Source: Paenibacillus sp. JZ16 (GTDB lineage: Bacteria > Bacillota > Bacilli > Paenibacillales > Paenibacillaceae). Taken from it: DNA of 64,000 nt. A program made the position numbers and the translations under genes. Below the pieces are notes generated by a model. The model ran no database searches and had not been told where the DNA came from. It saw nothing but the letters and a program-made list of their open reading frames with translations. Below, piece by piece: positions 1 through 64,000 of the stretch (the first letter of the stretch is position 1; every line of letters starts with the position of its first letter). Location: NCBI RefSeq assembly GCF_015326965.1, contig NZ_CP017659.1, positions 1,550,001 through 1,614,000 of the forward strand, given 5' to 3'.

Positions 1-3000
1 GAATCATCATGACGGCTTCCGCCCGGGTCGCGGATTCCCGTGGGGCGAACCGGTTACCTAAGCGCCCATTCACGATGCCAGCCGCGGTGGCGGCAGCGAT
101 TTCCTTCTCTGCCCAAGCCGGAATGGCTTTCTGATCAAGGAATTCCGTTTCTGCTTCTGGTAAGGAAAGGCCCAGATAACGTGTGATCAGGACAGCCATT
201 TCAGAACGGTTGACAGGTTGATTCGGTCTGAATGTGCCATCTTGATATCCCTTCACAATACCTTCGGATACAGCCCATTGAATCGCTTTAAGCGCCCAGG
301 TTCCGATGAGGGAACTGTCTTTGAAATTCAGCTTCCCAGCATCCCCTTGTCCATTCAATGCTTTGAACATCATCACCATAAATTCAGCGCGTGTTACTTG
401 CCGGTCCGGCTTAAAGGTAAGATCCGGATAGCCGTCCACAATACCGAGCTGAACGGCTTCCTCTATCGCCGACGAAGCCCAATGTCCCGCGATGTCGGTT
501 AACATCACTGGCTTTGGCTCCGGCTTCGGTTCTTCGGTCCCCGGCTTCGCCTTACGATGAATGGTTAACTGGTAAGTTCGGGTCGTACCGTTCTCAGCCC
601 GAATCATCAGCTTCAACAGGTTATCCCCTTCCTTCAGCTCGATAACCTGATCCTTCTTCAGGGATTCTTCCCCCAGAAGGACTGTTGCCTTGTTATGCGC
701 CGCATCCACACGGAGCTGCACGGATTCGGCTTCCGTCTCAAGTCGGTACTCTGTCGTATTCTCATTAAATGCAGGGGTGAGTTCCGCTGCTTTGCCGCCG
801 ATGATCACTTCGAGTCCTTTTAAACGGTTGTCTCCAGATAATACGTGGCCTCCAGAGGATCCCGATCCCGACTCTGATCCCGATGATGGCGGGTTCTCCG
901 TTGAAGGTACCACCGAAGCGTTATAGGTACGGATCGCGGCTTGCAGAGCGCTGATCGCAGCTTGTACTTCCTTGGCTGTTGCCTGATCCTGCTGCGCTAT
1001 GGCGCTGGCTCTTTCAATGGCAGCACGGAGTGCAGACCTTGCTTCTGCCGGATACTGCCCCGGCGATGTGCCTTCCTTTGTTTCGTCAAGCCTTTGCTGT
1101 GCCGATGCGATTAATCCGATTAACTCGCTCTTGTCTACTGCTGCTGCCGGCGTTGTAACCGACTTATGAAGTCCGGCGCTCTCTCCCGCAGCGTTATAGG
1201 CTTTCACGGTAAAATGATATCGGGTGTCAGGAACCAAACCGGAAGCGGTATGCGAATACACATCATTTGTCACGGTAACAACCGGTTCACTCTGCCCTTT
1301 CAGATATACACGATATCCATCCACGCCATCATCTGCGGTCGCTTCCGGCCAGCTCATGGATACAGCGTCTGATGTGATGTTCGAAAATTCAAGCTCCCCG
1401 GCTGTCCACACTGGCGCTCCCGGAATGTCTACGGCTTGAGTGACGACCGTTAATATCTCACTCGGAGCCGATTCCGTGCCTTGCTTGTCCACGGCGGTTA
1501 CTTTGAATTCATACAGCGTGTCCGGGGTCAGCCCCGTCGCTTCATATACGCTATCCGTGACCGTTGCTACGCGCTCTCCGTCCTGATATACATTATAATT
1601 CATCGCTTGTTGGTCTGGACTGCTCACGGGATCCCAACCGATTTGAACCGTTGACGATGTCACATTCAGTGCTTTCAGGTTGGTCGGAGCGTCTGGATTC
1701 CCTCCATCTGTCGTGAATGTCCACACATCCGAAAGGGTTCTCCCCCCGAATTTGTCTTGTGCGACGACATACCACGAATAAGTTCCATCGGATTGCAGTC
1801 CTGCCCATTGCTGAACAACCTCAGTGCCGCTAGCTACGTTCTGCGGCGTACCGATGGACTCTCCTCTCAGATGATTCACTTGGATCGAATCCGTTGCTAC
1901 CCGCTTTAATTTCGGTTCAAGATCCAGATTCATCTTGAACTCATCCGAGCCATTCGTATAATAATTGTACTTGTCCAGATAAGGAGAGTACGTATTCACG
2001 TAAATCTGATTGCTATCCTTATCAAAATGCAGCAGTCTCAAGTAACCACTCCCGCCATCGGCATGTCCTTGATAGTCTGCCAGCATCTGATATACGGTTC
2101 TGTCCGCAGTACCGTCACCATTATCATCCAATTCATTTTTAAGCAGACTGGCTCCCGTGTAATGGCCGCTTAGAACGGCAACCACGTTGGGATTCGGTAC
2201 GACAACTTCCTTGTACAATTTGTTGCCTATACCGGAACGAGTTCCGTTCGCGAGCATGTAATCGTGGAAATTCAGAAATGCGATACGGTCCGGATATTCT
2301 GCGAGAACCTCGTTCATCCACTTTATGTCCTCGTCTTCAACGCCCCATCCCATATACATCATGATAAAGTCGTTGCCTTCAACGGATACAAGGTCATAAT
2401 GTCCGCGATTGTCCTTGTAGGAACCTCCGTAATATGGCTGATTCTTGTAACGGTTCTCCCCGAAATATTGACTGTAGGTCGTGTAGTCCCAATCGTAGCT
2501 TCCCACATCATGATTTCCGGCGAGCACGCCATGCGGCAGATTTGCATCCTCCAGCATCTTCATGTAATCATCGGCACGTTTCCATTGATACTCAGCTGTC
2601 GGGTCGTTCACGATATCACCGGTATGGAACAAATATTTGATGTTCATATCATCGATGGAATCGACAATCCAGTTGAATTGCTTCTGCTGAATATGCGGGT
2701 ACAGCTCCGTTAAGAATTGGGTATCCGATACCCAAACAAAAGTGTAGTCATAATCTCCACGTGAAGGGATTTCATCCTGTACAATGACATCCACTTTGCT
2801 GTTTTGTACGTAGTCTGCTGCCGACAGTTCGCCTCGAAGGGTAAAATCATCTTCAGACTGCGCAATATGTTTGGTGATCTCCATCCACTTATTCAGGTTG
2901 TGGTTCCACGCATACATCGTGACCTTGCGGCCCGACACCGTATGTCCTTCCCAAGTAACTTCAACGCGGTCACCCGGCTCCACGGCATGCTCCAGCTCTA

Positions 3001-5191
3001 CCTCAAACCGGATATACGGGAACTGGGACGTGGAATCCACCGTGACATATTGATCGTTGGATTCAGCTACCAGCTTCAATTCCTCTTCGGTCAGCGCGGT
3101 TTCGCCAGCCGGGAACCTATCCTTAGGAGGCTCTTCATCCGAGGCGTACTTGGATAACTTTACCCGATCGCCACTTAATGCATGATACGGATATGCCTGG
3201 TGGAAAGAGACCTCAAGCTCGTCATCCGATGGATCGCTGACTTGAACCTTAAGCTCCGGCGATAACCCGGTTCCGCTCTCCATATCTGCTGGTGAGACCA
3301 ATTCGGGTGCATTCGGATGCTCCGGTGCGGTGTTAAACGTTACCGTACGTTCCGAGATGTTGCCAATCTTATCCACTGCCCGAATGTCCAGCTTATGGAC
3401 GCCTGGTTCAAGCTCGGACGATGAAGTATCGTATGGCACCTGGATGGCTCGACCATCTAGCAGTACCTCCACCTGTTCAACGCCGGATACGCTATCCTGT
3501 GCAGTCACATCAATGGGAATGCTTCCCTTATAGCTCTTGCCCTCTTCAACAGTCACGTTAATTTCGGGTCCATTGTTATCTACCTGAATGTTGGCCATTG
3601 CTTCAGACTTACCCTTTACATGCAAATCAACCTTGTGCTGCCCGTCTGTAACCGTCGTGGTATCCCATGCGTAAGAGAGGGCTTTTACCTTATCGGCAGA
3701 AATATCAAATTGAAACGTTACAAATGGCAGAAACCGTCCATCGTCCCCTAGGTCATGAATAAGCGCAGGATCGCTAAATTGCGGATCCCGGATTTCTGTT
3801 CCGTCTCCTATCAACAGCCGTACGTTGCGGACATTAAAATCATCCATATTCCCCGTCGGCTTGTCATCCTCGAAATAGGTCTTCTCATTATCGCCGGCCC
3901 GCAGGGTAATTTCGTTTGTGCCGCTTGTCAGCCATTGCGGTTCGACGGGGACAACGATGGTTTGATAACCGTCAATATTCGGCTCGGTCTTGAACAGAAC
4001 GTTCTTGCCTACGGTCACCGTGTTGATCCCATCGTCAATACCATCGCCTTCAAAAACAAAATAAGCGGAATGCTCCATAACGGCTGAACCTTGAACCGGC
4101 TGCCCGTCGATATGAAGCTCGAGATCCGCAGGCTCTGCCCCGTCTGCCGCACCCCGAATATACGTTATCCCGGTGACGGTCTGTTGATCGTCAACATTCA
4201 GGCTGGCGCTGGCCCCGTTCCCCGTGAGGTCGACTTCATATTTAGGACTCTCTACTTTCTTAAAGGTATTGGATACCGTGAAAAAGTACTCCAGCTTGTT
4301 GTGTCCCAGCAGCTCCAGATAAGAAATCGTATGACGAAGGCCTTGCTTCCCGTCCTGAAGCTGTACAACCTTGTAATCGTTCTGTCCATCGACACGATAA
4401 GATAGCGCAAGTGAAGTAACCATATGATCATCGTGCGCTTCTGCCGTAATCTCCAGATTTTCGCCCGGCTCCACATTGGTCGTTGTCGTCCGGTTGGTGA
4501 CCGCCGGTTCCTTGGTCACATCAATATGTACCGGCTCCGCAGGCACCTCGGAATGCTGCAGCGAACCCGGCGTAGCCTTATGCTCCAGCTGGGAGATCCG
4601 CTGCATCTTCAGGCTGCCATCTTCGGGATACTTATAGAAAATCCCCTGATCGGCTTTGTTATGAACCTCCCCGTCATTGTAAAATGCGGACACGATCGGA
4701 CGGCCGGTATTTGTTACAACCACGAGCTCCCGCATGCGTGAATTGGACATGCCGCCTGAGAATATTTTGACAACATCGGTGTTTTCAATCAGATTGGTGC
4801 CGTAGTTTTTATTAAAATCAGCAATCGTGGATTTGCTGTTCTGAGCATTAATGATCCAGAACACCAGCGTGCCTCTGGATGGAATCTTCACCTCATCGGG
4901 AACATGAGCCCAAAGGGTATCACTCTCCAAGTAACGATAACGAATTTTGTAATGGCTGAAATCGATGTCTTGATCGGTATTGTTATATACTTCAATAAAT
5001 TCATATCCGTCGGCGGTTCCTACATTCGTGGAATCAGGAACAAGCTCGGTGATCAGGAGTTCAGGCACGTTGGTAGGCGCGGTGGATGACTGGGCTGAAG
5101 CCTGTCCTGCGAAACCGGTAAACGAGGCCGACAACACGATACAGAGGATCAAGAAGCAGGATATACATCGATTCAGGACGATCTTAGACAA
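1..5191 (-). CDS. Secreted S-layer-anchored metallophosphoesterase with lamin-tail and FN3 domains (3' end missing)
   Basis: The frame is open from a TTG start at 5191 (AGGAGG seven bases upstream) to the window edge, over 1,730 codons. Order of domains: a signal peptide (about 1-33); a lamin-tail domain (about 45-170); Ig-like linker regions; a calcineurin-like metallophosphoesterase (about 815-1060) with the motifs SDTQ, GDIV, GNHD, an NFHD histidine and SGHYTG; two fibronectin III domains (about 1165-1345); a helical FIVAR-like segment (1350-1425); a cadherin-like beta domain (1455-1545); then three S-layer homology repeats, the last ending in TRAEAVMM. All metal-ligand motifs are present, so it is probably an active extracellular phosphodiesterase or nuclease-like enzyme held on the cell wall. 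The substrate is unknown. No partner gene is co-transcribed. The stop codon lies outside the window. Confidence 0.9.
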   Translation of the reverse strand, partial: MSKIVLNRCISCFLILCIVLSASFTGFAGQASAQSSTAPTNVPELLITELVPDSTNVGTADGYEFIEVYNNTDQDIDFSHYKIRYRYLESDTLWAHVPDEVKIPSRGTLVFWIINAQNSKSTIADFNKNYGTNLIENTDVVKIFSGGMSNSRMRELVVVTNTGRPIVSAFYNDGEVHNKADQGIFYKYPEDGSLKMQRISQLEHKATPGSLQHSEVPAEPVHIDVTKEPAVTNRTTTTNVEPGENLEITAEAHDDHMVTSLALSYRVDGQNDYKVVQLQDGKQGLRHTISYLELLGHNKLEYFFTVSNTFKKVESPKYEVDLTGNGASASLNVDDQQTVTGITYIRGAADGAEPADLELHIDGQPVQGSAVMEHSAYFVFEGDGIDDGINTVTVGKNVLFKTEPNIDGYQTIVVPVEPQWLTSGTNEITLRAGDNEKTYFEDDKPTGNMDDFNVRNVRLLIGDGTEIRDPQFSDPALIHDLGDDGRFLPFVTFQFDISADKVKALSYAWDTTTVTDGQHKVDLHVKGKSEAMANIQVDNNGPEINVTVEEGKSYKGSIPIDVTAQDSVSGVEQVEVLLDGRAIQVPYDTSSSELEPGVHKLDIRAVDKIGNISERTVTFNTAPEHPNAPELVSPADMESGTGLSPELKVQVSDPSDDELEVSFHQAYPYHALSGDRVKLSKYASDEEPPKDRFPAGETALTEEELKLVAESNDQYVTVDSTSQFPYIRFEVELEHAVEPGDRVEVTWEGHTVSGRKVTMYAWNHNLNKWMEITKHIAQSEDDFTLRGELSAADYVQNSKVDVIVQDEIPSRGDYDYTFVWVSDTQFLTELYPHIQQKQFNWIVDSIDDMNIKYLFHTGDIVNDPTAEYQWKRADDYMKMLEDANLPHGVLAGNHDVGSYDWDYTTYSQYFGENRYKNQPYYGGSYKDNRGHYDLVSVEGNDFIMMYMGWGVEDEDIKWMNEVLAEYPDRIAFLNFHDYMLANGTRSGIGNKLYKEVVVPNPNVVAVLSGHYTGASLLKNELDDNGDGTADRTVYQMLADYQGHADGGSGYLRLLHFDKDSNQIYVNTYSPYLDKYNYYTNGSDEFKMNLDLEPKLKRVATDSIQVNHLRGESIGTPQNVASGTEVVQQWAGLQSDGTYSWYVVAQDKFGGRTLSDVWTFTTDGGNPDAPTNLKALNVTSSTVQIGWDPVSSPDQQAMNYNVYQDGERVATVTDSVYEATGLTPDTLYEFKVTAVDKQGTESAPSEILTVVTQAVDIPGAPVWTAGELEFSNITSDAVSMSWPEATADDGVDGYRVYLKGQSEPVVTVTNDVYSHTASGLVPDTRYHFTVKAYNAAGESAGLHKSVTTPAAAVDKSELIGLIASAQQRLDETKEGTSPGQYPAEARSALRAAIERASAIAQQDQATAKEVQAAISALQAAIRTYNASVVPSTENPPSSGSESGSGSSGGHVLSGDNRLKGLEVIIGGKAAELTPAFNENTTEYRLETEAESVQLRVDAAHNKATVLLGEESLKKDQVIELKEGDNLLKLMIRAENGTTRTYQLTIHRKAKPGTEEPKPEPKPVMLTDIAGHWASSAIEEAVQLGIVDGYPDLTFKPDRQVTRAEFMVMMFKALNGQGDAGKLNFKDSSLIGTWALKAIQWAVSEGIVKGYQDGTFRPNQPVNRSEMAVLITRYLGLSLPEAETEFLDQKAIPAWAEKEIAAATAAGIVNGRLGNRFAPRESATRAEAVMMI

Positions 5192-5268
5192 TGGAAAACC
5201 TCCTAGAAATGATTTTTTGAACAATCAATTCAGTTTCCCAATTCTCCAGGTCTCCATGGGATCTCCAA

Positions 5269-5296
5269 ATTTTAATTAAAGCGCTTTCAATATCAA
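5269..5296 (-). promoter_or_regulatory. Promoter of the surface phosphoesterase gene with a cre-like site in the spacer
   Basis: On the minus strand TTGATA (5291-5296) is followed after 16 bases by TAAAAT (5269-5274), about 80 bases upstream of the TTG start. The spacer contains TGAAAGCGCTTTAA (5276-5289), one mismatch from the catabolite-responsive element consensus TGWNANCGNTNWCA. Catabolite repression by CcpA is an inference. The rest of 5297-5650 shows no gene. Confidence 0.5.
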
Positions 5297-5651
5297 ATCC
5301 CTCACTCTATCAGATTTAGGCTATTCCCTTGAGAGATCCATTTAGCACGTCACCTCCTAAGATCAATAATTGCATATTCCCTTCGTTTTTTAAACCACTT
5401 TATGTAAAATCTGATAAATGATACGCAAGTCCCGGAAATCAGCTAGCCTTCTAGTAAAATAGGATAATATCCGAACAGACCTTCATCACTATATCTTAAG
5501 TAAGCATCCATATCTCAAGATCCACAAACGAAACCGGCATGGCGTTTAAAGATCATTACTTCCGATCTATTCATTTCTTATCCGTTTCATCTTTGAGCAA
5601 GCATTGTTCATCATCCTTTCTCATAGGATGCAGTTTGTGCTTATTCTGCAC

Positions 5652-5877
5652 AAAAAAAAGACCCCGCGAATGATATCGCAGGATCCTTATCAGTGGGAAG
5701 CGAATTTGTTATTCATTATGCAGCAATTTTCCAATTGCTAGGGTGCCTTACCAGAAAAGAATCGAAGAAACTTCGCTCTCCTTCTCCTTTTACGAGTGTT
5801 CATGGCGAATCAACTTCCTTTCGGAATGACATGATGTTCTTCCGTCCGTCGATTGACAATACCACTTCCCACTTGTT
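5652..5877 (-). ncRNA. Structured noncoding RNA, copy 1 of a paralogous pair
   Basis: This minus-strand element of about 226 nt aligns along its length with 8188-8411. Shared parts in order: a promoter of the form GTTTCA-13 bases-GGGTA; a 5' arm AAGTGGGAAGTGG (5862-5874); CCGAAAGGA followed by an ATG; a small hairpin GCAATT-GGAA-AATTGC; a 3' arm CTTCCCACT (5692-5700) complementary to the 5' arm; and a terminator with a long U run (5652-5685). The long-range closing helix and the hairpin that pairs in both copies despite sequence change argue for a folded RNA. The short frame at 5738-5803 (21 residues, very basic) is not conserved in copy 2. The family is not recognised; 6S RNA is an alternative to test. 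Confidence 0.65.
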
Positions 5878-5883
5878 CTATAT

Positions 5884-5908
5884 TTACCCGGTTCTCGGGA
5901 AGTGAAAC
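5884..5908 (-). promoter_or_regulatory. Promoter of ncRNA copy 1, SigB-like
   Basis: GTTTCA (5903-5908), 13 bases, then GGGTAA (5884-5889) on the minus strand. Copy 2 has the same boxes with exactly the same spacing, although the spacers differ. The boxes resemble the SigB-type consensus GTTTAA-N13-15-GGGTAT rather than the housekeeping consensus. Assignment to a sigma factor is inference. Confidence 0.5.
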
Positions 5909-5983
5909 ATTTTTGACCCGAACTTTCTTTGAATATGGAGATCAGCTATGTACCCCTTTATTTGTTTAAATGATTGCGGCTGC

Positions 5984-6547
5984 TCACACACTCTTCATTG
6001 TCTGGGACAGTTGTACCAGCTTGTTCATCGTTTTCCAATTCCGCATCGTCATCGGCACGCCGAGCTTCGACAACTGAACCGCCAGCTTGGAATTCCGAAC
6101 GCTTTCCTTGAACAGCAAGTAAACCTCTTCACCGATCACCTCGAAGATTTCCTTTTCGTTCACATAAAGCTTTAATTTCTCCACATCTTCAACAGCAGGC
6201 GCTTCCGTCAGCATGGCAACATAAAGACTCTCAAACTCCGATGCTGCCTCCGCTTGACGCAGCGTTTCTTCCGAAAATGGACAGTTCCGAACGATCCCCT
6301 CGATTTCCTCGGAGGTTCTAAGGATCACCGATATCGGGAAGCCGAACGTTTCAAATATGCCCTGCTCGATTTGAACGCGCAGCGTTTCCTTGGATTCCCC
6401 GGATTCAAAGAGCACGTTTCCGCTCTGGATGTAGGTCTGCACGCGAGCTAGTCCCCTAGATTCAAGCATCTTTCTTAAATCGGCCATCTTGATTTTATTG
6501 TGTCCGCCTACGTTGATCCCTCTAAGCAACGCAATATAGATTGTCAT
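5984..6547 (-). CDS. DUF1697 family protein
   Basis: This 187-residue protein begins MTIYIALLRGINVGGHNKIK, the typical start of the DUF1697 family, and ends NWKTMNKLVQL, also typical. The ATG at 6545-6547 overlaps the hemY stop in a TAATG junction, so translation is probably coupled. An upstream in-frame start at 6631 lies inside hemY and lacks the family N-terminus. The biochemical function of the family is unknown and the pairing with hemY gives no direct clue. It is a soluble alpha/beta protein with no membrane segments. Confidence 0.85.
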   Translation of the reverse strand: MTIYIALLRGINVGGHNKIKMADLRKMLESRGLARVQTYIQSGNVLFESGESKETLRVQIEQGIFETFGFPISVILRTSEEIEGIVRNCPFSEETLRQAEAASEFESLYVAMLTEAPAVEDVEKLKLYVNEKEIFEVIGEEVYLLFKESVRNSKLAVQLSKLGVPMTMRNWKTMNKLVQLSQTMKSV

Positions 6548-7941
6548 TAGGGCATCCTTTCCAGAATCAGACCTGCCGTCTTCTCCCCGTTCGCAATGCA
6601 ATCCGGTATCCCCACTCCATAATAGGAGCATCCCGCCAAAATAACGTTAGGATACAGGTCATCCATTTTCTGTTCTAATGATTCCACGATTTGCCGGTGC
6701 TTCAAATGATAATTCGGCATATTGTCATGCCATTTGGTGACTTCACAAGAGATCGGCTCAGCCTTAATGCCAAGGCTTTGGCTGATATCCCCCATCCCGA
6801 TCTGTTTCAATTCTTGATCGGATAACTGGATCAGCTCCTCATAATGCGGATTGGAGCTCTTGTAGAACAATCGCATCAATAACCGCTTGTTCTCGGAGGT
6901 ATGCTCCCATTTCCGGCTCGTCCAGGTGCAAGCATCACACTTCAACCGGGTTCCCTTGGCCGTAATGAATCCCGTTCCATCATAGGGAAGCTCTTCGTCT
7001 TGAATGTCATAGGCAAGATACACGCTGATGAGCGATTTGGTATACATCTGGTCAAAGTCCTCATTAAGCAGCGGATCTTGCAGCAAATCCTTCGCGGCGG
7101 ATCCCAGCGTGCTTAAAACAACAAAATCAGCTTCAAGCTTTTCGCCATTTGCCAACGTCACCCCGTAGCCGCTGGCTGCTTTCTCCAGCTTCTCTGCGGC
7201 AACGCCTTTGTATATCTTCGCGCCTGCTTGGATCACGGTCCGTTCCAATGCATCAATCAATACGGAGACTCCGTCTTTGAAGGAAAGAAATTTCTTATTG
7301 CCCGAGCCAAGGAATTTCTGTTTATTCTCGGCCAAACCGCCCATGATGCTGCCGTACGTATTTTTGTACTCCAGCAAATAGGGAAACGTTGACGCAATTG
7401 TCAGGTCATGAAGCTCCCCGGAATAGACGCCCGATATGACCGGAGCGATCTGATTCTGAACGATTTCCTTGCCAAGGAAGGCTTCAAGGAACTCCCCCAA
7501 AGAATCGTCCTTGGTATACGTTTCATTCGGCGTGTAATAGTCCTTGAGCGCCTCCACCTTCCCCTCGGCAGACACAAGCTCGCTTTCGGCCAAGGATTTC
7601 AGGCTAAGCGGTATGCCGAATACGCTCTCATCCGGGATTCTTTTCAAACCTGCAGTCGTATATATGAAAGAAGTCCCCGTGGCGTTATACACAATCTGGT
7701 CTGTTAACTGAAGCTCCTCCAGAAGTGGTGCCACATTCGTTTTCCGGGATACGATCGAATCCGCTCCGGTTTCCATAATAAATTCACCGTTCTGAACGGT
7801 GCGGATTTTGCCTCCGAGCGTTTCACTTGCCTCGATAAGCACCAGTTCCATATTCTGTTGAAGGTGCTTCAACTCTTTTTGCAGATAGTATAAGGTCGAA
7901 AGTCCGGTAATGCCGCCGCCGATAACTACGGTAGTTGTCAC
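6547..7941 (-). CDS. hemY: Protoporphyrinogen/coproporphyrinogen oxidase
   Basis: This 464-residue flavoprotein oxidises coproporphyrinogen III or protoporphyrinogen IX in heme synthesis. The N-terminus TTTVVIGGGITGLS is the FAD-binding Rossmann motif, followed by the conserved LIEASETLGGKIRT and GADSI stretches; the C-terminus NVILAGCSYYGVGIPDCIANG is the second FAD-binding region. The GTG at 7939-7941 is preferred because GAGGTG lies eight bases upstream and the motif starts straight away. An ATG ten codons upstream (7971) has no ribosome site. In Gram-positive bacteria this enzyme usually acts in the coproporphyrin-dependent branch. No other heme genes are adjacent. It is followed without a gap by the DUF1697 gene. 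Confidence 0.92.
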   Translation of the reverse strand: MTTTVVIGGGITGLSTLYYLQKELKHLQQNMELVLIEASETLGGKIRTVQNGEFIMETGADSIVSRKTNVAPLLEELQLTDQIVYNATGTSFIYTTAGLKRIPDESVFGIPLSLKSLAESELVSAEGKVEALKDYYTPNETYTKDDSLGEFLEAFLGKEIVQNQIAPVISGVYSGELHDLTIASTFPYLLEYKNTYGSIMGGLAENKQKFLGSGNKKFLSFKDGVSVLIDALERTVIQAGAKIYKGVAAEKLEKAASGYGVTLANGEKLEADFVVLSTLGSAAKDLLQDPLLNEDFDQMYTKSLISVYLAYDIQDEELPYDGTGFITAKGTRLKCDACTWTSRKWEHTSENKRLLMRLFYKSSNPHYEELIQLSDQELKQIGMGDISQSLGIKAEPISCEVTKWHDNMPNYHLKHRQIVESLEQKMDDLYPNVILAGCSYYGVGIPDCIANGEKTAGLILERMP

Positions 7942-8061
7942 TGTACATACACCTCTATTATGTAGGTTCATAACATCTTAATCATGATTGTTACCATTGT
8001 ATCCAATTTCTAAGTATATCATAGAGCCCGTGCTTCCGAGGGACGCCATTCCCTCAATATT

Positions 8062-8079
8062 GTGAACAGAACCGTTCAC
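8062..8079. promoter_or_regulatory. Perfect inverted repeat upstream of hemY
   Basis: GTGAAC, six bases, GTTCAC lies about 120 bp upstream of the hemY start in a 250-bp stretch (7942-8187) with no gene. It has the shape of a repressor operator, but no regulator is assigned. Confidence 0.25.
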
Positions 8080-8187
8080 TACTACGACTTCCCGCCCGCC
8101 CCGCGAGAAAACCCACCATTAGTACAGGCGTATTGCTCCTTAGTGCACGTACGGGGTCCAGGAGCATGCTTGGAGGGTTGTTGACAG

Positions 8188-8411
8188 CAAAAAACCCCGC
8201 GAGATCACTCGCAGAGTTTTTTTCGTGGGAAGCGGTCTTTTCTATTCTAACGCAATCGTTCCATTGCTTAAGGTGTACTTTGGAATCATTCAGATTGTGT
8301 CGTCCTTATTCCTCGTCATGTTGTACATGGGTATCAAATCCTTTCGGTAATTCCGACTTAACGTCTTGTTATCCGTCTGGTGTTGATGTGTGTTTCCACT
8401 TCCCACTTAGG
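8188..8411 (-). ncRNA. Structured noncoding RNA, copy 2 of a paralogous pair
   Basis: The second copy of the element at 5652-5877, also minus strand and about 224 nt. The 5' arm AAGTGGGAAGTGG (8396-8408) pairs with CTTCCCAC (8226-8233). The hairpin here is GCAAT-GGAACG-ATTGC, so the stem is kept with a changed loop. A terminator with CTCTGCGAG/CTCGCGGGG and a U run closes it (8190-8225). It sits between the (p)ppGpp synthetase gene and hemY. A possible 12-codon frame (8290-8328) follows CCGAAAGGA, but its peptide is unlike that of copy 1. The ends are estimated from the -10 box and the U run. Confidence 0.65.
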
Positions 8412-8417
8412 ATATAT

Positions 8418-8442
8418 ATACCCGGTGCATGGATGGTGAAAC
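8418..8442 (-). promoter_or_regulatory. Promoter of ncRNA copy 2, SigB-like
   Basis: GTTTCA (8437-8442), 13 bases, GGGTAT (8418-8423) on the minus strand, identical in layout to the copy 1 promoter. It lies between the stop of the synthetase gene and the RNA, so the RNA can be made independently of that gene. Confidence 0.5.
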
Positions 8443-8475
8443 AGTTTTATCATCTTTCTCGCTTCGCCAGGAACT

Positions 8476-9219
8476 TTATTTGTCCTCGGTCAATACTTCA
8501 AGCAAGCCCGCCGGAAGCTCATACTTGCGGTTGTTGATCTGAATGCTCTTCAGTTCCTCCAGCAGCGAATCATCGCTTTCCGAGTCCTTAATGGCCTGCA
8601 CCTCGTGGTGCAATTGCTCCATCTGACGGTCCAGCGCGTTAGCCGTATCCGCAGCCTTCTTAAGCTCTTCCAGCAGATGCTGAGGAACGGACTTATTATA
8701 TTTGTAGAAAATTTTATGCTCCAAACTCGCCCAGAAATCCATGGCAATGGTTCGAATTTGGACTTCAACGCATACCTTCTCCACCCGATCGGAGAAAAAA
8801 ACAGGCACTTCCACTAACAGATGCAGGCTTTGGTATCCGTTCGGCTTCGGATTCTTGATATAATCCTTGACGTTTAACACCGTTAAATCGCTCTGCTTCT
8901 GCAGCATGTCGCTAATTTTGTAAATGTCGGTTATGAATGAGCAGGTGATTCTTAGACCCGCAATGTCTTTGATATTATCTTCTATGGAGCTAAGAGAGAT
9001 GTTTCCGCCTTTTCGGAGCAGCTTCTTCATGATGCTCTCCGGCGATTTCAGGCGGGATTTCGTATGTTCGATCGGGCTATAATCATGAAGAGCCTGGAAC
9101 TCCTCTTTTAATATCTCCATTTTGGTTTCAATCTCATCTAAAGCGAATTTGTATTTCATCATGAATCGGGTAATTTCATTCCGAATGATTTTGAGCTGTT
9201 CGATTTGCAAAGAATTCAT
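8476..9219 (-). CDS. Small alarmone synthetase, GTP pyrophosphokinase (YwaC/YjbM type)
   Basis: This 247-residue protein transfers pyrophosphate from ATP to GTP or GDP to make (p)ppGpp. It holds only the synthetase domain: KSRLKSPESIMKKL (substrate-binding basic stretch), DIAGLRITC, PNGYQSLHLLV and VEVQIRTIAMDFWASLEHKI are all conserved RelA/SpoT synthetase motifs. There is no HD hydrolase, TGS or ACT domain, so it is a small alarmone synthetase. The C-terminal helices resemble the oligomerising tail of RelQ/RelP, and which of the two it matches was not settled. It is monocistronic, with ncRNA copy 2 directly downstream on the same strand. Confidence 0.88.
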   Translation of the reverse strand: MNSLQIEQLKIIRNEITRFMMKYKFALDEIETKMEILKEEFQALHDYSPIEHTKSRLKSPESIMKKLLRKGGNISLSSIEDNIKDIAGLRITCSFITDIYKISDMLQKQSDLTVLNVKDYIKNPKPNGYQSLHLLVEVPVFFSDRVEKVCVEVQIRTIAMDFWASLEHKIFYKYNKSVPQHLLEELKKAADTANALDRQMEQLHHEVQAIKDSESDDSLLEELKSIQINNRKYELPAGLLEVLTEDK

Positions 9220-9371
9220 GGGATACTTCCTTTCGATTGTGTGATTCAGAGCCGTGATGACTCAAGTAGTAAATAAAAACAAAACACGCTGCTAACATTC
9301 CAGAAGTTCTGTTCCCTCTTTAAATAGTAGTTGATATTGAGGTGCAACTGCAACTTTAGTGTTGTAACGTC

Positions 9372-9408
9372 AAAAAGACGCTGCAACCGGAAGGTCGCAA
9401 CGTCTTTT
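9372..9408 (-). terminator. Terminator of the EamA transporter gene
   Basis: AAAGACGTTGCGACC, loop TTCC, GGTTGCAGCGTCTTTTT on the minus strand: a long stem with a U run, just downstream of the stop at 9450. Confidence 0.8.
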
Positions 9409-9449
9409 ATCTTATGCCAACATCGTGCTGCTTGATATCGCTGTGCCAC

Positions 9450-10352
9450 CTATCTTTGTACCGCTGGCACCCCGCCCCGCTTCTGAGCCGCTATCTGCGG
9501 ATACGCTATGCCCAGCAGGATCACGATAACCCCGATCCATTGCAGCGCAGTCACCTGCTCGCTCAGCACCAGCACCGATGCAATAACGGCAACGGGCAGC
9601 TCTCCGGCACCAAGGATGGTTGCCAATCCCGTACTGATTTTGGGCGCACCGAGTGCGAATAGCAGTACTGGAAGAACAACGCCGAATACGCCTAAGATTA
9701 AGCCGAACAGCCATAACCCGTTGTCAAACAGGGATATCTCCGTGTACGCTTTCGGCGTGAACAGGATCGTCAGCAGAATAAGCCCACCCGTTGAGGTATA
9801 AAAGCTCCGGGTAATGGGTGACATCTGCGTCTCGACCCGGCCGCTGAAGAAGACAAACAAAGCCATCATCAAAGCCGCGGTCAGTCCCAATATTGCCCCT
9901 TTCCAATTCAATTGAATCTCGCCTGCACCCAACATCCCCCCAGCCATCATCGTCCCGACGAACAGGATGATAACGGAGATGACGGTGGATTTATCCGGCC
10001 ATTGCCGTTTTACAACAGCTTCGATAATGACACCGATCCAGGTGAATTGAAATAGAAGCACGACGGCGATCGATGCCGGAATGCTCTGAAGGGCAAGGTA
10101 ATACGTGACGCCTGTAAGGCATGTACATAACCCAACCCCGGCTAGCCTTAGGAATTGCTTGCCCGTGACCTTATGTCGTCCAAAAAACAGCATCAGCAAC
10201 AGCAGAATGAGCCAGCCTGTCCCGAATTGGCTGATCATCACCTCCTGAAATAGGAACCCTTCCTGGTAAGCAAGCTTTACAACCGTTGACAGAATTCCGA
10301 AACAGCAGGCTCCCAAAAATACGAAGAATGAATTTTTCAACAAATGCAACAA
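9450..10352 (-). CDS. EamA/DMT family transporter
   Basis: This 300-residue membrane protein has about ten hydrophobic helices in two similar halves, the layout of the drug/metabolite transporter superfamily. The second half carries the usual EamA ending in which LATILGAGELPVAVIASVLVLSE is followed by a helix with WIGVIVILLGI. The TTG start at 10352 follows GGGGGAG at seven bases. It probably exports a small metabolite or amino-acid-like compound; the substrate cannot be told from sequence. It stands alone between two terminators. Confidence 0.85.
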   Translation of the reverse strand: MLHLLKNSFFVFLGACCFGILSTVVKLAYQEGFLFQEVMISQFGTGWLILLLLMLFFGRHKVTGKQFLRLAGVGLCTCLTGVTYYLALQSIPASIAVVLLFQFTWIGVIIEAVVKRQWPDKSTVISVIILFVGTMMAGGMLGAGEIQLNWKGAILGLTAALMMALFVFFSGRVETQMSPITRSFYTSTGGLILLTILFTPKAYTEISLFDNGLWLFGLILGVFGVVLPVLLFALGAPKISTGLATILGAGELPVAVIASVLVLSEQVTALQWIGVIVILLGIAYPQIAAQKRGGVPAVQR

Positions 10353-10375
10353 CGTGAAACTCCCCCTTACGCAAC

Positions 10376-10429
10376 AAAAAACCCCACTTTCACTGTTTTG
10401 GAATCCAGAAAACAGTAAAAAGTGGGGTT
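10376..10429 (-). terminator. Terminator of the sigma-BtrH fusion gene
   Basis: On the minus strand AACCCCACTTTTTACTGTTTT pairs across a short loop with AAAACAGTGAAAGTGGGG and a run of T follows. It separates the sigma-factor gene from the EamA gene. Confidence 0.8.
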
Positions 10430-10500
10430 GGCTCTGTTTGATATTGAATTATGGTCTTATCTTAAGACAAAACCTCAACATTGTAAATACCAACCACTAA

Positions 10501-12249
10501 TTAAGAAGACAACTTTGCAAAGATCTCTTTCAATTTAGCAACGGCTTCGATCTCCAGAGCTTTAATATCCTCTACCAGCGTTATCGCAGTCATAGCTTGA
10601 TCCTCCGAATTAGGCTCTCCGCCTACCGGAAATGGGAACATCTGATGCAGGACACTGAATTTCTCGCACATTCCCGTATATAACACGCTGGCTTCTTTAA
10701 ACTGCTGCGTGAGCTCCGGTCCTTCGGTATTCGCATCCGGCCATGCTGCTATCAGTTCCTTGAAGAACTCAGCAGCGTAATACCGGGCATCTCTTAATAC
10801 CTCGATGTTGTATGCATGGCCGTTCGGTTCGATCTTCCGCCCCTGCAGCGATTCGATCCAAGCATCGTATGCCGCAATCCCCTTCACTGCCGTCGGAACC
10901 ACGCTTTCTTTCCCCTCATATTGTTCGATGGCAGTTTCAAGCGCAAGTCGAAGCTGCTGTTGAAGCGTTAAATCGACCGATCCCTCAATGGCCAGAACGA
11001 ACAGCTCTTCCATTACACTCCTTCCGAGATTCTCATAAGGGAGCGTATCCGCTTTTCCGCATACTTCCCCATAGAGGGTTCTGGTCTCATCGTCATAGCC
11101 ATACAGCGTACCAAATTCAGGGAAGAAAATATCCCATGCCAGCACAGGGTATCCGCGGTCCAGCGAGCTATGAATCAAATCAAGGGCCCTTGGCAGCTCC
11201 TGATGAATGCTGCGCTTGCCCATGGCACTCTTCTCCAAGGCAGATGGATCCAGCAGATTGGCATTGGTACCGATGCCGCCCGACATGCCGTCGATGAATT
11301 TGGAATGGAAGCCGATATTATGAAGACCCCGGGATAATACTTCACCAAAAAAATACGCGGTCGGACCTGCAATGTGAACCTGATCCGGAATGATGTTAAT
11401 TCGGAATGCATGACCTGTCAGCCCCATAACCATCGGCAGGGATAGCTTCCGATCTGTAAATTGCAGCATTTTATACGTGGCATCCGCAGCAGTTGTCCAA
11501 GTTTTGATTTCTTTCAACGATCCTTCGTACTGTAGAATCTTCTTATTCATAATTCCCAAGTCCCTTCTCGTCTTAATATAAGAGTCAACGGTTACGCGAA
11601 TTTTTTCTTGGATCACTTTCTTCCGCGATCTCGAAATAATCTGATACACATTGGCTGAAGAGAGCTGAAACAAGTCAGCAATTTCTTGCGGGGACAGCTG
11701 ATCGAAAAAATGAGATTCGAAAATAAGCCGTTCGCGTGGCTTCAGGCGTTGAATGATGTTCGTTAAAACACGCAGCGTCTCTTGCTGGACGATTCGTTCC
11801 TCCGGTACGTTGAATCCTGCGGCCGCTTCGGCTGAAGAATGATGGAGCCTTCCCAGAATGCTGTCCAGACTATTCCACTGATCTGCACTCCCGGCACTAT
11901 CATACCTTCCCCTGCCTTCAAGCTCGGTGAATGTCTGCTCTTTCATCGCGGAGCTTCCCTTAAGCCGGGTATAGGCCTGATTCCGTACGATCCGCTGCAC
12001 CCAGGGCAGGAAACGCCGGGTATCGACCAGTTTGCCCAAGTGCAAAAATGCCCGGACCAATGCATCCTGTACAACGTCCTCTGCCAGGTAGGACTCCCGG
12101 GTTATAGCTCTGGCATAGCCATAAACCTTGGACCGATGACGCCGAACAAGCTCACCGAAAGCTTCCCGCTCCCCTGCCTGCGCATGTTTCACCAACTCCT
12201 GATCTTCCATCTCATCCCACTGGACCGTTCTGTCTGCTGTCGTATCCAA
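10501..12249 (-). CDS. ECF-type sigma factor fused to a BtrH-like C-terminal domain
   Basis: The N-terminal ~215 residues are a sigma-70 factor of ECF type: region 2 from LVKHAQAGEREAFGELVRRH through AEDVVQDALVRAFLHLG, and region 4 in LKPRERLIFESHFF...LSPQEIADLFQLSSANVYQII. The remaining ~340 residues form a separate domain with TGHAFRINI, GPTAYFFGEVL, GYPVLAWDI and EFGTLYGYDDETRTLYGE, which resembles the BtrH N-terminal (papain-like) domain used in acyl transfer. No anti-sigma gene is adjacent, so the C-terminal domain may sense a ligand; that is inference. Start is uncertain: the TTG at 12249 has GAAAGAGGG upstream, an ATG at 12210 is possible, and an in-frame TTG at 12315 lies only about eight bases from the predicted transcript start. 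Confidence 0.8.
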   Translation of the reverse strand: MDTTADRTVQWDEMEDQELVKHAQAGEREAFGELVRRHRSKVYGYARAITRESYLAEDVVQDALVRAFLHLGKLVDTRRFLPWVQRIVRNQAYTRLKGSSAMKEQTFTELEGRGRYDSAGSADQWNSLDSILGRLHHSSAEAAAGFNVPEERIVQQETLRVLTNIIQRLKPRERLIFESHFFDQLSPQEIADLFQLSSANVYQIISRSRKKVIQEKIRVTVDSYIKTRRDLGIMNKKILQYEGSLKEIKTWTTAADATYKMLQFTDRKLSLPMVMGLTGHAFRINIIPDQVHIAGPTAYFFGEVLSRGLHNIGFHSKFIDGMSGGIGTNANLLDPSALEKSAMGKRSIHQELPRALDLIHSSLDRGYPVLAWDIFFPEFGTLYGYDDETRTLYGEVCGKADTLPYENLGRSVMEELFVLAIEGSVDLTLQQQLRLALETAIEQYEGKESVVPTAVKGIAAYDAWIESLQGRKIEPNGHAYNIEVLRDARYYAAEFFKELIAAWPDANTEGPELTQQFKEASVLYTGMCEKFSVLHQMFPFPVGGEPNSEDQAMTAITLVEDIKALEIEAVAKLKEIFAKLSS

Positions 12250-12329
12250 TTGCTCAAACCCTCTTTCGTATCGTTGACTACTTATATGACCAGAGAAGTT
12301 CGTTATTTCTGACAACGTAATTGAAAAAT

Positions 12330-12335
12330 ATTATA
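12330..12335 (-). promoter_or_regulatory. -10 box (TATAAT) upstream of the sigma-BtrH gene
   Basis: A perfect TATAAT on the minus strand about 80 bases before the chosen start; no convincing -35 hexamer. The rest of 12336-12589 holds no gene; no clear promoter for the tdk gene was found. Confidence 0.35.
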
Positions 12336-12589
12336 CCTTTTTTTGATTAAGCCTGGTGCCATGATACAAAGATAACCTCGCCATATTGCGCGGCGAAGTC
12401 CTGTCCCTTTTTTTCATTCCGCGATTAAGTTAAATATGTCAGAATATAGTCCTTACAGGCAATGGACAAAAGATGCCCAATAATGCGACAATATACTCTG
12501 CATGTCATATCTTATATCGTAAGAATAACGAAATTTGTATCACTACACTAAAAGAAGCAACATTGTACTTATAGGAAGGGAACGAAAGC

Positions 12590-13162
12590 ATGGCTCAATT
12601 ATTTTTTAAGTACGGCTCCATGAACAGTGGTAAATCCATCGAAATTTTGAAAGTCGCCCATAACTACGAAGAACAGAACAAACCGGTGCTCCTTTTTACA
12701 TCCGCTATCGATGACCGGGATGCCGTTGGGTATGTGTCCTCACGAATCGGCCTGCGACGCGAAGCGATACCTATAACCGATACGACCGATATCTATGGGA
12801 TTGTGAAGGAGCATCAGCCTAAGCCATACTGCGTTCTCGTTGACGAATGCCAGTTCCTCTCCAAGGACAGCATCCTGCAGCTCGTTCGGATCGTAGATGA
12901 GCTTAACGTGCCTGTCATGGGCTTCGGCTTGAAGAATGATTTCCGGAACGAGCTGTTTGAAGGCAGCCGCTGGATGCTGATTTACGCCGATAAAATCGAG
13001 GAAATGAAAACGATCTGCTGGTTCTGCGAACGTAAAGCGATCATGAACCTTCGCGTCATTGACGGTAAACCCGTATATGCCGGCGAGCAGATCCTGATCG
13101 GAGGGAATGATACCTACTTCCCTGTTTGCCGCAAATGTCATACCAATCCCCCTTTATCATAG
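12590..13162 (+). CDS. tdk: Thymidine kinase
   Basis: This 190-residue enzyme phosphorylates thymidine to dTMP in pyrimidine salvage. It has the P-loop GSMNSGKS (residues 9-16), the VLVDECQFL segment with the Walker B aspartate and catalytic glutamate, the GFGLKNDFR segment, and a zinc site formed by CWFC and CRKC near the C-terminus. All are diagnostic of type II thymidine kinases, and the length is normal. AGGAAGGGAA lies upstream of the ATG. It is followed 49 bases later by a small gene on the same strand. Confidence 0.95.
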
Positions 13163-13211
13163 GACTTTTACGAACAATCCACCATTCAAAACGTAAGGAG
13201 TAGGATGACCC

Positions 13212-13424
13212 ATGCCGATAGTCAGACCGCTATTAACCGACCAGGACTTTCAGGAAGTTATGGAGCAGCAGACCCGTATACGCATCTTCAAGGATAATCA
13301 TCTGATTGACTCCGGCAGTATCGTCATCCGATTCACCGACGAAACCGTCATTACGCAATCCAGCGTCAGCTCGCTCGGCTATCATAAGCGGGATGAATGC
13401 GAATTTTTTGAAGTACGGAAATGA
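13212..13424 (+). CDS. Small hypothetical protein downstream of tdk
   Basis: A 70-residue frame with AAGGAG and a second AGGA upstream of the ATG at 13212. The protein (MPIVRPLLTDQDFQEVMEQQ...) is soluble, predicted alpha then beta, with a run of alternating hydrophobic residues in IRIFKDNHLIDSGSIVIRF. I do not recognise the family. Its spacing from tdk suggests co-transcription. No other start is plausible. Confidence 0.6.
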   Translation: MPIVRPLLTDQDFQEVMEQQTRIRIFKDNHLIDSGSIVIRFTDETVITQSSVSSLGYHKRDECEFFEVRK

Positions 13425-13609
13425 CATATGGATGGCCTGAGCGCTTTTAGATTGACGGCTTTCATGGAGCTTCGATCAGACACTCAGGCAATCCCCTCTC
13501 TTCGATCAGTGCTTTTTCAGTATACAGTCCGCATATAGCCGAAGTTACTTGCGAGATAAGGATGGTAAGACTTTAATGGTTTACTTGTTTTTATCTCCTA
13601 AATAAACAG

Positions 13610-13650
13610 ACGGCCTTCTGCAGAAGAGGATCTGCAAAAAACCGCCGTTC
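13610..13650 (-). terminator. Possible terminator of the yitT-like gene
   Basis: GCAGA/TCTGC with outer ACGGC/GCCGT pairing downstream of the stop at 13689 on the minus strand; the U run is short. The rest of the 13425-13688 gap shows nothing further. Confidence 0.35.
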
Positions 13651-13688
13651 GTTAATCAACCTATTACATCAATAGCATGTACGTGCAC

Positions 13689-14555
13689 CTAGTGAATATC
13701 TGACTTCGCCATACTCCCACCCAGCACATCCGCGACATTTTGAATCGAAATAAATGCGTTCTTATCTATTTCCTGCACAACCGTCTTCAGCTTCGCAATC
13801 TCCAGCCGGGTGATGACGCAATAAATCATCTGCGTATCCTCTTTCGAATATCCGCCCTTGGCATAAATCATCGTCGTGCTGCGGCCCAGACGCTGCATGA
13901 TGGCACTTGAGATTTCTTCATATTCATTGGATATAATCGTAACGGATTTGGACTCATCCAAGCCCTCTACCACAATATCCATCACTTTTGCCGCTATGTA
14001 GTATGAAAAAATCGAATACATGGCCGAATCTGCACCGAATACAAACCCTGCCGTAATAAAAATAAACACGTTGATAATCATGATGATCTGCCCGACCGGC
14101 ATGCGCAGCTTTTTGGACAGCAGGATAGCAACAATCTCCGTACCATCAAGAGCTCCGCCGTAACGGATAACAAGACCTACCCCCAGACCAAGGACCAAAC
14201 CACCAAACAGCACCGCCAAAATTTTCTCGTTCGTAAACGGGTCTACATGATGCAGGAAGGTTGTCGCCACCGACAATACCACGATCCCGTACAGTGTGGA
14301 AAATGCGAACGTTTTGCCGATCTGCTTATAACCGATGAACAGAAACGGCAAGTTGATAATGAAGAGGAACACACCCAGTTTAATGGGCGTAATCGATGAT
14401 AATACGATGGAAATACCGGTAATACCCCCGTCGATAATTTCGTTGGGCACCAGGAATATTTCTAGCGCCACGGCCATCAGAACTGCACCGATGGTAATAA
14501 AGATGAACCGTTTCAGAATTTCGCCAACTGTCAGATTTTTGTGTTTTTTGACCAT
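13689..14555 (-). CDS. YitT family membrane protein
   Basis: This 288-residue protein has five to six membrane helices at the N-terminus (the ISLVPNEIIDGGITGISI-like region and GGLVLGLGVGLVIRYGGALDGTEI are typical of YitT/DUF161) and a C-terminal cytosolic DUF2179 domain (SKSVTIIS...IYCVITRLE). Length and both domains are normal. AAAGGAG precedes the ATG. The function of the family is not established; some members have been linked to transport. It stands alone. Confidence 0.88.
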   Translation of the reverse strand: MVKKHKNLTVGEILKRFIFITIGAVLMAVALEIFLVPNEIIDGGITGISIVLSSITPIKLGVFLFIINLPFLFIGYKQIGKTFAFSTLYGIVVLSVATTFLHHVDPFTNEKILAVLFGGLVLGLGVGLVIRYGGALDGTEIVAILLSKKLRMPVGQIIMIINVFIFITAGFVFGADSAMYSIFSYYIAAKVMDIVVEGLDESKSVTIISNEYEEISSAIMQRLGRSTTMIYAKGGYSKEDTQMIYCVITRLEIAKLKTVVQEIDKNAFISIQNVADVLGGSMAKSDIH

Positions 14556-14663
14556 GCCATTCTCCTTTTGTATCTTTTTTCACACGAAGTGCCTGTCGAA
14601 GAACCATTGTATTAAAAAAAGGAATGGCATGTCAATGTTGACACGCTAAGTGACATGGGTCTT

Positions 14664-15272
14664 TTAGTCCATTGCCTTGTCATCCAGACATAAGGAACGC
14701 AGATGCTGCTCGAGAATCCTTTCGATCTTTTCTTTGGCAAGTTGCTGTGGCCTCATGATATGATGAATCGCTAATCCATCCACCAATGCGTATATGCGCT
14801 CCTTCTCATAATCAAGATCCAGCTCCGGTTTAGCCAGCTTATGTGCGACCAGGGTATCCACCGCATAATGGCACGCCTTGGTTAATCCATCATACATATG
14901 ATCGGTCATTATTCTTAACTCGGGATAGACAAGTGCTTTGGCAACAAACGACATCCACACCTCCATTTCCATCGTCCTATCCTCATCCATCGGCAGAAAT
15001 TGCATCAATACTTGTTTTACATCCTCAAACACGGGTCCCTTCAAGGACAAAGTCAAAAAGCGTTCTTCAATCCTCTCGATCATCAGGTTCATACAAAAAG
15101 CCAACAACTCAGCTTGGCTGGTAAAATAGTGTCTCAGCGAACCTACGGATAACTCCGCCTCTTCGGCGATATTGCGTACCGTCGCTTTTTCGAGTCCACC
15201 CCTCTGAATCACCCGCAGGGCAGCCTCAGCGACCCGTTGTCTTTGTTTATCATGATCTACGATTTTCGGCAT
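14664..15272 (-). CDS. TetR family transcriptional regulator (BetI-like)
   Basis: About 202 residues. The N-terminal DNA-binding domain is plain: RQRVAEAALRVIQRGGLEKA, then a helix-turn-helix in TVRNIAEEAELSVGSLRHYF. The C-terminal ligand domain is of the BetI/YfiR type. MPKIVDHDKQR at 15272 fits the family N-terminus; a GTG five codons upstream (15287) is an alternative. The CPBP gene starts divergently about 200 bases away and is the most likely neighbour target; no operator was identified with confidence. Confidence 0.85.
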   Translation of the reverse strand: MPKIVDHDKQRQRVAEAALRVIQRGGLEKATVRNIAEEAELSVGSLRHYFTSQAELLAFCMNLMIERIEERFLTLSLKGPVFEDVKQVLMQFLPMDEDRTMEMEVWMSFVAKALVYPELRIMTDHMYDGLTKACHYAVDTLVAHKLAKPELDLDYEKERIYALVDGLAIHHIMRPQQLAKEKIERILEQHLRSLCLDDKAMD

Positions 15273-15472
15273 AATCCCATTATACACTTCCGGTTTTTTT
15301 TAATACAACGTACCATAAACAACATTTCAGCATCTTTATTTGCTTCTTTAATGCCTACCTTCGTAAAAATAGGTTCTTTCTATGGAACACCTTGATAGAA
15401 GCAATACTATATATATTAATGTCAAAAAGAATAGGAACACGGGCAGCGTGTTCTTAAGAGAGGGGCGAGTTC

Positions 15473-16444
15473 ATCATTCGCACATTAACTGAATCGAAGG
15501 CTAAACACGGTGTTTCTCGGGCATTCCGTGATCGGGAGAGCCGTTTAAACCTGTTCTGGCGTGTCGTCCTTGGGTGGCTGGCTTTTGTTACAGGGCTCGG
15601 ACTAGCAGTTGTGATAGCCACGGTAGCGGGTTCATACCAGATCCCTACCCTCGGGCTCCAAATCCTCCTTGCCGTCGTAACAACAAGCATATCCGTGCCG
15701 CTGATTTATCTGCTTAGGCGTTATGTCGACCAGCGGCCCTGGAGCGGACTTGGTCTTAGCTCTGTTCCTTCCGGTTTTCGTTATTTCCTTCTCGGCATCG
15801 GTTTCCTTGCCCTGGTCACGGCAGCAGCCTTGCTGATCGGCAGCGCCGCCGGATGGCTCCGGATCGTGGATTTCCACTTCCCAATCGTTACGATGCTCGT
15901 TATCCTCATCAACGTCCCGATTGCATTTTTTTATGAAGCCTTTCCAGAAGAGATCACCTTCCGCGGTTATGTGTACCGGAACTTAAACACCCGTTTTCCG
16001 CGCTGGCTTGCTTTGGTCCTTCAGGTCGTAATGTTCGTGCTTGCGCCTATCGCTGTAACGGCATTCATGGTGGCCATAGGAATAGGGACATGGGATTTGA
16101 TTACGGTGGAGTATATCATCAATTTAGTTGCTTTTGGTACGGTATTGCAGCTGTCCCGCATCGTATCCCACAATCTGTGGATGAGCATCGGCTTTCACCT
16201 GGCCTGGCTGGAGATGGTCCGGTACGCCGTGGTACCCTCCCAATATGCATTCATCGAGATTGAATACCTTTCGGTTTGGGGCAATTATATGGTAACGATC
16301 GGTTCGGTCATTATTGGGATCATCCTATTGATCGTCTGGTCGCTGCGGAGCAAGAACCGAATCGATTGGAACGGGATCGAGCCGGATCTCCCGCCGGATT
16401 CGAATCCTGAAACCAAGGAAGCGCTGCCCGCCCAATCTGTATAA
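15473..16444 (+). CDS. CPBP family intramembrane metalloprotease
   Basis: A membrane protein with about seven helices and the CPBP (Abi) signature: EEITFR for the EExxxR motif near 15946-15963 and a later FH in SIGFHLAWL. The first canonical start is a GTG at 15611, but that falls inside the first membrane helix (FWRVVLGWLAFVTGLGLAVVIA). The frame is open and coding-like back to 15458, and GAGAGGGG at 15458-15465 lies seven bases before an ATC (15473) and ten before an ATT (15476). I therefore place the start there, as a possible rare start codon. Likely a protease or protease-like protein; substrate unknown. A terminator follows. Confidence 0.7.
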   Translation: MIRTLTESKAKHGVSRAFRDRESRLNLFWRVVLGWLAFVTGLGLAVVIATVAGSYQIPTLGLQILLAVVTTSISVPLIYLLRRYVDQRPWSGLGLSSVPSGFRYFLLGIGFLALVTAAALLIGSAAGWLRIVDFHFPIVTMLVILINVPIAFFYEAFPEEITFRGYVYRNLNTRFPRWLALVLQVVMFVLAPIAVTAFMVAIGIGTWDLITVEYIINLVAFGTVLQLSRIVSHNLWMSIGFHLAWLEMVRYAVVPSQYAFIEIEYLSVWGNYMVTIGSVIIGIILLIVWSLRSKNRIDWNGIEPDLPPDSNPETKEALPAQSV

Positions 16445-16461
16445 GAACCGATAAAGGATAT

Positions 16462-16503
16462 AGCTCAAACTCACCATGGCTTTAGGAGAGTTTGAGCTTT
16501 TCC
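16462..16503 (+). terminator. Terminator of the CPBP gene
   Basis: AGCTCAAACTC and GAGTTTGAGCTTTTC form an 11-bp stem with a short U run just after the stop at 16444. Confidence 0.75.
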
Positions 16504-16546
16504 CGTATCCCTCCTCCCGGTTCAATACTTGCAATTTATAATATTG

Positions 16547-16558
16547 ATTCTGGTTATG
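16547..16558 (+). promoter_or_regulatory. Extended -10 promoter of the TVP38-like gene
   Basis: TATGCTATAAT, a perfect -10 hexamer with an upstream TG pair, about 75 bases before the start at 16633. No good -35 box is present, which suits an extended -10 promoter. Confidence 0.5.
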
Positions 16559-16632
16559 CTATAATATATTTCATCCGTGATCGACCGGAAAATACATAAT
16601 TTTACCCTAGGCAGGGAGAGGATTTACTCATC

Positions 16633-17286
16633 ATGTTGGAATGGCTTCAGAACTTGTGGACCCATATGAAAGAAATTGACATGGATCAAGTGCAGGAATG
16701 GCTTCAGCAGTACTCGCAGCTGGGTCCCATCCCGGGTATTTTGCTTCCATTTATAGAGGCGTTCCTTCCCTTTCTGCCCCTTATCGTACTGGTGATGGGG
16801 AACTCCGCGGCCTATGGATTATGGTGGGGATTCCTGCTGTCGTGGATCGGCGTTTGCCTTGGATCCGTTACGGTGTTCTGGATTGTTCGTAAGCTGGGAG
16901 GCAAGCTTGGATTGCTTATCCAAAAAAGAATGCCGGGATCCCAGCGCTTCTTCCATTGGATCGAAGAAAAGGGCTTTACGCCGATCTTCATCCTGTACTG
17001 CTTCCCCTTCACGCCTTCCTCACTGATCAATATCGCATCCGGCATCAGCACGATATCGGCAACGACGTTCACGATAGCCGTTATGGCAGGTAAATCCGTG
17101 ATGATTTTTATGGTGGCATTCATTGGACATGACTGGCAAGCCTTTGTCCAACAGCCTTGGCGCATTCTTATCGCGGCCATCGTCCTCTGGCTGCTGTGGC
17201 TTGCCGGCAAAAAGATGGAAAACCGTTACCATCATGAAGATCAGCCGGGAAGTGTCGTGATCAGCAGCAAAAAGACGAAGCGTTAG
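16633..17286 (+). CDS. TVP38/TMEM64 (VTT domain) family membrane protein
   Basis: 217 residues with about six hydrophobic segments. The central stretch, from PGILLPFIEAFLPFLPLIV to GSVTVFWIVRKLGGKLG and the later FCFPFTP-like region (YCFPFTPSSLINIASG), is the VTT domain found in DedA and TVP38 proteins. These integral membrane proteins are thought to act in lipid scrambling or membrane homeostasis. It starts after AGGGAGAGG and ends in a basic tail (SSKKTKR). Monocistronic; a hairpin separates it from the convergent acetyltransferase gene. Confidence 0.82.
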   Translation: MLEWLQNLWTHMKEIDMDQVQEWLQQYSQLGPIPGILLPFIEAFLPFLPLIVLVMGNSAAYGLWWGFLLSWIGVCLGSVTVFWIVRKLGGKLGLLIQKRMPGSQRFFHWIEEKGFTPIFILYCFPFTPSSLINIASGISTISATTFTIAVMAGKSVMIFMVAFIGHDWQAFVQQPWRILIAAIVLWLLWLAGKKMENRYHHEDQPGSVVISSKKTKR

Positions 17287-17288
17287 AT

Positions 17289-17350
17289 GCATAACAAGAC
17301 AACAAGACCCGCCGGTCCCGGTTGCTGGGATGGGCGGGTCTTGTTATGCA
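17289..17350. terminator. Bidirectional hairpin between convergent genes
   Basis: AACAAGACCCGCC pairs with GGCGGGTCTTGTT; a flanking GCATAACAAGAC/GTTATGC adds further pairing. There is no clear U run, but the position between two stops fits termination. Confidence 0.55.
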
Positions 17351-17379
17351 TGGACGGGTCGTGATGGAAACCATTATGT

Positions 17380-18261
17380 TCACTCCAATACGTAAGCCGC
17401 CAGTTTATGCACCGTCTCAAAGCCCGCACGATGATACAGCTGGAGCGCCCCTGCATTGTCTTGGTCCACGCATAACGAGATTTCTTCCAGCTGCAGGACT
17501 TGGAATAAATAATGAAGAGCTTGATCAAGCAGGAGCCCGCCATAGCCTTTGCGCCGGAATTGTTCGGATACCGCGATGTATTCAATATTTCCTTCCTGGA
17601 AATCCGGGTCTCCCTCCACATAAACATACCCGACGAAACGGCCTTCTTCCGTAAATATGAAGAGCCGGTGATACTCATCCAGCTTCTGCAAAATAGACTC
17701 CGAGCTGAGATAGGTATTCGGGAAGGCGGTGCCATGCAGATTCTCGAACTCATCCCAATATTCGGGCGTGATATCCTGCAATCCAGGCGCGGTATTCGCT
17801 AACAAGGTGGATTTTTGGATTTTCAGCACATGATGCACACCTGTCTTTCTTCCCCCTTTGTCCTCCATAAACCTCGCAGCGGACGGATGAGCTACATTAT
17901 AAAATCCGAAATAGCGTGTTACGCTGCCATTCAGCTTCATTGTTCCATCAACCCATAGCTCCTTCGCCAATCGATGCCAAAGCTCGCCTTCCGCATCGAT
18001 AAAAGGTCCCCATATTTCAGCAGTTCCCTCTTCTTCGTCCACATCGAATCCCAATGCGCCCACCATCTGATCTTGATCATAGATCACGGTAAATCGCTGG
18101 CTGCTCAGCCGGCCATTTTCCGAAAAATCTTCCAGCAGCGTGCTGTAGACCTCCCCTTCCTGTTCGCCGCAATATCCGACATGATGATGACGATCCCCAT
18201 TCATTCGGGCAAGAAAGGAAGACAGCTCTCTTAATTTCGTTTGATCTGTATCCAATACCAT
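17380..18261 (-). CDS. GNAT family N-acetyltransferase, tandem GNAT domains
   Basis: 293 residues. The C-terminal half has a clear GNAT acetyl-CoA motif (IEYIAVSEQFRRKGYGGLLLDQAL) followed by NAGALQLYHRAGF. The N-terminal half has a degenerate second GNAT fold (MVGALGFDVDEEEGTAEIWGPF). Such tandem proteins acetylate small molecules or amines; the substrate is unknown. AAGGAG lies 11 bases before the ATG at 18261. Monocistronic. Confidence 0.82.
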   Translation of the reverse strand: MVLDTDQTKLRELSSFLARMNGDRHHHVGYCGEQEGEVYSTLLEDFSENGRLSSQRFTVIYDQDQMVGALGFDVDEEEGTAEIWGPFIDAEGELWHRLAKELWVDGTMKLNGSVTRYFGFYNVAHPSAARFMEDKGGRKTGVHHVLKIQKSTLLANTAPGLQDITPEYWDEFENLHGTAFPNTYLSSESILQKLDEYHRLFIFTEEGRFVGYVYVEGDPDFQEGNIEYIAVSEQFRRKGYGGLLLDQALHYLFQVLQLEEISLCVDQDNAGALQLYHRAGFETVHKLAAYVLE

Positions 18262-18457
18262 CTGTACACATTCTCCTTGTTCAGGATCAGCTTTCCCAGC
18301 GTGATTTCCGAGGGCTCCTCGAACCTGTTTTGGTCAATTTTACCACGAGATGATACCCGTGAGCCAAACATGAAACAAGAAATGGGCTTCCCATATGCTT
18401 GGAAAGCCCATCTCATCTTCTCGATCATTCAATCGGGACCTTGTTTACGGTTGACGG

Positions 18458-18874
18458 TCATCCCTTCTCGGAATGCTCCCCTTTCCGGGAAGCTCGCATC
18501 CGCTCACGTTCGCGCTTCAGCTCAGGCTTGAGGTCATCGTGAACGCTGTTCTCCCACATGGACACGCCTGATCGATACGCCGCTCTCCCGTTCAAGTGAC
18601 CGGCTACCGGCCCCGTAATAAATACGAATACGATTCCCAGCAGCAGTTTGGCACTGACATGCTCCAGGTAGAAGGTGAAATACAGAAATGCGCCGGCAAG
18701 GATCAAGAGGACGCCCAGCGTGGCACTTTTCGTAGCTGCATGGGACCTCATGTAAACATCCGGCAGACGAATAAGGCCGAATGCACTCAATGCACCCAGC
18801 AAAGCGCCGAGCAGCACCATCAGCGCGATCAGAAACTCACCGATCTGACTCATCGTTTGTGCGTTCAATGACAT
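18458..18874 (-). CDS. mrpG: Na+/H+ antiporter subunit G
   Basis: About 138 residues with three membrane helices and the MnhG/PhaG signature LPDVYMRSHAATKSATLGVLL. Part of the seven-subunit Mrp complex that exchanges Na+ (or K+) for protons at alkaline pH. The C-terminus is a longer charged tail than usual (KPELKRERERMRASRKGEH). The ATG at 18874 after GAGAGG is chosen; it overlaps the end of mrpF, and an internal ATG at 18853 would reduce the overlap. Last gene of the operon. Confidence 0.9.
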   Translation of the reverse strand: MSLNAQTMSQIGEFLIALMVLLGALLGALSAFGLIRLPDVYMRSHAATKSATLGVLLILAGAFLYFTFYLEHVSAKLLLGIVFVFITGPVAGHLNGRAAYRSGVSMWENSVHDDLKPELKRERERMRASRKGEHSEKG

Positions 18875-19130
18875 CACCCCTCTCAATATATCTGGCAAGC
18901 GCGGTTGTTCCGATGAACGTAAGAATTCCGATCAGCAGAATGATATCAAAATACACGGATGTCCGGAACAGCATGCACAGGACAGCGATCATGGACAACA
19001 GGATAATTCCGATCGTATCCAGCGACATGATCCGGTCGTTCATGGAAGGTCCCTTGATTAATCGGTACAGGCAGCCCAGAATAGCAAGCGACAAAATCAC
19101 CAATGAGGCTATCAGCATGCCATGGATCAT
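18837..19130 (-). CDS. mrpF: Na+/H+ antiporter subunit F
   Basis: 97 residues, three membrane helices, with the MrpF core YRLIKGPSMNDRIMSLDTIG and the following helix pair. The start overlaps the mrpE stop by four bases (ATGA), so translation is coupled. The extreme C-terminus is acidic. Normal family length. Confidence 0.92.
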   Translation of the reverse strand: MIHGMLIASLVILSLAILGCLYRLIKGPSMNDRIMSLDTIGIILLSMIAVLCMLFRTSVYFDIILLIGILTFIGTTALARYIERGDVIERTNDESDR

Positions 19131-19612
19131 GTGCGGGTCACCTCCTTGATCGCGCGTTCAAAGGTACCGCGGATCTGATTCGACAGCTCTTCGACATCTT
19201 CGATATCCATCGCATGGATATACAGCGTCTGACCATCGCGAGAGACTTCCAGGGTAAGCGTTCCTGGCGTCAAGCAGATCAGGCACGATAAGACCGTAAT
19301 CTCCCAGTCGGACTTAAGCTCCGTATCGTAGGCGAAGATTCCGGGGCGGACATTCAGCTTCGGTCTTATAATCTGACCGATGACGGTGATACTTGATTTA
19401 AACAGCTCTCTTAGAAACAAAAGCAGCAGCATCAGAATAGACCACAGCTTACGCAAATAGAAATCGTTTGGCCAAAAGCGGCGCAACAGATAAATCAGCA
19501 ACATACCGATCAGATAGCCGACTATCAAGTGCTGGGGGGACCAGTTATTGTTCAGGAACATCCAGACAACGGCAATGATGATATTTAACAGGATTTGATG
19601 GCCCATATCCAC
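19127..19612 (-). CDS. mrpE: Na+/H+ antiporter subunit E
   Basis: 161 residues with N-terminal helices and a cytosolic domain; ITVLSCLICLTPGTLTLEVSRDGQTLYIHAMDI is the standard MrpE signature. One base of overlap with mrpD at 19612. Belongs to the Mrp module formed by E, F and G. Normal length. Confidence 0.93.
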   Translation of the reverse strand: MDMGHQILLNIIIAVVWMFLNNNWSPQHLIVGYLIGMLLIYLLRRFWPNDFYLRKLWSILMLLLLFLRELFKSSITVIGQIIRPKLNVRPGIFAYDTELKSDWEITVLSCLICLTPGTLTLEVSRDGQTLYIHAMDIEDVEELSNQIRGTFERAIKEVTRT

Positions 19613-21096
19613 TACTCCTTTAGTACAGCGTTAATGTATAGTGATGGATCGGATAATACGGCGCCTGCTTGAGAGGTGTAGGAATAAATCCACTCCGAAC
19701 CCACCCCAAGGACAATCACCATAACCGTTAGTCCAATAGCTGCCACATAAGCTGTCCGATGGATTCTGACTGGCTGCGATTCCGTATGCCCGGGTGATTC
19801 GCCCCAGAATGCCCCCATAAATACCTTGATCAGGGAATACAATACCGCCAGGCTTGATGCCAGTGCCAGTCCCGTCAACCAATAATGCCCTTCGCTCAAA
19901 CCACCGCGGATGATAAGAACCTTGCCAAGGAATCCGCTAAGGGGCGGGATGCCGACCAGAGCCAATGCAACGATAAAGAACATCCATCCCACCAAGGGAT
20001 GGCGCTTCATCAAGCCGCCCATATCACTCAGCTTGTTAGCACCCGCACTGGCAATGATGATTCCGCCGAGAATAAAGAGCAGCGCCTTTGCAATCATGTC
20101 ATGCATCAAGTAGAATACAGCACCGTTCAAGGAATCTGAAGATGCCGACGCTATGCCGAAGGCGATAAAGCCGACGCTGATAATAATGTTATAATTCAGG
20201 ATTCGTCCAAGATCCTTATACGCAACCGCGCCCAAACTTCCCAAAATCATCGTTGCCGCGGCCATCCAGCCAATGACGGCGTGGATGCCGCCGGTATCGT
20301 GATGGAAGATCAGCGTAAAGGTACGGATAATCGCATATAATCCAACCTTCGTAAGCAGCGCCCCGAACAAAGCTGAAACTGCCGCCGGAGGTGCACTGTA
20401 GGAACCGGGCAGCCAGAAGAACAGGAACAAGCCCGCCTTCAGAGCGAATACAATCAGGAACAACAGGCCGATGACCGACAAGATTCCGTCCTGCTGTACT
20501 TCTGCCACGCGCAGGGACAGGTGCGCCATATTCAGCGTGCCGACCGTGCCGTACAAATAAGCAACGGCTGCAACAAACAAGGTGGATGAAATAATATTAA
20601 TCAGCATGTACTTCAGGGTTTCTCTCAGCTGCCGCTTGGTGCCCCCCAGCACAATCAGCGCATAGGAAGCGATCAGCATGACCTCAAAGCAGACAAACAG
20701 GTTAAACAGATCCCCTGTCAGGAACGATCCGATCACACCGGCCAGCAAAAATTGAAAAAAGGCATAGAAGTAATGCTTCTCTCTCTCTTCCCCGATGCTC
20801 CGAAAGGAATAGAACAGACAGGCAGCTGCCACAATCAACGTCGTGAGCACCAGCAGTGCCGCGAGCATATCGGCTACAAACACGATCCCATAAGGCGGCA
20901 GCCATCCGCCCATATGAAGCGTTTGGATGCCTTCGTTGTTTACCTGATTCACGATGAACAACGCCACAAGCAGGTTCAGTATGACACTGACCACACTGAT
21001 CCAGCGCTGAACACGAACGTATTTGGAGCAAAAAATAAGAATTACGGCAGTAACTAACGGAATAAGGAGAGGCAGAACAATTACATTATTCATCAT
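19612..21096 (-). CDS. mrpD: Na+/H+ antiporter subunit D
   Basis: 494 residues with about 14 helices; homologous to the proton-pumping NuoM/NuoN subunits of complex I. Conserved features are the lysine-bearing helix in KAGLFLFFWLPGSYSAPPAAVSALFGALLTKVG and the MHDMIAKALLFILGG segment. It provides one of the ion-translocating routes of the complex. Overlaps mrpC by 11 bases. Confidence 0.94.
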   Translation of the reverse strand: MMNNVIVLPLLIPLVTAVILIFCSKYVRVQRWISVVSVILNLLVALFIVNQVNNEGIQTLHMGGWLPPYGIVFVADMLAALLVLTTLIVAAACLFYSFRSIGEEREKHYFYAFFQFLLAGVIGSFLTGDLFNLFVCFEVMLIASYALIVLGGTKRQLRETLKYMLINIISSTLFVAAVAYLYGTVGTLNMAHLSLRVAEVQQDGILSVIGLLFLIVFALKAGLFLFFWLPGSYSAPPAAVSALFGALLTKVGLYAIIRTFTLIFHHDTGGIHAVIGWMAAATMILGSLGAVAYKDLGRILNYNIIISVGFIAFGIASASSDSLNGAVFYLMHDMIAKALLFILGGIIIASAGANKLSDMGGLMKRHPLVGWMFFIVALALVGIPPLSGFLGKVLIIRGGLSEGHYWLTGLALASSLAVLYSLIKVFMGAFWGESPGHTESQPVRIHRTAYVAAIGLTVMVIVLGVGSEWIYSYTSQAGAVLSDPSLYINAVLKE

Positions 21097-21424
21097 CCAT
21101 CCCCCTTAGCTCCTCCATGTTGTCCGTGCCCAAGCGTTGATACGCTTTGTACGCCAATACGAAGAAGAACGATGTGACGCCAAAACTGATAACAATGGAT
21201 GTCAGGATCAATGCTTGCGGAACGGGGTCAACATAGGATGAAGCCTTCTCGCCAAGCAGCGGAGCAGCACCGGTCTTCAGCCTAGACATGGTGAGCAGCA
21301 GCAGATGGACACCATGGGTTAACAGTGATGTACCGAGAATGATCCGCAGCAAGCTTTTGGATAGGATCTGGTAAATCCCAACCGCGAATATAATTCCGAT
21401 GGCAAGTGACATATATAGTTCCAT
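21086..21424 (-). CDS. mrpC: Na+/H+ antiporter subunit C
   Basis: 112 residues with three helices; homologous to NuoK. LLRIILGTSLLTHGVHLLLL and DPVPQALILTSIVISFGVTSFF are diagnostic. Starts two bases after the mrpA-mrpB fusion stop and overlaps mrpD, which supports a tight operon. Confidence 0.94.
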   Translation of the reverse strand: MELYMSLAIGIIFAVGIYQILSKSLLRIILGTSLLTHGVHLLLLTMSRLKTGAAPLLGEKASSYVDPVPQALILTSIVISFGVTSFFFVLAYKAYQRLGTDNMEELRGMDDE

Positions 21425-21426
21425 GG

Positions 21427-24285
21427 TCAGTTATCCCTCCCAATCGAATTGATGATGGTCATCGTCACGCCAACGACGGCTAAATAGACGCCGAGGTCGA
21501 AGAGAACCGCTGTAGCCAGCTCGGTTTCTCCGAGCAATGGCAGGGTGAAATAATCGAAGGAATGACTTAAGAACGGTGCGTCAAAGGCAAAGGAACCGAT
21601 CCCTGTAAGCAGGGCGATGGCGAGTCCTGCAGCCGTAACCTTTCGGAATTCGAAAGGCACGATTTTGCGGGTCATGTCCATGCCAAAAGCCATTGATAAC
21701 AGAACCAGTGCGGCTGAAGTCATCAGCCCCCCGATAAATCCTCCACCCGGCTCATGGTGTCCCGAGTTGAACAGGAACCACGAGAACGTTACGACGATAA
21801 AGACGACCACCTTGGATATGGTTCGCAGGATAACATCATTGCTATTAGGCAAATACGCACCTTCATAACGATCCCGTTCACCGATAACCCCTTCACCCAA
21901 ATCAACTTTTATCAAGGCATAGATTCCGAGGGACGCAATGCCGAGAACCATAATTTCCAGCAAGGTATCAAATCCGCGGAAGTCCACCAGTATGACATTG
22001 ACGATATTTTTACCGCCAGCCGAGTTGTAGCTCTCTTTAATGAAGTAATCCGCAATGGAGTCGAAGGTTCTGCCGCTGCTTGCGGCCAGCGCGATCAAGG
22101 TTACGACAGCACCGACGCCTATAGATATCAGCAGATTTTTCCACTTCAGGCTCATTGACACCTTCTCCCGCTTCAGCTTCGGCAGATGATAGAAACAGAG
22201 CAGGAACAGCATGACGGAAACGGTCTCGACAACCATCTGGGTCAACGCCAAATCCGGAGCCCGGAACAGGACGAAGAACAAGGTCACCATATAACCCGCA
22301 GCCCCGGTTAATATGATCGCCATCAATCGTGTCCGTACGAACGGAAGCACAATGACCGGAATGACCAGGCCGAGTATGGCAACGGCCTCATAGAAGGACA
22401 TCGGTGCGTAGTCCGTCATATCGAATCCGATATGATCGACCAGCAGGAGACCTCCGCCAAGAACGGCTATGAAAAACACAAAGATATAAATCACATAGTG
22501 ACGCAGCGAACCTGTCATGTAGGTTGAGGTCAGCGATTTGGCGCCTTTTTCGAGAACGCGCAATCCCCCGTCATACAGATTGTTCAGTGTAAATCGCTTG
22601 ATAAGCGTTGTGTTCAAGATACGCGCTCTGCCATGAAGCTTGTACAGAACGGTACCGAGAACAATGATTCCGATGGTCATGTAAATTTCCATTGTCCAGC
22701 CGTGCCACATCTCGATATGCACGTGGAACCGATCCTCTGCCACGAGCAGCCCCGGATGAATGGCGGCCAGCGCCGGTTCAATCAGTGCATGAGACAGCAG
22801 GTTCGGAAACAGTCCGAACACGATGGCCAGCGATGCCAGAATAACCGGGGGAATCAGCATCCCCAGCGGTGCTTCGTGCGGCTTCTTCTCCAGCTTTTCA
22901 GGCTGGTAGCGGCCGGTGAAGGTTTTGAAAACCAGGATCATGCTGTACAGGAACGTAAATACGCTGGCGATCCAGGCAACGACCGGTATCAGCACACCCC
23001 AGGTCTCGGCATTCCAGAAGTTCATCTGAGACGCTTGAAGGACCGCCGTAAAGAACATCTCTTTACTCAGGAATCCGTTAAACGGAGGCAGACCGGCCAT
23101 GGAAAATGCGCCTATGACGGCCACGGTGAATGTGATCGGCATGAGCGACATTAAACCTCCGAGTTTCCGCAGGTCGCGGGTGCCCGTCTCATGATCCACG
23201 ATGCCGACGACCATAAACAAAGCGCCCTTAAATATCGCATGATTCATCAGATGAAAGATGGCCGCTGTCGTTGCTTTCGTATAGAGCAGCGTATCCACGC
23301 CGCCCCCATAATAAGCTGCGGCAGAGCCAAGACCGAGCAAGCTCATAATCAGCCCCAGTTGGCTGATCGTGGAGAATGCCAGCAGCGCTTTCAGGTCCGT
23401 CTGCTTGATCGCTCGGATCGAAGCATAGATCAGCGTGGTCAAGCCCGTAATCGCAATGATCCAGAACCAGAAGGCTTGACCGGCAAACACCGGGCTAAAA
23501 CGTGCCACAAGATAAATACCGGCCTTAACCATGGTAGCGGAGTGCAGATAAGCACTAACCGGAGTCGGTGCCTCCATCGCATCCGGCAGCCAAATATGGA
23601 ACGGGAACTGAGCGGATTTGGTGAATGCCCCCAGCAGAATCAGAATCATGGCCGGAATGAACAGCGCGTCTCCCGCAATGCTTCCCACATTAGCTACGAT
23701 CTCCCGCACGCTAAAGGAGCCTGTCATGATATATAGGAGAATAAATCCTGCAAACATGGCAAGTCCGCCGAATACGGTGATCAGCATGGATTTTAAAGCT
23801 CCGTATCTGGAGCGGTCGCGATGATGCCAGAATGCAATCAGCAGGAATGACGAGATGCTTGTCAGTTCCCAGAAACCGTACAGCACCATCAGGTTATCGG
23901 AGAGTACGACACCAAGCATGGCTCCCATGAACAGAAGCAGATAAATGTAAAATTTGTGGACTGCTTCCTTGTTCTTATCCATATAGAAGATGGAGTACAG
24001 TACAACAAGTGAACCAATACCGGATATTAAAAGTGCAAAAATCAAACTTAATCCATCCAAATAAACGGTAAAGTTTATTCCCACGCTTGGAATCCATTCC
24101 AGGACCGCTTGAAGCTGTTCACCTCCCTGAATGGTTGGGATAAGTCCTAAAAAATAGGCGAACAGGACAACCGGTACCGGCAAAATGACCCATCCGGTGT
24201 GGACACGGCCAATGAGCTTGTAGGTCAACATAACCACAAGCGCTACAATAAAAGGTGCCATGACGGCGATGTGCAGCAAAGACAA
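21427..24285 (-). CDS. mrpA: Na+/H+ antiporter subunit A fused to subunit B
   Basis: 952 residues from a TTG start with AGGAGGAG upstream. The first ~800 residues are MrpA, the NuoL-like subunit (FTKSAQFPFHIWLPDAMEAPTPVSAYLHSATMVKAG and NHAIFKGALFMVVGIVDHE) with its C-terminal extension (GAAGYMVTLFFVLFRAPDLALTQMVVETVSVMLFLL). The last ~130 residues are MrpB (FNSGHHEPGGGFIGGLMTSAALVL). No separate mrpB gene exists in the operon, and the sequence is continuous across the junction, so this is a genuine A-B fusion. It is the first gene of the operon and follows a strong promoter and a leader hairpin. Confidence 0.94.
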   Translation of the reverse strand: MSLLHIAVMAPFIVALVVMLTYKLIGRVHTGWVILPVPVVLFAYFLGLIPTIQGGEQLQAVLEWIPSVGINFTVYLDGLSLIFALLISGIGSLVVLYSIFYMDKNKEAVHKFYIYLLLFMGAMLGVVLSDNLMVLYGFWELTSISSFLLIAFWHHRDRSRYGALKSMLITVFGGLAMFAGFILLYIMTGSFSVREIVANVGSIAGDALFIPAMILILLGAFTKSAQFPFHIWLPDAMEAPTPVSAYLHSATMVKAGIYLVARFSPVFAGQAFWFWIIAITGLTTLIYASIRAIKQTDLKALLAFSTISQLGLIMSLLGLGSAAAYYGGGVDTLLYTKATTAAIFHLMNHAIFKGALFMVVGIVDHETGTRDLRKLGGLMSLMPITFTVAVIGAFSMAGLPPFNGFLSKEMFFTAVLQASQMNFWNAETWGVLIPVVAWIASVFTFLYSMILVFKTFTGRYQPEKLEKKPHEAPLGMLIPPVILASLAIVFGLFPNLLSHALIEPALAAIHPGLLVAEDRFHVHIEMWHGWTMEIYMTIGIIVLGTVLYKLHGRARILNTTLIKRFTLNNLYDGGLRVLEKGAKSLTSTYMTGSLRHYVIYIFVFFIAVLGGGLLLVDHIGFDMTDYAPMSFYEAVAILGLVIPVIVLPFVRTRLMAIILTGAAGYMVTLFFVLFRAPDLALTQMVVETVSVMLFLLCFYHLPKLKREKVSMSLKWKNLLISIGVGAVVTLIALAASSGRTFDSIADYFIKESYNSAGGKNIVNVILVDFRGFDTLLEIMVLGIASLGIYALIKVDLGEGVIGERDRYEGAYLPNSNDVILRTISKVVVFIVVTFSWFLFNSGHHEPGGGFIGGLMTSAALVLLSMAFGMDMTRKIVPFEFRKVTAAGLAIALLTGIGSFAFDAPFLSHSFDYFTLPLLGETELATAVLFDLGVYLAVVGVTMTIINSIGRDN

Positions 24286-24340
24286 AGTCTACTCCTCCTA
24301 TAGTCCGATTTTTCCTTCATTAGTAGTATTTCCCCATTAT

Positions 24341-24406
24341 TTAGGTATAACTCCAAAAAAACACAAAAAGAGCCCGTTGATGGCAGGCTCCTCCAGGTAA
24401 AACCAT
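24341..24406 (-). other. Possible 21-codon leader frame in the mrp 5' leader
   Basis: ATG at 24406 to TAA at 24341 runs through the leader hairpin. It has no recognisable ribosome site, so it is listed only because it overlaps the possible attenuator. Confidence 0.15.
24350..24390 (-). terminator. Terminator-like hairpin in the mrp operon leader
   Basis: GAGCCTG and CGGGCTC (24370-24390, minus strand) followed by TTTTT and a second T run. It lies about 40 bases after the predicted transcript start and 65 bases before mrpA, so it would stop mrp transcription unless regulated; it could also stop readthrough from dedA. Confidence 0.55.
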
Positions 24407-24436
24407 ATGGTATTTTTTCGAATCACACTGAAAATC

Positions 24437-24465
24437 AGTATATCTTGAGATCAAAGCTTTGTCAA
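24437..24465 (-). promoter_or_regulatory. Promoter of the mrp operon
   Basis: TTGACA (24460-24465), exactly 17 bases, TATACT (24437-24442) on the minus strand: near-consensus housekeeping promoter. Predicted transcript start near 24430. Confidence 0.75.
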
Positions 24466-24526
24466 AGGTATCTTGGAATGAAAAGAGGACCTTTGGGAAA
24501 TCACTGTATGTAAAGGAGTGATTCCC

Positions 24527-24736
24527 ATGATGATCAAAAAAGCGGCTGTTTGCGCTTTCATCTTTCTTGCAATTTTGGCAGCCGCCATCTTAACGAATAT
24601 ACGTACGCATCCCGGCTATCAACAAGACAACTCGTCAACCAGAGTTTATCAAATTCAAGAAACCCCATGGTTCTTACCCCGAGAATACGTAAAAATCATT
24701 CGAACGTCACCCGAGCCCCTGCCGGAAGAGCCCTAA
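24527..24736 (+). CDS. Small secreted or membrane-anchored protein
   Basis: A 69-residue frame starting at the ATG 24527, eight bases after AAGGAG. The N-terminus MMIKKAAVCAFIFLAILAAAIL is a signal or anchor helix; the rest is polar and proline-containing (ETPWFLPREYVKIIRTSPEPLPEEP). No family recognised. Divergent from the mrp operon; a GTG at 24518 lies inside the ribosome site and is not the start. Confidence 0.6.
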   Translation: MMIKKAAVCAFIFLAILAAAILTNIRTHPGYQQDNSSTRVYQIQETPWFLPREYVKIIRTSPEPLPEEP

Positions 24737-24755
24737 TGAAACAGGCATACGGCAT

Positions 24756-25382
24756 TTATCCGTGAAACTGAATTTCTTTATTCCCCTTGCTTCGTTTATT
24801 TCTTCGAATTACCCATGAAATGATCAGAATGATGGCCAGCACCGCGACAATTCCCGCCGCATAATACCCGTACCGGTCAATCAGGACTCCAATATGATCG
24901 ACGACCTGATCTCCGACAAACATGCCCAAAGAGAAATAACCGATGGTCCATACAAAGGACGCGGAATACGAATACACCGCAAATCTGCGATACGGCATCC
25001 CCTTCATGCCAACCGCATAAGGAGTGACGTTGCGCAGAATGGGCAAAAAAGCGCTGATGCATATGGCGTAATTGCCATATTGACGGGTCAACCGTTCGGA
25101 TACATCGAGAAACTGGCGTATCTTCGACTTTTCCTGGGCGCGGTTTAACAGCTTGCTCGCGGTAAAGCGGCTAAGCATGTAACCTACCGTCGATCCCGAA
25201 CACACGCCAAGAAAGGTCATGATAAAAGACGGAACCGGCGTTAAAATCTCGGATGCCGCTAACGCTCCGCCCGTCATTGCCACAACTTCATTAGGCACAG
25301 GAAGACCGACCAATCCAAGGCACAATACGAGGAATAATGCATAGTGCCCGATCTGTTCAATAAAATCTAATAGCGTATCCAC
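24756..25382 (-). CDS. DedA family membrane protein
   Basis: 208 residues with about five helices. LGLVGLPVPNEVVAMTGGAL is the DedA opening and FLPILRNVTPYAVGMKGMPYRRFAVYS carries the conserved arginine and glycine residues. DedA proteins act in membrane lipid recycling, including polyprenyl-phosphate or phospholipid flipping. GTG start with AGGGGGACAG upstream. Basic C-terminus (IRRNKRSKGNK). Convergent with the small gene at 24527. Confidence 0.88.
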   Translation of the reverse strand: MDTLLDFIEQIGHYALFLVLCLGLVGLPVPNEVVAMTGGALAASEILTPVPSFIMTFLGVCSGSTVGYMLSRFTASKLLNRAQEKSKIRQFLDVSERLTRQYGNYAICISAFLPILRNVTPYAVGMKGMPYRRFAVYSYSASFVWTIGYFSLGMFVGDQVVDHIGVLIDRYGYYAAGIVAVLAIILIISWVIRRNKRSKGNKEIQFHG

Positions 25383-25507
25383 TCCTGTCCCCCTAATCCG
25401 TCCCTAGAATATAGTATCAGCTTATATGACAACGTGGCTTTCGCAAACGTGCTGTAGGCGAGGAGATGAACTGGACCTGAGACCAGTTTTATTTATGGAT
25501 CATGCCA

Positions 25508-25783
25508 TTAGAGATTTTTAAATGCCGATATGAAAGAACCTGGATCATCCTTTACCGTGTACGAATACACGCCTTGCTGGGTGTGCAAATATAAGAAACC
25601 ACCGCCGTCTCCCAAAGGCCGATACGACAGATCAAAGACCTGCTTGATCGGGAACTCCCGGTATTTCGTTACGATTCGATCCTCATACAGGAACATCTCC
25701 CGCCCCTGCTCTTCCGTCCGTTGTTCGATACCATCCACCACTCGGTTGATTTTGTAGTACGGCTGTACAGCTACCCAATTCAC
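25508..25783 (-). CDS. Hypothetical protein, 91 residues
   Basis: GTG start at 25783 with AAGGAGGGAG upstream. The sequence is soluble and beta-rich (EMFLYEDRIVTKYREFPIKQVFDLSYRPL...GGFLYLHTQQGVYSYTV), with the pattern of a PH-like fold as found in short proteins of Bacillales; the family is not identified. It ends in FISAFKNL. It follows the small membrane protein gene 28 bases away on the same strand, so the two may be co-transcribed. Confidence 0.65.
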   Translation of the reverse strand: MNWVAVQPYYKINRVVDGIEQRTEEQGREMFLYEDRIVTKYREFPIKQVFDLSYRPLGDGGGFLYLHTQQGVYSYTVKDDPGSFISAFKNL

Positions 25784-25811
25784 AAGCTCCCTCCTTGCTG
25801 TCTGTGCATTT

Positions 25812-26015
25812 TTATTTGGAAGATCGCACTTCCCCCTTCTTCTTTCTGCGGCTCTTGATTCGTTCCAGCAGCTCCAGCGCCCCTATAAATAGTACGAATA
25901 CAACGAAAAGCGCTATCGCCCGGCCGGGCTCGATCAGACCGGTAACAGACGCAACGATACCGGTAATGCCTACAACAAGAATACCTAATACGGATAGTTT
26001 CCAACCTGTTAACAT
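25812..26015 (-). CDS. Small two-helix membrane protein
   Basis: 67 residues from the ATG at 26015, chosen because AGGAG lies seven bases upstream; a longer frame from 26105 has no ribosome site. Two hydrophobic helices (LSVLGILVVGITGIVASVTGL and AIALFVVFVLFIGALELL) are followed by a very basic tail (RIKSRRKKKGEVRSSK). Family unknown. Probably an operon with 25508-25783. Confidence 0.65.
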   Translation of the reverse strand: MLTGWKLSVLGILVVGITGIVASVTGLIEPGRAIALFVVFVLFIGALELLERIKSRRKKKGEVRSSK

Positions 26016-26238
26016 ATGTATGCTCCTAAAGTAAACGTAATTGCCATCCTTCGAGATCATGGCTCCATGATCAAACACTCGCTTGACACACACGGAATGT
26101 ATCATAAAGAAGCCCCTAAATTCAAGTTATGATCTTCTCCAATTTCAATTGCCAACACGCATCACATTTGCCATAATTTACTCAGGAGAGAAATCATAAG
26201 CCGACCTCCGAACACTATAAAGACAGGAGGAACATGTA

Positions 26239-27282
26239 ATGAACTCAACAACCTGGATACTGATTATTTTATTTGTTGCGGTGGATGTATGGATTATTTC
26301 TTATTTCGTGAAACGCTCGTTACGCAAACACAGCAGTCAGCAGCTCGCCAAAGGGAATAAGCACCGACGCGGGAAAATACCCGAGTTGCCGCCGATCGTC
26401 AAGGCAGGAAGCCCGGCGAGTGAGCTTGTCGGCAGACTCGAGGCTGCGCTGCCCTACACCTATCAGAACATGCTGAAGCAACGAGTGATGAGTGAGCATC
26501 CGAATCTGTCCGAACAGGAGTATGAATGGAGATGGCATGAGCTTAAACGGTTCTTTATCATGTGCGCCGTGCTGGATCGTGTCCCGATGTTCAGCAAAGA
26601 TGTGGATGAAGTATGGCATGAAATGCTGATGTATACATACGAGTACCAACAATTCTCGGAACGCTTTCTTGGCAAAATGCTTCACCACGCTCCAAACACC
26701 GGAAGCGAGCATGTGCCTATTCCGGATGAACGTGCGTGGTTTGATACGGTATATGTACAATTATTCGGCTGGCATGAATACAGCGCCAAGCTATGGGGGG
26801 CTTTCTTCCGCGTCCCGCTGCCGCGCGAAGAACTGGAGGCCGTCACTTCCCGCCACTTCACCGTGAATCATGGCCAGAAGCGCTTTAATGCCTGGACCTA
26901 TGAGAAGATTCCTGCAGCCCGCACGGCGATTGATGCGATCATCCAGGATCTGCAGGATCGGGTTCGAACCGCCCAAGAGAAGCCGGCGCGACAAGAGAAG
27001 TCGGTCAATTTCCAAAATAGCGATATGCTCCTGGCAGCGGCCGTCTTTTTTGCCTGGAACACACCGGAACAATTTGGTGACCACATGATCCCTGATGAGC
27101 GTGAGCTTCATAAAAATAACAGCAGCTCCTCATGCACCTACGCCTCGGCATGCGGGTCCGGCGGATCCGATTCGGGTGATGGATCCTCAGGCGACGGATC
27201 TGGATCCTCTTGCAGCAGCGGTTCATCCTGCAGCAGCGGATCCTCTTGCGGGAGTGGCTGTGGCGGCGGCTGCAGCAGCTAA
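26239..27282 (+). CDS. Membrane-anchored glycine-rich-domain (GRDP-like) protein with Cys-rich tail
   Basis: 347 residues. One N-terminal membrane helix (WILIILFVAVDVWIISYFV) is followed by a basic stretch, then a helical domain with DEVWHEMLMYTYEYQQFSERFLGKMLHH. That segment matches the His-containing repeat of glycine-rich domain-containing proteins (COG4278 type). The last ~45 residues are Ser/Gly/Cys-rich, with CSSGSSCSSGSSCGSGCGGGC giving many cysteines in regular spacing. AGGAGG lies upstream of the ATG. Function unknown; the tail could bind metal or be oxidised, which is inference. A terminator follows. Confidence 0.75.
   Translation: MNSTTWILIILFVAVDVWIISYFVKRSLRKHSSQQLAKGNKHRRGKIPELPPIVKAGSPASELVGRLEAALPYTYQNMLKQRVMSEHPNLSEQEYEWRWHELKRFFIMCAVLDRVPMFSKDVDEVWHEMLMYTYEYQQFSERFLGKMLHHAPNTGSEHVPIPDERAWFDTVYVQLFGWHEYSAKLWGAFFRVPLPREELEAVTSRHFTVNHGQKRFNAWTYEKIPAARTAIDAIIQDLQDRVRTAQEKPARQEKSVNFQNSDMLLAAAVFFAWNTPEQFGDHMIPDERELHKNNSSSSCTYASACGSGGSDSGDGSSGDGSGSSCSSGSSCSSGSSCGSGCGGGCSS
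27176..27279 (+). repeat. Short in-frame tandem repeats coding the Cys/Ser/Gly tail
   Basis: Imperfect repeats built on GGATCCTCTTGCAGCAGC-type units give the CSSGS repeats of the tail. Such tracts can change length by slippage. Confidence 0.6.
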
Positions 27283-27330
27283 GTTACAAACTATACGAGA
27301 ACGCCTGCTGATTAATGAATCAAACAACAG

Positions 27331-27363
27331 TATGGACCTGAGAATTCAGGCCCATGCTTTTTG
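27331..27363 (+). terminator. Terminator of the Cys-rich tailed protein gene
   Basis: ATGGACCTGA, loop GAAT, TCAGGCCCAT and then TTTTTG; stem with one mismatch 50 bases after the stop. Confidence 0.7.
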
Positions 27364-27456
27364 TTTTATCCAGCATTGAAACAGGATCTTAACATGGGTT
27401 AAAATTTCAGTTCCTATAGGTACAAATGCCCGGCCCCCCTTTCCTCTACAACTACA

Positions 27457-27499
27457 ACAAAAAAGCACCTGGACCCATTCTTCAAGGTTCAGATGCTTC
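27457..27499 (-). terminator. Terminator of the 27524 gene
   Basis: AAGCATCTGAACC and GGTCCAGGTGCTT with TTTTTT on the minus strand, directly after the stop at 27524. Confidence 0.7.
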
Positions 27500-27523
27500 T
27501 ATTCATAATATAATTTAGGCTAA

Positions 27524-28003
27524 CTAGTGGTTTGATGTGAGTACCAACCCGGAACGGGTTTGCGGTCCTACCTTACGCACGGAAATCTGGTTCTGCTCGG
27601 CCCAACGCGTAAGACTCCGAATCCCTTCACAATTCTTCTCTTCAAATTTAAAGCAGCAATACATCGGATTCACGTTCTTGTTCTTAAGGTTTATCTGGAA
27701 TGCGGCTTTATGGCATCCGGAAACTTTGATCTCACGAATCTGATCAGCATGAATCTCCACGCCATTGATGGTAATCGTATCCGAATTCTCCTGTATATTC
27801 ACTTCCCTTTTCACCAATCGGGCATACCCTTCAATTGCTAGTGCCGCAACAACAACGACATTCACCGCCATCTGCATATAGAATAGGACAGGATAGGAAT
27901 ATTGGGTCAAGGTAGCTACCTGAAACAGGATAATGCTAATGACAAAGGAAAATAAAATAACGTCTTTCATTCTCGTAGAGTAGTGGATTGCGTATTTCAT
28001 CAT
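27524..28003 (-). CDS. Hypothetical membrane protein with a C-terminal soluble domain
   Basis: 159 residues. Two helices (VILFSFVISIILFQVATL and FYMQMAVNVVVVAALAIEGY) are followed by a beta-rich cytosolic part (TITINGVEIHADQIREIKVSG...FQINLKNK) with the look of a PH-like domain. GGAGCTGATT precedes the paired ATGs at 28003. It carries several cysteines (SGCHKA, MYCCFKFEEKNCEG). No family recognised. Monocistronic, with its own terminator. Confidence 0.65.
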   Translation of the reverse strand: MMKYAIHYSTRMKDVILFSFVISIILFQVATLTQYSYPVLFYMQMAVNVVVVAALAIEGYARLVKREVNIQENSDTITINGVEIHADQIREIKVSGCHKAAFQINLKNKNVNPMYCCFKFEEKNCEGIRSLTRWAEQNQISVRKVGPQTRSGLVLTSNH

Positions 28004-28194
28004 AATCAGCTCCGTTCATTCTGTAAGGGTTTTCATTTAACTCTTACCTTATTATAACACCATTGTACATAATTTTGACACATATCATTCACATTTTTGT
28101 CAAAAAAATTATTTGCTTCGTTCCTTATCCTATGCTTATCCAACAAACGCGTGTCGTTCCTGGAACGATTCGTATACGGATTGTCTCCTAATAT

Positions 28195-28245
28195 CAAAAA
28201 AAAGAGCCTCCCGCCAGATCCAAGATCTTTTGGGACACCCTCTAC
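28195..28245 (-). terminator. Terminator of the PadR/HAAS operon
   Basis: AGAGGGTGTCCC and GGGAGGCTCT flanking a 25-base loop, followed by an eight-base T run on the minus strand, just after the stop at 28262. Confidence 0.5.
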
Positions 28246-28261
28246 TTCAACACTTATGTCT

Positions 28262-29278
28262 TTATTTGGTTAACGCTGTATTTCCTTCCTTCCGCCGAAA
28301 CCTCTTCATCAGAACGGACACGGTATCAATAAGGGTAATGATCACGATGACGTAAATAAGACCATCTCTGGATCGATCCCAAATTGATTTTACAATGTCG
28401 TACGATTCACTTCCCGGTGTTACGAAACCCGTCTGTGCTAGTTGCTCCATGAAAGTCGGATTCCAAATCGCCATATCGGAGAACAGAATCACCGCAACGA
28501 TAACGGAAGCAACGTTAAATATGACATGCATGACGGCAATCTGCGGCGTCCACTTTCTTGTGATTAATTTCCTTGCTTCATTGAATATGCTGAAGGCGGT
28601 AAGAAGCCATATCAGCGGCAAATACTTGGCAAAGGCAGCCTGTTCAAACACCGGAATGGCGATCGAGTTTTCATCAAATCGATGAACACCGATCAGATTA
28701 AGGGAAAACGTGAACAGGACGAAGAACAGCACGGAAAATAGAATGCCCAGCACCGGCTCGATCGGTTTAATCCGAACAGCTGGTTCAGGAATTACAGGCA
28801 AATCCGATGGTTTCCAAGCATCCTTAGATACTTGCCGAGCACCGCGATATTCGATATAGGCAAAAATAACGGTAACCCATGCGAACCCGTGAATAGCGAC
28901 ACTCAGCAAGGAGACAAAGTACTCCAGAAGCTTCTCGGCGTTAGGGTCCGAGCTTGTAAAGAAATCAACCATATACGCGATGCCAAGAGCGACGACGACC
29001 GAGTACAATACAATCCGCAGGACAGACCAATAACTGTCAATTAAACCGGGTCCAATGAGATACCGTTCTCTTCCTCTATATCTAGCTGCCATGTCCCCGG
29101 GTGGCCCGAGCTCGAGCAGCACCTGTTCCACATCTTCAGTGCTTGCAATCCCGACGCCTGCTCCCCTGTCTTCCAGCATATCTTCGATGAGTCCGTGCAG
29201 TTCCTTTTCAATATCGGCTCTTTGTGATTCGGGCAGCTTCTGCGTCACTGCATAAATATACCTGCTAATCAGATCCAT
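28262..29278 (-). CDS. HAAS domain membrane protein
   Basis: 338 residues. The N-terminal ~75 residues (MDLISRYIYAVTQKLPESQRADIEKELHGLIEDML...ELGPPGDMAARYRG) form a HAAS signalling domain, which in this family is almost always encoded next to a PadR regulator. The rest has about seven membrane helices. Starts two bases after the PadR stop (AAGGGGG upstream), so the two are translated from one message. Likely a membrane partner of the PadR regulator; the signal is unknown. Confidence 0.82.
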   Translation of the reverse strand: MDLISRYIYAVTQKLPESQRADIEKELHGLIEDMLEDRGAGVGIASTEDVEQVLLELGPPGDMAARYRGRERYLIGPGLIDSYWSVLRIVLYSVVVALGIAYMVDFFTSSDPNAEKLLEYFVSLLSVAIHGFAWVTVIFAYIEYRGARQVSKDAWKPSDLPVIPEPAVRIKPIEPVLGILFSVLFFVLFTFSLNLIGVHRFDENSIAIPVFEQAAFAKYLPLIWLLTAFSIFNEARKLITRKWTPQIAVMHVIFNVASVIVAVILFSDMAIWNPTFMEQLAQTGFVTPGSESYDIVKSIWDRSRDGLIYVIVIITLIDTVSVLMKRFRRKEGNTALTK

Positions 29279-29280
29279 TA

Positions 29281-29628
29281 CTATACGTCCCCCTTGTCAT
29301 CAACAAGCCCTTCAAGACTTGTCATCATAGACTTCCATTCATGGTAAAGCTGGCGATATATTTCTTTCCCTGTCTGACTTATGATGTAATATTTCCTCGG
29401 ACGAGCTTCATTCGTATCCCACTCGCTATCCAGCAAGCCTTGTTTTTCCAACCGCCGCAGCAAGGGATACAGGGTACCCGCTTCCACGCTGACCCCCTTC
29501 TCCTGCAATATGGTCACCAATGAGTATCCATACTGAGGTTCCGACAATTGGCTGAGGACACCAAGTATGATGGTTCCTCGTCGAAGCTCCTGCACCAAAC
29601 TGTTCAAAATATCTTGATCCTCTGACAT
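29281..29628 (-). CDS. PadR family transcriptional regulator
   Basis: About 115 residues with a winged helix: RRGTIILGVLSQLSEPQYGYSLV, VEAGTLYPLLRRLEKQGLL and the wing ARPRKYYIISQTGKE. The ATG at 29628 is chosen for AGGAG upstream; a longer frame from 29664 has no ribosome site. Together with the HAAS protein it forms a common regulator and membrane-sensor pair. A TATAAT lies upstream on the same strand (about 29650-29655); the repeat-rich AT region there may be an operator, which is not resolved. Confidence 0.88.
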   Translation of the reverse strand: MSEDQDILNSLVQELRRGTIILGVLSQLSEPQYGYSLVTILQEKGVSVEAGTLYPLLRRLEKQGLLDSEWDTNEARPRKYYIISQTGKEIYRQLYHEWKSMMTSLEGLVDDKGDV

Positions 29629-29774
29629 ATCATCAACTCCTGTAATGATTATACTGTATGACACACACTAATGTATATAGACAATTAATAATTATTAACA
29701 ATTATTTTTTGATTATACTTGTTGTAAGTCTGCCAACCCAGGAAGCAAGCCGCGTGAAGACCTGCACTTCCATC

Positions 29775-29829
29775 TAAAAAAGGTTATCCTACGGCCGGGA
29801 TTGTCCCAGGTCATAAGATAACCTTCTTA
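29775..29829 (-). terminator. Second terminator downstream of the HAD gene
   Basis: AAGGTTATC pairs with GATAACCTT and then TTTTTT on the minus strand; an inner CTGGGA/TCCCGG stem adds stability. The gap 29665-29977 holds this and the next hairpin and no gene. Confidence 0.55.
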
Positions 29830-29906
29830 AATGCTCTCATCTCACAGCGATGTTGTTCCTTTGTTCCATCGTTAAAACTGCGCTTCTCGAAATGCACTTC
29901 AAACCG

Positions 29907-29951
29907 AAAACATGTCAGTCCTTATCGTCCCTCAGGAACGGAGACTGACAC
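29907..29951 (-). terminator. Terminator of the HAD gene
   Basis: TGTCAGTC and GACTGACA, then TTTTC, 27 bases after the stop at 29978 on the minus strand. Confidence 0.55.
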
Positions 29952-29977
29952 GCTCATGACTTTTTATCGTAAAATAA

Positions 29978-30778
29978 CTACACGATTTCCTGCGGTTCCT
30001 TGCCCAGTAGACCCAACAGACGGAGGCCGTACTGTATACCGTCTTGATCAACATCCCTGGTTATATGCCTGGCCGCCTTCTTGACGATTTCCGGCGCATT
30101 GCCCATCGCCACACCGTGGCCCACGTACGACAGCATCTCCAGATCATTCAGATAATCGCCAAAAGCAATAGTATCTTCCAGATCGATGTGCAGCAGCTGA
30201 ATCAATTGTTTGATCCCTTCGGCTTTGGATCCCCCGGACGGCAACACATCGATTCCATAAGGACCCCATCGAACGAAATCGAACCGGCCTGCGAAATTGT
30301 TCACGTAAGCCGCTTCCTCATCCTCCGTGCAGAATACAATGGCCTGATAAATATCTCTGCCCAAGTAATATTCCGGATCATATTCAGGGATCGTGAGTTT
30401 CAGTTCCCCCCAGCTGGAATCGATATGAACATGCTCGGTTACGTTCATCTTCATGGCTACACTGCCGGCATATATGATCGGATGATCAAACTCAACGGCC
30501 TGCTCCGTCAGCTTCTGCAAGGCATCTTGCGCCAATGGATAACCATAGATCGGTTTGCCTTCATGAACCACATACTGACCGTTCATACAAACATAGGAAT
30601 TGATACCGAGCTCCTCCCGCAGCTCTTCAAAATGATAGGGAGCGCGCCCTGTCGCTATAGCGACGATGTGCCCGGCATCCTTTAACTCCCGAATGGACTC
30701 CTTCGTTGTAGCCGGAACTTTCTTGTCATGATCCAGCAGCGTCCCGTCAATATCAAAAAATATGATTTTCTTATTCAA
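29978..30778 (-). CDS. HAD superfamily phosphatase, Cof type
   Basis: 266 residues. Motif I is DIDGT with D9 and D11; motif II lies in IVAIATGRA; motif III/IV in GGSKAEGIKQL and AFGDYLNDLEML. The cap is of the Cof/YkrA type. These are broad-range sugar-phosphate or nucleotide phosphatases. TTG start at 30778 after AGAGGGG. It is separated from the sucrose operon by two hairpins and may have its own promoter. Confidence 0.87.
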   Translation of the reverse strand: MNKKIIFFDIDGTLLDHDKKVPATTKESIRELKDAGHIVAIATGRAPYHFEELREELGINSYVCMNGQYVVHEGKPIYGYPLAQDALQKLTEQAVEFDHPIIYAGSVAMKMNVTEHVHIDSSWGELKLTIPEYDPEYYLGRDIYQAIVFCTEDEEAAYVNNFAGRFDFVRWGPYGIDVLPSGGSKAEGIKQLIQLLHIDLEDTIAFGDYLNDLEMLSYVGHGVAMGNAPEIVKKAARHITRDVDQDGIQYGLRLLGLLGKEPQEIV

Positions 30779-30895
30779 TGAAACTCGCCCCTCTTCCGTA
30801 TATTCTAGCCAGTAACCATATTGTAAATGATGAAAAGCATTTCAGAGCAAGCCATAATTTCAGCAAGGTCGCTTCGGACACTTCCCGATCATACA

Positions 30896-30926
30896 TAAAA
30901 AACCGCGCAGGAGCACGGTTTCTATG
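30896..30926 (-). terminator. Terminator-like hairpin upstream of the HAD gene
   Basis: AAACCG, ten-base loop, CGGTTT then TTTT on the minus strand. It lies between the sucrose operon and the HAD gene and could serve either. Confidence 0.4.
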
Positions 30927-31008
30927 GTATTTAATATCGTTGAATTCAAGATAACCATTTACATACACATTAGAGCAATTTGCCGTAATTTTCTTATCTA
31001 ACGACAAC

Positions 31009-31040
31009 AAAAGAGTCCGCCTTGTGCAGACGGACTTCTT
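31009..31040 (-). terminator. Terminator of the sucrose operon
   Basis: AGTCCGTC and GCGGACT with a CTTTTGTT tail, directly after the PTS stop. Confidence 0.7.
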
Positions 31041-31048
31041 CTGAGGGC

Positions 31049-32470
31049 TTATTTCGCTTCCGATCGAACCTCATCGAGCATTTTATCATTGAATCCGAAC
31101 AGCCAAGTCAGTACAAAAGTTAGAGCCATCGCGGTCAGATTGCACAAAATGTAAAGAGGAAGCTGGCTGTTCAAGTATAACAGCGTACCTGGGATCACCG
31201 TAATCGCCATGCCCGTTGCCTCCAGTTGGAAGAGGGAAGCCATGAAACCGCCCACGCCACCGCCGATCAAGGCGATCACGAACGGTCTGACGTACCGGAG
31301 GTTGACCCCGAAGATCGCCGGCTCCGAAATTCCCAGCATGGCCGAGAATGCGGACGGCAGCGATAAAGCCTTTAGTTTTTTGTTTCTCGTCTTGAGTCCG
31401 ACAGCCAGACAAGCTGCCCCTTGCGCTGCCATGGCGCTAGTCACGATCGCATTAAACGGATTGCTTCCCGTCTTCTCAAGAAGCTGAATTTCAAGGAAAT
31501 TGAAAATATGATGTACGCCTGTGACCACAATAATCTGATTGAAGAAGCCGATCACAAGACCCGCAATGCCAAATGGCAGCTCCAGCAAGAAAGTCGTCGC
31601 GTTCAGAACCACCTCTTCCAGGGAGTGGAACACGGGGCCGATGGCGAACAGCCCGAGCGTAATCATTACAAGCAAGGTTAGAAACGGCGTAACGATCAAA
31701 TCAATCGCTTCAGGAATGCGTTTTCGCAAAAATCTCTCGAATTTCGCGCCCAGCAGTCCAATGAAGAATGCCGGCAGAACCGAGCCCTGATACCCTACGA
31801 CCGGAATGAAATCAAAAATCATGAGTGCCTCAGCCGAGCCGTTCGCCACGCTGTACGCGTTGGGAAGAGCCGGGTTCACCAGCATCAGACCCAGGACGAT
31901 ACCGAGCACCGGGCTGCCCCCGAACACTCTAAATGCGGACCAAGCCACCAAGGCCGGCAAGAAAGCGAAAGCCGTATCCGTCAATACCTGGGTGAAGAGC
32001 AGAAAATTAGGCGAGATATCATCCGGTGTCGCACCAAACCAGGCAAGCACGGTGTCCTGGGTCAGAAGTCCCCGTAATCCCATGAACAAGCCAGTGGCGA
32101 CCAGTACCGGGATAATCGGCACAAACACATCACCGAACGTACGAATCGCCCGCTGAAACGGATTCCCCGACTTTTTCGCCTGAGATTTCAGTTCTTCCTT
32201 GCTTGTGCTCTCCATTCCCAGGGATTCGACCGCTTCAAAAATCTGATTGACGGTTCCTGTTCCGAAAATGACCTGATATTGGCCGGAGTTGAAAAAAGCG
32301 CCTTTGACCTTATCAATATTTTCGACCTTCTTCTGGTCAATCTTCTTCTGATCGTGAACCATAATTCGCAGTCTCGTAGCACAGTGAGCAAAGGAAGCGA
32401 TGTTCTCCCTGCCGCCGATGGCTTCCACTACCTGCCTTGCAATTTTCCGATTATCCGCTGCCATGTTCAT
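31049..32470 (-). CDS. PTS sucrose transporter subunit IIBC
   Basis: 473 residues. The N-terminal IIB domain has the phosphocysteine in FAHCATRLRI (Cys30). The C-terminal IIC domain has ten or so helices and the conserved PVVGYQGSVLPAFFIG and SAMLGISEPAIFGVNLRYVRPF stretches. It imports sucrose and phosphorylates it to sucrose-6-phosphate; no IIA domain is present, so another glucose-type IIA must serve. The ATG overlaps the sacA stop by four bases; a second ATG two codons later is an alternative. Confidence 0.9.
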   Translation of the reverse strand: MNMAADNRKIARQVVEAIGGRENIASFAHCATRLRIMVHDQKKIDQKKVENIDKVKGAFFNSGQYQVIFGTGTVNQIFEAVESLGMESTSKEELKSQAKKSGNPFQRAIRTFGDVFVPIIPVLVATGLFMGLRGLLTQDTVLAWFGATPDDISPNFLLFTQVLTDTAFAFLPALVAWSAFRVFGGSPVLGIVLGLMLVNPALPNAYSVANGSAEALMIFDFIPVVGYQGSVLPAFFIGLLGAKFERFLRKRIPEAIDLIVTPFLTLLVMITLGLFAIGPVFHSLEEVVLNATTFLLELPFGIAGLVIGFFNQIIVVTGVHHIFNFLEIQLLEKTGSNPFNAIVTSAMAAQGAACLAVGLKTRNKKLKALSLPSAFSAMLGISEPAIFGVNLRYVRPFVIALIGGGVGGFMASLFQLEATGMAITVIPGTLLYLNSQLPLYILCNLTAMALTFVLTWLFGFNDKMLDEVRSEAK

Positions 32471-33969
32471 TCATCCCCTTCTATATCTTTTACGGCTTGG
32501 GCAAGATCCCACTTCTTGACCTTCAAGCCGGCGCTGCCGTTTGTTGCGAAAAATCGTATATGACGGCTGTCCCGTTTTGGAAATATCCGACTCGTAAATA
32601 CCTCTTCGCCATCATTAACGAACACCTCTGCCGAAGAAATATCCACAAAAAGATGAAATTTGATCGAGTTTGCTTTGGCATGCAGCATGCAGGTTCGTGT
32701 CGTTCCGTAATCACTCACAATCGTTGCACCCGATGATGAGCGATCCAGTGTAACCTTTTGCCTGAGAGCGTCATACCAGATGACCGTCCGCTCCGTTTCG
32801 CTTGCTCGAAATTCAATGCCAACGGCGTCCGCTTCGATCGCATGGAACTCGCATATCATCTCGAATACGGTCCCCTCAACTCCTGCATAACTCTTCACTT
32901 CGCTGTAAAGTGTATCCGCTGCTTCCATGGCCTTATCGCGGAGCACTTCCAACTCGGGGACCGGCTGCTGAATCAGCTTGCCCTCACGGAACGAGAGCGA
33001 ACGCGGAAGAGTCAAACAATGCGCCCAGCCATGCGAGTCGGTTGGATAGACGACCTCCGGCATACCCATCCAGCCTACCATGATGCGCCGGTCTTGCTCG
33101 TCCAGCATGGTCTGCGGTGCGTAAAAATCAAAACCTCTGTCCAGCTCGTAAAAGGAGCCGTGTTCAAACTCCAGCGTGCCCCGATCCAGCGGCTTGCCCG
33201 AGATGTAGCCGGATTGGTAAATGTTCCGGTATTCGTCGTCTTGCGGACTCAGCCCCTGCGGCGAAAACAGCAGCACGCCCCGTCCTTCCAGTTCAAAATA
33301 ATCGGGGCACTCCCACATATAGCCGAAATGTTCAAGACGGGTTTGGATTTCCCCTTTGCAGGTCCAATCCAGCAAATCCGGTGATTCATATACGACAGCC
33401 GTTCCTGTCTTATCGCCCCTTTGGGCGCCGATAACGAACCGGTACATGTCTTCGTCTTTCCATACCTTCGGATCCCGAAAATGCTCGGTATATCCGTCCG
33501 GCACATGGTCGATCAGCGGCTTATCGAGCTTCGTGACCGATCCATCGCGGTTCATCACGGCCATGCATTGATAAGATTGCCTGTTCCATTCCTCATCCCG
33601 GGCATTTCCGGTATACATCAGATACAGTTTGTCGTCTTTCACGATTCCGCTGCCCGAGTAAGCGCCATAAGCATCCTGCGGGTGGCCAGGTTCAATGGCG
33701 ATGCCTTGGTTTTGCCAATGCACGAGGTCTTTCGAGGATGTATGGTACCAGTATTTCAAGCCGTGATACGTACCCAGCGGAAACCATTGATAAAATAAGT
33801 GATATTCCCCGTTATAATAAGAAAACCCGTTAGGGTCATTCAGCAAGCCCATGATGGGCTGTATGTGAAACCTCTGCCTCCATTCGCTTAATTTCACTTT
33901 CTCCTTTAAGGAGGAAAGCTCTTCGGGAGAAGCCTGATCCAGGCGTCGGTATTTCAGTTCTCTGTCCAT
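32467..33969 (-). CDS. sacA: Sucrose-6-phosphate hydrolase (GH32)
   Basis: 500 residues from an ATG with AAGGAG upstream; an upstream frame to 34107 covers the operators and promoter region and is not coding. GH32 motifs are complete: NDPNG (44-48, nucleophile Asp45), FRDP (164-167) and WEC (acid/base Glu220). It hydrolyses sucrose-6-phosphate delivered by the PTS protein encoded next. The C-terminal beta-sandwich ends in the VFVNDGEEVFTSRIFP region typical of the family. Confidence 0.93.
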   Translation of the reverse strand: MDRELKYRRLDQASPEELSSLKEKVKLSEWRQRFHIQPIMGLLNDPNGFSYYNGEYHLFYQWFPLGTYHGLKYWYHTSSKDLVHWQNQGIAIEPGHPQDAYGAYSGSGIVKDDKLYLMYTGNARDEEWNRQSYQCMAVMNRDGSVTKLDKPLIDHVPDGYTEHFRDPKVWKDEDMYRFVIGAQRGDKTGTAVVYESPDLLDWTCKGEIQTRLEHFGYMWECPDYFELEGRGVLLFSPQGLSPQDDEYRNIYQSGYISGKPLDRGTLEFEHGSFYELDRGFDFYAPQTMLDEQDRRIMVGWMGMPEVVYPTDSHGWAHCLTLPRSLSFREGKLIQQPVPELEVLRDKAMEAADTLYSEVKSYAGVEGTVFEMICEFHAIEADAVGIEFRASETERTVIWYDALRQKVTLDRSSSGATIVSDYGTTRTCMLHAKANSIKFHLFVDISSAEVFVNDGEEVFTSRIFPKRDSRHIRFFATNGSAGLKVKKWDLAQAVKDIEGDE

Positions 33970-34052
33970 ATCTCTTCTCCTTATAAATGGGCTTACTAAA
34001 AAAATCAAACTGATCATGCTATGCGTGAACATCAGCCTAACTCGCCTGTGGT

Positions 34053-34064
34053 GGAACCGGTTCC
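34053..34064. promoter_or_regulatory. LacI-type operator 2 of the sucrose operon
   Basis: GGAACCGGTTCC, a perfect 12-bp palindrome in the transcribed leader, centred 65 bp from operator 1. Confidence 0.75.
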
Positions 34065-34117
34065 AATCAGGAGTAAAAATAATGAACTCAGCTCCAATAC
34101 CAGGCAAAAGCAGTATT

Positions 34118-34129
34118 GGAACCGGTTCC
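34118..34129. promoter_or_regulatory. LacI-type operator 1 of the sucrose operon
   Basis: The same perfect palindrome, GGAACCGGTTCC, starting a few bases downstream of the predicted transcript start, where a bound repressor would block initiation. The adjacent LacI-family gene is the likely regulator. Confidence 0.8.
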
Positions 34130-34138
34130 GTTATTTTC

Positions 34139-34167
34139 AGTATAAAATACCTATTTTAGATTGTCAA
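34139..34167 (-). promoter_or_regulatory. Sucrose operon promoter inside the 3' end of the repressor gene
   Basis: TTGACA (34162-34167), 17 bases, TATACT (34139-34144) on the minus strand. The -35 box is made from the GTTGACAAT codons (Val-Asp-Asn) near the repressor stop, and the stop itself lies in the spacer. Confidence 0.8.
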
Positions 34168-35143
34168 CGCTTTCGCGATGAATCATATCGCAGCTCATAA
34201 CCGTCAGGAAATCCACAGGCTCGTCGTTGACCAGCTTCATTATATGCTGTGCGGCGAGATGGCCCGCTTGGGAATATCCATATTTAACCGTTGTCAATCC
34301 AGGATGAATCACCTCGGTTACGTCGTATCCGCCAAATCCGGTAACGGAGAGTTCGTTCGGAATTTGAATGCCCTTCATATGAGCCGCTTTCATAACGCCT
34401 AACGCGATATTGTCAGTAGCGCAAACCACGGCAGTTGGCAGCGTTCGGTTCGACTCAAAAATGGACCATGCGGTCTTTACACCATCCGACATCTTAAATC
34501 CACTCTCATAGAGATCCGCTTTCGCCTCACTATCCTCGCTTACCGCTTTCAGAAACCCTTCCTTCCGCTGAACTCCGACAGCAACGTCTTGTTCCGTCAC
34601 CCCGATATAGGCAATATGGCGATGTCCCTTGGACAGCACATACCGGCCCATGTCATAACCCGCGGCATAGTCGTTATAAATCATGCTGTGAACATCCTTA
34701 TGCTGCTGTCCTAACAGGATGACAGGGATGCCGATCTCTTGAATCGCGGCAAGATGGGTATCCGTCACTTGAGTCGCAAATAAAATAATGCCAGATATTT
34801 TTTGCCTGGCGAGATCATACAGCGCTTCAATCTCCCTGGATAAGTCCTGGCTTGCATTGATAATAAGAAGCTGATAACCGTGTTTCCTTAATTCTTCATC
34901 CATGCCGGCAACGGTCTGCGATGCTGAGAATGAATCCAGACGCGGTACAATGGTGCCGATCATGCTGGTTTTCTTCGCTTTCAAGCTCTGTGCAAACGAA
35001 TTCGGAATATAACCGGTTTCCTGAATGACCAGCTCAATTTTTTGGCGTGTTGCATTGCTGACGGAACCTCCGTTCAAGAAACGGGAGACCGTGCTTTTGG
35101 CAACCCCGGCTTTTTTGGCAATATCTGCAATCGTGTTCTTCAT
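34151..35143 (-). CDS. LacI family repressor of the sucrose operon
   Basis: 330 residues. The helix-turn-helix is at residues 3-22 (TIADIAKKAGVAKSTVSRFL), followed by the hinge and a periplasmic-binding-protein-like sensor domain (TATDNIALGVMKAAHMKG-like region, here CATDNIALGV). GGGAGC lies before the ATG at 35143; the longer frame to 35296 has no support. Placed directly upstream of sacA and the PTS gene, it very likely represses them through the two GGAACCGGTTCC sites, with sucrose or its phosphate as inducer (inference). Confidence 0.88.
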   Translation of the reverse strand: MKNTIADIAKKAGVAKSTVSRFLNGGSVSNATRQKIELVIQETGYIPNSFAQSLKAKKTSMIGTIVPRLDSFSASQTVAGMDEELRKHGYQLLIINASQDLSREIEALYDLARQKISGIILFATQVTDTHLAAIQEIGIPVILLGQQHKDVHSMIYNDYAAGYDMGRYVLSKGHRHIAYIGVTEQDVAVGVQRKEGFLKAVSEDSEAKADLYESGFKMSDGVKTAWSIFESNRTLPTAVVCATDNIALGVMKAAHMKGIQIPNELSVTGFGGYDVTEVIHPGLTTVKYGYSQAGHLAAQHIMKLVNDEPVDFLTVMSCDMIHRESVDNLK

Positions 35144-35320
35144 TCGGTGCTCCCGGGAGCCGCTTGCGGCGCTGCAACGAACAGATGGTCCTCCACAGCT
35201 CCTAGTTGGGCAGCACAATGGATCATGTTTCGTTTGTGCATGAATCTCTCCCCTTCGTTTTCGCTTTTTCCTAACTATACCATGACGTCCAGGCATCCGT
35301 GAAATGGAGACTCCAAGCCT

Positions 35321-35348
35321 ATTATGGCAGGAGCCATATCTTTTCCAA
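35321..35348 (-). promoter_or_regulatory. Possible promoter of the repressor gene
   Basis: TTGGAA (35343-35348), 16 bases, CATAAT (35321-35326) on the minus strand. The 35144-35439 gap contains nothing else clear, and no terminator for folD was found. Confidence 0.35.
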
Positions 35349-35439
35349 GCTCCAGACTCTTACTAGGAATGAACCGATTCGAAGGGGATTTATTCATGGG
35401 CGCATCTTAATTCATATACAAATGGTCTGTGGCTTTCCT

Positions 35440-36288
35440 TTAGTCTTGCACGGTTCGCTCGGCCGATTCGACGGTATGCTTCAGCAATGTAGCAATCGTA
35501 ACGGGGCCGACACCTGCCGGTACCGGTGTAATCGCAGATGCCACCTTCGCGCAGGCTTCATAATCGCAGTCGCCGATATTCCCTTTATTGTAGCCGGCAT
35601 CCAATACAACGGCACCCGGCTTAATCCAGCTCCCTTGAATGAAATTAGGTTTGCCTACGGCCGCAACCACGATATCCGCCTGGGACACAAGCTCCCCGAG
35701 GTTCCTCGTTCTCGAGTGGCAGATCGTAACGGTAGCATTGCGATTGAGCAGCATCATCGATACCGGCTTACCCAGAATCGGACTGCGTCCGACCACCACG
35801 GCATGCTTCCCTTCGATCGGCAGATCATAATAATCCATAATCGCAATAATCGCGGCAGGCGTACAAGACGGATAATCGGCAAAACCAAACGCATTTTGCG
35901 AGAAACCGAGCGTGGTTACTCCATCCACGTCTTTTTCAATGGCTATGGCATCAAAAGCCGCCCGTTCATCGATATGATGCGGCACCGGATGCTGCAGCAG
36001 AATACCGTGGACATTCGGATCCTCGTTCAGCTCTTGTATCGCGGCGATCAGCTCCTCAGTCGAGGTCGAGGTCTCCAGCACCACTTTCTTGGATATGATG
36101 CCAAGCCGCTCGCAAGCATTTCCCTTCATCCGTACATAGGTCGCCGAAGCAGGATCATCGCCAACCAGAATCGTTGCCAGACAAGGCGTTATTCCGTGCT
36201 GCTTCAATTCCTGTACCTTCACCGCCAGCTTTGCCTTAATATCATCGGATACCTTTTTTCCATCCAAAATTACGGGTTCCTTACTCAT
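35440..36288 (-). CDS. folD: Bifunctional methylene-tetrahydrofolate dehydrogenase/cyclohydrolase
   Basis: 282 residues from the ATG at 36288, nine bases after AAGGAG. It interconverts 5,10-methylene- and 10-formyl-tetrahydrofolate in the cytosol, using NADP. The signature YVRMKGNACE gives the catalytic Tyr51 and Lys55; PCTPAA-type (YPSCTPAAIIAIM) and GRSPILGKPVSMML (dinucleotide-binding) are present, as is PVPAGVGPVTIATLL. Normal length. It is the only gene behind the ZTP riboswitch, matching the known role of that switch in one-carbon and purine metabolism. Confidence 0.95.
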   Translation of the reverse strand: MSKEPVILDGKKVSDDIKAKLAVKVQELKQHGITPCLATILVGDDPASATYVRMKGNACERLGIISKKVVLETSTSTEELIAAIQELNEDPNVHGILLQHPVPHHIDERAAFDAIAIEKDVDGVTTLGFSQNAFGFADYPSCTPAAIIAIMDYYDLPIEGKHAVVVGRSPILGKPVSMMLLNRNATVTICHSRTRNLGELVSQADIVVAAVGKPNFIQGSWIKPGAVVLDAGYNKGNIGDCDYEACAKVASAITPVPAGVGPVTIATLLKHTVESAERTVQD

Positions 36289-36312
36289 GCTAATCCGCTC
36301 CTTCGCCATTGT

Positions 36313-36425
36313 ATTAAAAACATAAAGAGGCAAGGCGACTAATCGTCTCCTTACCTCTTGCCCAGGCGTACGGCATATGATCCTATGTGCTCCCTCTTGG
36401 TACCCCAAGCTACGCCAGTAACACA
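36313..36425 (-). promoter_or_regulatory. ZTP (pfl motif) riboswitch of folD with terminator platform
   Basis: On the minus strand the aptamer (36360-36420) begins ACTGGCGTAGC, has an internal GGGAGC, and ends with the hallmark CCGTACGCCTGGGCA. It is followed by a hairpin AAGAGG-AAGG-GAC / GTC-CCTT-CCTCTT (36325-36359) and a U-rich tail (36311-36320), a terminator whose 5' arm adjoins the CTGGGC strand. This is the known layout of ZTP switches: ZMP or ZTP binding stabilises the aptamer and prevents termination, raising FolD when 10-formyl-folate is short. Confidence 0.85.
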
Positions 36426-36490
36426 CAGATAACTTTTTTTAAATATACCACGACTTTGGACTTCGCGCTACCGGTCATGAAGTTCACCTA

Positions 36491-36517
36491 TTAAATCGTA
36501 ATCTTTTTGATTAATTT
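36491..36517. promoter_or_regulatory. Degenerate Zur box over the ycgR promoter
   Basis: AAATCGTAAT is a perfect left half of the Bacillus Zur box; the right half is degenerate (6 of 10 positions). It overlaps the -35 hexamer of the promoter at 36507-36535. Confidence 0.55.
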
Positions 36518-36535
36518 GCAAGAATCGAGTATGTT
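36507..36535 (+). promoter_or_regulatory. Promoter of the ycgR-ycgQ-cobW operon
   Basis: TTGATT, 17 bases, TATGTT. Overlaps the Zur-like site. Confidence 0.55.
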
Positions 36536-36590
36536 GCCGATGGTACAAGCATAGAATGTCCTAAGAACAATTCGCTCCAGGAGGCCTTGA

Positions 36591-37601
36591 ATGAAATATC
36601 CGGTAATCTTCAAAATGCTGCCCTTCATGATTCCGCTTGTCTTCGTGATACCGGTCTTGACGATATGGCTGCAGAACGATTCAAGTCTAATATCAAGCCG
36701 TGACATACAGCAGGTAAAAACGGTTTTTACGGGCATTTTCCTTGAGGCGCTTCCTTTTGTGCTGCTTGGAGTGCTGCTGTCGTCCCTTCTTCAGCTGTTC
36801 GTTAAAGAACAGTGGGTGCGTCGGATCACGCCCAAAAACCCGGTCATCGGCGTCCTGTTCGCTTCCATGCTGGGGATCGTGTTTCCCATCTGTGAATGCG
36901 GGATGATCCCGGTCGTCCGAAGGCTGATGCTTAAGGGGATGCCTGCCTACATCGCTGTAACCTTTATTCTCAGCGGACCTATCCTGAACCCCATTGTGTT
37001 CGCTGCGACGTTCATGGCCTTCCGTTCGCATCCCGAAGTGACGATCGGCCGGATGGGACTGGCTTTTACAGTCGCGATAACGGTAGGTTTGCTTGTCTAT
37101 GTTTTTTCAAGAAACAACCCGCTCAAGCGTTCCTTACAAGAGTTTTCCGAACAAGATTCCGCCGTTGGTGAACGCAAGCTGCACGAGCATCCCAAAACCT
37201 GGAGAAGCCTGTTTGTCCACGCCGGAGACGAATTGATCGAAATGGGCAAATACCTGGTTCTTGGCGCATTCCTGACAGCCTGCATCCAATCCTTCATTCC
37301 TAGAGAAGAGCTGCTGGCATTGGGGAACGGTCCCACCGCTTCTTACCTGTTCATGATGGGGTTTGCTTTCATCCTGTCCCTCTGCTCGACTTCGGATGCC
37401 TTTGTAGCATCGGCGTTCACGCACACCTTTACCGTAGGTCCGCTCGTATCCTTCCTCGTGCTCGGCCCGATGCTGGATTTCAAAAGCTTGCTCATGCTGT
37501 CGACTACCTTCAAGACTAAATTCGTGATCGGTTTAAGCCTGCTGGTAATGACCCTTGTCTTTATCGGCTCTGTAGCCGTCAACGCTCTTTTGGGTGGATA
37601 G
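36591..37601 (+). CDS. YcgR/YraQ family permease
   Basis: 336 residues, eight or so helices. The first half carries FPICECGMIPVVRRLMLKGMPAYIAVTFILSGPILNPIV and the second FILSLCSTSDAFVASAF, both hallmarks of the DUF318 permease family. B. subtilis YcgR, also linked to a YcgQ partner, belongs to the Zur regulon. Its exact transport role is not proven. AGGAGG lies six bases before the ATG. First gene of a three-gene operon. Confidence 0.85.
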   Translation: MKYPVIFKMLPFMIPLVFVIPVLTIWLQNDSSLISSRDIQQVKTVFTGIFLEALPFVLLGVLLSSLLQLFVKEQWVRRITPKNPVIGVLFASMLGIVFPICECGMIPVVRRLMLKGMPAYIAVTFILSGPILNPIVFAATFMAFRSHPEVTIGRMGLAFTVAITVGLLVYVFSRNNPLKRSLQEFSEQDSAVGERKLHEHPKTWRSLFVHAGDELIEMGKYLVLGAFLTACIQSFIPREELLALGNGPTASYLFMMGFAFILSLCSTSDAFVASAFTHTFTVGPLVSFLVLGPMLDFKSLLMLSTTFKTKFVIGLSLLVMTLVFIGSVAVNALLGG

Positions 37602-37698
37602 CTGCCTAAGGATGAAAGATTGACGAAAAACCAAACGAGATTACCGGGACCGTTTAGGATCATCAGGTATCCGCTTGAGATTGGAGGTGATTGGGAGG

Positions 37699-38673
37699 AT
37701 GAAGTCCAGTTTGAGGATACGGATTCACTATACGCTCCGGTCGCTGCTTGTTGCGGCTCTCGCCGCTTATATCATGCATCTGAATGCTTCAGATGCGCTC
37801 GAATATTACCTAGCGCCTCATATGCAGACCCTGCTGCTTCTCTGCCCGGTTCCGTTGTTGTTCATTGCATTCGGGATGATGTGGCATTCCCTTGCGGGCG
37901 ATTCCGGAGAGGTATGTGATTGCGAGCATCCCCTGCCTGCCGGCCTTGTCAAAAACGTAACGGTATACGGGTTATTCACGGTGCCGCTGCTGTTTGGCCT
38001 GCTCCTGCCGGACCAAGCCCTGGGCAGCGATATGGCAGCCAAAAAAGGAATGATCTACACCTATCCGAATCCCGATGTACGGCGTAAGACCGATGACCGC
38101 AACACCTCCGCCTTTTCAGGCACGGATAAGCGATTACCCGGCATGGATCAAGAAACAGAAAAAAATATCGCATTGAACGAACGATTCGTTGCCAAGGACA
38201 TCTATAGTGTGGAGTTTGCAGAGCTTGCCAGGCGCTTATATACGCTGCCCGTCATTAAGGTGGAACCGGACATTTTCTCGGAAACCGTCGGGGCCATGGA
38301 TATGTACAAAGAGCATTTTCAAGGAAAAACCATCTCGGTGCAAGGGTTCGTCTTCCGCGACGGACAGATGAATGAGGATACCTTTGCCGTTAGCCGATTC
38401 CTCGTGATGTGCTGCACGGCAGACGCCGTACCGTTCGGGGTTCTTGTGCGCGGCACGAATGCTGCGTCGTTCGCTGATGATACGTGGGTCCAGATTGATG
38501 GCACGATCCAGGTCGCCACCTTGAATGGTAAAGAGACGCTGCAAATTCAAGCGAAGCGGATTCAGCCGATCGAGCAGCCGGCATCCCCGTACATTTTCAC
38601 GAATCCGGACTCCGTCGCGGAGTTTGACGAGCTGTATTCGAATGATAACAAGACCAAGGAGGAAATCAATTAA
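37699..38673 (+). CDS. YcgQ-like protein (DUF1980, TIGR03943 family)
   Basis: About 324 residues. Two to three N-terminal helices (the putative membrane part), then an extracellular domain with VSRFLVMCCTADAVPFGVLV and WVQIDGTIQVATL, which is the DUF1980 signature including a CC pair. The ATG at 37699 follows GGAGGT; an upstream in-frame start at 37675 is also possible. Encoded with the YcgR permease, and the stop overlaps the next ATG in TAATG. Probably works with YcgR under zinc limitation. Confidence 0.85.
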   Translation: MKSSLRIRIHYTLRSLLVAALAAYIMHLNASDALEYYLAPHMQTLLLLCPVPLLFIAFGMMWHSLAGDSGEVCDCEHPLPAGLVKNVTVYGLFTVPLLFGLLLPDQALGSDMAAKKGMIYTYPNPDVRRKTDDRNTSAFSGTDKRLPGMDQETEKNIALNERFVAKDIYSVEFAELARRLYTLPVIKVEPDIFSETVGAMDMYKEHFQGKTISVQGFVFRDGQMNEDTFAVSRFLVMCCTADAVPFGVLVRGTNAASFADDTWVQIDGTIQVATLNGKETLQIQAKRIQPIEQPASPYIFTNPDSVAEFDELYSNDNKTKEEIN

Positions 38674-39782
38674 TGAACAAGATACCCGTTGTATTGATTA
38701 GCGGATTTTTGGGAAGCGGCAAAACCACGCTGCTGCTCAGACTGCTGGAATATGCCGCCAAGCGCCAGTGGAGAACCGCCGTGCTTATGAATGAGATGGG
38801 CGAACAAGATGTGGATGGCGATACGGTCTCCGGCGAAATCCCCGATCTTCCGATTGAGAAGCTGCTCGACGGATGCATCTGCTGCACCAGGCGAGACGAG
38901 CTGGGTCAAGCATTGCAAACCCTGTTAGATCAGAAGCCGGATCTCATATTCATCGAAACGACCGGCGTGGCGAATCCTGAACAGATTCTTGAGGATCTGC
39001 AGGATCCGTCCCTGGCTGACCGAATCTCAATCCAGCGCAAAATTGCCTTGGCCGACTGCAGGAAATTTCTCGAGTACAACAGCTTCTTTGCATCCAGTCG
39101 TGAACTGGTGCGTACCCTGCGGGGACAAATCAGCTTCGCGGATATGATCATCCTTAACAAGGCGGGGGACTGCGACGATAAACAGATCAACAAAGTCACG
39201 ACCTCCATTAGAAAAATAAACACGACGGCAAGTCTGTCCGTAACCGACTACAGCCGTTTGGATGAAAATGAAGTGTTTTCGACGCTTCAGCTTCAGCCTC
39301 AGCTTGAGCCCTCTAATGACCCGAGCCATTCGTTTCCAACTTCGCAATGGAAGCCAGGAGCTCTTGCGGATCTTACGCAAGACCAACCGTTGACTAATGA
39401 TCACAGCAAGCATGCGCACCACCAGCCAGGGAGATCTGCCAATGACCATTCTAGCCATCTGCACGGAGAAGAGTCCGGACACAGCAGCACATCCTTCACG
39501 GGCATGGATACCTTGACCTTATCTGCTCCATCCCCCTTCCCGCTTCAGTTGAGCGCGATCGAGACGTTTCTCGCTGCACTTGGCTCCAGCCTGATTCGGG
39601 CCAAAGGTTACATCCATCTCTCGACGGGGCCCTCTCTAGTTCAGTGGGCGGGTTCAGAGCTTGAATGTAAGCCAAGCACGCTGCAGCTGCAACGCGGATA
39701 TCTTACGCTGATTGGCCATCGTCTGGATAAAAAACGCATGGTTCAAGAGTGGGAAGGCTTGCTCAGTGGCGTGGTGCAATGA
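38673..39782 (+). CDS. COG0523 (CobW/G3E) GTPase with His-rich loop
   Basis: 369 residues. GTPase features: P-loop GFLGSGKT (11-18), the metal-binding CICC (Cys68, Cys70, Cys71), and ILNKAGD. A ~30-residue histidine-rich insert (DHSKHAHHQ...NDHSSHLHG) lies before the C-terminal CobW domain. Such proteins are zinc metallochaperones made under zinc starvation. The ATG overlaps the ycgQ stop. NKAGD deviates from the usual NKxD by one extra residue. A strong terminator closes the operon. Confidence 0.88.
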   Translation: MNKIPVVLISGFLGSGKTTLLLRLLEYAAKRQWRTAVLMNEMGEQDVDGDTVSGEIPDLPIEKLLDGCICCTRRDELGQALQTLLDQKPDLIFIETTGVANPEQILEDLQDPSLADRISIQRKIALADCRKFLEYNSFFASSRELVRTLRGQISFADMIILNKAGDCDDKQINKVTTSIRKINTTASLSVTDYSRLDENEVFSTLQLQPQLEPSNDPSHSFPTSQWKPGALADLTQDQPLTNDHSKHAHHQPGRSANDHSSHLHGEESGHSSTSFTGMDTLTLSAPSPFPLQLSAIETFLAALGSSLIRAKGYIHLSTGPSLVQWAGSELECKPSTLQLQRGYLTLIGHRLDKKRMVQEWEGLLSGVVQ

Positions 39783-39812
39783 CAGCTGGATGGTTTGACA
39801 GACAGAGATATA

Positions 39813-39843
39813 GAAAAGGAGATCCTCGCAGGATCTCCTTTTT
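39813..39843 (+). terminator. Terminator of the zinc operon
   Basis: AAAAGGAGATCCT, loop CGC, AGGATCTCCTTTTT: perfect 13-bp stem with a U run. Confidence 0.9.
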
Positions 39844-39857
39844 CGTTATCATTCTGA

Positions 39858-40109
39858 TTAGTCCCTGGGATAATTCACTTCCATAATGTCCATAAAGGGA
39901 ACCTTCGTAATGACGCCATTCTCTTTCATGTGCACCTTCCCTGTGCGGGAGTCCATTTGATCGATTTGTCCGCGGACTGCCTCTTCCCATCCCCAGACCG
40001 TCAGTACGATGACCGATTCTTCCTGGTAAGCTTCCGTAAGCTGATTTCCGAGCTCTTCCAGTACAAACTCATCTCTCGTGGGTCTCTTTGGAACTTTTGC
40101 TTTTGCCAT
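39858..40109 (-). CDS. YolD-like family protein
   Basis: 83 residues from the ATG at 40109 (AGGAGG upstream); a longer frame to 40139 is not supported. RPTRDEFVLEELGNQL and GQIDQMDSRTGKVHM...VPFMDIMEVNYPRD give the YolD pattern: a charged helix followed by a small beta domain with a V-F-D-I ending. YolD proteins are often found near DNA polymerase UvrX-type genes, which are not present here. Monocistronic. Confidence 0.75.
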   Translation of the reverse strand: MAKAKVPKRPTRDEFVLEELGNQLTEAYQEESVIVLTVWGWEEAVRGQIDQMDSRTGKVHMKENGVITKVPFMDIMEVNYPRD

Positions 40110-40247
40110 AACCTTGTCCTCCTGATTTATGTTGTTCATGCATTAGCATTACATTCTCCATGAAAACAAATCTTTCTTCAAACCTATGAATTAGGAATCT
40201 ACTTCCTATTATACATGAAATCCGATTCAGTTTTTTATACAAAAGAC

Positions 40248-40276
40248 TTGATTTTCAGAAAACAAAGGTATATGAT
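40248..40276 (+). promoter_or_regulatory. Promoter of the MarR-nitroreductase operon
   Basis: TTGATT (40248-40253), 17 bases, TATGAT (40271-40276). Confidence 0.6.
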
Positions 40277-40303
40277 TGACCCATCAAACATTGATGAGTC
40301 AAT
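40275..40303. promoter_or_regulatory. Putative MarR operator at the transcript start
   Basis: ATTGACCCATCAA, three bases, TTGATGAGTCAAT: a 13-bp inverted repeat with one mismatch covering the -10 end and the predicted start. Autoregulation by the MarR protein is the natural reading. Confidence 0.65.
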
Positions 40304-40306
40304 GAA

Positions 40307-40765
40307 TTGAAGGGGGTCTTTATCATCGCTACGTGCCATACGGAAGACCTGCTGTACTTGCTGATGCATTTAAACAAGCATATTTCGACCCGGTTTGAAC
40401 GCTGTGCTGGAGTTAGTCCCAATCGGCTCGAACTCCTATGCAAACTGACGGGGGGCCAAATTAGCCAATCGGATTTGCAGAAGGCCGTGTCTATTGATCC
40501 AGCTGCGGTGACCCGTCATGTTCAGCAGTTGGAAGCGGAAGGAATACTTCTCCGAACCAGATGTGAGAATGACAACCGGATTACGTTGGTTCAGCTAACT
40601 GAAGTGGGCAAAAGTAAAGTAGCAGCGTTTAAGGCGGAGAAAGATCGCTTTATGGAGGAACTGCAGGCAGACCTCACGGAATCAGAACGACTTGCGTTTG
40701 TTCAAACTCTACAGAAGCTGAACAGCCAGATTCAACTAATGAAAGAACCAAGTAAGACCAATTAA
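40307..40765 (+). CDS. MarR family regulator (YdgJ-like)
   Basis: About 150 residues, winged helix: ISQSDLQKAVSIDPAAVTRHVQQLEAEGILLR with the wing DNRITLVQLTEVG. The order MarR then YdgI-like nitroreductase matches B. subtilis ydgJ-ydgI. Start uncertain: the only canonical start in range is TTG 40307, which has a poor upstream site, whereas AAGGGGG (40309-40316) would serve an ATC at 40322 or 40325, giving an N-terminus (ATCHTEDLLYLLMHLN) close to that of relatives. The downstream genes are probably its targets. Confidence 0.82.
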   Translation: MKGVFIIATCHTEDLLYLLMHLNKHISTRFERCAGVSPNRLELLCKLTGGQISQSDLQKAVSIDPAAVTRHVQQLEAEGILLRTRCENDNRITLVQLTEVGKSKVAAFKAEKDRFMEELQADLTESERLAFVQTLQKLNSQIQLMKEPSKTN

Positions 40766-40792
40766 CTTATAGAGATTAAAGGAGAGAATATC

Positions 40793-41431
40793 ATGACTGT
40801 AACTTCCCTAAACAATAATTATAAAGAAATTATTACTTCCCGTCGCTCTGTGCGGGTATACGACCCATCGGTCAAAATCAGCCGTGAAGAAATGACTGAA
40901 ATTTTGGAAGAAGCGACTTTGGCTCCGTCATCCGTTAATCTTCAGCCTTGGAGATTTCTTGTCGTTGATAGCCCCGAAGGTAAAGCGACGCTTGAAGAGC
41001 TTGCACCAGGGAACAAAACGCAAGTTTCAACTTCCTCCGCTGTCATTGCTGTATTTGGAGATATGAACGCATTCGACAATGCAGATGAAATTATGGGTAG
41101 CGCCGTGGAACGCGGTTATCTGCCACAAGAGATTAAAGATCAGATGATGGCAAACTATACCGATCTCTTCGCACGTATTCCGGCACAGTCTTTCCGTGAA
41201 ATGATCCTTATAGATAGCGGCTTGGTTTCCATGCAGCTTATGCTTTCTGCTCGTGCCCGTGGATATGACACGAACCCCATTGGCGGATACGACAAATCCC
41301 GAATTGCAGAGGCATTTGGTATGGAGAAAGAACGTTATGTGCCGGTAATGCTCATCTCTGTAGGTAAAGCTGCCAAAGAAGCGCGTTTGACGACCCGTCT
41401 TCCTATTGATCGTATTGCAGAGTGGAAGTGA
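40793..41431 (+). CDS. Nitroreductase family protein (YdgI-like)
   Basis: 212 residues. SRRSVRVYDPSVKISREEM, LAPSSVNLQPWRFLVV and GYDTNPIGGYD are the FMN-binding and dimer motifs of the nitroreductase family and are very close to YdgI of B. subtilis as I recall it. It reduces quinones or nitro compounds with NAD(P)H. GGAGAG lies before the ATG. Middle gene of the MarR operon. Confidence 0.88.
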   Translation: MTVTSLNNNYKEIITSRRSVRVYDPSVKISREEMTEILEEATLAPSSVNLQPWRFLVVDSPEGKATLEELAPGNKTQVSTSSAVIAVFGDMNAFDNADEIMGSAVERGYLPQEIKDQMMANYTDLFARIPAQSFREMILIDSGLVSMQLMLSARARGYDTNPIGGYDKSRIAEAFGMEKERYVPVMLISVGKAAKEARLTTRLPIDRIAEWK

Positions 41432-41441
41432 GGTCATAGCG

Positions 41442-41738
41442 ATGATTATTATTCATGCAGAAATGAAAGTAAACCGTGAACTAGAGGCAGAATTTCTGGA
41501 TTCCGTAAAAGAACTTATCGAGGCATCCCGCGCGGAACAAGGAAATGAATCGTATAAGCTGCTTAAAGATACGGAGCAGGATAACACGTATCTCATGGTT
41601 GAGCAGTGGAAAGACCAGGAAGCTGTGGGACTCCATAATGCGAGCAGCCATTTTCAGGCATTTGTAGCTAAAGCTCCAAAATACCTGACAGCTCCGCTAA
41701 ATGTCCAAGCATATGCTGGCCAACCGATAAACAAATAA
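41442..41738 (+). CDS. Antibiotic biosynthesis monooxygenase (ABM) domain protein
   Basis: 98 residues from ATG 41442 (GAGGT upstream), ten bases after the nitroreductase stop. MIIIHAEMKVNRELEAEFLD, ESYKLLKDTEQDNTYLMVEQW and HNASSHFQAF are the ABM/YgiN pattern, a small dimeric alpha-beta barrel that oxidises quinols or similar aromatics without a metal. It fits a quinone-stress operon. A strong terminator follows. Confidence 0.85.
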   Translation: MIIIHAEMKVNRELEAEFLDSVKELIEASRAEQGNESYKLLKDTEQDNTYLMVEQWKDQEAVGLHNASSHFQAFVAKAPKYLTAPLNVQAYAGQPINK

Positions 41739-41760
41739 TGAACAGACTGCAGTCACGTTT

Positions 41761-41797
41761 AAAAAGCCAACTCGTTCAGACGAGTTTGGCTTTTTTT
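41761..41797 (+). terminator. Terminator of the MarR-nitroreductase operon
   Basis: AAAAGCCAACTCGT, loop TCAG, ACGAGTTTGGCTTTTTTT. Confidence 0.9.
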
Positions 41798-41934
41798 ATT
41801 AAATGGATATATCCCTATTTTCCTCGGATTCTATCTTATAAACTCTCCCATAAAAAAGTCCCCTTTAAGTAAACTGTATCGTCTGTAGCGTCTTCTTCTG
41901 CACAGTCTACTCAAAGGAGAACATATCCTAAACC

Positions 41935-43143
41935 TTACATCGATAGCTCTTCGATAGCCATCCATGGCAGCGGATTGTTAAAGGTCGACCAATCCAGCTG
42001 CATTTCCTGATCAGTCAACAAACATTCGTCCAGCTCCCGCTCGATTCGTGACTGCTCCATCTGTATCCCGATCATCACAAGCTCGGTCATCCGATCTCCC
42101 CAGACGCCATCCCATTTTCGCTGCACATCCGGCTCACTCTGAAGCAGCTCCTGCTGCTCCTGCTCGGTTAAAGCAGCCACCCAATAACCTGCAGGCCCAA
42201 ACTGAATGGAAGGTCCCGCCTGACTTAGACTTGCCGCAACATCCTCACGCACAGCCAGCCAAGCGATCCCTTTCGCGCGTACGACCTCTTCCGGCCAATC
42301 ACTCATGAAATCAGCCAGCCGCTCCGGATGGAACGGTCTTCTTCTCCGATAAACAAAAGAGCTGATGCCGTATTCATCCGTTTCCGGCACATGCTCTTCC
42401 TTCTGAAGCTCCTGAATCCAGCCGGGGGACTGACTGGCTTTTTCAAAATCGAATAAACCGGTATTCAGAATTTCCGCAGGGGCGACTTGTCCCTTCACAG
42501 TACGTATGATTTTTGCGCTGGGCTGAAGCTTACGAAGTATGCCTTCCACCTTGGCCAATTCGTCTTCGCTTACCAAATCGCATTTGTTCAATAGGAGTAC
42601 ATCACACATTTCGATCTGGTCAATCAACAGATCCACGACTTCCCGTGTATCCTCTTCGCCCAGCGCTTCCTTCCGATCTAGCAGGCTTTGACCCGAAGAG
42701 AAATCTTTCCAGAAACGGTTCGCATCCACAACCGTCACCATACAATCCAGCCGGGCTAGGTCGGACAACTGGACGCCGGACACCTCATCCGGATAGACAA
42801 AGGTCTGCGCAACCGGCACGGGCTCGCTAATCCCCGTCGATTCAATGAGAATATAATCAAACCGGTTCTCCTGTACCAGCTTCTGAACTTCCTGTACCAG
42901 ATCTTCCCGGAGCGTGCAGCAGATGCAGCCGTTAGACATTTCAACCAGCTTCTCATCCGTTCGGGACAGGCTTCCTTCCCCTCGAACCAAATCCGCATCA
43001 ATATTCACTTCGCTCATGTCATTTACAATGACCGCAACCTTCAATCCATCACGATTATGAAGCACATGATTTAGGACCGTCGTCTTGCCTGATCCGAGGT
43101 ACCCGCTGAACACTGTGACAGGAATCCTATTGTTACTATTCAT
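41935..43143 (-). CDS. COG0523 (CobW/G3E) GTPase, YciC-like zinc chaperone
   Basis: 402 residues. P-loop GYLGSGKT (14-21), metal site CICC (Cys72, Cys74, Cys75), the [15 protein letters not shown] switch region and NKCD. The C-terminal domain contains [24 protein letters not shown], the CobW C-terminal signature. It lacks the His-rich loop of the other GTPase. An almost perfect Zur box lies between its promoter and start, so it is very probably a zinc-starvation GTPase of the YciC/ZigA group that delivers zinc when the metal is scarce. Confidence 0.9.
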
Positions 43144-43166
43144 CTATTGAACTTCCTCCATTCCTT

Positions 43167-43185
43167 AATCGTAATCATTACGATT
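43167..43185. promoter_or_regulatory. Zur box
   Basis: AATCGTAATCATTACGATT, a perfect palindrome matching the core TCGTAATNATTACGA. It starts about four bases downstream of the predicted transcript start, positioned to block transcription when zinc is plentiful. Confidence 0.9.
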
Positions 43186-43196
43186 TATACGGTATG

Positions 43197-43225
43197 ATAT
43201 TATCTCTCCTCACTTAAATTGTCAA
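43197..43225 (-). promoter_or_regulatory. Promoter of the YciC-like gene
   Basis: TTGACA (43220-43225), 17 bases, TAATAT (43197-43202) on the minus strand. The rest of 43226-43481 shows no gene. Confidence 0.75.
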
Positions 43226-43481
43226 TGCTTCCATTCAAAAATATCTGATAAACATAATAATCCCCCAGCATTCATTCACCGGAGTTTCTCTTATGATCTA
43301 AGATCACAGCGAATGCATTCTACAGGTGCAGCATGGGATTAAGCTTCAATTTGCCTTGTTATGCGCAGTTTAGAATGCCGCATTCATGAAATCATCTCAT
43401 AAATATCCCTTTACAGGAATATTCCCATGGTGGTATATTGTAATCAATCGTTGGTTAATCTTCAATAAGGAGGGATACGAT

Positions 43482-43820
43482 ATGAGCCAAGAAGTAATTT
43501 CGTTCATCGAAAACCTTAGTCTGCCTTGGCAAGTAGAAGTCAGCAAAAAGCTTCGACTTATGGTCCTTGAAGCCATTCCGGAGGTAGAAGAACGGATTCA
43601 GTACAAAAAACCGCATTTTCTAAAAAACGGACATTATGCGGCCGTGATTTCGCCATCCAAAGATGCAATTGCCTTTATGATCATGAACACAACTAATCTA
43701 GACGTCCCGAAACATTTCGAAGGTCCGCCCGAACGGAAATGGCTTAAAATTCGAAAAGATGATACTCCGGACTTTGAACTGCTAGCCGATCTATTAGTTC
43801 AAGCATCAAGTTCGTTGTAG
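43482..43820 (+). CDS. DUF1801 domain protein (YdhG-like)
   Basis: 112 residues from ATG 43482, chosen because AAGGAGGG lies upstream; a longer frame from 43386 runs through the promoter region. VISFIENLSLPWQVEVSKKLRLMVLEAIPEVEERIQYKKPHFLKNG is the DUF1801 opening. The fold is small alpha/beta, with no known reaction. Followed 24 bases later by the ArsR gene, so the three genes to 44702 likely form an operon. A possible -10 (TATATT) lies near 43435. Confidence 0.78.
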   Translation: MSQEVISFIENLSLPWQVEVSKKLRLMVLEAIPEVEERIQYKKPHFLKNGHYAAVISPSKDAIAFMIMNTTNLDVPKHFEGPPERKWLKIRKDDTPDFELLADLLVQASSSL

Positions 43821-43844
43821 TAACAAGATCGGGGGTAAGGTCAT

Positions 43845-44162
43845 ATGAAACAGACAACGTTGAACGCACTAGCCGAGCCTAACCGATTACAGATTGTTGA
43901 ACTGTTACGAGAAGGTCCTTTAACCGTTAATCAGATTGCTGAACGTCTTCATATCCGGCAACCTCAGACTTCCAAACATTTAAAAATATTGCATGAAGCA
44001 GGACTGGTCGAAGTTCAGGCGGAGGCTAATCGACGAATCTATAGACTACGATCTGAACCGCTTCAAGAAATGGACGAATGGTTGGATTCGTTCCGCGGTA
44101 TTTGGGAAAAGCGCTTTGATCAGCTTGAGGATTATTTGGAAAAATTACAAAAGAAAAGGTAG
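43845..44162 (+). CDS. ArsR family autoregulator (SdpR-like)
   Basis: 105 residues with a winged helix: LNALAEPNRLQIVELLREGPLTVNQIAERLHIRQPQTSKHLKILHEAGLV. It has no metal-binding cysteines in the helix-turn-helix, so it is not a metal sensor of the classic type. ArsR proteins of this group are commonly paired with an SRPBCC gene, as here. It may repress the operon. Confidence 0.87.
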   Translation: MKQTTLNALAEPNRLQIVELLREGPLTVNQIAERLHIRQPQTSKHLKILHEAGLVEVQAEANRRIYRLRSEPLQEMDEWLDSFRGIWEKRFDQLEDYLEKLQKKR

Positions 44163-44195
44163 CAGCCGCTACCCTTCTTTTTAGGAGGAATTCAA

Positions 44196-44702
44196 ATGAC
44201 CGAGCAAAGCAAACAAGGTTTACTTCTGTCACGTGTTTTCAATGCCCCCAGGGAACTGGTTTTTAAAGTTTGGATCGACCCTGAACACTTCGGCAAATGG
44301 TGGGGGCCTCAAGGATATTCCTTAGAAGTTATCACAATGGATGTACGTCCTGGTGGCATGTTCTTAGGTTGTCAGAAGTCTCCGGATGGAAACCAAACCA
44401 TGTGGGGGAAATTTGTATATCAGGAAGTTATCGTTCCTGAGAAACTGGTATTCATTCAATCATTCTCTGATGAGGAAGGCAACACTATACGTGCACCTTT
44501 TAACGCAAACTGGCCGCTTGAAATTATAAATATCATCACGCTTGAAGAAATCGATGGAAAAACCACGCTTACCATGCAGGGAGGCCCTGTCAACGCAACT
44601 GCAGAAGAACAAGCAGCATTTGATGGAATGGCTCCGATGGTGAAACAAGGATTTGGCGGAACTTTTGATCAACTCGCGCAATACCTTGAAAGCCAGCAAT
44701 AA
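44196..44702 (+). CDS. SRPBCC (AHSA1-type) domain protein
   Basis: 168 residues. VFNAPRELVFKVWIDPEHFGKWWGPQGY is the AHSA1/START-like opening, and VNATAEEQAAFDGMAPMVKQGFGGTFDQLAQYL the closing helix. The fold is a helix-grip cavity for hydrophobic ligands; the ligand is unknown. AGGAGG lies upstream. Encoded after the ArsR regulator. Confidence 0.87.
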   Translation: MTEQSKQGLLLSRVFNAPRELVFKVWIDPEHFGKWWGPQGYSLEVITMDVRPGGMFLGCQKSPDGNQTMWGKFVYQEVIVPEKLVFIQSFSDEEGNTIRAPFNANWPLEIINIITLEEIDGKTTLTMQGGPVNATAEEQAAFDGMAPMVKQGFGGTFDQLAQYLESQQ

Positions 44703-44733
44703 TTACATGAATCAAGGAAGCGCAAACCAGCGG

Positions 44734-44762
44734 CGGCGAACCTATTGGCTCGCCGTTTTTTT
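44734..44762 (+). terminator. Terminator of the DUF1801-ArsR-SRPBCC operon
   Basis: CGGCGAACC, loop TATT, GGCTCGCCG, then TTTTTTT. Confidence 0.85.
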
Positions 44763-44846
44763 AATGCTTCAGAACTCCTGCACCTTTGCTCGAAAAACCC
44801 CCTGCCCGATCGTCTTGCTAATGCATTCGCATGCATGTTCGAGATA

Positions 44847-45266
44847 TTACAGCTTCTGTGCGACTGGTTGCTCCGCTGCCTGTCCATCATCTTTATGCTC
44901 AGGCAGCTCGCCGTCTTTCCAGACGACCTGTTCGCCGTAATCTTTTCCCCAATCGTACATCAGCTTCAAGATCGGCATTAGGCTCTCCCCGTAAGGCGTG
45001 AGCGAATATTCGACACGAGGTGGAACCTCGGGGTAAACCACACGATGAACGAGCTGATCCTCCTCCAATTCCCGGAGCTGGTTGGTCAGCATTTTTTGCG
45101 TGATATGAGGAATCATTCGATTCAGCTCACCGAAGCGCTTTACGCCCTCTAAACCAAGATGCCATAGGATGATCAGCTTCCATTTGCCGCCGATGACCGC
45201 CAGGGTTAACTCCTTATGGCAGTTTATTTCCTTCAGATTGATTCGCTGTTTGACTTCACTTGCCAT
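44847..45266 (-). CDS. hxlR: HxlR family activator of hxlAB
   Basis: 139 residues. [60 protein letters not shown] is the full HxlR winged-helix, with the conserved N-terminal cysteine. In B. subtilis HxlR activates hxlAB in response to formaldehyde. There hxlR is divergent from hxlAB; here it is downstream of hxlB on the same strand, so the unit may be autoregulated. AAGGGGTG precedes the ATG. Confidence 0.88.
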
Positions 45267-45349
45267 AATGCATCACCCCTTCTTCCCTACAGTATACAAC
45301 GGTCGCGGTTATATCATCAAAGCGGCAACTTTACCCACACCTTGACCTC

Positions 45350-45913
45350 TTATTCCAAATTGGCGTGCAGCCCAAACATATTTTCCGAGTGAAGTTCCTT
45401 CATCTCCATCAATCTCAAGATAACGGCATCCAAGGCGATCAGCATCGTTTGCTCAAATAAAGAGGCCATCGGTTGAACGGTGACAAGAGATCCTTGATTC
45501 TGCTCCTTCGTTGTGCCCGGTAGCCGAACGATCGCATCCGAAAGCTTACCGATACGTGATTCGGGATTCACGGTGACCACCGCTACGGCAGAGCCTATAC
45601 CCTTGGCCTTCTGAGCCATAGACACCAAGCTCTGCGTTTCTCCGGAGCCTGAACCGATAAGTAGCAAATCCCGCGCGCCGATGGCCGGAGTTACCGTATC
45701 GCCCACGACATGAACCTTATACCCCATCTGCATTAATCGCATGGCAAAAGCTCGGATCATTAGACCGGATCTGCCGCCCCCCGCTAAGAAAATGGCATCG
45801 GATTGCACGATCCGTGTAATCAATTCCTCAATCTGATCAGCATTGATCTGCTGCACGGATGCCGATATCTCCTTGGCAATGTCCGCTGCATGTTGAAATA
45901 TCTTTTGACTCAT
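45350..45913 (-). CDS. hxlB: 6-phospho-3-hexuloisomerase
   Basis: 187 residues with an SIS fold: SDAIFLAGGGRSGLMIRAFAMRLMQMGYKVHVVGDTVTPAIG and LLIGSGSGETQSLV. It converts arabino-3-hexulose-6-phosphate to fructose-6-phosphate, the second step of formaldehyde fixation in the ribulose monophosphate pathway. The ATG is six bases after the hxlA stop. Normal length. Confidence 0.93.
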   Translation of the reverse strand: MSQKIFQHAADIAKEISASVQQINADQIEELITRIVQSDAIFLAGGGRSGLMIRAFAMRLMQMGYKVHVVGDTVTPAIGARDLLLIGSGSGETQSLVSMAQKAKGIGSAVAVVTVNPESRIGKLSDAIVRLPGTTKEQNQGSLVTVQPMASLFEQTMLIALDAVILRLMEMKELHSENMFGLHANLE

Positions 45914-45919
45914 CGTAAC

Positions 45920-46552
45920 TTAGACCTGCTTAACAAGCTGGTTCATCTGGGCCGCAACCGTTTTTTTATCGGATTGACCTGTGATTCCCCCTCCGACAAT
46001 CACGAGATCAGGATTCGCTTGGATCACCTCAGGGAGCGTCTCCATTTTGATTCCTCCCGCAACCGCCGTCTTGGCGTGCTTCACGACACGTTTGATCGCA
46101 GCCAATTCCTCGAATGAATTCTTGCCTTCCGCTTGGTGGTCGTAGCCGGAATGAACGCAAATGTAATCCACGCCCAAAGCGTCAATCTCCACTGCTCTAC
46201 TCTCAATGTCCTTCACATTGATCATATCGACCATCACTTGCTTACCTTGCTTGAGGGCTTCCGCTACCGCGCCTTTGATCGTAGCATCGTCGGATACACC
46301 TAACACCGTAATAATGTCCGCGCCGGCTTCGGATGCCTTCGCCACTTCATAACCGCCCGCATCCATAATTTTCAGATCGGCCAGCACACGCAGCTGCGGG
46401 AAAGCCTCTTTAATTGCTTTTACGGCATGAAGTCCTTCGTTAATGACAACCGGTGTTCCGATCTCCACGATGTCGATAAACTCGGCTACCTCAGCCACCA
46501 CTTGTTTTGCTTCAGGAATATTTACTAAATCCAATGCCAATTGAAGTTCCAT
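45920..46552 (-). CDS. hxlA: 3-hexulose-6-phosphate synthase
   Basis: 210 residues. MELQLALDLVNIPEAKQVVAEV opens the OMPDC-like fold; VLADLKIMDAGGYE carries the catalytic Asp-x-Lys-x-x-Asp pattern; AVAGGIKMETLPEVIQ and LVIVGGGIT close the phosphate site. It adds formaldehyde to ribulose-5-phosphate. TAAGGAGAG precedes the ATG. First gene of the operon. Confidence 0.94.
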   Translation of the reverse strand: MELQLALDLVNIPEAKQVVAEVAEFIDIVEIGTPVVINEGLHAVKAIKEAFPQLRVLADLKIMDAGGYEVAKASEAGADIITVLGVSDDATIKGAVAEALKQGKQVMVDMINVKDIESRAVEIDALGVDYICVHSGYDHQAEGKNSFEELAAIKRVVKHAKTAVAGGIKMETLPEVIQANPDLVIVGGGITGQSDKKTVAAQMNQLVKQV

Positions 46553-46597
46553 ATTGTTATTCTCTCCTTATGAACGTATTGGTTAATGACTACGCCC

Positions 46598-46603
46598 ATT
46601 GTA
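46598..46603 (-). promoter_or_regulatory. -10 box of the hxl operon
   Basis: TACAAT on the minus strand with a poor -35 region, as expected for an activator-dependent promoter. Confidence 0.45.
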
Positions 46604-46616
46604 GAGCAGATAGTTT

Positions 46617-46666
46617 ACTTTCCGGAAGTACGTACTTAGAAGTGAGATACTTACGTGGAAGTAAGT
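46617..46666. promoter_or_regulatory. Three tandem palindromes, probable HxlR sites
   Basis: ACTTTCCGGAAGT (46617-46629), AAGTACGTACTT (46626-46637) and ACTTAC-six bases-GTAAGT (46649-46666) lie just upstream of the hxlA -10. All share the AGTAAGT/ACTT half-site. They are where HxlR would be expected to bind. Confidence 0.6.
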
Positions 46667-46730
46667 AATACGGCGGGACAAGGGTTTATGGGCTCCGTTT
46701 AATTAGCAATGCATACTGCTCCAAGACGCT

Positions 46731-46909
46731 GGTAAAAAACAATTAAGCCCATTTATTCACTTTTCGGCTCGCATTCGGCTGTGGTTTAATATAGTTGTCA
46801 GGCCGGACAAAATGATCGGAAAGGAGGCTGAACGAATTGATTCAGAATATGGAGGTGGCATCCGCATAAGCGGGTGTCACGTTTAGGGGAGCCCGTTATA
46901 GGGCTCCCT
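46731..46909 (+). ncRNA. Three-copy peptide-RNA element, copy 1
   Basis: Order: conserved box GGTAAAAAACAATTA (46731-46745); -10 region TGGTTTAATATAG near 46782-46794; hairpin 1 TTGTC/GACAA (46795-46810); AAAGGAGG (46820-46827); a 10-residue frame (46837-46869); hairpin 2 (46855-46880) with the stop codon in its loop; hairpin 3 GGGAGCCC/GGGCTCCC (46886-46909). The distance from the upstream box to the start codon is 106 bases, with 105 and 106 in the other two copies. No -35 box is conserved, so an activator may bind the upstream box. I know of no named family with this form. Confidence 0.75.
46837..46869 (+). CDS. Conserved 10-residue peptide MIQNMEVASA (copy 1)
   Basis: TTG start nine bases after AAAGGAGG. 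The frame is MIQNMEVASA and stops at TAA, in the loop of hairpin 2. The second copy reads MIQNMEVTSA and the third MIQIREVVFA; the third has ATG at the same place, which confirms the start. The codons of the last residues also build the hairpin, so both peptide and RNA seem selected. Function unknown. Confidence 0.6.
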   Translation: MIQNMEVASA

Positions 46910-46944
46910 TTCATTTACAATCCGATAGCATTGGAGAAATGATT

Positions 46945-47490
46945 ATGTCACATACATCTGAACCAGCCGTTATTATTGTCACTGGTGTCATGGCTTCCGG
47001 TAAATCGACGGTAGCCCAGCTGCTGGCCGAGAAATTTGAACGCGGAGTCCACTTGAGGGGAGACGCGTTTCGGAGAATGATTATCAAGGGCAGGGAAGAA
47101 ATGCTTCCGGATGCTTCAGACGAAGCAAAACGGCAGCTTGCCCTGCGCTACAGATTATCGGCCTCCACTGCCAGAACCTATGCTGAAGCGGGTTTTCATG
47201 TCGTCCTCCAGGACGTCATTCTCGGCCCCGCGCTGCTGCAAATAACCGAAATGCTAAACGGCCTTCCCGTTTACGTCGTTGTGCTGAACCCATCTGAGAA
47301 TGCCATCAGCGCACGCGAGCAGATTCGTAACAAAAAAGGCTACGGGGTATGGACCATCCATGAGCTGAACCGGCGTTTGAACGACGAAACGCCGAGAATC
47401 GGCATGTGGCTGGATACCTCCGATTTATCTCCGGAAGAGACCGCCCAAGAGATTTGGAAGCGGATATGGAACGAGGGGCAGATCCGCTAA
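46945..47490 (+). CDS. P-loop kinase-like protein (AAA_33 / chloramphenicol phosphotransferase-like)
   Basis: 181 residues from ATG 46945 (GGAG eight bases upstream; an ATG at 46939 is too close). The P-loop is GVMASGKS (residues 14-21) and VHLRGDAFRRM fits a substrate-binding loop. The fold is that of small nucleotide or antibiotic kinases; substrate not recognised. The gene sits between copies 1 and 2 of the peptide-RNA element, each in the same orientation, and copy 1 could act as its leader. Confidence 0.72.
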   Translation: MSHTSEPAVIIVTGVMASGKSTVAQLLAEKFERGVHLRGDAFRRMIIKGREEMLPDASDEAKRQLALRYRLSASTARTYAEAGFHVVLQDVILGPALLQITEMLNGLPVYVVVLNPSENAISAREQIRNKKGYGVWTIHELNRRLNDETPRIGMWLDTSDLSPEETAQEIWKRIWNEGQIR

Positions 47491-47524
47491 CATAAACCCG
47501 GTATCATTCATGACAAGAATTCCT

Positions 47525-47702
47525 GGTAAAAAACAATTATGCCTGTTTATTCACTTTAGTCCTGCAGCCGGCCGTGGTTTAATATAGATGTCCGGCTGGA
47601 CCAAATGATCGGAAAGGAGGCTGAACGAATTGATTCAGAATATGGAGGTGACATCTGCGTAAGCGGATGTCACGTTAAGGGGAGCCCTCTATAGGGCTCC
47701 CC
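47525..47702 (+). ncRNA. Three-copy peptide-RNA element, copy 2
   Basis: Same order as copy 1 with a 48-base identical core from the AAATGATCGG before the ribosome site to the GAGGTG codons. Hairpin 1 is GTCC-GGCT-GGAC (47590-47601). Hairpin 2 (GTGACATCTGC / GCGGATGTCAC) has the loop GUAA, a GNRA-type tetraloop that includes the stop codon. Hairpin 3 is GGGGAGCCCT / AGGGCTCCCC (47679-47702). There is no gene downstream on this strand, so it cannot be only a leader. Confidence 0.75.
47630..47662 (+). CDS. Conserved 10-residue peptide MIQNMEVTSA (copy 2)
   Basis: TTG at 47630-47632, nine bases after AAAGGAGG, ending at TAA 47660-47662. Differs from copy 1 by one residue (Ala to Thr at position 8) while the third-base changes keep the pairing of hairpin 2. 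Confidence 0.6.
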   Translation: MIQNMEVTSA

Positions 47703-47713
47703 TTCATTTCATT

Positions 47714-48730
47714 TTACTCATAGATCACAGCTTTGATCTCGTCGCTATCGATATTATTTTTGTCATACCAGTAAAATCCCGTATCGATCTGCGGTTCAAC
47801 CTTCTCCCCTTTGATGGCCGCCACGGCGGCTTTTACCGTCTCATATCCGATGCCGACCGGATTCTGCGTGATGGCTCCCGCCATCGTTCCATTCTTGATT
47901 GCGTCAATCTGCGCTTTTCCGGAATCGAACCCGACCACGATAATCTGACCTTCCTTCTTCATCTCCGTTACCGCATTAATGACCCCGACGGCCGAACCCT
48001 CATTCGCCCCGAATATCCCTTTCAAATCCGGATGCGCCTGCATCATCGCTTTGGCCAAGTCCGTCGACTTCAAGTGATCCCCGCCTCCGTACTGGATGTC
48101 AACGATTTCGATATTCGGGTACTTCTCTTCGATCTGCTTCTTGAAGCCGTCACGGCGGCTAACCCCGGTCACGCTGGTCTGGTCATGGACCACCATGGCG
48201 ATTTTGCCTTCATTCCCGATGAGCTCAGCCATTTTATCCGCCGCAAGCGCGGATGCAGCCATATTGTCCGTCGATGCCGTCGTTACCGGAATGTCGCTTT
48301 CCACGCCCGAATCGAAGGCGATGATCGGAATGTTGTTTTCCTGGGCTTTTTTCAGATAAGGAATGGAGGCCTGGCTATCCAGTGCAGCAAAACCGATCGC
48401 GCTTGGTTTCTTATCGAGTGCTGCCTGCAGCATTTCGATCTGCTTATCCACCTGGGATTCCGTCTCTGGTCCTTCAAAGGTAATCTTTACGCCAAGCTCT
48501 TCCCCTGCCTGCTCGGCACCGGTTTTTACCGCCTGCCAGAACTGATGCTGAAAGCCTTTGGAAATGATCGGAATATAGATTTCCCCTTCGGCAGCCGAAC
48601 CGGAGCCTGAGCCGGATCCGCCCTCGCTTGGACTGTCGGTTCCTGAAGCGCTCTTGCCCGATGAACCGCAAGCCGCCAGCAGGCTTGCAGTCAGCATGAG
48701 AATCAGAGCCAATACGGAAAGCTTTTTCAT
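47714..48730 (-). CDS. Sugar ABC transporter substrate-binding lipoprotein
   Basis: 338 residues from ATG 48730 (GGGGAG upstream); longer frame not supported. Lipobox LLAAC with Cys21 gives a lipoprotein. After a Ser/Gly linker comes a periplasmic-binding-protein (LacI-like) fold: IPIISKGFQHQFWQAVKTGAEQAG and DSGKAQIDAIKNGTMAGAITQNPVGIGYETV. Last gene of the ABC operon. It binds a pentose or hexose outside the membrane; the exact sugar is unknown. Confidence 0.88.
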   Translation of the reverse strand: MKKLSVLALILMLTASLLAACGSSGKSASGTDSPSEGGSGSGSGSAAEGEIYIPIISKGFQHQFWQAVKTGAEQAGEELGVKITFEGPETESQVDKQIEMLQAALDKKPSAIGFAALDSQASIPYLKKAQENNIPIIAFDSGVESDIPVTTASTDNMAASALAADKMAELIGNEGKIAMVVHDQTSVTGVSRRDGFKKQIEEKYPNIEIVDIQYGGGDHLKSTDLAKAMMQAHPDLKGIFGANEGSAVGVINAVTEMKKEGQIIVVGFDSGKAQIDAIKNGTMAGAITQNPVGIGYETVKAAVAAIKGEKVEPQIDTGFYWYDKNNIDSDEIKAVIYE

Positions 48731-48853
48731 AATCTCCATCTCCCCTTGTTTATCAAAATAGTACATCTATAGAACTTCCATCCAAGGAAGCTTCTATCCA
48801 GATTAAGCTAGCACACGGCTAACCGAGCGCGGATCGCAGTTCTAGCAGAGGAC

Positions 48854-49822
48854 TTACGCTTTGCGTCTGCGCAAAATATCCGCATACACCGCGAGTATAA
48901 TGACAAATCCTACGACAACGGTTTGCCACTCCTGCGGCACGGACAGAATACGTAATCCATTCGTCAGCACGCTCATGATCAATGCGCCGATGACCGTGCC
49001 GATGATGGTACCCTTCCCGCCGCTGAGCGAAGTCCCCCCGATTACGACCGCCGCGATGGCTTCCAGCTCATAACCGGCCCCCAGCGCCGGGTTCGCCGAG
49101 TTCAGCCTCGATGCCATCATGACACCCGCCAAACCGGTAAAGGCGCCGGTTAAGGTGTAAATGACGATTTTCCAGAATCCCACATTAACACCCGACAATC
49201 GGGTCGCCTCTTCGTTGCTGCCTAGCGCAAAGTTATACCGGCCGATGATGGTCTTCGATAAGATGAGGTAGCCCACAACCGCCGCGATGAAGAAAATAAC
49301 GACCGCATTCGGAATATCGAGGCCCGGTATCAGCCAGCCCAGCACGCTGCCTTGGGACACCTCGGCAAAGCTTTCGGCGTCGTTGAAATAGACCGGCTTG
49401 GCTCCGGAGATAATCAGTGCCAGTCCTTTAGCGATCATCATCATCGCCAGCGTTGCGATGAAAGGCGGGATCTTCATCTTCGCCACCGCCGTACCGGATA
49501 GAAGCCCGCATAGCGCGCCCGTCAATATCCCCCCAAGAATGCCGACCGGAACCGGCAATCCCCAGAAGGTGATGCAGACGCCGGTCATAACGCCGCTAAG
49601 TGTCATGACCGTTCCGACAGACAGATCAATACCGCCGGTAATGATGACAAAGGTAGATCCTAAGGCAAGAACGCCGATCACCGCGGTCGAGAGAAGAATG
49701 CCCACGATATTGGAGAATTGAAAGAAATTGCTGGATGAGAATGTAAAGAATAGTATGAGAACAACCAAGCTGGCTAAGGCCAGCACTTGCTGAAGTGCGC
49801 CCGATTTGATTTGAATGTTCAT
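48854..49822 (-). CDS. Sugar ABC transporter permease (RbsC-like)
   Basis: 322 residues from ATG 49822 (AGGAGGAG upstream). About eight helices; FVIITGGIDLSVGTVMTLSGVM, IPPFIATLAMMMIAKGLALI and YELEAIAAVVIGGTSLSGGKGTIIGTVIGALIM are characteristic of RbsC/XylH permeases. Forms the membrane channel with the neighbouring ATPase. Normal length. Confidence 0.93.
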   Translation of the reverse strand: MNIQIKSGALQQVLALASLVVLILFFTFSSSNFFQFSNIVGILLSTAVIGVLALGSTFVIITGGIDLSVGTVMTLSGVMTGVCITFWGLPVPVGILGGILTGALCGLLSGTAVAKMKIPPFIATLAMMMIAKGLALIISGAKPVYFNDAESFAEVSQGSVLGWLIPGLDIPNAVVIFFIAAVVGYLILSKTIIGRYNFALGSNEEATRLSGVNVGFWKIVIYTLTGAFTGLAGVMMASRLNSANPALGAGYELEAIAAVVIGGTSLSGGKGTIIGTVIGALIMSVLTNGLRILSVPQEWQTVVVGFVIILAVYADILRRRKA

Positions 49823-49856
49823 CTGTTTACTCCTCCTAACGTGTATGGATAACGGC

Positions 49857-51356
49857 TTACATCCTTGCTGTAGCCAGATGCATAATGCTTTCTTGGGTCG
49901 CCTCTGCTTGATCCAGCTCGCCCGTAATCCGGCCTTCACACATCACGAGAACCCGATGACTCATCCGTAAAATTTCAGGCAGCTCTGAGGAGATCATAAT
50001 GATCGATTTACCCTGTGCCGTAAGATCGTTCAGCAGGCGATAGATTTCGCTCTTGGCCCCTACATCGATCCCGCGCGTCGGTTCATCGAAGATCAGAATG
50101 TCGCAATCGCGGGCCAGCCATTTGCCGATAACGACTTTCTGCTGATTACCGCCGGAGAGGAATTTGACCTCTTGGTCCACATGCGGTGTTTTGACCTTCA
50201 ATCGTTCGACCATATCCTCCGCCTGCTTGCGAATCCTGGTCGTATTCATCCAGCCGGCTGGGCCCAGAAAGTTACGGTATGAGGCGATAGCCACATTGCT
50301 CTTCACATCCAGATCGACGACACATCCATAGCGCTTGCGATCCTCGGATAAATAACCGATCCCTTGGCGCACCGCATCATGGGGGCCCTTGATCGTTATC
50401 TTGCGGCCATGAACATGAATCTCGCCGGATTGTATGCGGTCGGCACCAAAGATCGCTCGGGCAAGCTCTGTCCGCCCCGCACCAACCAGGCCTGCAATGC
50501 CAAGGATTTCTCCCTTTTTCAGAGTGAAGTTAATGTCCTTCAAAGTTCGGCCTTGATTCAGTCCTTTAACCTCCAATACCGTCTCACGTTCACCTGCGCT
50601 CTTCTTCGGTTTCGAGGTCTCGTAGATCTGACGGCCAACCATTTTGGAAATAATGTCCTGTGTGGTGACTTCATCCGTTGAAACCGTATCGATATACTGT
50701 CCGTCACGCATCACCGTAATGCGATCCGTAATTCGCTTGATCTCATCCATCCGATGGGAAATGTAAACGATTCCAACTCCGCCTTCTCGAAGCTGACGAA
50801 TGATGCGGAACAAATCCTCAATCTCGGTTTCGCTTAAAGCTGCAGTAGGCTCATCCATGACCAGCACGTCGGCGTTATAAGACAATGCCTTGGCAATCTC
50901 CACCATCTGCTGCTTGGCAACCGTTAGTTCCGAAACCTTGATGGATGGATCCATGTCCAGCCCCATCCGCTCGAACAGTTCCTTCACCTGCCGATTTAGC
51001 GCCTGATTGTCCAGAAACAACTTGAGCTTTCTGCGCGGCTCCCGCCCGATGAATATGTTCTGAGCAACCGTCAGATCAGGCGCCAAGTTCAGTTCCTGAT
51101 GGATCATGCTGATCCCGGCGTCTTGAGCCGCTTTCGGATTCGTTAACTCAACGGGCTGCCCTTTGTACCTGATCGTACCTTCGTCCTTCTGGTATACGCC
51201 GGTCAATATTTTCATCATCGTTGACTTGCCGGCGCCGTTCTCACCCATTAGCGCATGGACTTCACCGCGCAGCAGCTCGAATCGGCAATGATTTAATGCA
51301 AGCACGCCCGGAAATTCCTTCGTGATTCCTTCCATTTGTATCAATACTTCGCTCAA
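49857..51356 (-). CDS. Sugar ABC transporter ATP-binding protein (RbsA-like, two domains)
   Basis: 499 residues from a TTG start. Two nucleotide-binding domains: first with GENGAGKS and VMDEPTAALSETE, second with LVGAGRTELARAIFG and FLSGGNQQKVVIGKWLARDCDILIFDEPTRGIDVGAKSEIY. The degenerate first P-loop of the second half is normal in this family. It powers uptake of the sugar bound by the binding protein. The TTG start lies after GAGGTGAGGG. Confidence 0.93.
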   Translation of the reverse strand: MSEVLIQMEGITKEFPGVLALNHCRFELLRGEVHALMGENGAGKSTMMKILTGVYQKDEGTIRYKGQPVELTNPKAAQDAGISMIHQELNLAPDLTVAQNIFIGREPRRKLKLFLDNQALNRQVKELFERMGLDMDPSIKVSELTVAKQQMVEIAKALSYNADVLVMDEPTAALSETEIEDLFRIIRQLREGGVGIVYISHRMDEIKRITDRITVMRDGQYIDTVSTDEVTTQDIISKMVGRQIYETSKPKKSAGERETVLEVKGLNQGRTLKDINFTLKKGEILGIAGLVGAGRTELARAIFGADRIQSGEIHVHGRKITIKGPHDAVRQGIGYLSEDRKRYGCVVDLDVKSNVAIASYRNFLGPAGWMNTTRIRKQAEDMVERLKVKTPHVDQEVKFLSGGNQQKVVIGKWLARDCDILIFDEPTRGIDVGAKSEIYRLLNDLTAQGKSIIMISSELPEILRMSHRVLVMCEGRITGELDQAEATQESIMHLATARM

Positions 51357-51491
51357 AGACCCTCACCTCTCTAGCTGGCACCATTTATGAATCATTGTAC
51401 AAATCGGTCTCCGATGGAGGAATGGAATATTCTCTGATCCATGTTGAATAATCTATGATCTGTTAACAGGCTCCCCCCATAAAGGAAGAAG

Positions 51492-52472
51492 CTACTCTTC
51501 CACAAAGGGAAAGAGCAGCTTCTGGTTCTCCTCGGTATACATATTGTCTTTGTTGATGACAACGGAATCGGTGTACACGTTGCGTAACACCTTGTCTCCT
51601 TCGATGATGGATATAGCTGTTTTGATGCCCAAATAGCCGATGTTGAAGGGCTTCTGAACAATGGTGGATTGAAGAACCCCCTCTTCGAGCAGCTTGACTT
51701 CCTTCACCGAGCTGTCGAATCCGACCAGCTTAACCTTGCCCGCCAGCCCCAGTTCTCGGATCGCTCTTCCTGCCCCGACTGTAGAAGGCTCATTCAGCCC
51801 CACGATTCCATTCAGGTCAGGCCTTTCCAACAGCAGTTTCTTCGTGATGTCATAGGCACGCTCCTCCTTGCCCTCGCTGTAGTAAGTGCCCACGATTTCC
51901 GTGCCGCTGCGCTGCTCCAGAATGCTTCGAACCCCTTGTTCCCTTTCGATCTGCGTCGAGGCCCCCCGTACGAAACTGATAATGGCGACCTCCGCATTTG
52001 CGGAGAGCAACGAAGAAAGCTCCTTGCCTGCCTTCTGTCCGGCATTCACATTGTCGGTCGCGATCAAGCTCTGCGCGTAATCGCCGTTCACCGCGGAATC
52101 AATCATGATAAGCGGAATGTCAGCCTTGCGAATGGACTCCGCTACAGGAACTAGGCGGTTATAATCACCTGCTGCCATAACAATCGCATCCGGCTTCTGC
52201 TTGATAGCTTCCTCCAGCAATTGAATCTGCAAGTCCACTTCGATTTCCTGAGTCGGTCCTACCACCGAGACATCCACACCGAATTCACGAGAAGCCGTGT
52301 TCACCCCTTCAATCAGTACACGCCAGAATTCAATCTCATCCAGCGCTTTAACACCCACGATGATCCTCTTGGGTCCGGGTTCTTCCTTGGACCACTGAAG
52401 GGCGATATAACCCAGGATGAATACCGGAATCAGCAGCAGTAAAACATATCGCAGTCTCATGTACGACTTCAT
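51492..52472 (-). CDS. Membrane-anchored sugar-binding protein, sensor type
   Basis: 326 residues from ATG 52472 (GGAGGGGG upstream), four bases overlapping the histidine kinase stop. It has a transmembrane anchor at the N-terminus (LRYVLLLLIPVFILGYIAL) and no lipobox, then a periplasmic-binding-protein fold (IVGVKALDEIEFWRVLIEGVN). Unlike the binding lipoprotein, its anchor and its gene position with the kinase point to a signalling role, as for XylFII in the XylFII-LytS-YesN systems of Clostridia. Confidence 0.82.
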   Translation of the reverse strand: MKSYMRLRYVLLLLIPVFILGYIALQWSKEEPGPKRIIVGVKALDEIEFWRVLIEGVNTASREFGVDVSVVGPTQEIEVDLQIQLLEEAIKQKPDAIVMAAGDYNRLVPVAESIRKADIPLIMIDSAVNGDYAQSLIATDNVNAGQKAGKELSSLLSANAEVAIISFVRGASTQIEREQGVRSILEQRSGTEIVGTYYSEGKEERAYDITKKLLLERPDLNGIVGLNEPSTVGAGRAIRELGLAGKVKLVGFDSSVKEVKLLEEGVLQSTIVQKPFNIGYLGIKTAISIIEGDKVLRNVYTDSVVINKDNMYTEENQKLLFPFVEE

Positions 52473-54265
52473 GGCACATCCCCCTCCATGCTCCGCCATT
52501 CATCCGGATGAACGGCCGGAATAAGCACCGTGACGTTTGTCCCCGCTCCGGGCTCGCTCGTATAGCGAAGACCATATTCCGCTCCAAAATATAACTGAAT
52601 CCGCTGATGGACATTCGCTATCCCAACGCTGTTTCTCGAATGTTGGCTCCCTGTAGAGATTAATAATGTCTCAACCTTGGACCGATCCATGCCGATGCCG
52701 TCATCCATGACTTGAAACCGAATCCGATCATCCTGAAGTCTCCCCGTAATCGTGATCGTGCCCGGCCCTTCCTTGTTCTTGATGCCATGATAAATGGCAT
52801 TCTCCACCAGAGGCTGCAGCAGCACCTTCAACGTCAGATAAGGATAAAGCTCGCGGTCCATATCCAGAGTAAACCGGATTTTATCCTGGTATCGCATTTG
52901 TTGTATTTTTAAATAATTCGTTATATGTTCCACCTCGGTAGCAATCGGGATCATTTCCCTCCCTTTGCTGAGCGAAGCTCGAAACAGCCTTGCTAGAGCC
53001 GATGTCATCAGAATCACCTCATCATGCTTTTTGCTCTCGGCCATCCATATAATGGAATCCAGCGTATTGTAGAGGAAATGGGGATTGATTTGGGCTTGCA
53101 GGGCATTCAATTCGCTTTTCCTCTTAATTTCCTGTTCTATCACGATCTGGTCCATCAATTCCTTGACCTTCAGCACCATCACATTGAAGCTGCGGGCCAA
53201 GCCGGAGATTTCCCTGGAATGCCCCACAGGAACCCGGATATCGAAATTTCCCTTCTCCACTTCCGTCATCTTTTCCTGGAGCTTCTTGATGGGACGCGTG
53301 AGGTTGCGGGAGATAACGACGGAGAACAGCACGCCGACGCCAAGACATAACAATCCCGCTATAGCAAAAGAAAGCTGCATCTGCTTCTTATTGTCCACCA
53401 GCTCATTCTCGTAAAAAACGCCGACGATTTTCCAGCCGAAATCCGTGTCCTTGATGCTGTAAATCCGGCTTGCTCCGCCCTCCTTCACGACAAAACCTCC
53501 TTGCTTGTCCTGAAGCACCTGCTCTAATCTCTCCGTCTTCAAATTGCTGTAGAGCAGCTGCTGCTGCGGGTGATACACAATCCGGCCTTGACGGTCAATC
53601 ACAAACACGTAACCCCGGTTCCCCAGGTCGAGCTTGCTGAGCATATCGTTAATCACCTTGAAGTTGAGATCGATCAACAGGATGCCGAGCCCGTTAGAAG
53701 AGTTCACGCCGCTAAGCTCGCGGCTTAGTGATACAACCCAGCGGTACTCTCCCTTAATAACCGGCTGTACATGCGACGAGGAGATCACTGTCTGTCCCTT
53801 GTTTTCCTTCGCCTGCCGATACCAGGGCTGCTCCGATAACACAATATAAGGATTCAATTCAGCGTCCGCCCGATCGGAGATAAAGGTGCCGCCGGCTCCA
53901 AAAATGTTAATCGACGCAATATCTTTGCGCGAAACCCGAATCGAGTGGAAATATTCCGATATCTTCGCTTTCAACATAGCCAGTTCCGCAGGCTGCAGTT
54001 CATCTGCCGAGGCGAGGTATTCCCTCACGTTCGGGTTGTTCATCGTCGCCAGCGAGATGTCCTTCATCCCGGTGATGTAAGTTTGGATATTCGCATTCAC
54101 TTGATTGATCAGCTCGGAGGTATAACTCTCCGCCGTTTCGCGAACAGCCGATTCGGACAGCCGGTAGGAGATGAAGATCAACAGCAGCGCCGTAAATAAT
54201 ACAAGCATCATGAATGAGCTGGCAATGCGGGACTGAATGCTTTTGATCCGCTGCGGAGCCATCAT
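52469..54265 (-). CDS. YesM-type sensor histidine kinase
   Basis: 598 residues. Two helices bracket an extracellular dCache-like domain (to ~300), then a HAMP segment, and the kinase domain with QINPHFLYNTLDSIIWM around residue 395 and the ATP site (VENAIYHGIKN and DDGIGM). The ATG overlaps the response regulator stop by four bases. It signals to the AraC-type response regulator next to it. Confidence 0.92.
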   Translation of the reverse strand: MMAPQRIKSIQSRIASSFMMLVLFTALLLIFISYRLSESAVRETAESYTSELINQVNANIQTYITGMKDISLATMNNPNVREYLASADELQPAELAMLKAKISEYFHSIRVSRKDIASINIFGAGGTFISDRADAELNPYIVLSEQPWYRQAKENKGQTVISSSHVQPVIKGEYRWVVSLSRELSGVNSSNGLGILLIDLNFKVINDMLSKLDLGNRGYVFVIDRQGRIVYHPQQQLLYSNLKTERLEQVLQDKQGGFVVKEGGASRIYSIKDTDFGWKIVGVFYENELVDNKKQMQLSFAIAGLLCLGVGVLFSVVISRNLTRPIKKLQEKMTEVEKGNFDIRVPVGHSREISGLARSFNVMVLKVKELMDQIVIEQEIKRKSELNALQAQINPHFLYNTLDSIIWMAESKKHDEVILMTSALARLFRASLSKGREMIPIATEVEHITNYLKIQQMRYQDKIRFTLDMDRELYPYLTLKVLLQPLVENAIYHGIKNKEGPGTITITGRLQDDRIRFQVMDDGIGMDRSKVETLLISTGSQHSRNSVGIANVHQRIQLYFGAEYGLRYTSEPGAGTNVTVLIPAVHPDEWRSMEGDVP

Positions 54266-55881
54266 GGCCTTACCCCGCCTGACGTCATTTTATTCCGGTA
54301 CTCCGTCGGGGTATCTCCGGTATGTTTCTTAAACAGCACGCTAAAATATTGAGGATCCTGATAACCGGTTTTCGCCGCTATTTCATAAGTTTTCAACAAG
54401 GAATGCTTCAGAAGTTCCTTCGCTTTCTCCATGCGGACTTCCGTTACGTATTCAACGAAGGTCTTCCCGGTATGCGACTTGAACAAGGCGCTGAAATAAC
54501 TCGTGCTCATGAAGATCCGGCTGCATACGGTCTTAATCGATAACTCGGCATCCTCATAATGCTGCTGGATGAAATCGACCGCCTCCAGCATCTGGGTGCG
54601 GGTAATATCCTTTCTCGCCTTGGCAACGTCCCTTAACGCCTGCTCGCACACCTCGTTTAACCAGCGTTCGATCTCCTCCAAGGACCGAAAAGAATACAGA
54701 TCGGACAGCAGCCTCTTCTCCTTGCCGATCAGCTCGTTTCCATTGCTGCCGATTTCCATCAAAGTTTGAAGCACGGCAAGCATGACCCGAAGAACCCGCA
54801 CGTAACAGAGCTCGATTGAAATTGAAGCGCTTCCAAGTTCACTGATCAGCCGCCGGATGCACACCTTTACCTCTAAGTCCGTACCGGCCCGAATTGCGGA
54901 GATTAGCGCTGACTCGGTTTCAATCCCATCCTGGAGAGGAGCGTCCCCCCGCTTTTCAAGATCCGTGATATGAACCACCTGATCGCGGCCGATCAGGAGC
55001 CGGTATTCCAGTGCAGCTTCCGAAGCCCTGCAGGAATAACGGATATCCTGAAGCTCGCGGCAAATCGTTCCGATGCCGAGCGTGACCGTGAATTTCATGA
55101 ACTGCTTTGTAGATCCGCGAATGTCCTCCGCCAGCTCCTGCGCCCGAGCGTGCAGCTCCTCCTCGCCGGAGCCCGACAGGATGGTCATAACTTTGTTCTC
55201 CTTGTACCTAAAAATAGCTGTACCGGGCTCACCTGCCAAAATCTCCTGCATGATATTGTATAAAGCAAATGCATACAGCTCATTATCGACATGCTGTTCA
55301 TCCGTACGAAGCTCATCCATATCCGCTGCCATCGCGATATAAAGCGGCCCCGGAAGCCGGATATCAAAATATGCAAGCTTGCTCTCGATCTCGGATCGCT
55401 TCATCGGCGATGACGCCAGACGTTCAAGAAATCGTTCCTTAAGCAGAACCAAACTCTCATTCAACTGTTGCTTGAGCCTTTTCAGGTGCTCCGTATGTCC
55501 GCGCTCCTCATCCATTTCCAGCTTGAGTTTACCAAGCATCTCCCTTAACTCCGCTGACGTAACCGGTTTCAAAATAAAATCCGTGACTTGCAGCTTCACC
55601 GCCTGCTGGGCATATTCGAAATCGTCAAACCCGGTAAGGATGATGATCTTTGTCTTGGGAAAACGTTCCGTAATATGGCGTGACAACTCCAGGCCATCCA
55701 TGTACGGCATGTTGATATCCGTTAACACCACATCGGGTTGATGGCGGGTTACAGCCTCCAGTGCATCCCTGCCGTTCTCGCAATCCCCGATGCACTCAAA
55801 GCCATGATCTGCCCACTGAATCCGGTTTCGGATTCCTTCTCTTACAATCGGTTCGTCGTCCACAATAAGAATCGTATACAA
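54262..55881 (-). CDS. YesN-type response regulator with AraC domain
   Basis: 539 residues from a TTG start after GGGGGAGG. The receiver domain has phosphoacceptor Asp55 (DVVLTDINMP) and Lys in LKP. The C-terminus is an AraC DNA-binding domain (SIKTVCSRIFMSTSYFSALFKSHTGKTFVEYVTEVRMEKAKELL). First gene of the operon; likely activates it, including the ABC genes downstream. Operators were not identified. Confidence 0.92.
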   Translation of the reverse strand: MYTILIVDDEPIVREGIRNRIQWADHGFECIGDCENGRDALEAVTRHQPDVVLTDINMPYMDGLELSRHITERFPKTKIIILTGFDDFEYAQQAVKLQVTDFILKPVTSAELREMLGKLKLEMDEERGHTEHLKRLKQQLNESLVLLKERFLERLASSPMKRSEIESKLAYFDIRLPGPLYIAMAADMDELRTDEQHVDNELYAFALYNIMQEILAGEPGTAIFRYKENKVMTILSGSGEEELHARAQELAEDIRGSTKQFMKFTVTLGIGTICRELQDIRYSCRASEAALEYRLLIGRDQVVHITDLEKRGDAPLQDGIETESALISAIRAGTDLEVKVCIRRLISELGSASISIELCYVRVLRVMLAVLQTLMEIGSNGNELIGKEKRLLSDLYSFRSLEEIERWLNEVCEQALRDVAKARKDITRTQMLEAVDFIQQHYEDAELSIKTVCSRIFMSTSYFSALFKSHTGKTFVEYVTEVRMEKAKELLKHSLLKTYEIAAKTGYQDPQYFSVLFKKHTGDTPTEYRNKMTSGGVRP

Positions 55882-55952
55882 TCAAAGCCTCCCCCGTTCA
55901 AAAGCAATTCCCATTTGCTTAGGTTATATCGTGTTACGAGGTCAATATACAG

Positions 55953-55987
55953 GAAAAGCCCTTTGGCAGGCAACTGCCAAAGGGCTC
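55953..55987 (-). terminator. Terminator of the FMN reductase gene
   Basis: AGCCCTTTGGCAG, loop TTGC, CTGCCAAAGGGCTTTT on the minus strand. The T run after the stem points to the gene that ends at 56001. Confidence 0.85.
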
Positions 55988-56000
55988 CATGAGTTTATAT

Positions 56001-56543
56001 TTAATTACGGGTGTTCATCCACGTAATGAAATTGTTCACCACGATATCGAGAAAACCGATTGTCGGCTCATGAATCAGCTTGCCGGACTCATCCAGCTTC
56101 TCATGTACCGCCCCGATGTATACCTCATTGTTAGGGAGCAGCGGCGAAGTAATGCCGACAGAAAACAGAATATCCCGGAGATGCTCCTGAGCTCTCACCG
56201 TTCCAAGCTGTCCCATCGACGCCCCCATGATCCATGAAGGCTTCCCGTTCATAACCTTATCAACGCGCGATAACCAATCAAGCGCGTTCTTGAGCACGCC
56301 CGGTATGGAGTAATTATACTCCGGCGTGATCCACAACACCGCATCAGCGGCAGCAATCCGCTCCTTGAAATCCTTGACGGCCGCAGGAGGGTCCAGCTCA
56401 ATGTCTTGATCGTAAAACGGAAGATCGCGCAGCCCCAAAATTTCAAACGTGATCTGATCCGAGTAGCGCTGCTTCAAATATTCCGCCAGTTTCATATTGT
56501 ACGACTCTTTTCTAATGCTTCCTACAACGATTGCAACGTTCAT
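56001..56543 (-). CDS. NADPH-dependent FMN reductase family protein
   Basis: 180 residues from ATG 56543 (CTGGAGG upstream). VAIVVGSIRKESYNMKLAEYL is the flavodoxin-like phosphate loop; WITPEYNYSIPGVLKNALDWLSR and ASMGQLGTVRAQEHLR are the FMN and NADPH regions. It reduces quinones, azo dyes or chromate; the natural substrate is unknown. It ends near a strong terminator. Confidence 0.88.
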   Translation of the reverse strand: MNVAIVVGSIRKESYNMKLAEYLKQRYSDQITFEILGLRDLPFYDQDIELDPPAAVKDFKERIAAADAVLWITPEYNYSIPGVLKNALDWLSRVDKVMNGKPSWIMGASMGQLGTVRAQEHLRDILFSVGITSPLLPNNEVYIGAVHEKLDESGKLIHEPTIGFLDIVVNNFITWMNTRN

Positions 56544-56648
56544 AATACCCTCCAGTTCTATGCTTTCTGCGCACATTTCAATTCCATTTTTTCACAACTA
56601 ATATTCAGCCTAACACCATATTTTACCAATGTCAAAATATCGTTTGTT

Positions 56649-58361
56649 CTACTTCATCAACGAGAGCAGTTTACACACATTGCGCTCCATGTCTTCTCTC
56701 TGTTCAGGCGGTACATATTGGAGCAAAGCCAGTGCGGCATAAGGCACTTTGATGGCATGCGGATCTTCATACCGTTTGCTCCAATAGGCTGAATCCGTAA
56801 TCGACGCACCTTCGGCAGCTTCAACTCCCTGATTCGAAAGCAATTGTGGCTTTAAACGGTTGAGTTTCATCTGCAGACGGTGATTGCTTTGACCAAGCTT
56901 GGCAAGCTGAGCGTATCCGAGCCGCTCCAGCTCAATGAGTGCGTGTGCGTGGGTAACGCCATGCTCAAGCTCACCGGCAAAAAAATAATATTTGCCATCA
57001 ACGTGCTGATCAGGCAGCACGAGTTCCAGCTCGGAAAGTGCACGACGTGCCAAATCGGATGCATTCCGGTACGGCGGTATTTCCGAAAGTGAGATTTCCG
57101 CGAGATCCAGCTGCGTATAATCCTCAATGCCATAATACCTAGCAAGCTTGTGTTCTACTGCTGCATCTTCCATCAGCTTAAGAATGCCTCGCACGATAGA
57201 CGGCGTCAGTAAGTCCGGACGGTCCCGTAATGCTTTCAGTCCCAAGACGGCCAGGGTTACCCCGTGTCCGGAGGTGCTCAGATTCGTCAGGTTAGGCAGC
57301 AGTCCTTCAATGAGTTGATTCATTAATTCAGGCTGCGCAGGCTCGGGAGGATAGGGTTCAAACCAATCTTCATGCTGATTACGCAAATGCAGGCAATTGG
57401 CGGCCAGGCCCTGCAGTACATCTTGCGGCAAATCAAACTCCTTCTGCATGTAATAAGCCGCCAAATACGCCCCGCCAACATGTCCTTCAAACCAGCCAAC
57501 CTCGCCGCCGCGGCTCAAGGCCGTAAGACCATCCTCCAAATACCGGTCACTAATGACCGAATTCACCTCCTTCCCTTCGATTGCACTCGGCAGATTCAGC
57601 CTGGCTGCAATGTCTTTGGGCAAGCTTGTTATTTTCATTCGGATGCTGTAACCATACATTCTGAAATGCAAACCATCCTCGTTATCTGAAACCATCATCC
57701 GCCGATCCAGAGTGGAGCGAACCCGGTCCAGAAACCGTTCGTCCGTTACTCCGTAAGTGATCTCCAAGGATGGTGGCAGCGCATTCATGGCGATCGGAAT
57801 CCATTTGCGCTTTGTTGATACAACAACGGCATGAGCCGTTCCTCCAATGGCAAAAGCGAATTGCTCCGACTCCTTGGCGATTGTTAATCCGAGCGTCCGC
57901 TTCATCCATAATCTTGCGGCTACCGGATCCTCCACAGGCAATCCCACCTCCCGCAAGTACAGGATGCCATAGGTGCCGTTCGGCGCAAGCACCCCTTCCT
58001 TCAGATCTTCATGTGCGATAAACTCAAGCAAATTCCCATCGCCATCCTTGAAGTATACGTTCACGCCGGAATCAAAGCGCTCAACCACTTCACCGTCAGG
58101 CCATTTCAACAAAGGTAGCTGCTCTGCAAGCTTCTGGACCATGGATTCAAACTGCGAATAAGGCACTTCAAACGCGATATGAGCAGGAGCTATAGGTTCA
58201 TACGCTTCTTCAAAAGCGAGCGTGAAATCCGGTGTAGGCTGAAATACGATCTCCACCTCGCTTTCACTGGCTACCGGGAAATGAAGTAACCCGTGGTAGA
58301 ATTGTTTCACACCCTGAATGGATACCGTCTTTAATTTCAGACCGGCAAAATGAGTGATCAT
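56649..58361 (-). CDS. Two VOC (glyoxalase) domains fused to an uncharacterised helical domain
   Basis: 570 residues. The first ~130 residues are a VOC fold (LKLKTVSIQGVKQFYHGLLHFPV to VNVYFKDGDGNLLEFI); a second VOC-like half follows (GTYGILYLREVGLPVEDPVAARLW...). The C-terminal ~270 residues are alpha-helical, with a GEVGWFEGHVGGAYLAAYYM segment and several histidines (NQHEDWFE, HGVTLAVLG), which I do not recognise. The ATG overlaps the stop of the preceding reductase gene. It may process a reactive small molecule. Confidence 0.7.
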   Translation of the reverse strand: MITHFAGLKLKTVSIQGVKQFYHGLLHFPVASESEVEIVFQPTPDFTLAFEEAYEPIAPAHIAFEVPYSQFESMVQKLAEQLPLLKWPDGEVVERFDSGVNVYFKDGDGNLLEFIAHEDLKEGVLAPNGTYGILYLREVGLPVEDPVAARLWMKRTLGLTIAKESEQFAFAIGGTAHAVVVSTKRKWIPIAMNALPPSLEITYGVTDERFLDRVRSTLDRRMMVSDNEDGLHFRMYGYSIRMKITSLPKDIAARLNLPSAIEGKEVNSVISDRYLEDGLTALSRGGEVGWFEGHVGGAYLAAYYMQKEFDLPQDVLQGLAANCLHLRNQHEDWFEPYPPEPAQPELMNQLIEGLLPNLTNLSTSGHGVTLAVLGLKALRDRPDLLTPSIVRGILKLMEDAAVEHKLARYYGIEDYTQLDLAEISLSEIPPYRNASDLARRALSELELVLPDQHVDGKYYFFAGELEHGVTHAHALIELERLGYAQLAKLGQSNHRLQMKLNRLKPQLLSNQGVEAAEGASITDSAYWSKRYEDPHAIKVPYAALALLQYVPPEQREDMERNVCKLLSLMK

Positions 58362-58918
58362 GAGATCTCAACCTCCTCTTTACCGCTGATCTTCTTGACC
58401 AGTTCCATAAAGATGGACAGCGCCTCTTTAGCCCGATAATCCAGTACAATCTTGCCTTTTGCCGCTTCGGATTCGTAAATGGTTCGCTGAGAACCGCCAA
58501 TGGATATCCATTCCGGACTATTGATCCCGTGCAAATTACGGATGGTAGCCTGCATTTGCTGCAGTGAACTCACGCCGACCGCCCCTCCCGCAGAGCTTAC
58601 CGAAAGAACCGGTTTACCTGAGAAATGCATCTGTCCCAAATGATCCAATGCGTTCTTCAAGACTCCGCTCATCCCTCCGTGGTACTCTGGTGTCGTCAAA
58701 ATAATGCCATCCGCCTCCATCAACAGACGCTGCAGCTCGCGCACGCCATCATGGCGGTTGAATATCTCGTCTGGTGAATAGAAAGGAAGCGGTGTTTCAT
58801 ACAGATTAAACAGCTTCACTTCCACGAACAACGTATTCATTTGCGCTTCGAGGGCTTTGGCCAGAACGGTACTTGTGGCTTCCTTGCGATTGCTGCCAGC
58901 TATAATCACGATTTTCAT
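58358..58918 (-). CDS. NADPH-dependent FMN reductase family protein
   Basis: 186 residues. KIVIIAGSNRKEATSTVLAKAL is the FMN phosphate loop; LTTPEYHGGMSGVLKNALDHLGQMHFSGKPVLSVSSAGG fits the AzoR/YhdA group. GGGAGG precedes the ATG. Its stop overlaps the VOC fusion start by four bases, so the two proteins are translationally coupled and may act together. Confidence 0.9.
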   Translation of the reverse strand: MKIVIIAGSNRKEATSTVLAKALEAQMNTLFVEVKLFNLYETPLPFYSPDEIFNRHDGVRELQRLLMEADGIILTTPEYHGGMSGVLKNALDHLGQMHFSGKPVLSVSSAGGAVGVSSLQQMQATIRNLHGINSPEWISIGGSQRTIYESEAAKGKIVLDYRAKEALSIFMELVKKISGKEEVEIS

Positions 58919-59014
58919 AGTACTTCCTCCCTTATGGGTATCAAAGTTTTGTTAAGTACATTGTAGAGGAGGCAAGCCATGGAAATCGTCAACATTTAGA
59001 GTGATTTTACAAGC

Positions 59015-59045
59015 AAAAGCTCTCATGCCTTCGGCTGAGAGCTTC
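59015..59045 (-). terminator. Terminator of the NarL-type two-component operon
   Basis: AAGCTCTCA, ten-base loop, TGAGAGCTTTTG on the minus strand. Confidence 0.8.
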
Positions 59046-59096
59046 TACAACTATAGTCTTAGATATGATCATTATGTACGGCAAATACAGCAATCC

Positions 59097-59762
59097 TTAT
59101 ACGATGCCATGCTTGAGCGCATAAATGGCCGCCTGAGTCCGGTCCGCAACCCCCAGCTTATCGAGCAGATGGCTGACATGGGTTTTAACTGTCTTCTCGG
59201 TAATATAAAGCGCTTCGCTGATTTCCCTGTTGTTCATGCCCGATGCAATCAGCTGTAATACTTCCTGCTCCCGGCGGGTAAGTTTATCCACCTGCGCAGT
59301 CTCTTCCTGATGGCCGGACCCGCCGGTCTCATCCGTCCCCGCCGGTGAAGTAACATGCGTCATGAGCAGGCCTGCCGCATCCGGATGCAGTTCAACTTGG
59401 CCTTCATACACGCGTCTGATCGCAGCCACCAGATCCTCAGGCTCAATATCCTTAAGGAGATAGCCGCGTGCGCCCGCCCGAATGGCTGGCAGCACATGGT
59501 CATAATCGATAAACGAGGTCAGCACGATGACTTTAATATGAGGCTGTTCTTTTTTTAACCGTGCGGTCGTATCGATTCCATTGAGAATCGGCATATTCAG
59601 ATCCATTAACACGACATCGGGATTCAGCTGATTGGCCTTCTCTAACGTTTCCTCGCCATTCGCGGCTTCGCCAACCATCTCGATATCCGGCTGCGTAGCC
59701 AGAAAAACCTGCAATCCCCGTCGTACCATGGCATGATCGTCAGCGATCAACAATCGGATCAT
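59097..59762 (-). CDS. NarL/FixJ family response regulator
   Basis: 221 residues. Receiver domain with Asp54 (VVLMDLNMP) and Lys in YLLKD; LuxR-type helix-turn-helix in LTRREQEVLQLIASGMNNREISEALYITEKTVKTHVSHLLDKL. The start overlaps the histidine kinase gene by 23 bases, the usual order for this pair. Its regulon is unknown. Confidence 0.93.
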   Translation of the reverse strand: MIRLLIADDHAMVRRGLQVFLATQPDIEMVGEAANGEETLEKANQLNPDVVLMDLNMPILNGIDTTARLKKEQPHIKVIVLTSFIDYDHVLPAIRAGARGYLLKDIEPEDLVAAIRRVYEGQVELHPDAAGLLMTHVTSPAGTDETGGSGHQEETAQVDKLTRREQEVLQLIASGMNNREISEALYITEKTVKTHVSHLLDKLGVADRTQAAIYALKHGIV

Positions 59763-61458
59763 CGGTGATCCCCCTATTCTCTATTGATCTCACCCTTAAG
59801 GGCAGCGAAACCTCAATAATGGTTCCCTCTCTGTACACACTGTATAGACGGAATTGTCCTCCGAGCGATTCCGCCCGTTCCCGCATGCTGGACAACCCAA
59901 TCGAATGTCTTGTCAGCTCGTTCAATCGTTGCTTGGAAATCCCGCGGCCATGATCTTCGATCCTGAGTTCAACTTCATTTTCCCGCGGGGTTAATACGAC
60001 CGTTACTTCCTTCGTATCCGCATGCTTGCTTACATTATTCAGCGCCTCTTGACCGATCCTCCACAATGTTTCTTCCACGATCCGGGGCAGGTCCCGTATC
60101 CCGTTGATATGTGAGCTTACATGAAGTTTCAATCGTTCGCCGTATTGTTTCAGGCCTGTCATAAGCCCTTCTTCAAGTCCGGGTGGGCGAAGCTGCATGA
60201 TCAGCTCCCGCATTTCCTTAAGCGCGCTTTGCGACAGGACCTGTATATCATGGATGGTGTCCTGCAGCATACTTGTCTGCTCATGCGGCTCTGCGGCAAG
60301 CATTCCCCGCACTCCCTTGGACATCATGACCAGCGAGAACAGGGTTTGGCTTACCGAGTCGTGCAGGTCCCGGGCGAGACGATTTCGTTCATCCATTCTT
60401 GCGAGCTCCCGCCGGTTTTGCTCCAGACGGATGCGTTGAAGGGTCATGCCAATATGTTCAGCCAGTGCCTCGATCACCTCGATATCTGCCCGGTACGAAT
60501 CGCCGTAATGATCGAACCCTACTAAAAGCAGTCCAAATGAGGTGTCCCCGGCAGCCGCCAGCGGAACCGCAACCGCTCGGGAGATGGAGGATATCCATCC
60601 CTGTTCAACCAAAAGATCTGCAAGCCGCTGTGCGTCTTCTGCACTGACCGGGTGCGAATTGACCTCTCCCTTGCCAGAACGGGTTCGTGCGGCTTCAGCA
60701 AGCGGAAATTTGGCATGGGGCAGCGTCGTCTGCCCTCTGCTGTAGAGGGCACGCAGCGTCACTTCGCTGCCGATAGGCTCCAGCAATGCGGCAACCGGCC
60801 AGTCAAAGTAACGGCCCATTAAACTCATGACTTGCTTCGTTAATTCAGCCCGGTTAACCGCTTGGGAAGCATAAGCACCGAGTGCGCTGCTATATTCCCC
60901 AAGCCGGGCAAACAAATCCGCTCGGCGCTGCTCGGCTGCGTATAGCCGCATGCGCTCAATGGCGCTGCCGATTTGGTAGGCAACCGATTCCAGCAGCGCC
61001 AGTTCCTCTTTGGTGAAATGCAGTTTCCCGGGTGCAGCCACATTTAGTACGCCGAACCTGCGGCTGCCGGATCGCAGCGGAACGGTTGCATGGTGGGTTA
61101 TGCCTTCCGTATCCCCCCACTGGTAACGAACGGCGTTATCCAGACGTTTGCAATTCAATATGTTCACGGCATTTTTCAGACGTCCGTCATCGTAACGCTC
61201 CAGGCACCAGCAGCTGCCGCATCTCATAGGTTCGTTGTCGTTCCGGCTCAGGGCAGGCGGCAAATTCCGGCTGGCTACGAATTCATGCGTTCCCCGATCT
61301 TCCACCAGGAACAGCCAACCGGTCGTAAGTCCGGTCAGCTCCAGCAGCTTGGTAATAACAACGTCCAGCATGGGGCCAAGCTCATTGGACTCGTTCAATG
61401 TTTCTGCGATCGTCTTCAGCGTAATTAACTCCTGAATATGCGGATCGTGATTGGACAT
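59740..61458 (-). CDS. GAF-domain sensor histidine kinase with four-Cys cluster (AirS/YhcY-like)
   Basis: 572 residues from ATG 61458 (AAGGAG upstream). The first GAF domain contains CGSCWC (Cys80, Cys83, Cys85) and a later NCK (Cys103). A second GAF-like region follows, then the HisKA_3 domain (MDERNRLARDLHDSVSQTLFSLVM) and the ATPase domain. No transmembrane helix was seen, so it is cytosolic. The four-Cys pattern is similar to the redox-sensing AirS family, which holds an Fe-S cluster. Confidence 0.88.
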   Translation of the reverse strand: MSNHDPHIQELITLKTIAETLNESNELGPMLDVVITKLLELTGLTTGWLFLVEDRGTHEFVASRNLPPALSRNDNEPMRCGSCWCLERYDDGRLKNAVNILNCKRLDNAVRYQWGDTEGITHHATVPLRSGSRRFGVLNVAAPGKLHFTKEELALLESVAYQIGSAIERMRLYAAEQRRADLFARLGEYSSALGAYASQAVNRAELTKQVMSLMGRYFDWPVAALLEPIGSEVTLRALYSRGQTTLPHAKFPLAEAARTRSGKGEVNSHPVSAEDAQRLADLLVEQGWISSISRAVAVPLAAAGDTSFGLLLVGFDHYGDSYRADIEVIEALAEHIGMTLQRIRLEQNRRELARMDERNRLARDLHDSVSQTLFSLVMMSKGVRGMLAAEPHEQTSMLQDTIHDIQVLSQSALKEMRELIMQLRPPGLEEGLMTGLKQYGERLKLHVSSHINGIRDLPRIVEETLWRIGQEALNNVSKHADTKEVTVVLTPRENEVELRIEDHGRGISKQRLNELTRHSIGLSSMRERAESLGGQFRLYSVYREGTIIEVSLPLRVRSIENRGITDDPIVDR

Positions 61459-61580
61459 ACACGAAAGCTCCTTCTTTTTTTGCATTCTGAAGTAACTATA
61501 TTATATAATCCTGTCACGTACCATCAAAATGCCTATGGAACCCTTCGGACGTTTCTCAATTCATTCACCCCATGAATTTT

Positions 61581-61758
61581 GGTAAAAAACAATTAATATT
61601 GTTTTATCTCTTGCAAATTCCCACCTACATATGGCTTAATATAGAAGTCGGGGCCGACGAAATGAGCTGAAAGGAGGCTGATTGCAATGATTCAGATCCG
61701 TGAGGTGGTATTCGCGTAAAGCGAATATCCGTTAAAATGGGAGCCCGCTGCGGGCTCC
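61581..61758 (+). ncRNA. Three-copy peptide-RNA element, copy 3
   Basis: The most diverged copy. Upstream box GGTAAAAAACAATTA is intact; the -10 region is TGGCTTAATATAG. Hairpin 1 is GTCGG/CCGAC (61647-61658). AAAGGAGG precedes an ATG with the same nine-base spacing. Hairpin 2 GGTATTCGC/GCGAATATCC has one bulged base and GUAAA in the loop. Hairpin 3 is GGGAGCCCG/CGGGCTCCC. It is 14 kb from the other two and precedes the CD3324-like gene. Confidence 0.72.
61687..61719 (+). CDS. Conserved 10-residue peptide MIQIREVVFA (copy 3)
   Basis: Proper ATG start, stop TAA in the hairpin 2 loop. Residues M1, I2, Q3, E6, V7 and A10 are the same in all three copies although the RNA changes around them. This is the best evidence that the frame is used. 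Confidence 0.6.
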   Translation: MIQIREVVFA

Positions 61759-61831
61759 CTATATCTATTTTTAAATCCAACAACTCAAAAAATCCAAAAA
61801 AAACCAATATCACGAAAGGAGGAGGGCAAGC

Positions 61832-61969
61832 ATGATCAATACAATTGTTTTGAAACTCAGCGATAGCTTAAATATGTATACAGAAAGAGGAGGGCATCGA
61901 TGGGCCATTACAAAAACGGAAGAGAAGTGCTTCCCCCCGAGCTGCTGCAGCAAATTCAACAGTATATAG
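61832..61969 (+). CDS. Possible 45-residue small protein overlapping the CD3324-like gene
   Basis: AAAGGAGGAGGG lies directly upstream of ATG 61832. The frame runs for 45 codons, through the start of the CD3324-like gene in another frame, ending at TAG (61967-61969). The product (MINTIVLKLSDSLN...) has no known family and its C-terminus is forced by the overlap. It might be a leader or regulatory frame; coding is not proven. Confidence 0.3.
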   Translation: MINTIVLKLSDSLNMYTERGGHRWAITKTEEKCFPPSCCSKFNSI

Positions 61970-62181
61970 ATGGAGAATTACTCTACATACCGAAACAGAG
62001 CGAGCAAAGAGCCGGCTGGGGAGAGTTAAGCGGTTCCAAACAACGCATCGAAAGTCGAAATAAAGAAATGTATCGCGCTTATTGCAAAGGACGGTCCATT
62101 GAGGAATTGGAACGGACCTACTTCCTGTCTGGAGAAAGCGTGCGCAAGATCATAAGTAAACTTACCCGCGTAGGGACCTGA
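61900..62181 (+). CDS. CD3324 family protein (small DNA-binding type)
   Basis: 93 residues. MGHYKNGREVLPPELLQQIQQYIDGELLYIP is the standard family opening, followed by a helix-turn-helix-like end (CKGRSIEELERTYFLSGESVRKIISKL). AGAGGAGGG lies before the ATG. Members are thought to be Mor-like transcription factors. It is downstream of copy 3 of the peptide-RNA element. Confidence 0.85.
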   Translation: MGHYKNGREVLPPELLQQIQQYIDGELLYIPKQSEQRAGWGELSGSKQRIESRNKEMYRAYCKGRSIEELERTYFLSGESVRKIISKLTRVGT

Positions 62182-62218
62182 ATCGATGAGATTTAACGGT
62201 CTGCTCACGGATTAACAT

Positions 62219-62249
62219 AGGACTGTTCCCTTGGGGCGCAGTCCTTTCC
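62219..62249 (+). terminator. Terminator of the CD3324-like gene
   Basis: AGGACTG and CAGTCCT with a TTTCC tail. Confidence 0.6.
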
Positions 62250-62277
62250 ATTTTATATGAACGATACTGCATAACAG

Positions 62278-62316
62278 AAAATGCCCGACTGCAGGCGAAT
62301 CTACAGTCGGGCATTT
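62278..62316 (-). terminator. Terminator of the 62325 gene
   Basis: AAATGCCCGACTG and CAGTCGGGCATTTTC on the minus strand; almost symmetric, so it may act both ways. Confidence 0.8.
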
Positions 62317-62324
62317 GTTATACC

Positions 62325-62861
62325 CTAACGATTTTCCGGCTTCTCCCCTGCGACATCCCAACGATGGCGAAATTTCTCCAATCGCGGGTGCAGATACGGC
62401 GGCTCCGACAAGAGGATTAGCCTCAGCTTCACAATCCATTCTTCGAAGGAGGAAAAGGAGGCAAACGCATTTGCCATCTCAGGTGTCAGAACAAGAAAAT
62501 GGGGACTTCCGTATTTCTCTGCCAGATGACGAAGCGCGGTATCGATCGGCGTGTATTTTTTTCGTTTCGACTCGAAGGGTTCAATCACAACCGATGCTCC
62601 TGCATGATCTTCGATCCATTCCTGAAGCTGTTTCTCCCGTTTGTAATAAGGGCTGACCGGTTCCTTGAACATCCGCTTCGCTGTCTCTTCATGCAGCGGA
62701 TACAACACCAATTTTACAAATGACCGTTCTTCTAAAATGGCAGCGGCCTGCTCCAAATCCTCCTGAACCTGCTCGAAGAGGTCGTAGAATATTAAGGTTC
62801 CTTTGGTTGTCGGCTTTGGGGGCTCGTAACCGTAAGGAACATACTCCAAATTGCGCGGCAT
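62325..62861 (-). CDS. Hypothetical protein, 178 residues
   Basis: ATG with GAGGTG upstream. The protein is soluble, alpha/beta, and charged (LFEQVQEDLEQAAAILEERSFVKLVLYPL; FLVLTPEMANAFASFSSFEEWIVKLRLILLS). I do not recognise the family, but the length and the ribosome site support a real gene. It starts 21 bases after the amidase stop on the same strand, so it may belong to the same transcript. Confidence 0.6.
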   Translation of the reverse strand: MPRNLEYVPYGYEPPKPTTKGTLIFYDLFEQVQEDLEQAAAILEERSFVKLVLYPLHEETAKRMFKEPVSPYYKREKQLQEWIEDHAGASVVIEPFESKRKKYTPIDTALRHLAEKYGSPHFLVLTPEMANAFASFSSFEEWIVKLRLILLSEPPYLHPRLEKFRHRWDVAGEKPENR

Positions 62862-62881
62862 GATGGAACTTCACCTCTCTT

Positions 62882-64000
62882 TTACTCTGATGACGGGGAT
62901 GAAAGTCTCGGTGGTACGCGATGCTGGGTAGCCTGCTCAAAGCCGTAGGCTAATTGGATCAGGACGGGCTCGCTATATGCCGTCCCGATGAACGTAATGC
63001 CCTGTGGCCCCTTCGTAATATATCCTCCCGGCGCAATGACGCCATTCTCGGCATAGCCGCCGGGAACGGTTACCGATGGATACCCTGCCCGGGCAGCCAA
63101 ATCCGGTCCATATTCATTACCCAGAAACAGCAGGGCGTCCAGCTGATACGCCTGCAAAACATGGTCAATCCCTCTCGCTCCCGCCATTTCTTTATTCTTC
63201 TGCTTGCTCTTAAGATACTCTGTTTCGGTCAGCGTGCCGCTCGTTTCCTCGGCCCAGATCAATGTGCCCTGTCCATATTTCAAGGCAATCTCAGCGTGTG
63301 CCTCATTATAAGCGATAACCTCGGCCAACGAATGAACAGGCAGAGACGCATCTACGTTCGCCAAATAATCATTGACATATTTTTTGAACTCATAGCGAAG
63401 GACATTGGCGTCCCACTTGGTATCCTGGCAAGGCAGCTCCACCGGATCAATTATGGTAGCTCCTTGATTCCGCAGCACTTCAATGGCGGATTCTACAATA
63501 TCTAGTCTATCCCGATCCAAGTGCTTATAGTAGTATCGGGGAATCCCGATTCGTGCTTTCTTCAAATACCTCGAATCCAGATACTCCGTGTAGTCCTCCA
63601 CCCTTTTTTGAGGATCGATCTGGGTCACTTCGTCCAGATCATCAGCTCCCGCGATCGCGCTAAGCAGAATCGCTGCATCTTCCACCGTTCTGGTCATTGG
63701 ACCTGCCGTATCCTGTGTGTGAGTGATAGGGATGATACCTGAACGGCTTACCAGTCCAATCGTCGGCTTAATGCCAACCAGGCTGTTCTGGCTGGAAGGA
63801 CTGATAATCGAACCTGATGTTTCCGTCCCGATGGCCGCTGCGGCCAAATTCGCCGCCACCGCAGCACCGGAGCCTGAGCTTGAACCTCCAACAAACATTT
63901 CCCCTGGACCGTATGGGTTTAATGTAAGTCCGTTTCTTGATGAATATCCTGCCCACATGGTCGGGGACATAAAGTTCGCCCATTCGGTCATGTTGCTCTT
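62882..64000 (-). CDS. Amidase (amidase signature family), 5' end missing
   Basis: The frame continues past the window edge ([11 protein letters not shown]... is a typical mid-N-terminal segment, with KSNMTEW reaching the edge). [28 protein letters not shown] is the amidase signature: cis-Ser in the Ser-rich loop and the nucleophile in TETSGS. The catalytic lysine lies outside the window. It hydrolyses amides, such as glutamyl-tRNA-like or small aliphatic amides; the substrate is unknown. The downstream small gene may be co-transcribed. Confidence 0.88.

Follow-up and report, generated by a model that had tools for sequence, protein, structure and literature searches.

Among described systems, ribosome-mediated leader or attenuator RNAs, which include erm, vmlR and similar cases, share with the element analysed here a Shine-Dalgarno (SD) site, a short ORF with a hairpin across its final codons, a terminator-like hairpin and a gene downstream. 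In ComRS and Rgg-SHP systems, a regulator gene stands beside a boxed promoter for a tiny ORF of which extra copies occur, and here too a tiny ORF with a boxed promoter lies by a regulator gene and recurs in extra copies. Minigenes, or mini-ORFs, are exemplified by the lambda bar RNA. The axe-txe minigene mg2 is reported to act in regulation as a translated ORF of only a few codons, with the peptide itself mattering little (PMC8708949). For the promoter, the nearest parallel is phage Mu, whose activator Mor is described as binding two 5-bp inverted repeats within a 16-bp element at -43.5 and as taking the place of the -35 (PMC4390567).

We analysed a 64,000-nt stretch of the Paenibacillus sp. 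JZ16 genome (contig NZ_CP017659.1, positions 1,550,001 to 1,614,000, forward strand; hereafter the window), in which a sequence-only reading had pointed out three copies of a repeated RNA element. The copies sit where that reading had placed them and have the parts it listed. With up to three mismatches allowed, the upstream box TGGTAAAAAACAATTA has just three starts in the whole window, at 46730, 47524 and 61580. Counted from the T of TGGT to the start codon's first base, the spacing is 107, 106 and 107, and the 105 or 106 bases given earlier reflect a difference in counting. UAA lies in the loop of hairpin 2 in all three copies, and base changes between copies do preserve pairing, a G-U pair of copy 1 being A-U in copy 2. 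Each of the three transcripts is predicted to fold better than 200 of 200 shuffled versions (z of -4.9, -6.9 and -3.4). The features are as follows, the -10 hexamers of copies 1 and 3 and the -35-like hexamer of copy 3 being assigned from sequence:

46738..46753, + strand: copy 1 box, a 16-bp imperfect 5-6-5 inverted repeat, AACAATTAAGCCCATT
46785..46790, + strand: copy 1 -10, TTTAAT, preceded by TGG; no -35 hexamer recognised by eye
46797..46808, + strand: copy 1 5′ hairpin, GTCAGGCCGGAC
46819..46831, + strand: copy 1 Shine-Dalgarno region, GAAAGGAGGCTGA
46837..46869, + strand: copy 1 ten-codon frame, MIQNMEVASA, start TTG, stop TAA
46852..46857, + strand: copy 1 internal SD-like GAGGTG, invariant
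46855..46880, + strand: copy 1 hairpin 2, loop containing the stop codon
46886..46908, + strand: copy 1 terminator-like hairpin, poor in its U-tract
46939..47490, + strand: CPT/AAA-like kinase gene 3′ of copy 1 and on the same strand; its position relative to the copies differs among genomes
47532..47547, + strand: copy 2 box, 16 bp
47578..47583, + strand: copy 2 -10, TTTAAT; no -35 hexamer recognised by eye
47590..47601, + strand: copy 2 5′ hairpin, GTCCGGCTGGAC
47630..47662, + strand: copy 2 frame, MIQNMEVTSA, start TTG, stop TAA
47645..47650, + strand: copy 2 internal SD-like GAGGTG
47648..47673, + strand: copy 2 hairpin 2
47677..47704, + strand: copy 2 terminator-like hairpin; an orphan copy, the next gene being convergent
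61588..61603, + strand: copy 3 box, AACAATTAATATTGTT
61611..61616, + strand: copy 3 -35-like TTGCAA
61635..61640, + strand: copy 3 -10, CTTAAT, 18 bp from the -35-like hexamer
61647..61658, + strand: copy 3 5′ hairpin, GTCGGGGCCGAC
61687..61719, + strand: copy 3 frame, MIQIREVVFA, start ATG, stop TAA
61702..61707, + strand: copy 3 internal SD-like GAGGTG
61707..61730, + strand: copy 3 hairpin 2
61739..61759, + strand: copy 3 terminator-like hairpin, poor in its U-tract
61832..61969, + strand: ORF2, a short ORF out of frame with CD3324 that overlaps the CD3324 start
61900..62181, + strand: CD3324-family gene (NF040785), Pfam Mor, 93 aa; the likely activator partner

A comparison of genomic contexts showed that, across genera, elements like copy 3 are followed by a gene of the CD3324 family (NF040785; Pfam Mor). 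The sequence-only reading had missed this link, as well as the imperfect 16-bp 5-6-5 inverted repeat within the box. Copies 1 and 2 have no adjacent CD3324 gene; their 3′ neighbours are the kinase-like gene and a convergent gene, respectively. A GAF-domain histidine kinase and a LuxR-type response regulator are encoded divergently from copy 3 (59097-61485, - strand), and we do not favour this two-component system as the regulator, as it adjoins the element in only part of the relatives.

The element extends well beyond the window. In the whole 7.42-Mb genome, a strict core pattern, a first covariance model and a broader model alike find exactly three matches, and copies do exist in related genomes: we gathered about 100 relatives from four families of Bacilli, with up to three copies per genome. 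Of 100 genomes scanned in the genus, 14 had a match to the core pattern, 12 of which proved genuine on inspection (G064 and G088 were spurious); in a scan of the family the pattern matched 44 of 394, spurious genomes included. A looser pattern applied to a collection of named species returned 24 stretches, 23 from Paenibacillus and one from Methylomicrobium that we take as chance. We used 61 leaders (as we call copies upstream of CD3324) to build a second covariance model, which matched 28 of 398 genomes across the class at E <= 0.01 and 21 at E < 1e-10. All 21, some of which had contributed sequences to the model, have a match within ~600 nt upstream of a CD3324 gene (families f1, f2, f20 and f42); the seven genomes with weak matches alone (E 0.001-0.008) were left uncounted and are taken as chance. 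Two loci depart from the usual arrangement: at L081 (G010) a single CD3324 gene is preceded by a tandem pair of leaders spaced 337 nt apart, and L288 (G739, family f42) shows a weak second match to the model (E 5e-5) just downstream of a CD3324 gene, with no readable EV frame. The looser pattern found no match in a collection of viral contigs, and we reject a phage origin on that ground.

The larger alignment also covaries. Across 84 distinct leaders, the eight pairs of the hairpin 2 core are 97.1% paired, with compensatory change at six, and the three pairs at its base are 71.0% paired with none; the four pairs of the 5′ hairpin are 95.2% paired, and a single sequence has a compensatory change, at one of them. 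The covariation score of the whole structure is 0.328, compared with 0.184 for shuffled alignments and 0.05-0.10 when the structure is slid along the alignment. An unguided consensus fold recovers both hairpins and the terminator-like hairpin, with compensatory change at 13 of its 20 pairs. Covariation and the presence of copies in four families lead us to reject a chance repeat.

In line with the sequence-only reading, which knew of no family with this layout, our Rfam and literature searches turned up no description of the element. Against Rfam 15, only a ZMP-ZTP riboswitch reaches its gathering score in the whole window (36353-36432, - strand), away from the copies. Two lesser matches, retrieved with E values up to 5, were dropped as identities: BSnc120, on the minus strand of copy 1 (31 bits, gathering score 114), and sbrA, on the plus strand at copy 2 (21.6 bits, gathering score 45). 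Literature searches found no study of the CD3324 family, no work on Mor activators in Firmicutes and, among the matches listed for Paenibacillus small RNAs and leader peptides, no description of the element. A P. riograndensis transcriptome study does report unknown intergenic transcripts (PMC5670726).

We then asked what is conserved in the ten-codon frame. Our search required a start codon, Glu-Val and a stop codon in frame, and allowed any synonymous Glu-Val pair (GA[AG]GT[ACGT]). The frame has ten codons in 90 of 95 leaders, which start with TTG (59), ATG (27) or GTG (9) and stop with TAA (84) or TAG (11). TGA, also allowed, never occurs in leaders, yet it ends 64 of 221 neighbouring ORFs. 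Within the set of 84 leaders, frame length is 33 nt in 79, 36 nt in three and 30 nt in two. Frames passed in 59 of 60 CD3324 upstream regions, synonymous Glu-Val codons were never seen though allowed, and an earlier leader set, found through its SD region and start codon, shows the same frame. On these grounds the frame is very likely translated.

Selection appears to act mainly on the RNA. On a tree of the 84 leaders, GAGGUG, nine bases before the stop, has undergone no change at any of its six positions; in mechanically called ORFs nearby, GAG makes up 50% of Glu codons and GTG 31% of Val codons. Codons 2-5, 8 and 10 each change 14-26 times at the third position, and codons 2-5 vary at all positions. 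Codon 9 changes 1, 9 and 2 times at its three positions and codon 10 changes 0, 10 and 26 times; with bases 1 and 3 of codon 9 and base 1 of codon 10 nearly fixed, GAGGUG is not the sole fixed part and the tip of the stem is partly fixed as well. The stop codon switches between TAA and TAG 11 times at its third base and never changes at its second. UAA and UAG are the stops read by release factor 1 (RF1), so the invariant GAGGUG and the restriction to these two stops suggest selection mainly on bases, and on either an RF1-read stop or the loop. The "conserved 10-residue peptide" of the sequence-only reading thus does not hold up in relatives: residues 3-5 vary widely, and Glu-Val is fixed as bases, with no synonymous change in 84 leaders. 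On this evidence we regard the element as a genuine RNA family that is very likely translated and apparently has not been described before.

The fixed position of GAGGUG relative to the stop codon suggests a role at termination. GAGGUG matches the complement of the canonical 3′ tail of 16S rRNA, the anti-SD; a search of the genome sequence did not find this tail pattern. When the stop codon occupies the A site, there are eight bases between GAGG and the codon in the P site; in copies 1-3, nine lie between GGAGG and the start codon. In predicted folds the terminator stem is kept in 78 of 84 leaders when the RNA is free, in 80 with a ribosome at the stop and in 82 with a ribosome at initiation; a footprint modelled on the stop necessarily spans hairpin 2, such that loss of this hairpin is built in. 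Stop and terminator stem are 13-25 nt apart in 83 of the 84 leaders and 33 nt apart in one. Given the retained stem and this distance, a ribosome sitting on the stop codon would keep hairpin 2 from closing and leave the terminator untouched. In sequence and position, GAGGUG looks like an SD site that would hold a terminating ribosome and so keep hairpin 2 open. Both the fixed spacing of the invariant GAGGUG before a UAA or UAG stop and the footprint geometry strengthen the earlier suggestion, in which the hairpin could respond to ribosomes as they complete the peptide.

What might switch the element on? CD3324 of the window passes the Pfam cut-off for Mor (33.2 bits against 24.9, E 5.7e-8), Mor being the only Pfam domain found in its 93 aa, and it matches two PHROGs named "late transcriptional activator". 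Its predicted model (mean pLDDT 76.5) has three C-terminal helices and matches Mu C and Mor weakly (E 0.2-0.6) and other helix-turn-helix proteins equally; a PDB sequence search with CD3324 at E up to 1 gave no match. The box, a 5-6-5 element of 16 bp at a set position, is centred on TTATA in most leaders. At least four of five half-site pairs form in 27 of 84 boxes, compared with 1.7% at other fixed offsets; when a shift of 4 either way is allowed freely, the box reaches 29 of 84 and two control places 14 and 9. Half-site covariation beyond shuffles was not seen in the 84 leaders. A genome-wide search for the box with up to three mismatches gave five forward matches, three of them the copies themselves, and the control searches gave 3 + 3; we therefore do not claim the box as a marker of a wider regulon.

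These features resemble phage Mu with its Mor and C activators and its middle promoter Pm (PMC4390567): CD3324 falls within Pfam Mor, the box likewise fits two 5-bp repeats, 6 bp apart, into 16 bp, and copies 1 and 2, like Pm, lack a recognised -35. Unlike the Mor site described there, the box here lies ~7-8 bp further upstream and its repeat is imperfect. Unlike Mor and C, CD3324 genes are chromosomal in Bacilli and the putative target is a small RNA gene. We infer from this likeness that the CD3324 protein may bind the box and activate the promoters of the element.

Genomic association supports the pairing of element and regulator within one branch of the CD3324 family. Relatives of the copy 3 CD3324 protein occur in 334 of 394 genomes of the family scan. 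A leader was present in all 14 CD3324 upstream regions read first and, among 60 further regions belonging to one CD3324 subclass and hand-picked from the best-scoring places among the matches listed, in 59, one of them divergent (L180); the sole exception, L201, shows no 5′ hairpin either. Two spurious rows (L034 and L036) were dropped before counting, and L180 was kept out of the set of 84. In a class-wide sample of 26 loci (of 30 fetched), the eight with a leader within 600 nt all belong to subclass Y[KV]NG..(L/F)PP, and the 18 without belong to other CD3324 subclasses. Of 20 more regions, three have a genuine leader, again of this subclass or close to it. No leader was found in the fetched upstream stretch of the three other CD3324 paralogs of this genome (G000:C1 1263895, 1315520 and 7036537).

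In the window, ORF2 (61832-61969, + strand) has its own SD and overlaps the CD3324 start out of frame. A short overlapping ORF of this type precedes CD3324 in 72 of 74 loci, suggesting that CD3324 may be translationally coupled to ORF2.

We put at about one in two the probability that each copy is a separate small-mRNA gene, activated by CD3324, that acts through ribosome capture at its stop codon and has its output in trans. In this model, a copy would be expressed as a short, structured, translated RNA of ~120 nt, with the 5′ hairpin near the likely transcript start, once CD3324 protein binds the box and switches the RNA gene on; in the window's clade, transcription running on past the RNA gene would then also supply CD3324, a positive feedback. 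A ribosome would load on the SD, read ten codons and reach the stop, where its anti-SD would pair with GAGGUG at an initiation-like spacing, so that it lingers and hairpin 2 stays open. On its departure, hairpin 2 would close. The output would be the ribosome-occupied as opposed to the closed RNA, acting in trans, rather than the sequence of the peptide. Like the minigenes axe-txe mg2 and lambda bar, it would be a tiny ORF whose translation serves regulation and whose peptide is of little consequence; the element differs in having ten codons instead of two, a nearly fixed length, a fixed internal SD-like motif, a hairpin with the stop in its loop, and a gene of its own.

The main alternative, which we consider unlikely, is that the element is a cis-acting leader, in which translation of the ten codons sets readthrough into CD3324 as in ribosome-mediated attenuation. 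Its layout, a short ORF with an SD and a terminator-like hairpin ahead of a gene, fits an attenuator, and the synteny with CD3324 in 59 of 60 regions, the poor U-tracts of the terminator-like hairpins in the window's clade and the same-strand kinase gene just downstream of copy 1 are all consistent with it. Predicted pairing is less so. Among the 84 leaders, the stability of an upstream duplex is within 3 kcal/mol of that of the terminator hairpin in 15, leaving some room for control in cis, but equals or exceeds it in only 6, and on this count we dropped an antiterminator as a general feature.

The gap between leader terminator and CD3324 points in both directions. We searched it for TATAAT or TATACT, which are hexamers and not mapped promoters, and compared the counts with 500 mononucleotide shuffles. 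Gaps of at least 90 nt contain such a hexamer in 46 of 59 cases (shuffled mean 9.5, maximum 21), which argues against a leader; the 14 shortest gaps (<90 nt), those of the window's clade included, contain none (~0.8 expected by chance). Copy 3 and CD3324 are accordingly separated by no -10-like hexamer that we could find, so that a leader role is possible in this clade. Retention of CD3324-less copies in several genomes, one ending against a convergent gene, further argues for a unit that stands by itself. For 13 such copies (78 pairs), the transcript has a mean identity of 0.88 and the box one of 0.90, compared with 0.64 for the upstream and 0.70 for the downstream flank, in a comparison that pooled copy-1-like and copy-2-like places, whose flanks are non-homologous. 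The element thus differs from erm- and vmlR-type attenuators in lacking a general antiterminator pairing, in the -10-like hexamer before the downstream gene in the longer gaps, in its conserved copies without a downstream gene and in the invariant internal SD-like motif before the stop.

In the gaps of one genus (g15; L136-L138, L142, L143, L150, L164, L170, L199), a second promoter-like stretch precedes CD3324, with an ACGG-N6-CCGT inverted repeat and TATACT or TATAAT nearby; a run of six T lies in the gap in seven of the nine loci. This stretch may be a second operator or an attenuator.

A little less probable again is that the element exists to make its decapeptide, which would act without a leader as a signal or regulator and be encoded beside its regulator gene in a layout like that of ComRS or Rgg-SHP. 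The nearly fixed frame length with start and stop codons, the adjoining activator gene, an isoleucine at position 2 in 65 of 79 leaders and the C-terminal pattern EV[VIA][SF][AV] are in line with this reading. The synonymous fraction in codons 2-5, 0.29 against 0.18 expected, leans the same way, although the pairs are non-independent and the signal is weak at most. However, residues 3-5 are nearly free, Glu-Val is fixed at the level of bases and the rest of the C-terminal pattern falls in a covarying stem. Ten residues also leave no room for a signal sequence. Furthermore, in contrast to the regulators of ComRS and Rgg-SHP, which are of the RRNPP type, CD3324 is Mor-like: Mor alone was found in it by Pfam, and no TPR peptide-binding domain. 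Conservation here is mainly at the level of RNA.

Finally, a non-coding base-pairing small RNA with an incidental frame would suit a unit that stands alone in most lineages and reaches three copies per genome, but is very improbable given the frame in 59 of 60 upstream regions with its start free among ATG, GTG and TTG, and given that the conserved unpaired bases are SD-like and would probably make a poor seed for mRNA pairing.

Returning to the reading of each copy as a CD3324-activated gene with an output in trans, one may go further and regard the transcripts as dedicated ribosome-catching RNAs: tiny mRNAs induced by a phage-type activator, with a strong SD for loading and a second SD at the stop that would hold each ribosome once it has read the ten codons. 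Present in number, they would titrate ribosomes or sense slow RF1 termination. We treat this extension as a long shot. The element itself is a conserved RNA gene of four families of Bacilli for which no Rfam family reaches its gathering score, and it is a candidate target for the CD3324 regulators. Its layout offers a direct way to ask whether bacteria hold terminating ribosomes through internal SD sites.
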